Part shown: positions 1 to 41,059 of the stretch, one piece after another
How the letters are laid out: the number at the start of each line of letters is the position of its first letter
Position numbering within the stretch: position 1 is the first letter of the stretch
Origin: Prochloraceae cyanobacterium
GTDB taxonomy: Bacteria > Cyanobacteriota > Cyanobacteriia > Cyanobacteriales > JASJDA01
Direction of reading: 5' to 3'
Assembly (NCBI GenBank): GCA_030065755.1
Contig: JASJDA010000042.1
Span: 1 to 41,059 of the forward strand
DNA: 41,059 bases
Notes under the pieces: generated by a model
Seen by the model: the letters and a program-made list of their open reading frames with translations, nothing else
Told to the model about the DNA's origin: nothing
Databases searched by the model: none
Position numbers and translations under genes: made by a program

Positions 1-45
1 ATGGAGGTGCTTTGCCAACCCTTTCTCGCAACTAATTTAGTTTGA
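1..45 (+). CDS. Possible 3' end of a gene cut by the window start
   Basis: An open frame runs from base 1 to a TGA at 43-45 and encodes 14 residues (MEVLCQPFLATNLV). It has no visible ribosome binding site because the window begins here. A perfect 8-bp hairpin follows at 55-76, as expected downstream of a gene. It may be the tail of a coding sequence or chance. No function can be given. Confidence 0.2.
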   Translation: MEVLCQPFLATNLV

Positions 46-54
46 ACTTATCCC

Positions 55-76
55 ACCTAGAACTTTGATTCTAGGT
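55..76. terminator. Terminator-like hairpin
   Basis: ACCTAGAA at 55-62 pairs perfectly with TTCTAGGT at 69-76 around a 6-base loop. There is no T-run after it, so it is a weak candidate terminator for whatever ends at about 45. Confidence 0.3.
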
Positions 77-85
77 AGGTTTGAG

Positions 86-137
86 AAAAGAGCTGGCGAT
101 CGCGTAAAGCGCCTCTCCGAAGGGCAATACCTCTTTT
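86..137 (-). terminator. Inverted repeat downstream of the first minus-strand gene, containing a small dispersed repeat
   Basis: AAAAGAG at 86-92 is complementary to CTCTTTT at 131-137, and the interior contains GGCG/CGCC pairing. It lies directly downstream of the minus-strand gene at 142-627 and could end its transcript. The segment 95-113 (GGCGATCGCGTAAAGCGCC) resembles the repeats inside the genes at 4611-4647 and 14415-14448, without their hairpin arm. Confidence 0.3.
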
Positions 138-141
138 TTGT

Positions 142-627
142 CTATCTAATCCACAAACGCTGTGTAATTGCCCCTAGATACATCAAAACCGGAAATTGAT
201 AGTATTCCACTACCAACCACAGCAAACAGGCTAAATGACACAAAAAAGTCAAAGGAGTCCACACAAAAGGAAACCAAAATAAGGGATCTGATGGCAAGGG
301 GGGAAATAAATAGGCACCTACACCAACGATAGTGGGCGGAATCATCACAAAAGCCATTCCAGCTATCCAATAAAACCAACCAACCTCGAACCCTTGTCTT
401 TGCATTCCTCTCCAATTTTGACCGTCCCAGCGCCAAGTCAAAGGAATCTGACTGTCTGCCATTTTGAGCAACTGTTTTTCTAGGTTAGCAGTGAAAATAT
501 GGCGGCAAAAATTACAAGCAAAAGCCTCCATCAAAGGTATGGCCGAAATTTCACCGTGACGGCAGACTGGGCAGTTGTAAACGTCACTGTAAGTTAAATT
601 TTTCTTAAAGTTTTTCGAACTCGTCAT
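142..627 (-). CDS. Conserved zinc-ribbon membrane protein of unknown function
   Basis: A 161-residue protein. Near the N-terminus two CxxC pairs (CPVC at about residue 19 and CNFC at about 38) form a probable zinc ribbon. Two hydrophobic stretches follow, at about residues 84-108 and 122-148, and look like membrane spans. The arrangement suggests a cytosolic metal-binding head on a membrane hairpin. I do not recognise a named family; it looks like a conserved cyanobacterial protein. The gene is transcribed away from 707-1195 with an 80-base gap and may share its transcript, since both are on the minus strand. The ATG start at 627 sits just before the Cys-rich head, so the protein appears complete. 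Confidence 0.7.
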   Translation of the reverse strand: MTSSKNFKKNLTYSDVYNCPVCRHGEISAIPLMEAFACNFCRHIFTANLEKQLLKMADSQIPLTWRWDGQNWRGMQRQGFEVGWFYWIAGMAFVMIPPTIVGVGAYLFPPLPSDPLFWFPFVWTPLTFLCHLACLLWLVVEYYQFPVLMYLGAITQRLWIR

Positions 628-706
628 CAGCTTGTTTTAGGAGCCAGAGCTGCTTGATATTTTTATATTTCTAACAAATTTTGATTGTTTTGCGTCAGAT
701 CGATAT

Positions 707-1195
707 TCAAGCCAGATTAGGAGGAAGATCTCGGGACGTTTTTTGGGGAAATGTGCTTAATTGCCGCAGTCGATCTTGAATTAAATTTTGTAAATCGGCA
801 CGACGTAACTCGGTCCCAGTATTTAAATTTCCAGGGGTTTCCATAAAAATTATGCTATCCAAGCGATCGAGACTAAATACTTGAAATAATAAGTGGGTAA
901 TAGGCAAAGAGGTTGCTATGAGTTTAGAATCTGAACTTCCCTGAAAATTAGCAGCATCTTTGAGACTTGCAAAGGCATAGATTATTGTTTTTTGCTCCGA
1001 AGGTCTTGAGCGATCGCTCAAAGTAGTCAAAACCCAATCCCCATCTAAAGTTTGGATAACAAAGTATTCCCAATGTTTGAGCCTGTCGGCAAATAGCTCT
1101 AGCACGGGAACAACTGCTTGTTCCATTATTTGAGAAGAAACCCCATACTTGGGTGCGTCATCAACTAAGAGTTTAACTTGTTGCTTACGATCCAT
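707..1195 (-). CDS. Conserved hypothetical protein
   Basis: A 162-residue soluble protein with no signal peptide, membrane span or recognisable catalytic motif. The middle region (residues about 40-115) alternates hydrophobic and polar residues like a mixed alpha/beta fold. The tail is basic and proline-rich. It reads like a cyanobacteria-specific conserved protein, but I cannot assign a function. Two short palindromes lie just upstream of its start (1225-1255) and may be operators for it. It may be co-transcribed with 142-627. Confidence 0.65.
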   Translation of the reverse strand: MDRKQQVKLLVDDAPKYGVSSQIMEQAVVPVLELFADRLKHWEYFVIQTLDGDWVLTTLSDRSRPSEQKTIIYAFASLKDAANFQGSSDSKLIATSLPITHLLFQVFSLDRLDSIIFMETPGNLNTGTELRRADLQNLIQDRLRQLSTFPQKTSRDLPPNLA

Positions 1196-1224
1196 TTTCT
1201 AATGTCACTGGCGATCGCCCCAAT

Positions 1225-1255
1225 CTCTATAGAGGGCATTATCTCTATAATAGAG
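1225..1255. promoter_or_regulatory. Two adjacent dyads upstream of the 707-1195 gene
   Basis: CTCTATAGAG (1225-1234) is a perfect palindrome. CTCTAT-A-ATAGAG (1243-1255) repeats the same half-site with one central base. Their centres are about 19.5 bases apart, close to two helical turns, 30-60 bases upstream of the minus-strand start at 1195. This is the layout of a dimer-binding operator pair; the binder is unknown. Confidence 0.4.
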
Positions 1256-1462
1256 TCATCCAAAAAAAACAATAGAAAATAATTATATACCTGTAAACTT
1301 TACCCTATAAGAACTCCACTCTAAAAGTTAACTCAGCTTTTCAACCAATTTGACCATCTAGGGGGGGATTTTGGATTGGCGATTTTAGATTTATACAAGC
1401 CCCTTCTTTCTAGGAGGGGAAAATCCCAAATCGAATTAACTAAAAGAAACATAAGGCGAATT

Positions 1463-1831
1463 TCAAGAAATTCCCTGCATTGCTTGTAAATCTATCTGCT
1501 CTTGCTTAGATTTAGTCTCAAAAGTCTCAATTTCATACTTAACCAAATTAGCTAAATCCTGTAACTGGCTAATTGCTTCAGCTCCTTCTAATTTCATTAA
1601 TTCTCGCTCGTCTCGCATTTCAGTCCAGGTAATCCCGTAATCAGACACCAAAAAGCGAATTAAGTGGTTATCCCCTAAACTAACCATAAACGAAGCACTA
1701 TTCATCTGACTTCCGCACGTATAGCAAGAAGCTATATAACCTCTGTTTTCCAGCACAATTGCTAAAGCCTGTAGATTCATGACCAAGTCTCTAACAAATT
1801 GACGGTGTTGCTGAGCTAATCTGACAAACAC
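1463..1831 (-). CDS. Conserved hypothetical protein, DUF-type, 122 residues
   Basis: A small soluble protein with no membrane span. It contains an isolated Cys pair (CYTC near residue 36) and an alpha/beta-looking core, then a charged helical tail (residues about 78-115) that may form a coiled coil. The start at 1831 is followed by a basic helix (RLAQQHRQFVRDLVMNLQAL). I do not recognise the family. It stands alone: 267 bases separate it from the next gene on its strand. An imperfect hairpin (CCCCTTC at 1400-1406 with GGAGGGG at 1413-1419) lies downstream of its stop but lacks a T-run on the correct side. Confidence 0.6.
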   Translation of the reverse strand: MFVRLAQQHRQFVRDLVMNLQALAIVLENRGYIASCYTCGSQMNSASFMVSLGDNHLIRFLVSDYGITWTEMRDERELMKLEGAEAISQLQDLANLVKYEIETFETKSKQEQIDLQAMQGIS

Positions 1832-2078
1832 TATTTTCCTCCGAACAACACACCTTATTAACCACTATTCTAGTCTCTTAACATTATTTTTACTTTTTAG
1901 TCATAAAAATCATGAGAAAAGATATATTTACCTTTTTTACAAATAGCTACTTTAGATTCAGGTTAGCTCGATTAGTATAAAATGACCAGTATAAGTAGCT
2001 ACAATTCGAAATTATTTAGTCTATAGAATCCTCTTATACAAAGAACAATACCCATTTAATATCAAATAGGAAAAAGTT

Positions 2079-2537
2079 ATGACAGTTATTCAAATTTTTA
2101 ATATCGCCAATATCTTCGTTCTACCTTTCTGGGGATTGATGATTTTCTTGCCTAAGTGGGAAGTAACAAAAAAAGTTATGGGATCTGTAATTCCTTTTGT
2201 TGCTCTGGCTGGATTGTATTTATACCTTTTTAGTGGAACTATTACTTCTCAATCAGCAAGCTCGTTTGCAAATACTCAATTAGCCGATCTAGCTCGCTTA
2301 TTCTCCGATGAAAGAGTAATGGCTACAGGCTGGGTTCACTATTTGGTGATGGATTTATTTGTAGGTCGATGGATTTACTGGGAAGGGCAAAAAACTGGAG
2401 TTTGGACAGTTCACTCTTTAGCGCTATGTTTGTTTGCTGGTCCGATCGGACTATTGTCACATATCTTAACAGTCTGGACACAGCAAAGATTTTTTTCTGC
2501 TAAAGACGAAATAACCACTCCTAGCACGACTACTTGA
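2079..2537 (+). CDS. ABA4-like family membrane protein (DUF4281)
   Basis: A 152-residue integral membrane protein with four hydrophobic segments (about residues 5-23, 33-51, 84-100 and 108-130). The motif around residues 82-101 (ATGWVHYLVMDLFVGRWIYW) is typical of the ABA4-like family, named after the plant chloroplast protein needed for neoxanthin formation. Cyanobacterial members have no settled function; a role in carotenoid or thylakoid membrane biology is inference from the plant homologue. The ATG at 2079 is preceded by AGGAAAAAG. A strong hairpin plus T-run follows at 2570-2592, so it is probably a single-gene transcript. Confidence 0.8.
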   Translation: MTVIQIFNIANIFVLPFWGLMIFLPKWEVTKKVMGSVIPFVALAGLYLYLFSGTITSQSASSFANTQLADLARLFSDERVMATGWVHYLVMDLFVGRWIYWEGQKTGVWTVHSLALCLFAGPIGLLSHILTVWTQQRFFSAKDEITTPSTTT

Positions 2538-2549
2538 AAAACTTAAAAT

Positions 2550-3032
2550 TCAACTCCAAACATCCTGATGCTCGCTACCGTTGCGAGCTTTTCTAATTGT
2601 TCTAGGTAAAACACCTACTAAAGAAGCAAAAGCTTCATCAGGAATTCGAGGCGCTGTTTGAGGGTCGAACCAATGCTCGAATTGATTGAGGATAAGTTGT
2701 GCTCGTTCCAAAGCTACGGGATTATCCGTAATTTGTTTAATCAATCTTATCCACTGTCGCCGAATTAAATAAGCATTGATTCTTTCCTTTGATGTTTGAG
2801 GATATACCAAGGAAATTTTTCCCACTGCTATAACTTTAATTACATCTGTATCTAACGAACTGCCTACTACAGAACCAGGTCCCGCAAACTCGGCGTGATA
2901 TTTTTTATAGAGAATCAAGCCATTTTTACTTCTGGGATTAACTACTAAAAGTTTTTGCTTTTGTAGCAGTAATAGTATTTCATCAGCTTGTAAACTACCA
3001 CGACCATTGTGGTTTAATTGCCCTTGTTCCAT
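2550..3032 (-). CDS. Conserved hypothetical protein
   Basis: A 160-residue soluble basic protein with no signal peptide or membrane span. The middle (residues about 88-130) is rich in Arg, Leu and Ile and reads as helices. The C-terminal part (RIPDEAFASLVGVLPRTIRKAR, about 129-150) looks like a short helix-turn-helix: LVGVLPRTIRKA resembles a turn and recognition helix. That suggests a nucleic-acid-binding role, but this is inference. It is convergent with the ABA4-like gene, with only 12 bases between stops. A terminator for the neighbour lies inside its 3' end. Confidence 0.6.
   Translation of the reverse strand: MEQGQLNHNGRGSLQADEILLLLQKQKLLVVNPRSKNGLILYKKYHAEFAGPGSVVGSSLDTDVIKVIAVGKISLVYPQTSKERINAYLIRRQWIRLIKQITDNPVALERAQLILNQFEHWFDPQTAPRIPDEAFASLVGVLPRTIRKARNGSEHQDVWS
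2570..2592 (+). terminator. Rho-independent terminator of the ABA4-like gene
   Basis: GCTCGC (2570-2575) pairs perfectly with GCGAGC (2583-2588) around a 7-base loop and is followed at once by TTTT. It lies 33 bases past the ABA4-like stop and overlaps the last codons of the convergent gene. Confidence 0.55.
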
Positions 3033-3173
3033 TTAGGTTCCCTCATCAAAATCGATCGCCGCTCAATTTAGCTTAGATTTCTACTCAAAAGTACAAAAAC
3101 ATAAGAGTAGAAAAAAATACTCTCAACTAAACAAAGAACAAATTATAGCTATTAGAGGAATCATCTGGCAGTT

Positions 3174-3794
3174 TTATGGGAAATTACCTATTTTTTTTAA
3201 ATACAGGTTTTTTTCTTCGTTAGTGAATTTTCTAATCTCCTTATTCAATAATAAACGTTTGGGGCTATTAAAAAAACAACTGCTCAAACTAGACTCCATT
3301 TGATGGATTTTATATCCGCTGGTCAAATATAGTTGCTTAGCTCCCTCATTATTTTCTAATACGTGAAGAGAAATTTTAGTGAATCCCCATTCAATAGCAA
3401 TCTCCTCGCATTTTCTCAATAATTTTCGGGCAATGCCTTTCCTTCTGTAAGAATTTTTAACTGCTAAATTAGCAACATAAGGATAACGATAGTCAATAGC
3501 TTGCCAAAAAGAATTAGAACGTATTGACATTTCTACTGTCCCGACTATTTCATCTTTATCGTTAGTTAGATTATTTACAGATGTACTTGCTACTAAACAA
3601 ATATAACGGAACCTACTACTATTAGAACGAAGGCGATGACGCAGGTCTTCGCTCACTCCTAATTTTAAGATGGGATGTACCCACCAGCTCAATCCCTGAG
3701 GAGGATGAAAGCTATTGGTAAGAACCTCGGTCAAACCTAGTATATCTCTAGGAATAGCAGTGCGAATAATAATTTTGGGTACTCGATCGCTCAA
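3174..3794 (-). CDS. GNAT family N-acetyltransferase
   Basis: A 206-residue acetyl-CoA-dependent N-acyltransferase fold. The acetyl-CoA binding motif A is clear at about residues 107-130: a beta strand (VANLAV) then RRKGIARKLL, the R/Q-x-x-G-x-G/A pyrophosphate loop. Further on, KISLHVLENNEGAKQLYLTSGYK is the usual motif B region with its conserved Asn and Tyr. The substrate cannot be predicted. The N-terminal section (IIIRTAIPRDILGLTEVLTNSFHP) matches the first strand-helix of GNAT proteins. The only start that keeps this strand is TTG at 3794; no in-frame ATG precedes it, so the exact start is uncertain. The tail after about residue 175 is a lysine-rich extension. Confidence 0.85.
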   Translation of the reverse strand: MSDRVPKIIIRTAIPRDILGLTEVLTNSFHPPQGLSWWVHPILKLGVSEDLRHRLRSNSSRFRYICLVASTSVNNLTNDKDEIVGTVEMSIRSNSFWQAIDYRYPYVANLAVKNSYRRKGIARKLLRKCEEIAIEWGFTKISLHVLENNEGAKQLYLTSGYKIHQMESSLSSCFFNSPKRLLLNKEIRKFTNEEKNLYLKKIGNFP

Positions 3795-3877
3795 ATTAAT
3801 GGCAAAAAAGTGGAATTGTAATTTCTATATTCTAACTTTTCTCAACAATATGGGAAATAAATTTGCCTTTTTCTAGT

Positions 3878-5698
3878 TTAACGATCGAGAATAAATCGAT
3901 CGAACTTTACTACTTGAGAGTTTGGCGATCGCGTGTCAAAGCGATAACTGCTAACACTACTGTCTCCAGTATCTAAAATACTAAATACGGTTATGTCGTT
4001 ACTAGCAATATATGGCGACGGGCGATTATTTTTATCTAGTAAAGGAGCAATATTAGGTAGCACTGGCTCTAGACCGTTAGGATCTCCTGTAAGAGCGTAA
4101 TTAAATTGAGAGTTATTTTTGGGGATATCTCTTTGTTTCTCCCCTGTGAAAGCTCCGTAGGTATTTCCCACATTAGAAGATTCTAAAAAATGCATCCCAC
4201 TATGGCTGACAAAGCGGTTCCACAGATGAGAGTGACCGTAAAAAACAAGCTGTACTCCCGCAGACTCTAATAGAGGTAAAAGATCGCGGATAATATAATC
4301 TTTTTCTGGCGGGTATTCATAACGTAGGGAAAGAATACTTCCATCATTTTTGTATTCAATTTTGGCTGCGGGGTCGGTATAGGGAGGAACTATGTTTTCT
4401 CCTAGAGTATGAGGAGGATGGTGAAACATGACAATTTTATACTTTGCCTGCTTAAATTCTTCGCTTTCGAGCTCTTTTTCTAGCCAGCTATATTGGGGAC
4501 TACCTTTAGCAATAGGTTCAAAAATATGTTGTCCGTAGCCCCATTTTTCCGGTCGATCGAGATCTAAATCTGATTCGCGATATTTCCCTCGCACGTTTGC
4601 ACCCAGATTAGGCGATCCGGCTCGCCGGATCCGCGTAGCGGGGCGCCAAATATTGGTAACGAATAAAACTACTAAACGAATGTCGCCAAAAGTTTCTGCG
4701 TAGTATTTCTTTCCCCCAGGAATACTTTGGGGAAGGGTAAAAAGTTCCTCGTAAGTATCGCTATTAAAAGAATTGGCTTTCACCCAGGCTTCTCGAACCA
4801 CAGGATCTGCTCCTAAATTGAATTGCTGGGCTATTTCCTCGTAATTAGTTCGAGCTTTGTCGCGAGGAATTGCGTCATTAAACTGTTGCTTTAAACTCCT
4901 GCGATCGGAAAATTTTCCCATTACCTCGTGATTGCCGATCGCTGTAAATAAAGGTGCGTGTTGGATTAATTCTCCGCCAGTGTATACTGTCTTAACTCCT
5001 TGTTTTTCTAACTCGTATTTAGCCCTTCCTTGAAGACAGGGAAAAAAAGCGCCACCTCTAGTATCGTCAAACCATTCAGAAGCGCGATCGGGAATATTGA
5101 CCAAGTCTCCAGCCATAAAAACAGCATCTACCCTTCCAATTGTTTCAGCTACTTTTTGCAAATTAGCCGCTGTCATCGGTTTGAGCTGGTGATCGGAGGT
5201 AAGTAGAATTTTTAAAGGCTGTCCTGGTTGGGGTTTGGGTGCTAAAGTGAAAACCCCACTTTTAATTTCTTTAACATTATCTCGATCGTTGCGGGCGCTA
5301 ATTACTCGGTAAGGAATGGGCTGAGACTCAGTTAAACTAGTAACTATAGCTTCGTGTCTCCAGATATCTCGCCTTTTCATCTCTTGGTATGCTCGATCGG
5401 TGCGGGAGTCCGGATCTTCGCGGACGCGACTGAGTTTAGTAGTAATTGCTTCAGTAGTGCGATCTAATTTTTCTCCATAAACGACTCGATGAAAGGAGCC
5501 AGGAAAATCTGTAAACCACACTACTCTCACTGAAGTTTCACTAGGTAGTTGAAGAAATGGATCGCTCAGCATCGGAGTTATATAAGTAGGTGTAGAAGTA
5601 AGTTTTGCTTTTTTGTTAGATACCGCGATCGCAGAGCTAATAATAATTACTACTACAATTGCAGCGATCGCCCAATAGGGCGGACGGGAAAGTTTCAT
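3878..5698 (-). CDS. Membrane-anchored calcineurin-like metallophosphoesterase
   Basis: A 606-residue phosphoesterase. An N-terminal hydrophobic span (residues about 8-27) anchors or exports it. Next is a fibronectin-like section (SVRVVWFTDFPGSFHRVVYG) as in purple acid phosphatases, then the metal-binding motifs in order: SDHQ, AGDLVN, IGNHE, MFHHPPH and YGHSHLW. Together these form the dinuclear metal site. The likely role is a periplasmic or membrane-face phosphomonoesterase or phosphodiesterase; the substrate is unknown. At about residues 351-363 (RPATRIRRAGSPNL) the reading frame includes a small dispersed DNA repeat (4611-4647), so this loop is probably a recent in-frame insertion. It is divergent from hfq across a 51-base gap, so the two starts share a short promoter region. 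Confidence 0.88.
   Translation of the reverse strand: MKLSRPPYWAIAAIVVVIIISSAIAVSNKKAKLTSTPTYITPMLSDPFLQLPSETSVRVVWFTDFPGSFHRVVYGEKLDRTTEAITTKLSRVREDPDSRTDRAYQEMKRRDIWRHEAIVTSLTESQPIPYRVISARNDRDNVKEIKSGVFTLAPKPQPGQPLKILLTSDHQLKPMTAANLQKVAETIGRVDAVFMAGDLVNIPDRASEWFDDTRGGAFFPCLQGRAKYELEKQGVKTVYTGGELIQHAPLFTAIGNHEVMGKFSDRRSLKQQFNDAIPRDKARTNYEEIAQQFNLGADPVVREAWVKANSFNSDTYEELFTLPQSIPGGKKYYAETFGDIRLVVLFVTNIWRPATRIRRAGSPNLGANVRGKYRESDLDLDRPEKWGYGQHIFEPIAKGSPQYSWLEKELESEEFKQAKYKIVMFHHPPHTLGENIVPPYTDPAAKIEYKNDGSILSLRYEYPPEKDYIIRDLLPLLESAGVQLVFYGHSHLWNRFVSHSGMHFLESSNVGNTYGAFTGEKQRDIPKNNSQFNYALTGDPNGLEPVLPNIAPLLDKNNRPSPYIASNDITVFSILDTGDSSVSSYRFDTRSPNSQVVKFDRFILDR
4611..4647. repeat. Small dispersed palindromic repeat, copy A, inside a coding gene
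   Basis: It begins GGCGATC, has an 8-bp perfect hairpin (GATCCGGC at 4614-4621 with GCCGGATC at 4624-4631), then CGCGTAGCGGGGCGCC. The copy at 14415-14448 shares the flanks, matching 19 of 20 bases after the hairpin, but has a different and still perfectly paired arm. Both copies lie in frame inside minus-strand genes. Confidence 0.65.
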
Positions 5699-5749
5699 AA
5701 AAGCTAAGGCAAAAGGTATACTTGTTCTGCGATCGTGATAAATAAAACT

Positions 5750-5962
5750 ATGTCTGAATTTGATACTGGTTTACCCAGCGCGCGTCTCCTACAAGGTTAT
5801 ATCAAAGAGAAAACAGAGGTGGAGTTAAAACTACTTAACCAAGAAAGTCTTTCAGGGATAATTTTCTGGCAAGATCCTCATTGTATCTGCGTGGTCGATG
5901 GTAGCGAAAAACCCACTCTTGTTTGGCGACATGCCCTTGCTTATATTAAGGAAAAAGCTTGA
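5750..5962 (+). CDS. hfq: Cyanobacterial-type RNA chaperone Hfq
   Basis: A 70-residue Sm-like protein. The start MSEFDTGLPS and the following helix match the cyanobacterial Hfq subfamily, which opens MSxFDSGLPS. The Sm1 region (VELKLLNQESLSGIIFWQDPHCICVVD) and the Sm2-like end (PTLVWRHALAYI) are visible. A GTG five codons upstream (5735) is also in frame, but the ATG at 5750 gives the family's usual length and N-terminus. Hfq forms hexameric rings. In cyanobacteria it is known mainly for a role with the type IV pilus machinery and motility rather than classical sRNA pairing. The stop codon is the first part of a perfect 11-bp hairpin. The next gene starts 51 bases later on the same strand. 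Confidence 0.92.
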   Translation: MSEFDTGLPSARLLQGYIKEKTEVELKLLNQESLSGIIFWQDPHCICVVDGSEKPTLVWRHALAYIKEKA

Positions 5963-5992
5963 ACCTCCCATGGTGAAAACTTGGGAGGTTCA
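5960..5992 (+). terminator. 11-bp hairpin overlapping the hfq stop codon
   Basis: TGAACCTCCCA (5960-5970) pairs perfectly with TGGGAGGTTCA (5982-5992) around an 11-base loop. The left arm starts with the hfq stop codon. No T-run follows, so it may protect the 3' end of hfq mRNA or attenuate read-through into the oxidoreductase gene rather than act as a full intrinsic terminator. Confidence 0.5.
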
Positions 5993-6013
5993 TAGTCAAA
6001 GGAGACATTACTC

Positions 6014-7021
6014 GTGAAAGCATTAGTTATTGAGCATTTTGGCGAACCAAATATCTTTACAGAAAAAGAATTACCATTACCTGAACTTTTACCAGGTCAT
6101 GTCTTGATTCGGGTTGCTGCAACTAGCGTTAATCAAGTAGATACTAAAATACGTCAGGGCGTTGTCGCCGATATTGCTCCTGATTTTCCTGCTATTTTAC
6201 ATGGAGATGTGGCAGGAGTTATTGAAGCAGTTGGAGATAATGTTGAAGTTTTTACAATTGGCGATGAAGTATATGCTTGTGCAGGTGGAGTCAAAGGCAT
6301 AAATGGCGCAATAGCTGAGTATATGCTGGCAGATGCCAGTTTAGTTGCTCATAAACCGAAATCTTTGACTTTTGCAGAAGCAGCAGCCTTACCTTTAGTG
6401 TCCATTACTGCTTGGGAAGGACTAATCGATCGAGCTAAGGTTCAATCGGGTCAAAAAGTTTTAGTTTATGGTGCTACTGGAGGTGTCGGTCATCTAGGAG
6501 TACAGTTAGCTAAGTGGGCTGGTGCAGAAGTTTATGCTTTAGTATCGAGTCAAGAGAAAGCAAAAATTGCTTTAAATTTAGGAGCAGATTTTACGATCGA
6601 CTATCGCCAAACTCCCGTTGAAGAATTTGTTGCTCAATATACTGATGGTCTTGGTTTTGATGTTGTTTTCGATACAGTAGGAAACGATAATCTTCAAAAT
6701 GCTTTTAAAGCAGCAAAGTCAAATGGCGTAGTTGTCTCTATTGTTTCTCTATCTCAGCAAGATTTGACTCTACTTCATGTTAAAGGACTTACTTTACATC
6801 TAGTTTATATGCTCATTCCAATGCTCTCAGGGATCGAGCGAGCTTATCACGGCAAAATTCTTTCACAACTTGCTGCTTTAGTCGATCTAGGGCATGTCCG
6901 TCCCCTTATAGATTCTAAATCTTTTAGTTTTGCTGAAGTTGGAGCTGCCCATGCTCGTGCAGAATCGGGACAAGCAATTGGCAAAATTGTTTTAACTCAG
7001 GAAGCATTTACAATTATTTAA
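6014..7021 (+). CDS. Medium-chain NADP-dependent oxidoreductase, quinone oxidoreductase type
   Basis: A 335-residue zinc-independent MDR-family enzyme. Residues about 1-120 form the GroES-like catalytic domain (PGHVLIRVAATSVNQVDTKIRQG; LHGDVAGVIEAVGDNV). The Rossmann NAD(P)H site is at about 152-175 (VYGATGGVGHLGVQLAKWAG). The zinc-ligand cysteines of alcohol dehydrogenases are absent, pointing to a quinone or enone reductase using NADPH. The substrate is unknown. The start is GTG at 6014 with AAAGGAG 6-7 bases upstream. It lies 51 bases after hfq behind a hairpin, so partial co-transcription is possible. A second, distinct MDR gene occurs at 27527-28531. Confidence 0.85.
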   Translation: MKALVIEHFGEPNIFTEKELPLPELLPGHVLIRVAATSVNQVDTKIRQGVVADIAPDFPAILHGDVAGVIEAVGDNVEVFTIGDEVYACAGGVKGINGAIAEYMLADASLVAHKPKSLTFAEAAALPLVSITAWEGLIDRAKVQSGQKVLVYGATGGVGHLGVQLAKWAGAEVYALVSSQEKAKIALNLGADFTIDYRQTPVEEFVAQYTDGLGFDVVFDTVGNDNLQNAFKAAKSNGVVVSIVSLSQQDLTLLHVKGLTLHLVYMLIPMLSGIERAYHGKILSQLAALVDLGHVRPLIDSKSFSFAEVGAAHARAESGQAIGKIVLTQEAFTII

Positions 7022-7230
7022 CAGTCCAATTGTCACGTCGTGTAAAAATTAAAATTCCACTGTTTAGTAATAAAATTTTGGTCAATTTAGACTAAATTCC
7101 AACGTTAATTTCCGCACTTACTGCGGTATTTTTCTGTCTGAGAAATAGAATATATTTATAGCTCGGTTTTTATCTACTTTATCCGTTTCAAATTTTAGAT
7201 TTCTTAAGTCGAAATTTAATAAATAATTAG

Positions 7231-7250
7231 GAAATCTATAGAAATCTATA
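7231..7250. repeat. Perfect 10-bp tandem duplication upstream of the M23 gene
   Basis: GAAATCTATA occurs twice back to back, 62 bases before the M23 peptidase start. The region 7022-7311 is otherwise AT-rich with no gene. The duplication could be a pair of regulatory half-sites or simple slippage. Confidence 0.5.
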
Positions 7251-7311
7251 GCAAAAATACAGCAAATAAAATGTTAGTCTAATCTCCAGGCAAAAAGTTC
7301 AAAGGTGATTT

Positions 7312-8211
7312 ATGTTTGTCTCCTCGATCGAGTCTGGACTGACAACCTATCTAAAAAGTTTAAAAAAAAGTTTGACTTTGGCAATTGCCGCTGGATTTGT
7401 GGTAGTTACTTCCCCAGTACGCGCTCTTGAAGTGCGACTGACACCAGAAAATCCCAAGCAAGGAGATACTATCTCAGTAACAATTAAAACCGATCGGCCT
7501 GGAGAAAAACCAACAGTTTCGATGAAACAGCGAAGCTATCCAGTCTTTTCTAGCAATAACTACGGAGATAGCTATCGCGCTTTAATCCCCACCAGCCCTC
7601 TAGACCAGTCGGGAAAGCTCTCAATTAGAGTAACAGGTGAGGGAGAAACAAAAAATTTCTCCGTGTGGTTGAGTCCTCGCTCCTTTCCCACCCAAAGGAT
7701 CAGAATATCTGGACGCGGTTCTGGCTCGGCAACTAAATTAGAACTCGATCGCGTCAGAGCATTTAAAAAACTAGTCACCTCGCAAAAGTTTTGGCAAGGA
7801 AAGTTTCTCCGTCCAAATGCTGGGCGAGTTTCTACAGTTTTTGGGGTTCGCCGCTACTACAACGGGGTATTCGCTAAAAACTATTATCATCGAGGGGTTG
7901 ACTATGCTTCTGGCCACGGTTCCCCAGTAATTACACCAGCAGCAGGACGAGTGGCGTTAGTAGGACGAGAAGCTGGAGGTTTTAAAGTTCACGGCAATAC
8001 AGTGGGAATCGATCACGGTCAAGGAGTGTTGAGTATATTTTTACACTTATCTAGAATCGACGTTCGAGAAGGACAATTGGTAAAACCAGGTCAAAGAATT
8101 GGTGCTGTAGGTTCTACAGGTGCTTCCACGGGTCCTCACTTACACTGGGGTTTGTACGTTCATGGAGTAGCCGTAGATCCAGTTCCCTGGAGATTTGAAG
8201 GTATCGATTGA
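7312..8211 (+). CDS. Exported M23 (LytM-type) endopeptidase
   Basis: A 299-residue peptidoglycan endopeptidase. An N-terminal hydrophobic segment (about residues 23-36) ending VRALEV is a probable signal peptide. The middle is an immunoglobulin-like beta region (LEVRLTPENPKQGDTISVTI). The C-terminal M23 domain shows the zinc ligands in order: H193 and D197 in HRGVDYA, then H278 in HLHWG with H276 two residues before it, after the glycine-rich GSTGASTGPHLHW stretch. M23 enzymes cut peptide cross-links in the wall during growth and division, or act as LytM-like activators if catalytic residues are lost; here they are all present. The ATG has AAAGGTG upstream. It stands alone. Confidence 0.9.
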   Translation: MFVSSIESGLTTYLKSLKKSLTLAIAAGFVVVTSPVRALEVRLTPENPKQGDTISVTIKTDRPGEKPTVSMKQRSYPVFSSNNYGDSYRALIPTSPLDQSGKLSIRVTGEGETKNFSVWLSPRSFPTQRIRISGRGSGSATKLELDRVRAFKKLVTSQKFWQGKFLRPNAGRVSTVFGVRRYYNGVFAKNYYHRGVDYASGHGSPVITPAAGRVALVGREAGGFKVHGNTVGIDHGQGVLSIFLHLSRIDVREGQLVKPGQRIGAVGSTGASTGPHLHWGLYVHGVAVDPVPWRFEGID

Positions 8212-8387
8212 GTTAAAGTCTACTTTTTTATTTATTGTTGCTAATCTTTCCATCCTGCATTTATTCCCAGGCGATCGAAAAAGCCAAGTTAAGAGGTTTG
8301 GCTGAAAATGTTGAAAAATTTGGCTGAGTTCTGGGAATTATAGGATCGGTTACTTTGAGAACAACAGAGAAAAATAAAAAAGAGATT

Positions 8388-8948
8388 ATGAGTATTAAAC
8401 AAATAGTAGATCAAGCATTAAAAGATGGATTCTTAACACCCGCTATGGAATCTGAAGTCGGCAAAATTTGCGATTCAGCTTCAGAACTTTCTCTCGAAGA
8501 ATATATGGCTTTAGATCGATTGATGGGAGCTTTATTAGAAGGAGAAGTTGTCTCTATGCCTCGCAAACAATTCATCAACGTGATGGAAGAATTAGTATTG
8601 GGAGAGGCAATCGCTCGCGTAGCCGAAATCGAACAAACCACCGATAACAACCTAGATATAGGAGATATTGCTGCCTACGCCCTCAATAGGCTTCCACCCC
8701 TTTATGCCACAACAGAACAAGGAGCTACCTATCAGCGCCAGCGAGCTAGAGAAGAGCTTCAAGAATTGATTTCTCACCAAGTACGCTCGGCAATAGGTCG
8801 CTACCTCGATCGACCCGAATCAATAGGAGAATTAATTGGAACAGTTGGTAAAGGTGGAGAAATTACCGAACAAATCAGCAGCCTACTTCAGTCTCATGCC
8901 ACAGACTACGAAGGAGAGCGCTCGATTTTGAGTGAATCACTCCTGTAA
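8388..8948 (+). CDS. Late competence development ComFB family protein
   Basis: A 186-residue soluble protein. The core (MPRKQFINVMEELVLGEAIARVAEI, then IGDIAAYALNRLPPLYATTEQGA) matches the ComFB family, in which the phrase ALNRLPP.Y is characteristic. Cyanobacterial ComFB proteins are reported to bind cyclic di-nucleotides and influence motility and competence; applying that here is inference. The ATG at 8388, preceded by AAAAGAGA, is preferred over an in-frame TTG at 8355. The last third is a charged helical extension. The next gene is sigG, 93 bases on, with its own leader. Confidence 0.82.
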   Translation: MSIKQIVDQALKDGFLTPAMESEVGKICDSASELSLEEYMALDRLMGALLEGEVVSMPRKQFINVMEELVLGEAIARVAEIEQTTDNNLDIGDIAAYALNRLPPLYATTEQGATYQRQRAREELQELISHQVRSAIGRYLDRPESIGELIGTVGKGGEITEQISSLLQSHATDYEGERSILSESLL

Positions 8949-9041
8949 TAGTTACCTTTTTTTAAAAACCTCAGAGTTGATAGGAACTTTTTTATTTGTA
9001 ATGGGTCAAGGATTGTAACAGGATGTAGTAATGCCATTGGA

Positions 9042-9716
9042 ATGTTCATGAATCAACCAGTTCCATTACACTGGTCAAAAGCTGAGGTAAAGACTCCTCA
9101 AAAATCAATTTCTCCAGTGTCTCCTGACCAACTATCTAACTACGATCTCATTTCGCGCTGTCAGGAAGGGAGCAGACCCAACCGTGCGGCTTTTGAAGAG
9201 CTCGTACGCCGGTATCAATCCCATATCGATCGGGTATTGTATCATCTAGCTCCTGACTGGCAAGACAGAACGGATCTAGCTCAAGAAGTCTGGATCCGAG
9301 TTTACCGCAATATCAAACGCCTACAAGAACCGAGCAAATTTAGAGGTTGGCTGAGCCGTATTGCTACCAACCTGTTTTACGACGAACTGCGCAAGCGCAA
9401 ACGGGGCGCTCAAATCTTATCCATAGATAGACCACTTCAAGTGGACGACGGGGAAATGGACTGGGAAATTGCCTCAGAACATCCTAACCCTGAAGAAAAC
9501 TTGACAACAAGAGAGTTCTACGAACAGCTAAAGCTGGCACTAGCCGATTTGCCAGAAGCATTCCGCACGACTATTATTCTTAGAGAAATAGAAGGATTGG
9601 CTTACGAAGAAATCGCAGCCATGACAGGTGTTTCTCTGGGAACGGTCAAGTCAAGAATAGCTAGAGCGAGAGTAAAATTACAGTCCGTACTGCAAAATTA
9701 TCTTAAGGAAAACTAA
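9042..9716 (+). CDS. sigG: ECF-type RNA polymerase sigma factor, SigG-like
   Basis: A 224-residue sigma factor of the extracytoplasmic-function class. Region 2 spans about residues 43-120 (FEELVRRYQSHIDRVLY; DLAQEVWIRVYRNI; RGWLSRIATNLFYDELR). Region 4 spans about 164-216 with a helix-turn-helix (AYEEIAAMTGVSLGTVKSRI). There is no region 3. The N-terminal extension rich in Ser, Pro and Gln is like cyanobacterial SigG, the conserved ECF sigma factor linked to envelope and membrane-stress responses. A membrane anti-sigma factor gene follows at 9887, the usual SigG pairing. Two ATG codons (9042, 9048) are possible starts. A large hairpin lies between the two genes. Confidence 0.9.
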   Translation: MFMNQPVPLHWSKAEVKTPQKSISPVSPDQLSNYDLISRCQEGSRPNRAAFEELVRRYQSHIDRVLYHLAPDWQDRTDLAQEVWIRVYRNIKRLQEPSKFRGWLSRIATNLFYDELRKRKRGAQILSIDRPLQVDDGEMDWEIASEHPNPEENLTTREFYEQLKLALADLPEAFRTTIILREIEGLAYEEIAAMTGVSLGTVKSRIARARVKLQSVLQNYLKEN

Positions 9717-9731
9717 ATTTTGGGACTCTTG

Positions 9732-9777
9732 TGGGCTATCTTACACTAGAGATGTGCTCCCACATCTGTAGTGCCCA
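9732..9777 (+). promoter_or_regulatory. Long intercistronic hairpin between sigG and its anti-sigma gene
   Basis: AGATGTG (9750-9756) pairs perfectly with CACATCT (9761-9767) over a 4-base loop. The stem continues after one mismatch with CACTA (9744-9748) and TAGTG (9769-9773), then TGGG (9732-9735) and CCCA (9774-9777) across a bulge. No clear T-run follows. It could lower expression of the downstream gene or be an RNA processing site. Confidence 0.5.
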
Positions 9778-9886
9778 GCCTTAGTTTTCAAGATAAAATA
9801 CATAAGTCTCAAACACAAAAACTAACTTTAAGATAACTTCCAATCCTGAGACTCCTATCAATAACCAGCAGCCAGTAGTCGATAAA

Positions 9887-10372
9887 ATGAAAAAAGACAA
9901 TAATTACGACGATCCAACCTCTAAAAATAACAGCGATCGAGGTTCGCTTTTAACAAGAGAAGAGTCAGAATATCGCTTTGAACTTTTGAGTGCGTATATA
10001 GATGGAGAGGTGACACCTCAACAAAGGCGACAAGTACAAGAGTGGCTCGATACAGATCCTCAATTCCACACCCTTTATACCCAACTGCTCGGATTAAGTC
10101 AAGGAATTAAAAATGTTCCCATACCTCAAGCTGAAATATCAACGCGAGAGATATCAGATGAAGTTTTCAGACGTGTAAATGGGGAACACAGGCTTAAAAG
10201 AGCATTAGTTCTAACAGGAGGTACTATTGCCGCCGTGTTTGTTGGAGCTATATCTAGCATATTATCTGGCGATAACGGTCTTACACCCCAAATGGCTAAT
10301 CAATTGACACCAGAAGAACCCTTAATGATAGCTATCCACGAACCTGTAGTTGAAATTCCTAATGAAGAATAG
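9887..10372 (+). CDS. Membrane anti-sigma factor of the SigG-type sigma factor
   Basis: A 161-residue protein. The N-terminal section (residues about 28-66: YRFELLSAYIDGEVTPQQRRQV) is the helical anti-sigma domain found in RsbW-unrelated, ZAS-like regulators; the HxxxCxxC zinc motif is not present. A single membrane span lies at about 104-126 (RALVLTGGTIAAVFVGAISSIL). The short C-terminal tail would sit in the periplasm. The expected role is to hold the ECF sigma factor at the membrane until a stress signal. It is 170 bases downstream of sigG and on the same strand, with a large hairpin between. The start at 9887 is an ATG without a strong ribosome binding site. Confidence 0.82.
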   Translation: MKKDNNYDDPTSKNNSDRGSLLTREESEYRFELLSAYIDGEVTPQQRRQVQEWLDTDPQFHTLYTQLLGLSQGIKNVPIPQAEISTREISDEVFRRVNGEHRLKRALVLTGGTIAAVFVGAISSILSGDNGLTPQMANQLTPEEPLMIAIHEPVVEIPNEE

Positions 10373-10437
10373 TCAATACAAAATATAGCTAAACAAAGCT
10401 AATTATGGGAAATATAAAGAACCCTAAAGCTCAATTC

Positions 10438-10836
10438 TCAGCGGCGGTTCAACCACTTTCCAGAAGGAATTATAACCCCGCTGAGTTGTTCTATCTTTTT
10501 AGAGTTCATCAAATAACTCCAACTTTTTCCTAAAGGATTTCTAGAGCTGTCGTACACTGGAATTAATTGTCGGTAATATTCGTTTTCTTGCGGCGATCGC
10601 TTCTCGTCGTAATCTTCTAAAAGATCTAAAGTAACCAAAATAGATTCTTCAGAAAAACTTAGTAAATAACCCTCAACCCAACCATCGCCAAAAGTCATCG
10701 CTGGATAGCCTAGAGGCAAGTCGAACAGTTTGCCTTTTGCATATGCTATCCTTTCTTCGATCGCCTTCCCACTACAGTAAAGTTGATAATTAACTTCTCC
10801 TGGCTTAAGAGTTCCATAAACAAAGAATCTAATCAT
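10438..10836 (-). CDS. Gamma-glutamylcyclotransferase-like (AIG2/GGCT fold) protein
   Basis: A 132-residue protein. The opening FVYGTLKPGEVNYQLY carries the YGTL signature of the gamma-glutamylcyclotransferase-like fold. The acidic catalytic position fits the Glu in LDLLEDYDE (residues about 69-77), and the ENEYYRQLIPVY strand follows. Members release 5-oxoproline from gamma-glutamyl amines or peptides, or act on gamma-glutamylamine cross-links; the substrate here is unknown. It is convergent with the anti-sigma gene and divergent from the lyase gene at 10924. Length is normal for the small bacterial members. Confidence 0.85.
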   Translation of the reverse strand: MIRFFVYGTLKPGEVNYQLYCSGKAIEERIAYAKGKLFDLPLGYPAMTFGDGWVEGYLLSFSEESILVTLDLLEDYDEKRSPQENEYYRQLIPVYDSSRNPLGKSWSYLMNSKKIEQLSGVIIPSGKWLNRR

Positions 10837-10923
10837 CGACGGGCTAATAATCTAGCTAGCAATTGTTCTGGGAATACTGCAGTATAATCTAACATTGTAC
10901 CGCAAAAGTATGTTAATACCCAG

Positions 10924-12336
10924 ATGAGCGAACCAGCTAGCTCAGAATATCGCTTAGAAAGAGATTCGATGGGCGATCGCCAAATCCCAGCTAATGCTTA
11001 CTACGGCATTCAAACTCTACGAGCAATAGAAAACTTTCCGATCGGCGGCATTAAACCCCTCCCTACCTATGTAGACGCTTGTCTGCTAATTAAAAAAGCC
11101 ACTGCTATAGTTAACGGGGAATTAGGCTGTATTCCCCGCGATATCGCTCAGACAATTGTACGAGCAGCAGACGAAATTCTCAAAGGCAGCTTTCGAGATC
11201 AGTTTGTGGTAGATATATATCAAGCTGGTGCTGGCACTTCCCACCACATGAATGTTAACGAAGTGCTGGCAAATCGCGCCTTAGAAATCCTCGGAGATAA
11301 AAAAGGAAATTATCAACGAATTAGTCCCAACGACCACGTAAATTACGGTCAGTCTACTAATGACGTAATCCCTACAGCTATTAGAATTGGCGCCTTGTTA
11401 GCCTTAGAACATTCTCTTTATCCCGCACTATCTGGGGCGATCGCGACTTTAGAACACAAAGGGAATGAATTTCAAGAGGTAGTAAAATCTGGCAGAACCC
11501 ACCTGCAAGATGCCGTACCAGTGAGACTGGGAGAGACTTTTCGCGCTTGGGCGCAAATTTTAACCGACCATAAGGTCAGAATTGAAAAAGCAGCAGAAGA
11601 TTTATTAGTGCTGGGTTTGGGAGGAAGTGCAGCAGGAACGGGTTTAAATACTCATCCTCAGTATCGAGAGCGAGTAGCTGAAGTTCTCTCAGAGTTAATC
11701 GACAAACCTTTGAGAAGCGCGCCACACTTAATGGCAGCAATGCAGAGTATGGCTCCTTTTGTGAATGTTTCTGGCTCTTTACGGAATCTAGCTCAAGATT
11801 TAGTCAAAATTTCCCACGATTTGCGCTTGATGGATTCAGGACCGAAAACAGGTTTTAAAGAAATTCAACTTCCCCCCGTCCAACCAGGCTCCTCAATTAT
11901 GCCAGGTAAATACAATCCTGTCATTGCCGAGATGACTTCGATGGTCTGTTTTCAGGTAATGGGATACGACACGGCGATCGCTTTTGCTGCCCAAGCAGGA
12001 CAATTAGAATTAAATGTGATGATGCCTCTAATTGCCTACGATCTGATTCACAGTATCGAAATTCTCGGCAATACTGTAGACGTGTTAAGTAAGCGCTGTC
12101 TCTCTGGAATTGAAGCCAGACGCGATCGCGCTCTTGCTTATGCTGAAGGTAGTCTAGCCCTAGTTACTGCTTTAAATCCTCACATTGGCTATCTTAACGC
12201 TGCTGCAGTGGCTAAAGAATCTCTGGAAACGGGTAAATCTATCCGTCAAATTGTCTTAGAAAAAGAATTAATGAGTTCTGAAAAACTTTCCCAAGTACTC
12301 GATTTAGAAAAGATGAGTACTTTGCCAAAGCGATAA
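10924..12336 (+). CDS. Fumarase/aspartase superfamily lyase (aspartate ammonia-lyase or class II fumarate hydratase)
   Basis: A 470-residue enzyme of the fumarase/aspartase superfamily. Conserved regions are all present: SPNDHVNYGQSTNDVIPTA with the substrate-binding Thr/Ser-Asn, GRTHLQDAVPVRLG with the catalytic-site His, and the signature loop GSSIMPGKYNP that supplies the catalytic Ser. The N-terminal YYGIQTLRAIENFPI favours aspartase-type members, while GSSIMPGK with Gly rather than Ala is seen in fumarases. Cyanobacterial proteins of this form have been annotated under both names, so the reaction is either fumarate to malate in the TCA branch or aspartate to fumarate plus ammonia. It is a soluble homotetramer in the family. 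It appears monocistronic; a 7-bp hairpin follows at 12346-12372. Confidence 0.88.
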   Translation: MSEPASSEYRLERDSMGDRQIPANAYYGIQTLRAIENFPIGGIKPLPTYVDACLLIKKATAIVNGELGCIPRDIAQTIVRAADEILKGSFRDQFVVDIYQAGAGTSHHMNVNEVLANRALEILGDKKGNYQRISPNDHVNYGQSTNDVIPTAIRIGALLALEHSLYPALSGAIATLEHKGNEFQEVVKSGRTHLQDAVPVRLGETFRAWAQILTDHKVRIEKAAEDLLVLGLGGSAAGTGLNTHPQYRERVAEVLSELIDKPLRSAPHLMAAMQSMAPFVNVSGSLRNLAQDLVKISHDLRLMDSGPKTGFKEIQLPPVQPGSSIMPGKYNPVIAEMTSMVCFQVMGYDTAIAFAAQAGQLELNVMMPLIAYDLIHSIEILGNTVDVLSKRCLSGIEARRDRALAYAEGSLALVTALNPHIGYLNAAAVAKESLETGKSIRQIVLEKELMSSEKLSQVLDLEKMSTLPKR

Positions 12337-12480
12337 AATTTTCAATGGCTTCTACTACTTATGTTGAAGCCAGAGCGATCGCCAAATGTTAAGATAGCGA
12401 TTGTTAATTGAAACTAGAAAATAAAAATTGTCTGCTAAACAAGGTTTAAGTCAGAAACAATTGGGTCAGCTCATTTCAAT

Positions 12481-13602
12481 ATGAAAACATACAAGTTCAA
12501 GTTATACCAAAGCCAACGGAATAAACACCTGCATCGGTCAATTAATGCAGCAGGCAATATTTATAATCATTGTATTGCTTTGCACAAGCGTTATTATCGA
12601 ATGTTTGGTAAACACTTGAACAAAAACAAGTTGATGAAACATATTGCTAAACTCAGAAATAAAAATGAGTATTGGCAACTTGTAGGCTCTCAAGCAGTAC
12701 AAGATATTGCGCAGCGTATTGATAAAGCTTATCAATTATTTTTTAAACACTATAAAAAAGGAGTTAGACCGCCAAGTTTTAGAAAAAGAATCAAATATAA
12801 ATCTTTCACTCTCAAACAAGCTGGCTATAAATTTCTAGATAGCAACAGACTAAAAATAGGTAAACGTATTTATAAGTTTTGGAGAAGTCGCGAAATACAA
12901 GGCAAAATAAAAACTTTAACTATTAAACGCAATCCGTTAGGAGAAGTTTTTATCTTTATAGTAACAGATTATGTCGAGCAAAAATCAATAACTATGACGG
13001 GTAAAAATGCAGGTTTTGATTTTGGATTAAAGACATTTTTGACTTGTAGTGACGGAACAGAAATTCAATCGCCATTATTTTTAAAGCAATCTCTTAAAGA
13101 ATTAAAACTAGCTTGCCGTCAACATTCTCGCAAGAAAAAAGGATCTAATAACAGAGAAAAAGCTAGAAAAAACTTAGTTAGAGTTCATGAAAAAGTGACT
13201 AACCGTCGTAATGATTGGTTTTGGAAATTAGCACACAAACTAATAGATAAGTTTGACTATCTATTTTTTGAAACACTTAACTTAAAAGGAATGCAAAGGT
13301 TATGGGGGAGAAAAATAGGAGATTTAGCTTTTGCTGAATTTCTCAAAATACTAGATTTTGTAGCTGAGAAAAAGAGTAAAACAGTTAGCTACATTAACCA
13401 GTGGTATCCAAGTTCTAAAACTTGTTCTCAATGCAATCACGTATTAAATAAACTGCTATTAGATACTAGATATTGGGTTTGTCCTAGCTGCTCTACCAAG
13501 CACGGAAGAGATAAAAACGCTTCAATTAATATTCATAGAGTCGGGGCTTCGACTCTGAGGTTAGGAGATGTCAGTCAACCATCGGTTGCAATTTCTGTTT
13601 GA
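12481..13602 (+). CDS. tnpB: RNA-guided endonuclease TnpB (IS200/IS605 type)
   Basis: A 373-residue TnpB. The N-terminal part (residues 1-60, basic and aromatic) is the recognition lobe. The split RuvC nuclease has all three acidic residues: D180 in GFDFGLKTF, E264 in FFETLNLKGM and D344 in HGRDKNASIN. The zinc finger between the last two reads CSQCNHV...CPSC. TnpB uses a right-end-derived omega RNA to cut DNA and keep the transposon present after excision. All key residues are intact, so it may be active. There is no linked tnpA. It is inserted in a small host gene and starts only two or three bases after the host coding sequence ends. Confidence 0.88.
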   Translation: MKTYKFKLYQSQRNKHLHRSINAAGNIYNHCIALHKRYYRMFGKHLNKNKLMKHIAKLRNKNEYWQLVGSQAVQDIAQRIDKAYQLFFKHYKKGVRPPSFRKRIKYKSFTLKQAGYKFLDSNRLKIGKRIYKFWRSREIQGKIKTLTIKRNPLGEVFIFIVTDYVEQKSITMTGKNAGFDFGLKTFLTCSDGTEIQSPLFLKQSLKELKLACRQHSRKKKGSNNREKARKNLVRVHEKVTNRRNDWFWKLAHKLIDKFDYLFFETLNLKGMQRLWGRKIGDLAFAEFLKILDFVAEKKSKTVSYINQWYPSSKTCSQCNHVLNKLLLDTRYWVCPSCSTKHGRDKNASINIHRVGASTLRLGDVSQPSVAISV

Positions 13603-13642
13603 GCCTCGAATCCCCCGTTTTAAAAACGGGGGAGTAGGTCAA
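13530..13642 (+). ncRNA. Candidate omega RNA at the tnpB 3' end and right end
   Basis: In IS200/IS605 elements the guide RNA scaffold comes from the tnpB 3' region through the right end, with the guide taken from the flanking DNA. Here that region includes the 3' tnpB codons, a GC-rich terminal hairpin (13612-13632) and the TCAA terminus. The guide would then start at about 13643, inside the broken host gene. The 5' limit is an estimate from family knowledge. Confidence 0.4.
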
Positions 13643-13878
13643 AAAACCATTGCCACCGAAGCTAAACGTCAAAAGTTAGCTACTCACGATTATTTAATAC
13701 AAAAAACTGGTTGGATTTTAAACAAAGAGCTATATTATCCGCCCGATCGTTCCTGACTTTAGTAAAAATAGCAGCGGACATCTAGGCAAAGATATAATCG
13801 TAATTTTTATTTGACCAATATTGTCTGTCTCATTCTGAAGCGATCGCTTTAATTGCTTCAAAATATAAATGTTCTTTA

Positions 13879-14610
13879 TCAAAAAGGCAAAATCATCTCT
13901 AAATATAAATTAGAAGCAACTAGTGCTAATTTTTCTAAATTTGTAGGAGCTTCTAAGTGGGGAATGACCCCCAAAACAGGTATTTTAGTTAAAGATTCTA
14001 TGAGATCTATAGGTGCCCAATCTGTTAATTGTTCTTCAGAAATAGGCTCTATACAAGACAAAACAATACCTTTAAGGGCGATCCCCGACTGTCTTGCCAA
14101 AGCGACATTAGCCACAGTTTGACCGATCGCGCCCAGTTTAACCGGTACTGTCAAAACTGTATTTAAGCGCCAATCTCCCGCTAAATCTGCCACTGTCAAC
14201 TCGCGAGTCACTGGGGATCCTAAACCTCCCAAAGCTTCTACTAAAACAAAATCTTGCTCCTGCACCAGGGAACTCAAAACTTGCCAAACCTTTTCTAGTT
14301 CTATTTCGCGACCTTCTTTTTCTGCTGCTATTGGCGGTGCTAGTGGAAGAGAAAAACATTGAGGAACAACGATCTTAGTAGACTGACGATCGGCAAATAA
14401 TTGACGGTATAGTTGGCGATCTCGAAGAGATCCGCGTAGCGGTGCGCCCTTTTGAGAGGTATTTTCTTCCTCTCCTGCTCCAGTTTGAATTAGCTTCATA
14501 ATTCCTAGACTTTTCTTTTGGCAGTAAGTTTGCCAGTAAGCTGCCAAACAAGCAGTTAAAATGGTTTTGCCGGCATCTGTATCCGTTCCCGAAATTAGTA
14601 GTGTTTTCAT
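13879..14610 (-). CDS. bioD: ATP-dependent dethiobiotin synthetase BioD
   Basis: A 243-residue enzyme that closes the ureido ring of dethiobiotin from 7,8-diaminopelargonate, CO2 and ATP in biotin synthesis. The P-loop GTDTDAGKT lies at residues about 7-15, followed by MKLIQTG with the substrate-contact Lys. LVEALGGLGSPV (about 115-126) is the second conserved region. The ATG at 14610 (MKTLLISGTDTDAGKT) fits the family start; an in-frame start 12 codons upstream would add an unneeded extension. Residues about 55-66 (GAPLRGSLRDRQ) are encoded by a small dispersed DNA repeat and lie where homologues are usually shorter, so this is probably a tolerated in-frame insertion. No other biotin gene is adjacent. 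Confidence 0.9.
   Translation of the reverse strand: MKTLLISGTDTDAGKTILTACLAAYWQTYCQKKSLGIMKLIQTGAGEEENTSQKGAPLRGSLRDRQLYRQLFADRQSTKIVVPQCFSLPLAPPIAAEKEGREIELEKVWQVLSSLVQEQDFVLVEALGGLGSPVTRELTVADLAGDWRLNTVLTVPVKLGAIGQTVANVALARQSGIALKGIVLSCIEPISEEQLTDWAPIDLIESLTKIPVLGVIPHLEAPTNLEKLALVASNLYLEMILPF
14415..14448. repeat. Small dispersed palindromic repeat, copy B, inside bioD
   Basis: It begins GGCGATC, carries a hairpin with a different arm from copy A (GATCTC at 14418-14423 pairing with GAGATC at 14427-14432), then CGCGTAGCGGTGCGCC. The arm changed on both sides compared with copy A, so pairing is kept. It adds about 11 residues in frame to BioD. Confidence 0.65.
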
Positions 14611-14779
14611 AACCTCAGTCAATAATAATGAAGTGATAATTACCATTCTCTAGTTTGACAAAATCAAACTAGATTAATCCAAAATAATTTCTAATTTTTT
14701 CAGGGGTTTTTACAAAAATAAGATAATAAAGAATAGTGTTAAACTAAATACTGTATTTACGAGTATTAAACAAACAACT

Positions 14780-14808
14780 AGACTTTGTTGAAATAAACAG
14801 AGTCTTTT
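14780..14808 (+). promoter_or_regulatory. Terminator-like hairpin in the prs leader
   Basis: AGACTTTGTT (14780-14789) pairs with AACAGAGTCT (14796-14805), ten pairs with one G-U, over a 6-base loop, and TTTT ends at 14808. It lies about 60 bases upstream of the prs start, so it is placed as an attenuator or a terminator of an upstream transcript. The bioD gene runs the other way. Confidence 0.45.
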
Positions 14809-14868
14809 GGGTACTAACCCCCTCATTAAATCACAATCCTGCCGTAAATTGAGGTTAAAGAGTCTGCC

Positions 14869-15861
14869 GTGACCCGTTCTGCTACTTTAGCGCTTCAGCC
14901 GATTATACCAACTCTATCCCCCAATAACCGCTTACGTTTATTTTCTGGTTCTGCAAATATTAATCTGGCTAGAGAAGTTGCTAGCTATTTAGGTATAGAT
15001 CTAGGGCCAATGCTGCGCAAGCGCTTTGCTGATGGAGAGCTTTACGTTCAAGTCCAGGAGTCAATTAGAGGATGTGATGTATATTTAATTCAGCCCTGTT
15101 GCAACCCCGTGAACGACCACCTCATGGAATTACTGATTATGATTGATGCTTGTCGCCGAGCATCAGCGCGTCAAATTACAGCAGTAATTCCTTATTATTG
15201 TTACGCGCGGGCCGATCGCAAAACTGCTGGACGAGAATCAATTACCGCTAAGCTAGTAGCTAACTTAATAACCAAAGCTGGAGCCGATCGGGTCTTAGCA
15301 ATGGATTTGCACTCAGCTCAAATTCAGGGATATTTTGACATACCCTTCGATCACGTTTACGGGTCTCCTGTTATATTGAACTATTTGGCTAGTAAAAATT
15401 TGCCGGATATAGTAGTTGTTTCCCCAGACGTGGGTGGAGTAGCTAGGGCAAGAGCTTTTGCCAAAAAATTAAATGACGCTCCTTTAGCGATTATAGACAA
15501 ACGCCGTCAAAGTCATAACGTTGCTGAGGTGATGAATTTAATCGGAGATGTTAAAGGCAAAACTGCTGTATTGGTGGACGATATGATAGATACGGCAGGC
15601 ACAATTTTAGAGGGAGCGCGTCTTTTACGTGAAGAGGGAGCCAGGCAAATTTACGCTTGTGCAACTCACGCGGTTTTATCAGGTCCAGCTATCTCTAGAT
15701 TGTCGAGTGGGGTGTTTGAAGAAGCGATCGTGACCAACACTATCCCCGTACCAGAAGAAAATCAATTTGAACAGTTGAGAGTTCTTTCTGTCGCTAATTT
15801 ATTGGGGGAAACTATCTGGCGCATTCACGAAGATAGTTCTGTCAGCAGTATGTTTCGTTGA
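14869..15861 (+). CDS. prs: Ribose-phosphate pyrophosphokinase
   Basis: A 330-residue PRPP synthase, which makes 5-phosphoribosyl diphosphate from ribose 5-phosphate and ATP for nucleotide, His and Trp synthesis. Recognisable parts are the N-terminal LRLFSGSANINLAREVASYLG, the metal/ATP-binding DLHSAQIQGYFDIPFDHVYG (about residues 145-164), the flexible loop region YARADRKTAGRESI, and the PRPP-binding loop VLVDDMIDTAGTI (about 236-248). Length is normal. The start is GTG at 14869; an N-terminal extension of about 20 residues before the core is usual in cyanobacteria. It lies alone, with a terminator-like hairpin in its leader and another after its stop. Confidence 0.94.
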   Translation: MTRSATLALQPIIPTLSPNNRLRLFSGSANINLAREVASYLGIDLGPMLRKRFADGELYVQVQESIRGCDVYLIQPCCNPVNDHLMELLIMIDACRRASARQITAVIPYYCYARADRKTAGRESITAKLVANLITKAGADRVLAMDLHSAQIQGYFDIPFDHVYGSPVILNYLASKNLPDIVVVSPDVGGVARARAFAKKLNDAPLAIIDKRRQSHNVAEVMNLIGDVKGKTAVLVDDMIDTAGTILEGARLLREEGARQIYACATHAVLSGPAISRLSSGVFEEAIVTNTIPVPEENQFEQLRVLSVANLLGETIWRIHEDSSVSSMFR

Positions 15862-15874
15862 GGCTTCACAAAAG

Positions 15875-15894
15875 TGGGAGGCAAATCCCATTTT
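15875..15894 (+). terminator. Probable prs terminator
   Basis: TGGGA (15875-15879) pairs with TCCCA (15886-15890), followed by TTTT, 14 bases beyond the prs stop. The stem is short, so termination may be weak. Confidence 0.4.
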
Positions 15895-15907
15895 CACTGG
15901 GACATTT

Positions 15908-16477
15908 CTATTTTTTTCGAGTAGGATAAACGGGCTCGCTATACAACGAGCCTAAACGATTTACAGGCCAGAAGCGGACAACTGCGCGACCAATTAAGTT
16001 CTTGCGCGGTACGTAACCCCATTGACGAGAATCGTAACTGCCATTGCGATTATCTCCTAAAACCAGGTAGCGATCTTCGGGAACTACTACTGGGCCAAAG
16101 GGTTCCTCTGGAGGTTCTAATATATATTTCTCTTGCAGGGGTTTGCTGTTGACGTAAACTTTTCCTCCTTTTACCTCGATCTTTTCTCCAGGAAGGCCAA
16201 TTACTCGCTTGATAAAATCTTCCTCGAAGTTTTCTGCTCGCAGTTTTTCTGTAGGAGAAAAAACGACAATATCTCCTCTTTGCGGTTCTCTAAAATGATA
16301 GCTGAGCTTTTCTACGATCAGACGATCGTTAACCTCTAAAGTAGGCTCCATCGAACCACTTGGAATATAACGAGGTTCTGCTGCTAAAGTGCGAATGCCA
16401 AAAGACAAAATACCTGCTGTAACGAATATTTTTATTGATTCTATCCAGATATTTTCTCGTTCTAGTTTGTGATTCAT
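15908..16477 (-). CDS. lepB: Signal peptidase I, tandem copy 1
   Basis: A 189-residue type I signal peptidase that removes Sec and Tat signal peptides on the outer face of the cytoplasmic or thylakoid membrane. One N-terminal membrane span (about residues 14-32) is followed by the catalytic Ser in YIPSGSMEPTL (S42) and the general-base Lys in FIKRVIGLPGEK (K90). The later box GDNRNGSYDSRQWGYVP is intact. The protein ends in a basic tail (PTRKK). It is a close paralogue of the gene at 16574-17134, in the same direction with a gap of 96 bases, so the pair is a tandem duplication. Multiple lepB genes are normal in cyanobacteria, but adjacency is less common. Confidence 0.93.
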   Translation of the reverse strand: MNHKLERENIWIESIKIFVTAGILSFGIRTLAAEPRYIPSGSMEPTLEVNDRLIVEKLSYHFREPQRGDIVVFSPTEKLRAENFEEDFIKRVIGLPGEKIEVKGGKVYVNSKPLQEKYILEPPEEPFGPVVVPEDRYLVLGDNRNGSYDSRQWGYVPRKNLIGRAVVRFWPVNRLGSLYSEPVYPTRKK

Positions 16478-16573
16478 AGCCTTTTTTTTATTTAGTTATG
16501 TAATTTTTGCTACTAGCGGGAAAAAAGCCTTCTACTAAAACCTCAAGGTTATCTCATCTCCAAGACCCCATTG

Positions 16574-17134
16574 TTATTTTTTTAGAGTAGGATAAATTGG
16601 ATCGGTATATAAGGATCCTACGCGATTTGCAGGCCAGAAGCGGAAAGCTGCACGGCCGATTAAATTCTTGCGGGGAACATAGCCCCATTTGCGAGAATCG
16701 TAACTGCCATTGCGATTATCTCCCAAAACTAGGTAGCTATCTTCAGGAACAACTACTGGTCCAAAGGGTTCTTCTGAAGGTTCTAGTATATATTTTTCTC
16801 CTATGGGTTTGCCGTTAACGTAAACCTTTCCTCCTTTTATCTCGATCTTTTCCCCAGGAAGGCCAATTACTCGCTTAATAAAATCTTCCTCGAAGTTTTC
16901 TGCTCGCAGCTTTTGTGTAGGAGAAAAAACCACAATATCTCCTCTTTCTGGTTCTCTAAAATGATAGGTAAGCTTTTCAACGATTAGGCGATCGTAAACT
17001 TGTAAAGTGGGCTTCATTGAACCACTTGGGATATAACGAGCTTCTGCCACAAAAGTGCGAATGCCAAACGCTAAAAAAGCTGCTGTAGCGATGGTTTTTA
17101 TCGTCTCTACTACAGGATTTTCCCGATTGCTCAT
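16574..17134 (-). CDS. lepB: Signal peptidase I, tandem copy 2
   Basis: A 186-residue type I signal peptidase. It has the same layout as its neighbour: an N-terminal membrane span (about residues 11-29), catalytic S39 in YIPSGSMKPTL, Lys general base K87 in FIKRVIGLPGEK, and the box GDNRNGSYDSRKWGYVP. By eye the two proteins agree at clearly more than three quarters of positions, and most differences are conservative. This copy is the promoter-proximal one; its start at 17134 faces pyrC across a 126-base divergent region with two dyads. Differences near the substrate pocket (MKPTLQVYDRL against MEPTLEVNDRL) might shift specificity. Confidence 0.93.
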   Translation of the reverse strand: MSNRENPVVETIKTIATAAFLAFGIRTFVAEARYIPSGSMKPTLQVYDRLIVEKLTYHFREPERGDIVVFSPTQKLRAENFEEDFIKRVIGLPGEKIEIKGGKVYVNGKPIGEKYILEPSEEPFGPVVVPEDSYLVLGDNRNGSYDSRKWGYVPRKNLIGRAAFRFWPANRVGSLYTDPIYPTLKK

Positions 17135-17191
17135 AGATATTTAGCTCAAACAAAAAAAATACATAAGGCGATATTATAAAAAGCTGTAATA

Positions 17192-17208
17192 TACACTTTT
17201 AAAGTGTA
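17192..17208. promoter_or_regulatory. 17-base dyad in the lepB-pyrC divergent region
   Basis: TACACTTT-T-AAAGTGTA is an 8-bp inverted repeat with one central base, midway between the divergent starts of lepB (17134) and pyrC (17261). Its symmetry fits a homodimeric regulator site acting on either gene. Confidence 0.45.
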
Positions 17209-17223
17209 ACTAGACCCGATCGA

Positions 17224-17247
17224 CTTTAGCTATGATAGTAGCTAAAG
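17224..17247 (+). promoter_or_regulatory. 9-bp hairpin just before pyrC
   Basis: CTTTAGCTA (17224-17232) pairs perfectly with TAGCTAAAG (17239-17247) over TGATAG. It ends 13 bases before the pyrC ATG, so as RNA it could hide or expose the ribosome binding region. A TATGAT, possibly a -10 box, overlaps it; in that case it would be an operator instead. Confidence 0.45.
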
Positions 17248-17260
17248 ATTTTAGCTTCTT

Positions 17261-18589
17261 ATGTCTTCTAGAACTGAATTGTTAATTAGTCACAGCAGAA
17301 TTCTTTTACCTGACGGTAATTTTATGGTGGGTGACGTAGCCGTACAGCAGGGGAAAATTGTTGGGATTGCTCCGGAAATTTCTGCCCCCGAGACAACTAC
17401 GGTAATAGACGCAACTGGCTTGACTTTGTTACCTGGAGTCATAGATCCGCAAGTTCATTTTCGCGAACCAGGATTGGAGCACAAAGAAGATTTATTTACT
17501 GCTAGCTGCGCTTGTGCTAAGGGAGGGGTGACTTCCTTTTTGGAAATGCCCAACACGCGACCCTTAACTACTAACCAAGCGGCAATGGATGACAAACTGC
17601 AACGGGCAGCTCAAAAGTGTTTAGTAAATTATGGCTTTTTTATTGGTGCAACAGCTACAAATTTAGCAGAATTACTGTCAGTGCAACCTACTTGCGGAAT
17701 CAAAATTTTTATGGGTTCTTCTCACGGAGCCCTATTGGTGAGTCAGGAGGAGGTTTTAGATCCGATTTTTGCCTCTGGAGACCGTTTAATAGCAGTTCAC
17801 GCGGAAGACCAAGCACGAATCGAGCAAAGACGCAAGCAATTTGCGGGAAATACCGATCCAGCAGTACATTCTCAGATTCAGGACGAACAAGCAGCCCTCA
17901 ATGCTACTAAATTAGCCTTGAAACTGTCGAAAAAATATCAGCGTCGCTTACACATACTTCACCTTTCTACTGGCATAGAAGCCGAGTTGCTGCGCGAAGA
18001 TAAACCGAGTTGGGTGACTGCAGAAGTAACCCCCCAACACCTGCTATTAAATACCAGTGCTTACGAGAAAATCGGTACTTTAGCCCAAATGAATCCTCCC
18101 CTGCGATCGCCGGAAAACAATCAAATTCTCTGGCAAGCTTTATTAGATGGAGTAATTGATTTTATTGCTACAGATCACGCTCCTCATACTTTAGAAGAGA
18201 AGGCGAAAGGATATCCTCAGAGTCCTTCTGGCATGCCTGGAGTAGAAACCTCCTTGGCTTTGATGTTAACTCAAGCAGTGGAAGGACGTTGCACTATTGC
18301 TCAGGTATCTCGGTGGATGTCTGGTGCGGCTGCCAAAGCATATAACATTCCCAATAAAGGGGCGATCGCTCTCGGTTACGATGGGGATCTAGTTCTGGTA
18401 GACTTGGATAATTACCGTTTGGTGCGACGAGAAGAGCTACTAACTAAGTGTGGCTGGAGTCCCTTTGAAGGATGGAATTTGACAGGCTGGCCTGTTACGA
18501 CCATAGTTGGAGGAGAAATAGTTTACGATCGCGGCAAGTTGAATACTCAAGTCAGAGGTAAAGCTTTGACTTTTTTTGATAATAGCTGA
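17261..18589 (+). CDS. pyrC: Dihydroorotase
   Basis: A 442-residue amidohydrolase of pyrimidine synthesis that cyclises carbamoyl aspartate to dihydroorotate. Metal-site motifs are visible: DPQVHFREPG at about residues 61-70, AVHAEDQ at about 177, LHILHLSTG at about 230, and IATDHAPH at about 305 with the catalytic Asp. The first motif reads DPQVH rather than the more usual D-x-H-x-H; this Gln form is known from Bacteroidetes-like dihydroorotases (DDQVHFREPG), so it is probably a subfamily trait rather than damage. The ATG at 17261 is 13 bases after a perfect hairpin. It is divergent from lepB and upstream of the DUF4388 cluster with 116 bases between. Confidence 0.92.
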   Translation: MSSRTELLISHSRILLPDGNFMVGDVAVQQGKIVGIAPEISAPETTTVIDATGLTLLPGVIDPQVHFREPGLEHKEDLFTASCACAKGGVTSFLEMPNTRPLTTNQAAMDDKLQRAAQKCLVNYGFFIGATATNLAELLSVQPTCGIKIFMGSSHGALLVSQEEVLDPIFASGDRLIAVHAEDQARIEQRRKQFAGNTDPAVHSQIQDEQAALNATKLALKLSKKYQRRLHILHLSTGIEAELLREDKPSWVTAEVTPQHLLLNTSAYEKIGTLAQMNPPLRSPENNQILWQALLDGVIDFIATDHAPHTLEEKAKGYPQSPSGMPGVETSLALMLTQAVEGRCTIAQVSRWMSGAAAKAYNIPNKGAIALGYDGDLVLVDLDNYRLVRREELLTKCGWSPFEGWNLTGWPVTTIVGGEIVYDRGKLNTQVRGKALTFFDNS

Positions 18590-18705
18590 GATTCTTATAC
18601 TAATATCAAATAAAATTAAGTAGATTAAAATCCGGTAAAAAATAATTATCGTTATTAACAGTTGTGAGGGCTAAAAGCTCCCGAGTTTCATGGAGATTAT
18701 CTTAG

Positions 18706-19614
18706 ATGAGCATAGCTGGTTCCCTGGAGGCATACTCGCTACCTGAGTTATTTAGATTACTCGACTCGGGTTCTAAATCTGGTAAACTGGTTATTCAAAT
18801 TCAGTCAGGCTCGGTTGCTTCTAATGCCAAAGGTGCCTATTCCATTTGGTTTTACAAAGGGAGATTAGTTGGACTAACTACGCCAGAAGAGCGCCAGGAG
18901 TTGATTGATTCAATTCAAGCTAAAGGCTGGTTGAGCGAGCGGGTAATCGAAAAATTAGTCCCCTTGTGTCCTGATGGTCGTCCTTTAGGCACTTATTTCA
19001 AAAGTATAGGTGCTTTAACAGAAGAACAACTCACTGAACTTTTTCAAGTGGATTTAGATCTCATTTTAAAATTATTTGAGATTAACTCCGGTCGATTTAT
19101 TTTTGAAGATCTCTCTAACGAGGATAAAACTGACGTACTGACTCACATGCCTTGTTTAGAAATGACCGGAATAAGTCTTAAAGGAACAGAAGTGGCACTT
19201 ATAGCTTTGCGAGAAACTAATAACTGGGATAGATTTTCAGACCAATTACCAGAAGAAAGTTCTGGTCTACAAAAGTTAGTCGCTCAACCTCAATACCGAC
19301 TTGTATCTTTAGAGTTAGAAATTTGGAAGCACGCCAACAGCATAACTCCCCTAGACACAATTGCCAAAGCAGTCAAAGAGTCCCAGATGACTGTACAAAA
19401 GGCAGCTTTTCGCTTGATGATGTCAGGACAGGTAGAAGAAGTACCCCACGCTAATTTGAGGGCTGGTCTAGTTAGTTTGCGACCCCTCCCATCTACCAGT
19501 GCCAGCCCCATCTCGGCAGATACTCAAAATAAACAAAAACAAGAAGAGAAAAAACCTAAAGCCACTGTCTCTTTATTACAAAATGTTGTAGGCTTCCTGC
19601 GCAAACAATTCTGA
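18706..19614 (+). CDS. DUF4388-domain protein, first gene of a small-GTPase cluster
   Basis: A 302-residue soluble protein. The start (MSIAGSLEAYSLPELFRLLDSGSKSGKLVIQ) is the DUF4388/PatA N-terminal-like domain, found in cyanobacterial response regulators and gliding or pilus regulators. It continues through FYKGRLVGLTT and a region of repeated helices around 80-150. The second half (about 180-240) resembles a winged-helix module (KAVKESQMTVQKAAFRLMMSGQV). The C-terminal stretch is Ser/Lys/Gln-rich. Its stop overlaps the start of the GTPase gene by one base, so the two are translationally coupled. It probably links an unknown input to the GTPase. Confidence 0.85.
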   Translation: MSIAGSLEAYSLPELFRLLDSGSKSGKLVIQIQSGSVASNAKGAYSIWFYKGRLVGLTTPEERQELIDSIQAKGWLSERVIEKLVPLCPDGRPLGTYFKSIGALTEEQLTELFQVDLDLILKLFEINSGRFIFEDLSNEDKTDVLTHMPCLEMTGISLKGTEVALIALRETNNWDRFSDQLPEESSGLQKLVAQPQYRLVSLELEIWKHANSITPLDTIAKAVKESQMTVQKAAFRLMMSGQVEEVPHANLRAGLVSLRPLPSTSASPISADTQNKQKQEEKKPKATVSLLQNVVGFLRKQF

Positions 19615-20162
19615 TGGACAAATTAAAAATAGTTATCGCTGGGCCTGTGGGTGCAGGTAAAACTAGCTTCATTAATGCTATAAGCGAAGTAGAGGTAGTA
19701 GATACAGACCGCCGTGCTACCGACGAAACGGCTTTGCGGAAACAAAGAACTACCGTGGCTTTTGATTATGGTAAACTGACCGTGAGTTCGGGGCAAATAC
19801 TCTATCTCTACGGGGCTCCAGGGCAGTTTCGCTTTGATTTTATGTGGGATATTCTCATTAAAGGTGTGGCTGGCTACGTTTTATTAGTAGATGCTAATCG
19901 CCCGCAAGATTTTTATAAAGCTCGGCAGATACTAAATTTTATCAAAGAAAGAATCAACACGCCCATGATTTTGGGCTTAACTCATATGGACTGCGAAGGA
20001 GCTTGGGAAGCCGAAGAGATGGCTCTGGCTCTGGGTTTGATAGATAAAGAAGCTCGTCCGCCTATAGTGACAGTGAATGCACTTGAGGCCAAATCTGTTG
20101 CTAGATGTCTAATTGCTTTATTAGAGCATTTGATTGAAAAAACTGTGTTAAATAAGGGTTGA
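19614..20162 (+). CDS. MglA/Arf-like small GTPase
   Basis: A 182-residue Ras-superfamily GTPase. The P-loop GPVGAGKT is at residues 10-17. Switch II reads LYGAPGQFRF (about 63-72) in place of DxxGQ. The guanine-specificity motif is THMD (123-126) instead of NKxD, a variant seen in the bacterial GTPases paired with roadblock proteins. It has no membrane anchor. Bacterial relatives such as MglA control polarity, motility and signalling, with roadblock proteins as GAP or exchange partners. Here a DUF4388 gene overlaps upstream by one base and a roadblock gene follows 137 bases on, the expected partner set. Confidence 0.88.
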   Translation: MDKLKIVIAGPVGAGKTSFINAISEVEVVDTDRRATDETALRKQRTTVAFDYGKLTVSSGQILYLYGAPGQFRFDFMWDILIKGVAGYVLLVDANRPQDFYKARQILNFIKERINTPMILGLTHMDCEGAWEAEEMALALGLIDKEARPPIVTVNALEAKSVARCLIALLEHLIEKTVLNKG

Positions 20163-20299
20163 GCAAAATTATATTTTTTCCTAACAGCATTTCGGCTTAC
20201 AATCGAAAAGATTCACGATCGACCCTTCCCTAACTTGCGAAATTGAACGAAGGATTGAAAAATAAGTTTTAGCATCTTCTTTCGTCAATTGAGACTGTC

Positions 20300-20671
20300 A
20301 TGATTCAAGCTTCAGCCCTAAAAGAGCAGCTAGAAAATTTTATCCGCAAAACTCCTGATGTTGAAGGAGCTTTGTTAGTTACTTACGATGGCTTATCAAT
20401 AGCATCGGTTATACCTTCGAATCTCGATGAAGAACGAACCTCGGCGATGTCAGCAGCTATGCTGTCTCTGGGCGATCGCATCGCTAGAGAATTAAATAGA
20501 GGGGTTATCGAGCGCATTTTAGTCTCAGGAGAAAAAGGCTACAGCATTCTAGTAGGCTGCGGTGAAGATATATTGCTGCTTACACTGGCAAACAGTGATG
20601 CTAAAGAGGGAATACTCTTTTTATCAATTAAAAGGCTGGTTCAAGAAATTCAATCTCTGCTAAAAGATTAA
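20300..20671 (+). CDS. Roadblock/LC7 domain protein
   Basis: A 123-residue protein that is all roadblock/LC7 fold: an N-terminal helix (IQASALKEQLENFIRK), the strand pair VEGALLVTYDGLSIASVIP, the long helix EERTSAMSAAMLSLGDRIARELN, and the strands VIERILVSGEKGYSILVGCGEDILLLTL. It is equivalent to MglB or the Streptomyces conservon roadblock proteins, which regulate a partner small GTPase as a dimer. The partner is the gene just upstream. The ATG at 20300 starts the first helix directly. Confidence 0.9.
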   Translation: MIQASALKEQLENFIRKTPDVEGALLVTYDGLSIASVIPSNLDEERTSAMSAAMLSLGDRIARELNRGVIERILVSGEKGYSILVGCGEDILLLTLANSDAKEGILFLSIKRLVQEIQSLLKD

Positions 20672-20730
20672 TTTTTATAAGTAAGTTTTCAGATACTATA
20701 GAAAACTCGTCCCACAGATAGCCAGAACCT

Positions 20731-22899
20731 ATGCCCTCGATCGATTTTACTAAAATTCTTGCCACTGAGTTTTCTTTAAAGCCCCAAAGTGTGAAGGGGG
20801 CATTAGATTTGTTGGATGAAGGGGCAACAATTCCTTTTATAGCTCGTTATCGCAAAGAACGTACGGGTTCTCTTGACGAAATTCAACTGAGAAATTTGTT
20901 CGATCGCTGTAATTATTTGAGGGAATTGGAACATCGCAAGCAATTCATCAGCGAGGCGATCGCAGCTCAAAATAAACTTACTGACGAACTAAAAGCTAAA
21001 ATAGAGTCCTGCACAGAAAAAAACGAGCTAGAAGACCTTTATTTACCCTATAAACCTAAAAGACGCACGCGAGCAACTATTGCTAGGGAAAAGGGTTTAG
21101 AATCTCTAGCAAAGTCGATCGAATCCCTGAACCAACCTCAAGCATCTGCTGTCTCTTTACAAGAAATAGCACAAAAATATCTCAGTGAAGATAAGGGGGT
21201 ATCAACCACCGACCAAGCCCTCAGTGGTGCTGGGGATATCTTAGCAGAAGCGGTGGCAGAAAAGGCCCATTTGCGCGCCTATCTCCGCAATTACCTCATG
21301 AAAGAAGGGGTATTTGTCTCCCGCATTAAAAAAGATTATCCCGAAGGGACTACCAAATATGAAATGTATCGGGACTTTGAAAGAGGGGTCAAAAAAATTG
21401 CTCCTCACAACCTCCTAGCACTGTTTCGAGGTGAAACGGAAGGAATTTTATCTGTAGATATCTGCTTCGACGAGTCGGTAGTGATGTCTTATTTAGAGTC
21501 CGAGGAGATACATACTAAAATTCCAGCAGTACGAGACTTTTATCAGAAAATGGTAAAAGATGCCTTCAATCGTTTGATAAAACCTTCTTTAATTAGAGAA
21601 GTGCGATCCGATCGCAAAACTTATGCGGATCTAGAATCTATTACCACCTTTGAAGCCAATCTGAGAGAATTATTACTGTCTTCCCCTGCAGGAATGAAAC
21701 CGACAATGGCGATCGATCCTGGATTTCGTACTGGTTGTAAGGTGGCTGTACTCTCGGAAACGGGAAAATTTCTCGAATATCAAGCTATATTTCCCCACAA
21801 TGGCGGGGAAAAGCGCAAATTAGCTGCTAATACTATTAAAAAGCTCATTGAACAGTATAAAATCGACCTAATTGCCATTGGTAATGGTACGGCTTCTCGC
21901 GAAACTGATGAATTTATCGCTGAAGTTATTAGAAACGGGGATCGCCTACCAATTAAAGTAATAGTAAATGAGTCTGGCGCTTCTATTTATTCTGCCAGCG
22001 ACGTGGCTCGTTCTGAATTCCCCGACCTAGATGTTACAGTACGGGGTGCAATTAGTATTGGCAGACGCTTGCAAGATCCTTTAGCTGAATTGGTCAAAAT
22101 AGATCCTAAGTCTATTGGAGTCGGACAATATCAGCACGATGTAGACCAGAAATTACTCAAAAAGAAGCTAGAAGAAACGGTAGAAAGTTGCGTTAACTAC
22201 GTCGGTGTAGATTTAAATACCGCTTCTGTGGAACTTTTGACCTATGTTTCTGGGATTACACCAACTATTGCCAATAATATTGTCGCCTATCGCGATCGAA
22301 ATGGTGCCTTTAGAAATCGTCGGGAATTACTAAAAGTTGCTAAATTGGGACCAAAAGCTTTTGAGTTAGCGGCAGGTTTTTTGCGCATTAGAAATGGGGA
22401 TAACCCTTTAGATAATACTGCGGTGCATCCAGAAAGTTATCAAGTTGTAGAAGCGATCGCTTCTGAAATTGACGTTCCCTTAGCCCAGATTACCCAAGTT
22501 AAATCCCGACTTCAAGACCTGGATTTGAAAAAATTTGTTACCGATACTGTTGGATTACCAACTTTAGAAGATTTAATCTCTGAATTAGAAAAACCAGGAA
22601 GAGATCCGCGATCGCAATTTAAATATGCCACCTTCAAAGAGGGTATCAAGGAGATCGCTGACCTGAAATTAGAGATGGAATTAGAAGGGATAGTGACTAA
22701 TGTGGTTAATTTTGGGGCTTTTGTAGATATTGGAGTTCATCAAGACGGTTTAGTACATATTTCTCAATTATCCGATCGTTTTGTTGAAGATCCTAAAAAA
22801 ATCATTAAAGTCGGACAGGTGGTGAAGGTGCGGGTATTAGAAGTAAATGAGAAACTGAAGCGGATTAGTTTGTCTATGAAAGGAATACCGCAAAAATAA
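20731..22899 (+). CDS. tex: Tex family S1 RNA-binding transcription accessory protein
   Basis: A 722-residue Tex homologue, the bacterial relative of eukaryotic Spt6. Order of domains: the N-terminal helical module (PFIARYRKERTGSLDEIQLRNL), the YqgF/RNase H-like core opening MAIDPGFRTGCKVAVL (about residue 327), paired helix-hairpin-helix motifs (VDLNTASVELLTYVSGITPTIA, about 495), and the C-terminal S1 domain (LEGIVTNVVNFGAFVDIGVH, about 650) that binds RNA. Full length is preserved. The ATG at 20731 is 59 bases after the roadblock stop, so it may be co-transcribed with the GTPase cluster. Its role is assumed to be in transcription and RNA handling. Confidence 0.93.
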   Translation: MPSIDFTKILATEFSLKPQSVKGALDLLDEGATIPFIARYRKERTGSLDEIQLRNLFDRCNYLRELEHRKQFISEAIAAQNKLTDELKAKIESCTEKNELEDLYLPYKPKRRTRATIAREKGLESLAKSIESLNQPQASAVSLQEIAQKYLSEDKGVSTTDQALSGAGDILAEAVAEKAHLRAYLRNYLMKEGVFVSRIKKDYPEGTTKYEMYRDFERGVKKIAPHNLLALFRGETEGILSVDICFDESVVMSYLESEEIHTKIPAVRDFYQKMVKDAFNRLIKPSLIREVRSDRKTYADLESITTFEANLRELLLSSPAGMKPTMAIDPGFRTGCKVAVLSETGKFLEYQAIFPHNGGEKRKLAANTIKKLIEQYKIDLIAIGNGTASRETDEFIAEVIRNGDRLPIKVIVNESGASIYSASDVARSEFPDLDVTVRGAISIGRRLQDPLAELVKIDPKSIGVGQYQHDVDQKLLKKKLEETVESCVNYVGVDLNTASVELLTYVSGITPTIANNIVAYRDRNGAFRNRRELLKVAKLGPKAFELAAGFLRIRNGDNPLDNTAVHPESYQVVEAIASEIDVPLAQITQVKSRLQDLDLKKFVTDTVGLPTLEDLISELEKPGRDPRSQFKYATFKEGIKEIADLKLEMELEGIVTNVVNFGAFVDIGVHQDGLVHISQLSDRFVEDPKKIIKVGQVVKVRVLEVNEKLKRISLSMKGIPQK

Positions 22900-23328
22900 A
22901 AGCCCATAACTCGAGCGCCGCTATTTGATGTATTGAGCTACAAGAGATTTTGCAGCAGAAATCTATTAAGTCAGGAGTAGTGGTTCTCAAGAAATATCAT
23001 GTATTAGAGGGATCTTGTTCTTAAATATTTAAATAAAAAAAAATTCCAGTTTTTAAAGATCGGATGAAGAGAAATAATATTTTTCAAGCAATAGGAACGA
23101 TCGATATTTCTTTGAGTCAAAACAGACAAATTTACCTGAATTATATTTTCTGACTTTGAGAAAAACTAATTAATTTTCAGTGATCTCGCTCAGTTTGCAA
23201 TAAATAAAAACTTTGTATAATAACTATCATCAGTAAAAATACGTAGTTATTTTGCTTCTCAATTTTAATATATACGTATGTAAAAAAAAATACATTTAAA
23301 AAAAGAGATATAAAAGGTACTATATAAA
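22900..23328. other. AT-rich intergenic region with a possible promoter
   Basis: No gene fits here. From 23000 on the sequence is very AT-rich. TATAAT at 23216-23221 with TTTGCA 16 bases upstream could be a weak -10/-35 pair for the CHAT gene, leaving a leader of about 100 bases. No terminator for tex is obvious. Confidence 0.35.
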
Positions 23329-25749
23329 ATGAAAAAATTAGTTGTTCTCAAGTTAAATGGGAATTGGAAAGACGGTTTTAGCGTTGCTTTAGAAATGGGA
23401 CAAGAAGGTAAATATCCTGAGACGGAACAGATTGGTTATTTACCTGCCAATACATCCTTAATTACTGCCTACAAAGAGTGGCGATCGATATATCGGCAAT
23501 TGGAACATTCTTTTAGACTCAAAGACAGGATAGATAATTCTTTCCAACTTCCCCAAACTTCAACATATCATCCCGTAGAACTAGAAATAAATGGTTATAT
23601 CAAAAAAAGAAAACAACAATGTACGGACAAAGCTCAAAGATTAAAACAAGAAATAAATCACTGGTTAGAATCACAAGCATTTAGACCAATAGATGCTCGC
23701 TTACGAGAAAATTTAAGTTTAGAAGATGAAGTTCGTTTTCTGATTCGTACTCCCTGCAGTAGCCTGACAAAACTCCCCTGGCATCTTTGGAATTTGCTCG
23801 ATCGTTATTCTAGCGCCGAAATTACAGTAGCTGGCTTAGAACACGAAAAAGCTAAAAATTTAAATTTTAGATCCCCTAAAAAAGTTGTCAAAATCCTCGC
23901 TGTTTTAGGTAATAGTTTGGGAATTGACCTGGAACAAGATAAAAAACAACTGATTCAAAAATTACCACAAGCTAGCGTAACTTTTCTCTGCGAACCTTCA
24001 CGTCAACAACTTAATAACTGCCTCTGGGAGCAATCCTGGGATATTTTATTCTTCGCAGGTCACAGTCAAACAGAAGATCAAAGAGGTCGAATTCACATCA
24101 ATCAGACTGACAGTCTTACCATTGATGAAATCAGCTCCGCACTGAAAAAAGCGATCGATAGTGGATTGCAATTAGCTATTTTTAACTCCTGTGAAGGTTT
24201 AGGAATAGCATCTTCCTTGCAAAAACTCCATCTTCCCCATAGTATTGTGATGCGAGAGCCAGTTCCCGATTTGGTTGCTCAAAAGTTTTTGAATTATTTT
24301 TTAACTTTTTTTGCCAGTGGCAAACCTTTGCATTTGGCAGTGCGATCGGCCAGAGAAAGACTAGAAGGCTTAGAATATCAATTTCCTTGTGCTAGTTGGC
24401 TGCCTACCATCTATCAAAACCCTGCCGTTTTACCTCTGACTTGGTCTGAGTTGCTTGGTAATAATTCCTATGACTCAACTGACTTTCAATCTCCTTCCAA
24501 GACACTAAAAGACTATAAATCAAAAACTGCTAGCGAACAGGTCGTTATCTACGCTCCCAATACGATCGTCTCTCCCACTGTAGTTAGCAATCATATCCGA
24601 TCGGAATCTTACTCTGCCCCTCGATCGGACTTTTCACAGGCAGCAACAGCTTCCAAAAATAGCCCCACTAAGCAGCAAAATTTTTACATAACAGTTCTGG
24701 GAATGACTAGTCTAGCTATTGTTGGAGTAGTAATTTTAGCAACTACACGGCTGTTCAATTTTTCTCAACTCTACTCAAAAGAATCGGGAATTTCCGAGCG
24801 ATCTGCTTCTTCTATTCTTGCTCAAGAGCAAGCAGAAGGGCGATTGACTGCATTCAAAGATAACTTGGCGGATGTAACTGGTGTCCCTCGAGGGCATTTT
24901 AGATATGGCGGTAGCACTACTTGGGCTGTGATTAGAGATAAGATAAACCCGTCGATCGAATCTCTATTCCCACAGTTTCATTTAATTTATACCGAACATC
25001 CCCGGATTGCTGCTAGTTCAGGAGTAGGAGTTCAAATGTTGCTTCAGGATCAATTGACTTTTGCTCAAACCTCTCGTCCTCTCAAGCCATCAGAATACGA
25101 ACGAGCAGAAGCAAAAAGATATACTATCAAACAAATACCCATAGCCATTGATGGCATTGCTTTTGCTGTTAACCCTTCCTTGAATATTCCTGGTTTGACC
25201 GTATCTCAACTAAAAGATATTTACACTGGTAAAATTGTTAACTGGAAAGAAGTGGGCGGTCCCGATCTCCAAATCCTTCCACTCTCTAAATCTGCTGAGT
25301 CAAGTGGTACTGCTGAATTCTTTGTCAAAACTATTCTGAGAAACAAGCAATTTGGCGATTCAGTCAAAATTGTTGCTGATAGCACCCAAACCATAAAAGA
25401 AATTTCTGCTAATCGAGGGGCTATTTTCTTTGCTTCTGCTCCGGAAATAGTAGGTCAGTGTTCGATTAAACCCCTTCCCATTGGCAAAAATGCCGGAAAC
25501 TATATTTCTCCCTACACCAAACCATTCGTGCCACCTTCCCAATGTCCTTCCCGTCGCAATTCTATCAATAACAAAGCTTTCCAACAAGCAGAGTATCCCC
25601 TAACTCGCTATCTCTACGTCATCATTAAAGAAAATGGTTCCTTTGAAGAAAAAGCTGGAAAAGCTTATGTTCAATTACTTCTAACCAAGGAAGGACAAAA
25701 GTCGATCCAAAGTGCTGGTTTTGTTCCCATGCATATTTCTTCCGATTGA
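23329..25749 (+). CDS. CHAT protease domain - membrane span - PstS-like binding domain fusion protein
   Basis: An 806-residue three-part protein. Residues about 1-375 are a CHAT (caspase/separase-like) domain with the catalytic pair H245 in FFAGHSQ and C288 in IFNSCEG, and the typical VPDLVAQKFLNYFLTFFASG.PLHLAVRSARE end. A linker (about 385-445) leads to one membrane span at about 452-476. Residues about 500-806 are a periplasmic phosphate-binding fold (RYGGSTTWAVIRDKINP; QLTFAQTSRPLKPSE; LKDIYTGKIVNWKEVGGPDLQI; SSGTAEFF) as in PstS/SphX. The likely topology puts the protease inside and the solute-binding domain outside. It suggests phosphate or another ligand controlling a cytosolic protease; this is inference. 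GUN4 gene follows 229 bases on. Confidence 0.85.
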   Translation: MKKLVVLKLNGNWKDGFSVALEMGQEGKYPETEQIGYLPANTSLITAYKEWRSIYRQLEHSFRLKDRIDNSFQLPQTSTYHPVELEINGYIKKRKQQCTDKAQRLKQEINHWLESQAFRPIDARLRENLSLEDEVRFLIRTPCSSLTKLPWHLWNLLDRYSSAEITVAGLEHEKAKNLNFRSPKKVVKILAVLGNSLGIDLEQDKKQLIQKLPQASVTFLCEPSRQQLNNCLWEQSWDILFFAGHSQTEDQRGRIHINQTDSLTIDEISSALKKAIDSGLQLAIFNSCEGLGIASSLQKLHLPHSIVMREPVPDLVAQKFLNYFLTFFASGKPLHLAVRSARERLEGLEYQFPCASWLPTIYQNPAVLPLTWSELLGNNSYDSTDFQSPSKTLKDYKSKTASEQVVIYAPNTIVSPTVVSNHIRSESYSAPRSDFSQAATASKNSPTKQQNFYITVLGMTSLAIVGVVILATTRLFNFSQLYSKESGISERSASSILAQEQAEGRLTAFKDNLADVTGVPRGHFRYGGSTTWAVIRDKINPSIESLFPQFHLIYTEHPRIAASSGVGVQMLLQDQLTFAQTSRPLKPSEYERAEAKRYTIKQIPIAIDGIAFAVNPSLNIPGLTVSQLKDIYTGKIVNWKEVGGPDLQILPLSKSAESSGTAEFFVKTILRNKQFGDSVKIVADSTQTIKEISANRGAIFFASAPEIVGQCSIKPLPIGKNAGNYISPYTKPFVPPSQCPSRRNSINNKAFQQAEYPLTRYLYVIIKENGSFEEKAGKAYVQLLLTKEGQKSIQSAGFVPMHISSD

Positions 25750-25978
25750 ACATAATTGCTAATAATATTGCGATCTATGGCGATCGAAACGATGCTTTGA
25801 GAAATTGTCAGTAAACATAAAAGCGTATAATTTCGATCGAATCTATTTCATTAGTATGGAGAATTAACAAATCATTTGTGAGAGGCTGACTCTATTGCCT
25901 AGCGCCCTTGTCTGGATTTATGTAAATTGCTATATTAAGCAATATAAATCTTTAATTTTTCATGTATGTTATCAGAAA

Positions 25979-26518
25979 ATGAGCGATAACAATAATTTTT
26001 GGACTACATTACCAGGCATACTAACAGGAATTGCTGGTATTATCACCGCTACTGCTACTTTACTAGGTGTTATTCACGCAATGAAAGGCCCTGAAACTCC
26101 TGTAAAGCCTGAAGATCCTGTCGCGACAACGCCCCAGTATCCCGTACTTAAACAATATCTACAAGAAAAACAATGGAAAAAAGCAGACAAAGAAACAAAC
26201 AATTTAATACGTAGCCTAGTTTACGACACAGTAACTATAAAAAATATCGAAAACATACCTTGCAAACAGCTTAATGAAATTGACCGACTCTGGCTAGAAA
26301 ACAGTAAAAATCATTTTGGTTTTACTGTTCAGAAAAATATATGGCAAACAGAAGGAAGAAACACAGAAAAATTTCGCGAGAAGGTAAGCTGGAAAAATAA
26401 AACATATGACGAACTAACTTTTAGCCTTGGTTCTCGCCCAGGACACTTACCTTCAGCATGGCCAGTGAAGCATGAATACTTATTCCCTAGAATTGAATAT
26501 TGTCAAAACTCTAGGTAA
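25979..26518 (+). CDS. Membrane-anchored GUN4-domain protein
   Basis: A 179-residue protein. An N-terminal span (residues about 8-29: LPGILTGIAGIITATATLLGV) is followed by a short acidic/Pro linker and the GUN4 domain (about 55-170). It shows YLQEKQWKKADKETNNLI, LNEIDRLWLENSKNHFGFTVQKNIW and SAWPVKHEYLF. GUN4 domains bind porphyrins. The free-standing protein assists Mg-chelatase, but many cyanobacterial members are attached to kinases, caspases or membrane anchors and have unknown roles. The ATG at 25979 is chosen; an in-frame TTG at 25895 would add an unlikely 28 residues. Its place next to a CHAT protein suggests a tetrapyrrole-sensing partner, as inference. Confidence 0.8.
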   Translation: MSDNNNFWTTLPGILTGIAGIITATATLLGVIHAMKGPETPVKPEDPVATTPQYPVLKQYLQEKQWKKADKETNNLIRSLVYDTVTIKNIENIPCKQLNEIDRLWLENSKNHFGFTVQKNIWQTEGRNTEKFREKVSWKNKTYDELTFSLGSRPGHLPSAWPVKHEYLFPRIEYCQNSR

Positions 26519-26566
26519 GATTAAATTATAAGCTTATAAAAAATCGAATCTTTTCTCAAAAAATTT

Positions 26567-27409
26567 TTAATTACTTAATTTATATTCTCTAAAATTTTCT
26601 CTTTTATTTCCGTTTATTCTCAACACAGCTATGGTTTGATTCTGGTTATTTTTAATAACGTAATACCACTTAAAATTAGTGCGATCGTTAATCGCTCTAA
26701 GTAACGTTGGTTTTCCTTGAAAAGCTTCTTGAATCGCTTGCTCCTGTTCTTTTGCTACAAATAAACGTTGAAATCCTCGTTTTTTATTTTCTACATCCCA
26801 AGATTTATATCTCCAAATAACCGATCGATCTTCTGAATCTGGCAAGTATAATGTCATGCTCTCAACAAAAGATAATTCATTAACATTTCTAATCAGATCT
26901 CTAAGGGTTGTGGGGACTTTATTTCTGGGAGAACTATTCAATTGCGTAATTTGCCGCACAAATTTAGTTTTTAGCTTTCGTGTTTGTTCGGCAGCGATTC
27001 TTTTAAAGACTTTGCTGCGATGAATTTGAATGCGATTATTGACTAATGAAAGAATGCCAATAAGAGCTATAAAACTAGCCATTATTCCACTCATGTAGAG
27101 CATATAAGTGGTTTTATGAGCTTCTTTAGTTAGAAAAGAATCATTAAATTCTCTGTTATTCTGAAGGTAACTAATAGCTTTAACTATCTCTTGAATGCCC
27201 AAGACGATCGTCATGGCAACTCCAAAAAGACTCAATGCTACGCTAGAAAAAAATATTCCCGATAAAACCGCTTCTACTTTAGGACTAAAAATATCCCAGT
27301 TAAGTATTTCGTCGAAAATTCCTAAAACTACTAAAGTAGCACCTAAAAGTAAGAGGGAAATAGTAATTGTAACTGTCAGGGATAATAACTTAATCTTGTT
27401 TCTTCTCAC
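26567..27409 (-). CDS. Membrane protein of unknown function
   Basis: A 280-residue protein with three hydrophobic segments: about 8-32, 46-72 and 106-128. The soluble C-terminal part (about 130-280) starts with a basic amphipathic helix (NNRIQIHRSKVFKRIAAEQTRKLKTKF) and ends with alternating strands (WYYVIKNNQNQTIAVLRING). That looks like a sensor or ligand-binding module, and I do not recognise the family. It is convergent with the GUN4 gene (48 bases between) and lies downstream of the oxidoreductase on the same strand, across a 117-base gap. Nothing in the sequence assigns a biochemical role. Confidence 0.65.
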   Translation of the reverse strand: MRRNKIKLLSLTVTITISLLLLGATLVVLGIFDEILNWDIFSPKVEAVLSGIFFSSVALSLFGVAMTIVLGIQEIVKAISYLQNNREFNDSFLTKEAHKTTYMLYMSGIMASFIALIGILSLVNNRIQIHRSKVFKRIAAEQTRKLKTKFVRQITQLNSSPRNKVPTTLRDLIRNVNELSFVESMTLYLPDSEDRSVIWRYKSWDVENKKRGFQRLFVAKEQEQAIQEAFQGKPTLLRAINDRTNFKWYYVIKNNQNQTIAVLRINGNKRENFREYKLSN

Positions 27410-27526
27410 GACTTTATTTCTCCTTCAATAGACTAGAGCAAAGAGATTTTGCCCCCTGAATTTATACGTCCACAATTGGAAAAATTTTGGGAGAAGTTTT
27501 GGATACTTATATAAAACTTGACAATT

Positions 27527-28531
27527 TTAAATTTGAATGACGATTTTCCCGAAATGAGAGCCACTTTGCATATAGCCATAGGCTTCTGGGGCTTCATTGA
27601 AAGGAAAAACGCGATCGATAACAGGTCTTAGCTGATGAAATGCGATCGCGCGGTTCATGGCTTCAAACATCTCTCGACTGCCGACATGTATCCCGCGAAC
27701 GTCGATGCTTTTCAAGAGAATATAATTATGATTGACTTCACCTGCACCAGCAAGAACCCCAATTAAACTAATTCTTCCCCCAACACCCACCGATCGCAAC
27801 GATTTACCCAAGGTACCAGATCCGCCGACTTCAATAACTAAATCCACTCCTTTTTGCTGGGTTAATTCATAAACTTTTTTGTCCCAATCGGGAGTAGTTT
27901 TATAATTAATTGTCTCGTCAGCTCCTAATTCTCTTGCTCGTGCTAATTTTTCGTCACTGCTAGAGGTGATAATGACTTTAGCTCCGAGAATTTTGGCAAA
28001 CTGCAACGCAAAGATAGAAACGCCACCAGTACCCAGAAGAAGGACTGTTTCACCTGGGGTAATTCCCCCTTTGTTGACCAATGCTTGCCAAGCAGTGACC
28101 GCAGCACAAGGTAGAGTTGCGCCTTCTTCATAAGATAAATGGTCTGGTAATAAAACTACGCCTTCTCGATCTAAAACTACAAACTCAGCCAGCATTCCGT
28201 CGATCGCCCCACCGAGTGCTGACTCGATCTTTTGTTTGGTTAACTTCCCACTTATCCATTTTTGGAAAAAACAACCAGCCACGCGATCGCCAACTTTAAG
28301 TCCCGTGACTCCTTCCCCCACAGCAACTATCTCTCCCGCACCGTCAGACATGGGAATCAGAGGAAGTTTCTGCTTAGGATAAAATCCTTGAATCACGATC
28401 GTATCGCGGTAATTGAGCGAGGTAGCCCTAACTCTGAGCAGCACCTGACCGAAACCAGGCTGGGGTTGTGGGAGTTCAACTAATTTCAGAGCATCAATGC
28501 CCGAAGTACTCTCAATTTGGTATGCTTTCAT
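27527..28531 (-). CDS. Zinc-independent NAD(P)-dependent alcohol dehydrogenase-like oxidoreductase
   Basis: A 334-residue MDR-family enzyme. The N-terminal GroES-like domain (GFGQVLLRVRATSLNYRDTIVIQGF) is followed by the nucleotide-binding Rossmann fold at about residues 155-180 (LLGTGGVSIFALQFAKILGAKVIITSS). Zinc-site cysteines are missing, so a quinone or enal reductase activity is likely. It differs clearly from the MDR enzyme at 6014. The ATG at 28531 lies only 17 bases from the tnpB stop of an IS607 element. The element therefore sits directly upstream and has probably replaced or separated the gene's native promoter. GGAA precedes the start by about 8 bases. Confidence 0.86.
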   Translation of the reverse strand: MKAYQIESTSGIDALKLVELPQPQPGFGQVLLRVRATSLNYRDTIVIQGFYPKQKLPLIPMSDGAGEIVAVGEGVTGLKVGDRVAGCFFQKWISGKLTKQKIESALGGAIDGMLAEFVVLDREGVVLLPDHLSYEEGATLPCAAVTAWQALVNKGGITPGETVLLLGTGGVSIFALQFAKILGAKVIITSSSDEKLARARELGADETINYKTTPDWDKKVYELTQQKGVDLVIEVGGSGTLGKSLRSVGVGGRISLIGVLAGAGEVNHNYILLKSIDVRGIHVGSREMFEAMNRAIAFHQLRPVIDRVFPFNEAPEAYGYMQSGSHFGKIVIQI

Positions 28532-28548
28532 GGCAAGTTTCCGCTATC

Positions 28549-29781
28549 TTAAAATTGGACAAAATTACCCAAGGGTAGACAAAGCTGTACATAGTCCTGG
28601 GTGTCATTTATTTGACTTTTAGTTCCTGCTTCATCCAGAACAGTCGGCTGCACTCTGTCCACAGGCGTAAATTCCGCATCCGCTATGCGTACTAGGTTGT
28701 AGCTAGCATTCAAGTCTCTGTCGCAGGAAAAGCCACACTCACAGTTAAAGGTGCGTTCGCTTAAAGTGAGAGTTTTTTTTACTTGACCGCAAGCACTACA
28801 AGTTTTGCTAGAAGGAAAAAAACGGTCGGCTATGATTAATTGGGAACCATACAATTCGCATTTATAATTTAACTGGCGACGAAATTCAAATAATCCCATA
28901 TCAGCTATAGCTTTTGATAGCTTTCGATTTCGCATCATCCCCAATACATTCAAATCTTCGATGACTATCTGACCGTGGTTTTTAGCCAAATTAGTCGTCA
29001 ATTTATGTAATGTATCTTTACGCAGATTAGCTATTCTTCTATGCAATCTAGCTACTTTTAGCTGTGCTTTATACCAGTTATTAGATTTAAGTTCTTTTCG
29101 GCTTACATCTCTTTGTAATCTCCTGAGTTTTTGTTCTAGTTTTTTATAACTTTTGGCTCCTTCTATTACTTCTCCAGTTGAGAGAATAGCTAGATTTTTT
29201 ATCCCTAAATCTACTCCCACACTCTTAGTAATTTTCGATGTCGATTCTGGCTCTATTTCCAGCTTAAAAGAAATAAACCATCGGTCGGCTTGACGAGATA
29301 TCGTTACATTTTTTGGTTTAAACCCCTTTGGCAATCGCTCGTAGGTTTTTAATACTCCTATAATTGGAACTTTAATCTGGAAATGGTCTATTACTTTGAT
29401 ACTTCCATCGAGGGTAAAACTATTATGTCTAGATTTCTTTTTGAAACGGGGAAATCCTACTGGCTTCCCGTTTATTTTCTTCTTCTTAAAAAAGTCATTA
29501 AATGCTTGTCTCAGTTGACGTAGAGCGTATTGAGGGGCGCATTTACTAACTTCATAGTACCAATCGTGAGTAGGTTTTACTAAAGCAACTAATAATTTAT
29601 GTAGATCTATACTACTTGGAAACTTTAGACGCTCTTCAGGGTTTTCTTTGTTGTATTTCAACAGTTTTTTACATAGAGCCAAACCCCAATTATATGCATG
29701 CCTTGCAGTTCCTGCATGCTTAGCTAGTAGGATTCTTTGAGTAATATTTACTTTTAGTTCAGTCTTAAATCCTAGCAGCAT
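28549..29781 (-). CDS. tnpB: RNA-guided endonuclease TnpB (IS607 type)
   Basis: A 410-residue TnpB. RuvC acids are intact: D191 in GVDLGIKN, E275 in IVIEDLNVLGM and D356 in CDRDLNASYN. The zinc ribbon reads CSACGQ...CECGFSCDRD. It differs from the TnpB at 12481 in length and sequence, so the window holds two lineages. Its start at 29781 is two bases after the tnpA stop, so the genes are translationally linked. The C-terminal tail (DYVQLCLPLGNFVQF) covers the right-end DNA, where the omega RNA is expected. The likely job is guide-RNA-directed cutting that helps the element persist. Confidence 0.9.
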   Translation of the reverse strand: MLLGFKTELKVNITQRILLAKHAGTARHAYNWGLALCKKLLKYNKENPEERLKFPSSIDLHKLLVALVKPTHDWYYEVSKCAPQYALRQLRQAFNDFFKKKKINGKPVGFPRFKKKSRHNSFTLDGSIKVIDHFQIKVPIIGVLKTYERLPKGFKPKNVTISRQADRWFISFKLEIEPESTSKITKSVGVDLGIKNLAILSTGEVIEGAKSYKKLEQKLRRLQRDVSRKELKSNNWYKAQLKVARLHRRIANLRKDTLHKLTTNLAKNHGQIVIEDLNVLGMMRNRKLSKAIADMGLFEFRRQLNYKCELYGSQLIIADRFFPSSKTCSACGQVKKTLTLSERTFNCECGFSCDRDLNASYNLVRIADAEFTPVDRVQPTVLDEAGTKSQINDTQDYVQLCLPLGNFVQF

Positions 29782-29783
29782 TT

Positions 29784-30392
29784 TTACTTTAATCCTTTAG
29801 CCACCTCTTTTAATTGTTCTACTATTTTCTTGTTTTTATGACTTCTACTTCCATATAGTCTAGCACTGAATACTGTAATTATCTCTAAAACATCTTGAGC
29901 CAAATCCTCCTCAAAAGTAGAGTCCTCTGTTCTATTAATAATGATTACTTCAGTCCCGAAAATCTCACACAAAGTAAAAAGTAATTCAGTGCCAAATCTA
30001 AGTAATCTATCTTTATGGGTTATGACCAATCTTTCTACTTGGTTAGTGCAGATAAGCTTGATTAATTTAATCAGTCCTCTTTTCCGGTAATTTAAGCCAC
30101 TTCCAAGATCTTTTATTACTTCAAAGCTCCAACCGTTTTTAGCACAGTAAGATTCTAAAACAATAACTTGTCGCTTTAAATCTTCCTTTTGCTCATTACT
30201 AGATACTCTTGCATACGCTACTGTTAATGAATCATCTTTCCTATTAGCAATTAAGCCTGAAACATCAAATCTTCGATGACCGCCAGGTGTTCTAGTTGCA
30301 GTAATTTTTCCCTCCTCCTCCCATCGTCGAATCGTCTTAGTGCTCACTCCAAGTAATTCAGCCGCTTCCTTTACCGTCAATAAATTAGACAT
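29784..30392 (-). CDS. tnpA: IS607 family serine recombinase transposase
   Basis: A 202-residue transposase. The N-terminal MerR-like helix-turn-helix (TVKEAAELLGVSTKTIRRWEEEG, residues about 5-27, then TPGGHRRF) binds the element ends. The serine recombinase catalytic domain follows, with the nucleophile Ser in YARVSSNEQ (about residue 65). The later VERLVITHKDRLLRFG region completes the fold. It catalyses movement with minimal target preference. The ATG at 30392 (MSNLLTVKEAAELLG) is favoured over an in-frame TTG at 30404. The coding region ends EVAKGLK, then two bases, then tnpB. Confidence 0.92.
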   Translation of the reverse strand: MSNLLTVKEAAELLGVSTKTIRRWEEEGKITATRTPGGHRRFDVSGLIANRKDDSLTVAYARVSSNEQKEDLKRQVIVLESYCAKNGWSFEVIKDLGSGLNYRKRGLIKLIKLICTNQVERLVITHKDRLLRFGTELLFTLCEIFGTEVIIINRTEDSTFEEDLAQDVLEIITVFSARLYGSRSHKNKKIVEQLKEVAKGLK

Positions 30393-30436
30393 AACCCCAA
30401 TCAATCTCTTTGATATGTCTAATATTATATAATATT
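30385..30436 (-). promoter_or_regulatory. IS607 left end: inverted repeat and 16-base palindrome
   Basis: TTAGACATA (30385-30393) and TATGTCTAA (30414-30422) form a perfect 9-bp inverted repeat across the tnpA start codon. AATATTATATAATATT (30421-30436) is a perfect palindrome containing TATAAT. The pair probably combines the tnpA promoter with recombinase binding sites. Confidence 0.55.
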
Positions 30437-30446
30437 GTTTAACTAT

Positions 30447-31793
30447 TTAAAAGCAGATGTTAGCCCTTATTTGCTTAAGAGCCGCATCGGCATTTACCAA
30501 TCCAGTGCCGAAATAAAACTGACGAGCAGAAACAGAAATCGGTACTTCTCCCCTTTGAACTAGAAAATTAAAAAATTTTAATTCTTCTGGTGTCAGGCTG
30601 AGTCCGTCGTAACTAGCCGTATCGCGAAGAATTTGAATGAGTTGTTGGCGATAAAGTTGAGGAGCTTCTGCTTTCATCAAGGCAATAACTCCGGCTACAG
30701 CAGGAGCAGAAAAGGATGTGCCCTGCGTCCAGATGTATTTACCTTTGCGATCGTAATTGATGCCCCAATCAGACCAGGGGGAAAATTCACCCCAAAATCG
30801 ATCTGACCAAGTGCCTCCTGTAGTTAAAATGCCACCGATTCGAGAGTTACTAAAATCTCCTCCAGGTCCAACTACTGTCAGCCCGTGACCAAATTCATAC
30901 AGACAGTTGCCATCAGGGTTAAATAACAAGCAATTTTTCACGCCAAAACTACTGTAGCCAGCACGCTTTCCCTTCAGATTAGTAGCGCCGACGGCAACTA
31001 CATCAGTTAAGCCGGCAGGAAAACCCATATTTGGCGGCGAAGATCCTTTTAATTGGTCGTAGCCATCATTCCCTGCCGAAGCAACAATGACTAATTGAGG
31101 ATTTGCATCTAGTATTTCCCTGACTTTTTTGACTACGGCTTGATGAGGCAAAGGTGCGCCATAGCTCATATTAATGACATCTACTTTTCTCGATGCGGCA
31201 TAGTCAATTCCTTTTATTATTGCCGCCGATGAGATTTGACCATCTAAACCGAAGATTCTTACTGGCAAAATTTTAGCTTCTGGTGCTACGCCAAAAATTC
31301 CTTTAGCTTGCTGAGGATTAGCGGCAATCACTCCAGATACTTGCGTGCCATGAAAATCAAAGACTTTTTCTTGAATCAGCTCTAAACGAACTAAATATGC
31401 CAACTCCTTAAAGGAGAGGTGGGGATACCACTGCCTTAGACGTTCAAACTGGCTTGGATAATTTAAAAACAACAAATTGTCCGGTAATTGAAAAGCATCC
31501 CGCAATTGCTCGTGAACTATGTTCATTTCTTGTTTGTTAATGCGGGTATCTCGATCGCCAGTGCAATAAGGATTTTCATGAAGACAAGAAAAATCCCAGC
31601 CATAAACTTCACCCAGATATTTGTCAGGGAAATTGCCAACTTGATAGATGTTGTTTTTGAGGTCGGGATGATCCCACTGAATAAAACTGTCTAATACGGC
31701 TACAATCGTACCGCGACCGCGTTTGCTACCTTCCCAAGCATCAATAGCGCTAATATCTCTACGAGGAGAGGAGATGCTCGAAACTGTTGACAA
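30447..31793 (-). CDS. Subtilisin-like (S8) serine peptidase, 5'-shortened
   Basis: A 448-residue subtilase. The catalytic triad is complete: D35 in VAVLDSF, H148 in FHGTQVSG and S360 in GTSFSAPAVAG; the oxyanion Asn region VIVASAGNDG is present. A long insert (about 60-140) lies between Asp and His. The catalytic Asp comes very early. There is no signal peptide or propeptide before it, and the only usable start is TTG at 31793. In the same frame upstream a stop occurs within about ten codons. So the 5' end is probably lost and this may be a broken remnant, or an intracellular form. The IS607 element begins within about 10 bases of its stop. Confidence 0.75.
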   Translation of the reverse strand: MSTVSSISSPRRDISAIDAWEGSKRGRGTIVAVLDSFIQWDHPDLKNNIYQVGNFPDKYLGEVYGWDFSCLHENPYCTGDRDTRINKQEMNIVHEQLRDAFQLPDNLLFLNYPSQFERLRQWYPHLSFKELAYLVRLELIQEKVFDFHGTQVSGVIAANPQQAKGIFGVAPEAKILPVRIFGLDGQISSAAIIKGIDYAASRKVDVINMSYGAPLPHQAVVKKVREILDANPQLVIVASAGNDGYDQLKGSSPPNMGFPAGLTDVVAVGATNLKGKRAGYSSFGVKNCLLFNPDGNCLYEFGHGLTVVGPGGDFSNSRIGGILTTGGTWSDRFWGEFSPWSDWGINYDRKGKYIWTQGTSFSAPAVAGVIALMKAEAPQLYRQQLIQILRDTASYDGLSLTPEELKFFNFLVQRGEVPISVSARQFYFGTGLVNADAALKQIRANICF

Positions 31794-32207
31794 GAAGTGC
31801 GCTCGGGCACACTCTTCTATTTACGACTAAAGAGAATAAAATAGATTTCTGAAGGGGTAAAAAATGGAAATTGAACTATCTACTAATGAGGAGCTTGCCG
31901 TTGGTTTAAATCTGTAAAATTATATTGAGTTTTAGCTGCAATTGCTCCTGAAAAGAGCGAGCAAATTCGATTTATATTTCACTTTCATTTTCCAATAAAA
32001 TCTCGGCATCGAGCGCTAATTCATCAATAATTTAACAAAAAGAGAAACTTTTTGCGTAAAAACCGTGCAGGTGGCGATCTTATCGTCATAATTTAAGGTT
32101 TTTCACCACTTATGTCCTAATTTTTGTTGCAGAGACGGTTGGCGGTAAAAAAATAGAGTTATTAATAAAGTAGTCCTAGCTCGAATTGCTTGAGAAGGAT
32201 TTTAGCG
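31794..32207. other. Intergenic region between the truncated subtilase and the TPR-CHAT gene
   Basis: No recognisable gene. A short plus-strand frame at 31864-31917 (17 residues, MEIELSTNEELAVGLNL) has GAAGGGG eight bases upstream of its ATG, so it may be translated or be the remnant of a broken gene. The rest is AT-rich. AAGGA sits nine bases before the TPR-CHAT ATG at 32208. Confidence 0.35.
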
Positions 32208-34520
32208 ATGCGTTCTCGTTATTTATTTCTCAGTCTGCTCGTGGCAACTTCATTCGCTACATTAGTTGCTGTGAATCCACAGAAGTACAGTTTAGAAATG
32301 CCCGAGGCAGTGGCACAAGTCGCTACAAAAGTAGAGAGTAAGAAGGCGGAAGCAGACCGACTTTTACAACAAGGAATTCAACACTATCGAGTTTCTCAAT
32401 ATCAAGAAGCACTGCGCTCTTGGCAAAGGTCACTTGCTATCTATAGAGATATAGGCGATCGTTCCGGTGAAGGCACTACCCTCAACAATATAGGAGCAGT
32501 TTACGATAATCTCGGTCAATATAGCCAGGCCCTCAATTACTACCAGCAAGCTTTAGCTATCAGCAAAGACATAGGCGATCGTTCCGGTGAAGGCACTACC
32601 CTCAACAATATAGGAGCAGTTTACCGTCATCTCGGTCAATATAGCCAGGCCCTCAATTACTACCAGCAAGCTTTAGCTATCAGGAAAGACATAGGCGATC
32701 GTTCCGGTGAAGGCACTACCCTCAACAATATAGGGCTAGTTTACGATAATCTCGGTCAATATAGCCAGGCCCTCAATTACTACCAGCAAGCTTTAGCTAT
32801 CAGCAAAGACATAGGCGATCGTTCTGGTGAAGGCATTACTTTCAGCAATATTGGTTACTTACTAAAGCAACAGAAGCAACCAGAGTTAGCTATTGTCTTC
32901 TACAAGCAATCGGTAAATATCACTGAAGAAATTCGGACGGGTATCCGCAGACTGCCACGAGAATTACAGCTTTCCTACACAAAAACTGTTGAAAATACTT
33001 ACCGACGGTTAGCAGATCTACTGCTTTCTCAAGGACGAGTTTTAGAAGCACAACAAGTATTGGAACTGCTGAAAATCCAAGAATTGCGGGAATATACTCG
33101 CAATAGCAGAATCGGGACCAAACTGACCGAAGTGGTCTTGCTGCCTAAAGAAAAAGAAATTGTCGATTTCTATGGCAGTTTGATCGTCTTCGGTCAAAAA
33201 CTAAGCCAGTGCGAACAAACTCGATGTCAACAACGCACTCAACTTCGCAAGGAACGCGATCGACTCAAAAGAGAGTACGATCGAGCTATTGTAAGTTTAA
33301 AAAAAGAAATCCGTGCTCGTCGAGCTAGAGATGATGTCTTTTTAGATCCAAAAAACCTCAGTGGTACAGCTAAAAAAATTATCCAAGCCCAACCTGGGAC
33401 GGTTTTGATTTATCCCTTCGTACTCGAAGATAAACTCTGGTTGCTGTGGGCTGCTCCAGGTAAACTGGTCAGCAAGCGGGAAATAGCAGGGGTAGGACAG
33501 AAACAACTAACAGAAAAGGTCGTAAAATTTCGGCAAATGCTACAAGACCGCAATTCGGATCTTAAAGAACTGCAAAGGGTGAGCCAACAACTTTATCAAT
33601 GGCTGATCGCGCCGATCGAAGATGAACTTCTTGCCAGTTCGCTCCAGCATTTAGTTTTTTCCCTCGATCGCGCCAGTCGCTACATCCCGATGGCTGCTTT
33701 ATTTGATGGCGAAAAATATCTGATTGAAAAATATACCGTAACGACTATTCTCTCAGCCGAGTTAACCGATACCGAATCTCGTTTACCTTCAGGTACTGAA
33801 AAAGTTAATGTATTAGCATTAGGAACTTCCGAGCCCATAGATGGTTTTAATGCTTTACCCCATGTCGTCAGAGAAATCGATGCTATTGTCCTGCTTCAAG
33901 ATCCAAAAGATCGCAAAGGTATTTATCCTGGGATTCAATTTCTCAACAGTGAGTTTGATTTTACAACTATGCGGGACCATCTCGAAGGTCGTCAAATTTT
34001 GCACGTTGCCACTCATGGCAAATTCGTTCCTGGCAGCCAGGAAAACTCCTATATTCTCATGGGTGACGGCGAGAAATTACCTATTTCCGAAATTAAAGTA
34101 CTAGAAAATTATCTCGATGACGTTCACATAGTCGTTCTCTCTGCTTGTGAGACGGCGTTAGGAGGAACGGACAATGAAGGCATAGAAATCCCTGGGATTA
34201 GTTCCTATTTCTTAGGAGAAGGCAAAGCGAAAACGACGATCGCTTCTTTATGGCAAGTGGACGATCTCAGTACCAGTTTGTTGATGGAGAGATTGTATCA
34301 CTATCTGGCTAGTAATAGTGGCGAACATCCAATGACTAAAGCTGAAGCGCTGCGTCAAGCACAATTGAGCCTGTTAGAAGATCGACAACTCGATTCTCGC
34401 TCGGACAACGATCGAGGCGGGATTGTTTCAGAAGCAGTTGCAGAACAGCAACTCTCTAGAAGGAGTTTAGCTCATCCTTACTACTGGGCCCCCTTTATTT
34501 TGATTGGCAACGGTTTGTGA
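32208..34520 (+). CDS. Exported TPR-CHAT protease-like protein
   Basis: A 770-residue protein. Residues about 1-24 (MRSRYLFLSLLVATSFATLVA) form a signal peptide. Residues about 40-230 are TPR repeats of 40 residues; three central copies (from residue 82) are almost identical at DNA level. A helical linker leads to the CHAT domain (about 480-770) with H603 in HVATHGKF and C647 in VLSACETALGG, the usual catalytic pair. The end (HPYYWAPFILIGNG) is the standard CHAT finish, so it is complete. CHAT proteases cut specific partners, with TPRs as the protein-binding part. The ATG at 32208 has AAGGA upstream; a TTG at 32190 is less likely. Confidence 0.87.
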   Translation: MRSRYLFLSLLVATSFATLVAVNPQKYSLEMPEAVAQVATKVESKKAEADRLLQQGIQHYRVSQYQEALRSWQRSLAIYRDIGDRSGEGTTLNNIGAVYDNLGQYSQALNYYQQALAISKDIGDRSGEGTTLNNIGAVYRHLGQYSQALNYYQQALAIRKDIGDRSGEGTTLNNIGLVYDNLGQYSQALNYYQQALAISKDIGDRSGEGITFSNIGYLLKQQKQPELAIVFYKQSVNITEEIRTGIRRLPRELQLSYTKTVENTYRRLADLLLSQGRVLEAQQVLELLKIQELREYTRNSRIGTKLTEVVLLPKEKEIVDFYGSLIVFGQKLSQCEQTRCQQRTQLRKERDRLKREYDRAIVSLKKEIRARRARDDVFLDPKNLSGTAKKIIQAQPGTVLIYPFVLEDKLWLLWAAPGKLVSKREIAGVGQKQLTEKVVKFRQMLQDRNSDLKELQRVSQQLYQWLIAPIEDELLASSLQHLVFSLDRASRYIPMAALFDGEKYLIEKYTVTTILSAELTDTESRLPSGTEKVNVLALGTSEPIDGFNALPHVVREIDAIVLLQDPKDRKGIYPGIQFLNSEFDFTTMRDHLEGRQILHVATHGKFVPGSQENSYILMGDGEKLPISEIKVLENYLDDVHIVVLSACETALGGTDNEGIEIPGISSYFLGEGKAKTTIASLWQVDDLSTSLLMERLYHYLASNSGEHPMTKAEALRQAQLSLLEDRQLDSRSDNDRGGIVSEAVAEQQLSRRSLAHPYYWAPFILIGNGL
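32451..32810 (+). repeat. Three near-identical 120-bp tandem TPR units
   Basis: Copies start at 32451, 32571 and 32691, and a diverged fourth begins at 32811. Copy 1 differs from copy 2 at four bases and from copy 3 at three. The period equals 40 codons. Such low divergence, including at silent positions, points to recent duplication or gene conversion. Confidence 0.85.
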
Positions 34521-34644
34521 TCCAAGTCTTTTGGAGTAGTTCCCTTGAAAAAAGTCAAATGTAGCAAAATTTTGTTAAATTATCGACTTAGCTAACTGCC
34601 AATTCAGTTAATCTATAAATAGATAAGTCTAATACTAATTCCTA
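34521..34644. other. Spacer between the TPR-CHAT gene and the structured RNA
   Basis: AT-rich DNA with no gene and no clear terminator. If the following block is an IscB-type omega RNA, the guide would come from its last 15-20 bases, just before GTGA at 34645. Confidence 0.3.
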
Positions 34645-35220
34645 GTGAAGTACCCGCGACTTGCGGCTAGCGCCTTAGTCTGGGCTTCCTGTTTCCCACC
34701 GATGCCTCCAACAGTACAAGACTATTCTTGGTCTTACTCAGCGTCCAGTGGTTTTACTCGCATAAGCGGTACTAACACTTCTTTACGATTTAGTCGTTAC
34801 CCAGGCAGACTCCCTGCTTCCCAAGGAGTATATCTTTTTACTTACAAGACTCTTGTTTTTACCACTGCAAGGCTACGCTACTCACCTCGCGAGTCTTGAT
34901 TATCCTGCTAATAACAGGGTAGTGGTCTCTAGGGTTTATAGGTTGGAGAGTTCGCTGACCAAGGCTACATCTCTTCATTTCTCGCTCTATCTTAGCTATG
35001 TATTCTACAAGACTTTTGTTTTGATTTCAAGGCTAGCTCGCTCTCATCCCCTAACTGCGTTCTTTGTTAGGGGACTTACCAAAAACCTAGTCAAAGCTAT
35101 CTATTTTGAGTGGTAAGTCAAGTCCTAGTTCTCTTGGACTCCGTTATTGGTAAGCGTTAAAGTTCTTACCTTGAGGTAGGTGGCCAGCTCCAAGCTCTAA
35201 AAGTAGCGCTGCTAATCATA
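34645..35220 (+). ncRNA. Candidate structured RNA resembling an IscB omega RNA (HEARO), no linked nuclease
   Basis: There is no credible protein here: frames are short and mutually contradictory. The DNA is rich in perfect stems: CAAGACTC (34845-34852) with GAGTCTTG (34891-34898); CCCCTAAC (35048-35055) with GTTAGGGG (35066-35073); ACTTACC (35074-35080) with GGTAAGT (35112-35118); GGTAAG (35149-35154) with CTTACC (35165-35170). TACAAGACT occurs at 34715, 34843 and 35006. The block opens right after GTGA (34645-34648), the junction reported for HEARO elements. A HEARO RNA normally precedes an iscB gene, but none is present downstream. Family assignment is from memory of the element type, not a covariance search. 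Confidence 0.45.
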
Positions 35221-35320
35221 TTAGATATAGTTTAAAACTCTCAACAGCGTAAGGATTTTTAAAGCATTAGTTTTAGCTTTTGGTGCAAGAGCCATTGATA
35301 AGAAAGTTATTTTTATGTAG
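35221..35320. other. Spacer between the structured RNA and the IS-end-like hairpin
   Basis: About 100 bases with no recognisable coding content. This is where an iscB gene would stand in an intact element; only a 30-residue unrecognised frame crosses it. Confidence 0.3.
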
Positions 35321-35325
35321 GAGGA

Positions 35326-35365
35326 GGCGTTTCCTCTCGCGGTTAAAAGTGAGAGTCTCTACGCC
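35326..35365 (+). mobile_element. IS200/IS605-like end hairpin immediately upstream of a gene
   Basis: GGCGT (35326-35330) pairs with ACGCC (35361-35365), and inside it CTCTCGC (35334-35340) pairs with GTGAGAG (35349-35355, one G-U) over an 8-base loop. A subterminal hairpin with TCTCTACGCC after it looks like an IS200/IS605-type end. It stops eight bases before the ATG of the next gene, which has no ribosome binding site of its own. Confidence 0.4.
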
Positions 35366-35373
35366 GAAAAAAA

Positions 35374-36126
35374 ATGAACATAGGTCGTAAGTTGTCTGTT
35401 CTATTGACGTTGACAGTTGCTATAACTTTGGGTGTTACTGCTGCAACAGTAATCAAACCATTAACTGCTCAAACCAGACAACAACCGAATACAATTGAGG
35501 AAAAATTAGCCCCAACAGAGCGATCGCGAGGACTAGAGAATTTAGTCTTAGTGCCAAAATTAGTAGCTTTCGGACGAAAACATAACTCCCCCTTAGCTCT
35601 AGTAACAGCCGCCCAAATTTTACTAGAAACGCCGCTCGAGCAACTGGAAGTAGAAAAAACTGAAGAAGAACCATTACCAGGAGACCCTCCTCATCAAACT
35701 CAGGTGACGAAAAGAAAAGAAAGTATTCAAATCTACGATCCTAAAGTTCTTTTGGCAGAAGCAAGAACGATGGCAGGAGAAGATCGCAATATTTTAGGAG
35801 CGATCTCACAGCTCGAAAAACGCGGAGCAACTAGAGGAGCTATTCCTCCCTATCAATATTATGTAGGTCCAGTTTCAGCTTACAGTAGCCTAACATTTAG
35901 TATTGTATTTGAACGTAACCAAGTTGCTTATGTTTATGTAATCGGAGATGGAGATACCGACCTCGATTGTTTTGTTTACGATCTAAACGGGAATTTAATT
36001 ACTTCGGATACAAGTTTTGCAGATGTCTGTGAGTTAGCTTGGATACCTTATCGCACAGTCGAGTTTGACATTGTCATTAAAAATTACGGTTCGGTTTATA
36101 ACGAATTTGTCTTGACAACAAATTAA
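35374..36126 (+). CDS. Exported protein with a C-terminal PPC-like beta domain
   Basis: A 250-residue protein. Residues about 1-33 (RKLSVLLTLTVAITLGVTAATV...LTAQT) are a signal peptide. The middle (about 50-160) is helical and charged with no known motif. The last 90 residues (YYVGPVSAYSSLTFSIVFERNQ, then YVYVIGDGDTDLDCFVYDLNGN and FDIVIKNYGSVYNEFVLTT) resemble the bacterial pre-peptidase C-terminal beta-sandwich, which often accompanies secreted proteases. It is placed just before a caspase-like gene and may be an accessory or substrate of it. An IS-end-like hairpin lies eight bases upstream and another starts four bases after the stop. The start lacks a ribosome binding site. Confidence 0.7.
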   Translation: MNIGRKLSVLLTLTVAITLGVTAATVIKPLTAQTRQQPNTIEEKLAPTERSRGLENLVLVPKLVAFGRKHNSPLALVTAAQILLETPLEQLEVEKTEEEPLPGDPPHQTQVTKRKESIQIYDPKVLLAEARTMAGEDRNILGAISQLEKRGATRGAIPPYQYYVGPVSAYSSLTFSIVFERNQVAYVYVIGDGDTDLDCFVYDLNGNLITSDTSFADVCELAWIPYRTVEFDIVIKNYGSVYNEFVLTTN

Positions 36127-36130
36127 ACAC

Positions 36131-36176
36131 ATTGACATCCTCCCACGAGGGAGCCGTGGGTCTTCTCGCGGGAAGA
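36131..36176 (-). mobile_element. IS200/IS605-type right-end remnant
   Basis: On the minus strand this reads GGGAGGATGTCAA at its terminus, the common right-end signature of cyanobacterial IS200/IS605 elements (TTGACATCCTCCC on the plus strand). CCCACG (36142-36147) pairs with CGTGGG (36155-36160), and TCTTC (36161-36165) pairs with GAAGA (36172-36176). No transposase or tnpB is attached. Confidence 0.55.
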
Positions 36177-36233
36177 AGATAAATTTTGTCTCAAAGAGTT
36201 CATGCCGTTTCCTTGATTTTTGAACAACTGAAA

Positions 36234-38525
36234 ATGCCTAATATCAAGCGCCGTCATTTTTTACAATTTGCTAGTTCTGTTTTAGCAACGATCGGTTTAA
36301 GTCAAATCGACCTGCAGCGACAGGCACTCCGTTACGCTAAAGTACTCGCCCAAAATACAGAGCGAAAATTAGCTTTGTTAGTGGGTATTAATGGTTATCG
36401 TAATTATCCCTTGTCTGGATGTATCAACGATGTTTATCTACAGCGAGAATTGTTGATTCATCGCTTTGGTTTTAATCCAAAAGATATTCTTTTAGTCACC
36501 GATGAAGATAAAAGCGAGATCTCGCCAACCCGTGCCGGAATTCTGCAAGCTTTTGAAGAACATCTCATTAAGCAAGCCAAGCCTGGTGATGTAGTAGTTT
36601 ATCATTTCTCTGGTCACGGGGCGCAAGTGGTAGATCCCGAAAGCGGCTTTGCCGACCAACGCAACAGTACTTTCGTGCCGCTCGACAGCTCTTTTGAACA
36701 AATACGGGGACAATTGCAAGTATCGGATATTATGGGGGCGACCCTGTTTTTGTTAATGTCAGCCCTGAAGACAGAAAACGTAACTGTAGTGTTAGATAGC
36801 TGTCATTCTGGCGGTGGCAAACGAGGAAACCTAATTATTCGCTCCCTAGAACGCTTTTATACAGGCAAAACGATTTATCCTTCAGGGCAAGAGCGCAGTT
36901 ATCAACAAGAATGGTTATCTCGTCTTAATATGTCGCGAGAAGACTTTATCAGAAAGCGACAAAAGGTAGCCAAAGGGGTAGTAATTGCTGCTACTAGACG
37001 GGATCAATTAGCTGCGGACTTGCCATTTTATAATTTTTATGCTGGCGCTTTTACCTACGCCCTGACTCAATATCTCTGGCAAGAAACACAAAATCGAGGA
37101 GTAGGTAATGTAATGGCTAATGTGGCTCGAATTACTACCCGCATCTCCACCACCCAGCAAATTCCCGAATTTGAAGCGAAACAAGAAAGCGATCGCGCTA
37201 AACCTAGTTATTTTTTAAGCAAACAAGTGCCTCCAGCCGAAGGAGTGATTCAAAAAGTTAACGGCGAGCGAGTTGAATTTTGGCTGGCGGGGATAGAACC
37301 AGAAGATTTTGAAGTCTTCGCTCGCGGTAAAGGAGCAATATTTACAATTTTGGCTCGCAACGGTCAAAAATTGGGAGCAATGCAATTAGAATCTTTGAAA
37401 GGTTTGGAAGGTTTTGGCAAAATTATCGCAGTCGAACCATCCCAATCTATTCGATCGGGTTCTCTTTTACAAGAAGAAATCAGAGCTATTCCCAAAGACT
37501 TTTCTTTGCGTTTGGGGTTAGACGACTCTTTAGGATACCAAACCGATCGAATCAGAACGAGGCTGCGATCGCTGCAACAATTAGAAACTTTACCCCTAGC
37601 TCGGGGCGAAGTAGATTATATACTCGGTCGCATGACAGAGTCTATCTACCGAGAAATAGCTGCAACCAACCGCGAACCAATTCCAAAAGTAGGAAGTTTG
37701 GGTTTGTACAGTCAGGGACGCGATCTAATTCCAGGTTCTTTTGGCGTTCCAGGAGAAAACTTGACACGAGCGATCGCACGTTTGCAGCCTAAATTCCGTT
37801 CTCTGTTAGCTGCCCGACTCATTAAGCTTACTCTCAATGCAGATACATCTAAATTAGCTGTTTCAGCCTCGATGAAGATTCTCGGCGCACAAGAAGAAGT
37901 AGTTGCCTCTAAATTTACTCCTCGCGCTCTCAGAAATATCGACAGAGAAGAAGGCGATCGCCCGACACCTGAAGTTTCTCCCGTCAGGATAAAAACTGAA
38001 GCAGGTATTCCTTTACTTCCCCTGAGAACCAGGGTTCAATTTCAAGTTAAAAACTCAGAAGATCGCGATCTTTATGTCACCGTTTTAGTTATCGATGCTG
38101 GAGGCGAAATAGCAATAGTCTTCCCAAATACTTGGACAGCAACAACTGAAGCAGCACTAATTAGAGCTGGAGAAACTAAATCTATTCCCGAAGTCGGTAT
38201 AGATCCGTTTCGTTTGGTGGTGAGCGAACCTTTAGGCATGGTGGAAGTCTTGATTTTAGCTAGCATTTCACCACTTCGCAGCGCCCTTAAAACTTTACAA
38301 TCTTTTGCCGCGCGCAGAGGTTTATCTAGAAGACCCTTTGGTTTAGACGATCGCGAGCAAACTACTTTAGTCAACAATCTGGTCGGGGATTTAGATCGTG
38401 TCAGTCGCACTGGTACTCGCAGAACTCGTCTTCAAGCCGAGTTCGATCCTACCGTTAGAGCGATCGACACCACCCAAATAGCTGCCATGTCAATTACGTT
38501 TCGCTCTATTGAGGAGGTGTTATAG
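36234..38525 (+). CDS. Tat-signal caspase-like (C14, orthocaspase) protein with DUF4384-like tail
   Basis: A 763-residue protein. The start MPNIKRRHFLQFASSVLATIGL has the KRRxFLxF form of a Tat signal. The caspase domain (about residues 40-330) carries H128 in HFSGHGAQV and C190 in LDSCHSGGG, the catalytic pair; the opening KLALLVGINGYRNYPLSGCINDV matches the p20 start. The region about 560-690 (RTRVQFQVKNSEDRDLYVTVLVIDAGGEIAIVFPN) is a DUF4384-like beta domain. Caspase homologues of this type cut after Arg or Lys. The ATG at 36234 is preferred; an in-frame TTG at 36186 adds a meaningless leader. The next gene starts three bases after the stop, so they form an operon. Confidence 0.88.
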   Translation: MPNIKRRHFLQFASSVLATIGLSQIDLQRQALRYAKVLAQNTERKLALLVGINGYRNYPLSGCINDVYLQRELLIHRFGFNPKDILLVTDEDKSEISPTRAGILQAFEEHLIKQAKPGDVVVYHFSGHGAQVVDPESGFADQRNSTFVPLDSSFEQIRGQLQVSDIMGATLFLLMSALKTENVTVVLDSCHSGGGKRGNLIIRSLERFYTGKTIYPSGQERSYQQEWLSRLNMSREDFIRKRQKVAKGVVIAATRRDQLAADLPFYNFYAGAFTYALTQYLWQETQNRGVGNVMANVARITTRISTTQQIPEFEAKQESDRAKPSYFLSKQVPPAEGVIQKVNGERVEFWLAGIEPEDFEVFARGKGAIFTILARNGQKLGAMQLESLKGLEGFGKIIAVEPSQSIRSGSLLQEEIRAIPKDFSLRLGLDDSLGYQTDRIRTRLRSLQQLETLPLARGEVDYILGRMTESIYREIAATNREPIPKVGSLGLYSQGRDLIPGSFGVPGENLTRAIARLQPKFRSLLAARLIKLTLNADTSKLAVSASMKILGAQEEVVASKFTPRALRNIDREEGDRPTPEVSPVRIKTEAGIPLLPLRTRVQFQVKNSEDRDLYVTVLVIDAGGEIAIVFPNTWTATTEAALIRAGETKSIPEVGIDPFRLVVSEPLGMVEVLILASISPLRSALKTLQSFAARRGLSRRPFGLDDREQTTLVNNLVGDLDRVSRTGTRRTRLQAEFDPTVRAIDTTQIAAMSITFRSIEEVL

Positions 38526-38528
38526 AAA

Positions 38529-41059
38529 ATGCGCTCGACTCCAAAAAAAACTAACGGGCAATTTCTGAGAACTCTAGCCAGTAGTGGTTTGACTCTATTG
38601 TTGGGTTTTTCCTTGTTATCCGAGTCATTAGCAGCTAATCCCAAGCTAAAATCTTTAGAAATAGCCCAACAAACCGAAACAACTAGGCAACAAGCTTCTC
38701 GAACTGCTGCCGAACAACTATTTAATGAAGGACTGCAACTTTACGAGCAAGGAGCGCCAGAATCTCTGCTAGAGGCGATCGTTAAGTGGGAGCAAGCTTT
38801 GCCGCTCTGGAGGGCGATCGCAGATAAAGAATGGGAAGCCGTTACACTCCTGGCGATCGGCAAAGTCTACTCGGCTTTGGGAGAGAAACAAAAGGCTCTC
38901 TCCTACTACAACCAATCTTTACCTTTATTTAGAGCGGTAGGGCACAAAGCCGGCGAAGCTGTTACTCTCAACAATATTGGTAAAGTTTACTCAGATTTGG
39001 GAGAGAAACAAAAGGCTTTATCCTACTACAAGCAAGCTTTACCTCTAACTAGAGCCGTAGGGTACAAAGCCGGCGAAGCTGCCACTCTCAGCAATATTGG
39101 TAAAGTTTACTCGGATTTGGGAGACCAACAAAAGGCTCTATCTTACTACAAGCAAGCTTTACCTTTATATAGAGCCATAGGAGATCGATCGGGTCAAGCT
39201 ACTACTCTCAACAATATTGGTAAAGTTTACTCGGATTTGGGAGAAAAACAAAAGGCTCTTTCCTACTACAATCAAGCTCTATCTCTGAGAAAAGCGGTAG
39301 GGGACAAAGCAGGAGAAGCTATTACTCTTAACAATATTGGTACAGTCTACTCGGATTGGGGAGACAAACAAAAAGCTCTCTCCTACTACAACCAAGCTCT
39401 ACCTCTGAGAAAAGCGGTAGGGGACAAAGCAGGAGAAGCTATTACTCTTAACACTATTGGTACAGTCTACTCGGATTGGGGAGACAAACAAAAAGCTCTC
39501 TCCTACTACAACCAAGCTCTACCTTTAACTAAAGCCGCAGAGGATCGAGCTATAGAAGCAGGTACTTTCAACGGTATTGGTGCTGTCTACTCTAATTTGG
39601 GAGAGCAACAAAAGGCTCTCTCCTACTTCAATCAAGCTCTACCATTATTTAGATCCGTAGGGGACAAATCAGGCGAAGCTTGCACTTTCCACAATATTGG
39701 TGCTGTCTACTCGGATTTGGGAGAAAAACAAAAGGCTATATATTACTACAACCAATCTTTACCTCTAAAAAGAGCGGTAGGGGACAAAGCAGGAGAAGCT
39801 ACTAGTCTTAACAATATTGGTACAGTCTACTCGGATTGGGGAGACAAACAAAAAGCGCTCTCCTACTACAACCAAGCTTTACCTTTAAGTAGGGCGGTAG
39901 GGGACAAACAAGGCGAAGCGGTTACTCTCGTCAATATTGGTGTTGCCTACTCGGCTTTAGGAGAGAAACAAAAGGCTCTTTCCTACTACAACCAAGCTCT
40001 ACCATTATTTAGATCCGTAGGGGATAAAGCGGGAGAAGCTAATACTCTCAACAATATTGGTGCTGTCTACTTTGATTGGGAAGAGAAACAAAAGGCTCTA
40101 TCTTACTACAACCAATCTTTACCTCTGAGAAAAGCGGTCGGGGACAAAGCAGGCGAAGCTGTAACTTTTTATAATATTGCCTACTTAGAGCGCTCGCGGG
40201 GAAACTTAAAAATTGCTCTAGCTCGAGTTGAGAAATCCATTAAAATCTTGGAAGAACTACGGACTAAAGTAGTAAACCCGCAACTGCGGACTTCTTATTT
40301 TGCTTCCGTACAAGTTTATTATCAATTTTATATCGACCTGTTGATGGAGCTACACCAAAAAGCTCCGAACCTTGGATACGATATCAAAGCATATCATGCG
40401 AGTGAAACTTCTCGTGCTCGCAGTCTCCTCGAATTGCTAACCGAAGCCAATGCTGACATACGTACTGGAGTAGATGGCAACTTATTGCAAAAAGAACGCA
40501 GTTTGCAACAACAAATCGTTGCTAGAGAAAAAAAGCGAGTAGAATTAATCGCTAAAAACCTCAACCCAGAACGAGTCAAACAGCTCGAAGGAGAAAGAGC
40601 GGCATTATTATCGCAATTAAATCGAGTTGAAACTCAAATTCGCCTGGCTAGTCCCGCTTATGCGGCTCTCAAGATGCCGCAACCGTTAACTTTATCCCAG
40701 GTACAACAGCAAGTTCTCGATGACGAAACTGTACTGTTACAGTATTCTCTGGGAGAAAAACGCAGTTATTTATGGCTGGTAACTAGCAAAGGGATGAGCA
40801 CTTATCAACTCCCTCCTCGCGCCGAAATTGAAAAACTTGCCCAAGCATTTTATTCTCTGCTGCAAGATCCAAACTTTCGTTTTCCCACTCGTGGCGGTCT
40901 AGAGCCAATTCCCAGTGCTAGAAGTATCGAACCGGCGCGCCAATTAAGTCAAATACTCTTAGCTCCAGTAGCCGCAAAACTCAATAAAAAACGGATTTTA
41001 GTAGTCGCAGATGGGGCGTTACAATATATTCCTTTTGCTGCTTTACCCCTACCACAAAC
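38529..41059 (+). CDS. Exported TPR-CHAT protease-like protein, cut by the window end
   Basis: An open frame of at least 843 codons that runs off the window. Residues about 10-36 form a signal peptide (LASSGLTLLLGFSLLSESLAANP). Residues about 106-545 are eleven 40-residue TPRs (TLNNIGKVYSDLGEKQKALSYYNQALPL type) plus a degenerate twelfth. A helical linker follows, and the CHAT domain begins at about residue 720 (DDETVLLQYSLGEKRSYLWLV); it is cut at YIPFAALPLP before its catalytic His and Cys. A strong GGAGGT is found 11 bases before the ATG, inside the end of the caspase gene three bases upstream. The two are probably translated together. Confidence 0.85.
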   Translation, partial: MRSTPKKTNGQFLRTLASSGLTLLLGFSLLSESLAANPKLKSLEIAQQTETTRQQASRTAAEQLFNEGLQLYEQGAPESLLEAIVKWEQALPLWRAIADKEWEAVTLLAIGKVYSALGEKQKALSYYNQSLPLFRAVGHKAGEAVTLNNIGKVYSDLGEKQKALSYYKQALPLTRAVGYKAGEAATLSNIGKVYSDLGDQQKALSYYKQALPLYRAIGDRSGQATTLNNIGKVYSDLGEKQKALSYYNQALSLRKAVGDKAGEAITLNNIGTVYSDWGDKQKALSYYNQALPLRKAVGDKAGEAITLNTIGTVYSDWGDKQKALSYYNQALPLTKAAEDRAIEAGTFNGIGAVYSNLGEQQKALSYFNQALPLFRSVGDKSGEACTFHNIGAVYSDLGEKQKAIYYYNQSLPLKRAVGDKAGEATSLNNIGTVYSDWGDKQKALSYYNQALPLSRAVGDKQGEAVTLVNIGVAYSALGEKQKALSYYNQALPLFRSVGDKAGEANTLNNIGAVYFDWEEKQKALSYYNQSLPLRKAVGDKAGEAVTFYNIAYLERSRGNLKIALARVEKSIKILEELRTKVVNPQLRTSYFASVQVYYQFYIDLLMELHQKAPNLGYDIKAYHASETSRARSLLELLTEANADIRTGVDGNLLQKERSLQQQIVAREKKRVELIAKNLNPERVKQLEGERAALLSQLNRVETQIRLASPAYAALKMPQPLTLSQVQQQVLDDETVLLQYSLGEKRSYLWLVTSKGMSTYQLPPRAEIEKLAQAFYSLLQDPNFRFPTRGGLEPIPSARSIEPARQLSQILLAPVAAKLNKKRILVVADGALQYIPFAALPLPQ
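38844..40163 (+). repeat. Eleven tandem 120-bp TPR-coding units
   Basis: The period of 120 bases is exact from 38844 to 40163 with no frame shift. Units vary by ten to forty percent except units 5 and 6 (from 39324 and 39444), which are almost the same over about 100 bases, so local duplication or conversion occurred. The array is longer than the three to six TPRs of most CHAT proteins. Confidence 0.85.

Follow-up and report, generated by a model that had tools for sequence, protein, structure and literature searches.

The window examined here, a stretch of 41,059 nucleotides from a Prochloraceae cyanobacterium, carries a gene whose product joins a CHAT protease domain, a single membrane span (TM) and a PstS-like PBP domain, and this CHAT-TM-PBP architecture is correct and real. 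We regard it as probable that the protein is a receptor of the EACC2-caspase (CHAT) type with one membrane span, a cytoplasmic protease, an outer PstS-like sensor and proteolysis that is switched by a ligand.

The sequence-only reading of this DNA had described a CHAT domain with the residue pair H245/C288, one membrane helix and a PstS-like domain, and this description is borne out by Pfam, motifs and hydropathy (Table 1). Pfam CHAT matches residues 111-345 (1.1e-14, 55 bits against a cut-off of 24) and Pfam PBP_like_2 matches residues 523-787 (1.4e-28, 100.9 bits against a cut-off of 27). The NCBIfam PstS family TIGR02136 also matches, at 7.8e-40, yet stays under its cut-off (136.9 versus 206.6 bits), and the HetF profile NF045509 (NCBIfam) gives a weak match well below threshold (30.1 versus 1200 bits). 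No defence-system profile matched the receptor. The catalytic residues lie in the motifs AGHS (H245) and NSCEG (C288). In a Kyte-Doolittle scan, the top 19-residue segment begins at residue 452 with a mean of 2.31, and hydropathy exceeds 1.6 nowhere in the protein beyond starts 451-461; with no further hydrophobic peak, the protein is read as having one span and no signal peptide.

Table 1. The receptor gene, its parts and its downstream neighbour, in positions of the window
Feature	Position	Strand	Basis or remark
CHAT-TM-PBP receptor CDS	23329..25749	+	806 aa from ATG, free of internal stops
N-terminal alpha+beta part, residues 1-180	23329..23868	+	fits published EACC2 description
CHAT catalytic part, residues 184-378	23878..24462	+	SAVED-CHAT 8tl0 alignment and Pfam CHAT
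Catalytic His245 codon	24061..24063	+	His in 60/62 modules
Catalytic Cys288 codon	24190..24192	+	Cys in 61/62 modules
Linker including membrane span, residues 379-510	24463..24858	+	modelled with low confidence, evolves fast
Single membrane span, residues 452-470	24682..24738	+	hydropathy 2.31, no second span
PstS-like PBP domain, residues 511-805	24859..25743	+	pLDDT about 96; 4gd5 alignment
Pocket-type S529	24913..24915	+	S in 19/19 CHAT fusions
Pocket-type S564	25018..25020	+	S in 18/19 CHAT fusions, T in 1
Pocket-type S582-R583	25072..25077	+	19/19 CHAT fusions
Pocket-type S659-G660-T661, SGT loop	25303..25311	+	SG 19/19; T or S at 661 19/19
C711, first Cys of presumed disulfide	25459..25461	+	72/73 PBP rows
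C739, second Cys of presumed disulfide	25543..25545	+	72/73 PBP rows
GUN4-domain protein, N-terminal hydrophobic segment; downstream neighbour, membership doubtful	25895..26518	+	GUN4 4e-29

An AlphaFold model of the protein that used 62 rows reaches high confidence over residues 2-378 and 511-805 (pLDDT mostly >90) and drops below 50 at residues 382-505, which cover the linker and the span. Alpha+beta elements precede the CHAT domain. In a VIA-align comparison of a 384-residue model, residues 1..379 aligned with separase 5fc2 (Z 25.4, 322 residues, rmsd 3.5) and residues about 1-369 with Craspase (Csx29, TPR-CHAT; Z 20-21); the SAVED-CHAT filament protein 8tl0 aligned only with residues 184-373 (Z 20.6). 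Because the separase and Craspase alignments span residues ~1-378, the predicted fold suggests that the EACC2-like alpha+beta part is no separate add-on and forms, together with CHAT, a separase-type module, an assignment that we count as new. Searched with a profile of the protease module, the PDB sequences yielded no relative, so that the relation to separase is visible by fold alone. For the PBP domain (residues 511-805), the nearest folds are phosphate-binding proteins, some of them phosphate-bound, namely phosphate-bound PstS 4gd5 (Z 28.0, rmsd 2.1), 4q8r (Z 27.7) and Synechocystis Sll0540 (9l8j; Z 26.1).

Features shared across the family suggest that the PBP domain lies outside the plasma membrane and the CHAT domain in the cytoplasm. 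The span stands ahead of the PBP domain in 70 of 73 family rows, and the cysteine pair C711 and C739 is found in all but one of the PBP rows (72/73), with exactly two cysteines in 66 of the 73. A cysteine pair kept family-wide suggests a disulfide and, through it, an extracytoplasmic PBP domain. The net charge is +1.17 before the span and +0.49 after it, a weak positive-inside signal (p 0.03, with rows that are not independent). Of the transmembrane receptor that had been read from the sequence, the single span stands, and the placement of one domain on each side is favoured by the cysteine pair, the position of the span and the weak charge bias.

The dyad, scored in 62 CHAT modules (18 CHAT-PBP fusions and 44 others), is intact in 60, that is, in 16 of the 18 scored fusions, the window copy included, and in all 44 other modules. 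It is broken in two CHAT-PBP fusions from the window's genus, one with His changed to Arg (L080) and one in which both residues are lost (L079); the dyad is thus missing from two of five genus copies, which retain PBP domain and span despite the loss. The window copy probably has a proteolytic output, but this does not extend to every paralogue. In the PBP domain, S529, S582, R583, S659, G660 and Thr or Ser at 661 are kept in all 19 fusions and S564 in 18, with Thr in the remaining one, so that the comparison with PstS found pocket-type residues kept rather than lost among the homologues. Position 654, which is Lys in the window protein and Arg in most others, aligns with Arg125 of C. perfringens PstS, a residue that binds phosphate (PMC12421899), and the loop ahead of SGT is one residue longer in the window protein than in PstS. 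The SAR11 PstS has Pro at the place of Arg125 and still binds phosphate (PMC12421899). Phosphate or another oxyanion is a plausible ligand.

The architecture recurs within and beyond the source genome, a draft of 8.46 Mb in 455 contigs, which holds two more CHAT-TM-PBP genes, 76% (C301) and 47% (C151) identical to the window gene. Two such genes were found in the one other genome of the window's family that was examined. Among 391 Cyanobacteriales genomes, at least 19 fusion genes occur in at least 14 genomes, three of the genes in the source genome; the count is a lower bound, as the census scores about two candidates per genome. A first census with a six-row profile had given three genomes, and the use of long open frames and a profile rebuilt with divergent members gave 14. 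Five fusions belong to the window's genus (the window copy, L078, L080, L010 and L079) and 14 lie elsewhere (two in L108, plus L139-L142, L160, L161, L190-L193, L195 and L196); frames are shortened in three of them (L142, L161 and L195). A phylum-wide draw of 386 genomes overlapping the order added no fusion at E 1e-145, where fusions scored in two segments can be missed, and owing to this overlap and cut-off the draw says little on other orders.

Purifying selection acts on both domains. A comparison of the window gene with its C301 paralogue gives dN/dS values of 0.17 for CHAT (130-375), 0.28 for PBP and 0.75 for the linker, and the CHAT region of L080 gives 0.22 against the window copy. The draft state of the assembly, with its 455 contigs, might raise the suspicion that the gene is a chimera of assembly or annotation, a concern already voiced from the sequence. 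The recurrence of the architecture in 18 other genes (19 genes of 14 genomes in all) rules out chance and misassembly as explanations, and with a G+C content that stays even over the gene (0.38-0.42) and two domains that are both under purifying selection, an artefact of assembly or annotation is scarcely credible.

Trees of 62 CHAT modules and 73 PBP domains point to more than one origin of the fusions. In the CHAT tree, the genus copies fall on the CHASE2-type side, and the other fusions form a separate clade (clade 2), which has a long branch and includes two Peripla_BP_6 relatives. In the PBP tree, the genus copies group with TPR-PBP proteins and with further PBPs from that genus (support 99), and those of clade 2 fall in another group (97); the long branches of L079 and L080 leave the details of the genus clade unsure. 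A single origin of all CHAT-PBP proteins, with the PBP_like_2 fusions constrained together, was rejected (AU p 2.6e-80). The simplest reading has at least two separate events in cyanobacteria that joined a PstS-like domain to this protease, although a single fusion in which one half was later replaced would yield the same tree picture.

The relatives of the protease module suggest a constant protease with a variable sensor. Among 20 close relatives, 14 carry CHASE2 and the others TPR or nSTAND1-WD40, and the relative at L194 carries Peripla_BP_6, so that the C-terminal domains found after this module are CHASE2, TPR, nSTAND1-WD40, Peripla_BP_6 and PBP_like_2. The PBP module, for its part, follows Ser/Thr kinases in the window's genus (L085, L088 and L098 by Pfam, L093 by sequence), TPRs (L082 and L083 by Pfam) and a C14 caspase, the last in a C14 caspase-TM-PBP protein (L089 1390-3726, G024) that places a second caspase-fold family on the same sensor. 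A close relative of this protein is found at L091 1-2523 (G024), where the locus end truncates its start. G385 and G360 each have a gene resembling the kinase part of a G216 protein, with TM-anchored PBP genes behind it; in G216 itself, the kinase and the PBP are fused into a single protein. The kinase counterpart loci are L143 4669-9905 and L144 3890-7907 (separate genes) and L109 6943-9027 (fused kinase-TM-PBP). The source genome holds about 16 such PBPs plus fragments, against one pstC over the cut-off. Given these sensor swaps, the kinase fusions and the excess of PBPs over pstC, the PBP family looks sensory rather than transport-linked.

The window gene lies ~430 bases downstream of Tex and 145 bases upstream of the GUN4 gene. 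Its identified neighbours in the window are Tex, roadblock, GTPase, GUN4, alcohol dehydrogenase, an IS607-type element and subtilase, and the earlier remark that no transporter is nearby agrees with this list; the genome's one pstC over the cut-off lies on C323. No relative of the GUN4 neighbour was found beside the other compared fusions, and the GUN4 pairing, a single case that is not conserved, was dropped. A pairing with ppk1 was dropped on the same grounds: a polyphosphate kinase gene stands ~475 bases upstream of the CHAT-PBP gene on the same strand at L106 738-5766 (G024:C142), the sole case.

A recurrent gene order is found at several clade-2 loci and in one relative: an HTH/sigma-like gene and then a DUF1822 gene precede the CHAT-sensor gene in the fusions of L139, L191, L196 and L108 and in the relative at L194. 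The same HTH/sigma-like and DUF1822 order occurs at CHASE2-type loci, for example L146, L147, L153, L155 and L156. The regulator gene upstream of DUF1822 shows weak HTH matches here and is an ECF sigma factor in eLife 70394. Sigma-like or DUF1822 genes were found neither beside the window copy nor directly beside the other four genus copies. At L193 2387-7687 (G286:C195), a fused NNH2-NACHT-DUF1822 gene stands directly upstream of the CHAT-PBP gene, and on C151 a DUF1822 gene adjoins a CHAT-STAND gene some 7 kb from the CHAT-PBP gene. The source genome has four DUF1822 genes, and its HTH/sigma-like and DUF1822 pair without a CHAT neighbour (L207 5110-6860, G000:C212) is a possible trans partner of the window receptor. 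At L108 4836-14250 (G295:C118), three consecutive CHAT genes lie downstream of a DUF1822 and an HTH/sigma-like gene; two carry PBP_like_2, and the other is a CHAT frame overlapping a Peripla_BP_6 frame, perhaps through a frameshift. At L140 2-10999 (G251:C195), a clade-2 CHAT-PBP gene is preceded by two Peripla_BP_6 genes and followed by an SBP_bac_8-VWA gene.

We propose that residues 1-378 act as a cytoplasmic cysteine protease module of the separase/Craspase type, which a flexible linker and one membrane helix would join to a disulfide-bonded, two-lobed PstS-like domain outside the plasma membrane. The outer lobes would close on a small anion, or lose it, with phosphate, another oxyanion or a phosphorylated compound being the most likely candidates. 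This change of ligand would rearrange the receptor subunits in the membrane and switch on the protease, which would then cut itself or a cytoplasmic partner. In the related operons, the likely partner would be the DUF1822 protein encoded beside the HTH/sigma-like regulator, leading to a transcriptional response; the window copy, having no such neighbours, would act on partners encoded elsewhere, perhaps the C212 pair. The side of the membrane, the ligand, the switching, the proteolysis and the substrate are parts of the model that we infer. We consider the receptor reading likely, and the model agrees with what has been proposed for EACC2 (eLife 70394). Points against the model are the loss of the dyad in two of five genus copies, the lack of adjacent sigma-like or DUF1822 genes in all five, the Lys at the place of Arg125 with its longer loop, the weakness of the charge signal and the low model confidence of linker and span.

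The most closely related alternative shares this architecture and differs in ligand and outcome: the protein may sense something other than phosphate, be it another anion, a peptide, or a surface or phage molecule, and act as an invader or stress receptor that leads to cell death, as has been proposed for EACC systems. Both papers place their families among the biological conflict systems of multicellular bacteria (eLife 70394; eLife 52696), the sensor modules are freely swapped, the fusion at L193 has the NNH2-NACHT-DUF1822 gene directly upstream, and the equivalent of Arg125 is Lys, next to a longer loop. The near-invariance of S529, S564, S582, R583, S659, G660 and T/S661 in the fusions points the other way, as do the closest folds, which are phosphate-binding proteins and in some cases have phosphate bound, and the polyphosphate kinase gene beside the L106 copy, a single case. 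We take this alternative to be a possibility of some weight, short of being probable.

The output may be questioned as well as the ligand. The CHAT part might be a non-catalytic scaffold, such that an outside ligand recruits or releases inner partners without proteolysis; L080 and L079 lack the dyad yet have the PBP domain and span, and selection still constrains the CHAT region of L080 (dN/dS 0.22 against the window copy). Since the window copy, 16 of the 18 scored fusions and all 44 other modules retain the dyad, a scaffold is unlikely. The PstS-like fold and a genome with one pstC over the cut-off would also suit a membrane-tethered phosphate scavenger that feeds PstCAB and carries CHAT as a passive passenger, but this is very improbable, given that the roughly 16 PBPs are mostly fused to other modules, that constraint on CHAT is at least as strong as on PBP (dN/dS 0.17 versus 0.28) and that no transporter gene was identified beside the window gene. 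Building on the receptor reading, one might speculate, as a rather doubtful extension, that one PstS-like outer module has been wired by repeated fusion to a separase-like protease, Ser/Thr kinases and C14 caspases, so that the same extracellular anion signal would be turned into proteolysis or phosphorylation, with the protease arm cutting DUF1822 and freeing a sigma-type regulator.

The sequence-only reading had also held that this fusion was not a described system. That claim may hold for the PstS-like sensor on this protease and fails for the wider design, since EACC2-caspase proteins are published (Kaur, Iyer, Burroughs, Aravind 2021, eLife 70394) and caspase-TM-PBP proteins are noted for EACC1 (Kaur et al. 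2020, eLife 52696). EACC2-caspase proteins combine a constant protease with a variable C-terminus, extracellular or intracellular, that includes CHASE2 with TM helices, and ECF sigma and DUF1822 genes adjoin the majority, not all, of the TRADD-N-free members (eLife 70394); as a majority feature, this neighbourhood was treated as non-defining. The window protein resembles them in placing a caspase-superfamily domain with a His-Cys dyad behind an N-terminal alpha+beta part, and in the highly variable C-terminal domain among its relatives, but differs in its PstS-like type II PBP and in having no sigma/DUF1822 neighbour. The module fits EACC2-caspase, the EACC2 identity being taken from the published description. 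The text of the EACC2 paper names 'several small-molecule-binding domains', among which a PstS-like type II PBP does not appear (eLife 70394), and a PstS-like member may already be drawn in the published figures. A survey of cyanobacterial orthocaspases lists one PBP_like_2 fusion (PMC8283722).

EACC1 systems share the N-terminal caspase, the variable C-terminus and instances of a TM with an extracellular PBP behind the caspase, the PBP reference given being a ribose receptor of type I fold (eLife 52696). They differ in that EACC1, a single-TM domain, is encoded by a separate, adjacent 5' gene and in being mostly actinobacterial; the gene upstream of the window receptor is Tex. Separase and Craspase (Csx29, TPR-CHAT) have the fold of residues 1-378 and the His-Cys dyad but neither membrane span nor PBP. 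Both are soluble and are controlled by securin or target RNA. In the transmembrane anti-sigma factor DdvA, the part with the CHAT fold is reportedly periplasmic. DdvA (PDB 8rot, Z 15.4) likewise has a CHAT-type fold in a membrane protein, but at the C-terminus (706-991), whereas in the window protein CHAT is N-terminal and PBP C-terminal. HetF is a cyanobacterial CHAT protein with a weak NCBIfam match, but the window protein lies far under the HetF cut-off and HetF has no PBP. PstS of the phosphate ABC transporter shares fold and most pocket-type residues; the window domain differs in being protease-fused, TM-anchored and not encoded with PstCAB, and in its extra Cys pair and its Lys for Arg125. 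What is new is the PstS-like sensor on an EACC2-type protease, with at least two origins and with a window copy that has no sigma/DUF1822 neighbours, and, within the window's genus, the joining of the same PBP sensor to kinases, TPRs and a C14 caspase. A literature search with few subscription papers in its scope found no experimental study of the EACC2 systems, the EACC1 systems or the orthocaspase fusion.

Membrane receptors with a cytoplasmic caspase-fold protease output are well known in animals. Bacterial receptors of this type have been predicted, and the CHAT-TM-PBP family provides a concrete candidate, offering the sensor fold of a well-studied ligand class (phosphate), a mutable dyad and natural dyad-less paralogues as controls. 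The related operons supply a candidate substrate (DUF1822) and regulator, and the predicted match to the separase module may provide structural templates for a possible mode of activation.

The window holds further genes of related type downstream of the receptor gene, namely a TPR-CHAT protein (32190-34520), a Peptidase_C14 caspase with DUF4384 (36186-38525) and a partial CHAT match (40929-41054), so that four caspase-fold genes lie in one stretch within 18 kb. An IS607-type element, in which a MerR-resolvase transposase adjoins a TnpB-like OrfB, occupies 28549-30404 (-), and another TnpB-like gene lies at 12481-13602. Facing the GUN4 gene, 26567-27409 (-) encodes a 280-aa protein with a hydrophobic N-terminal part and no Pfam match over the cut-off.
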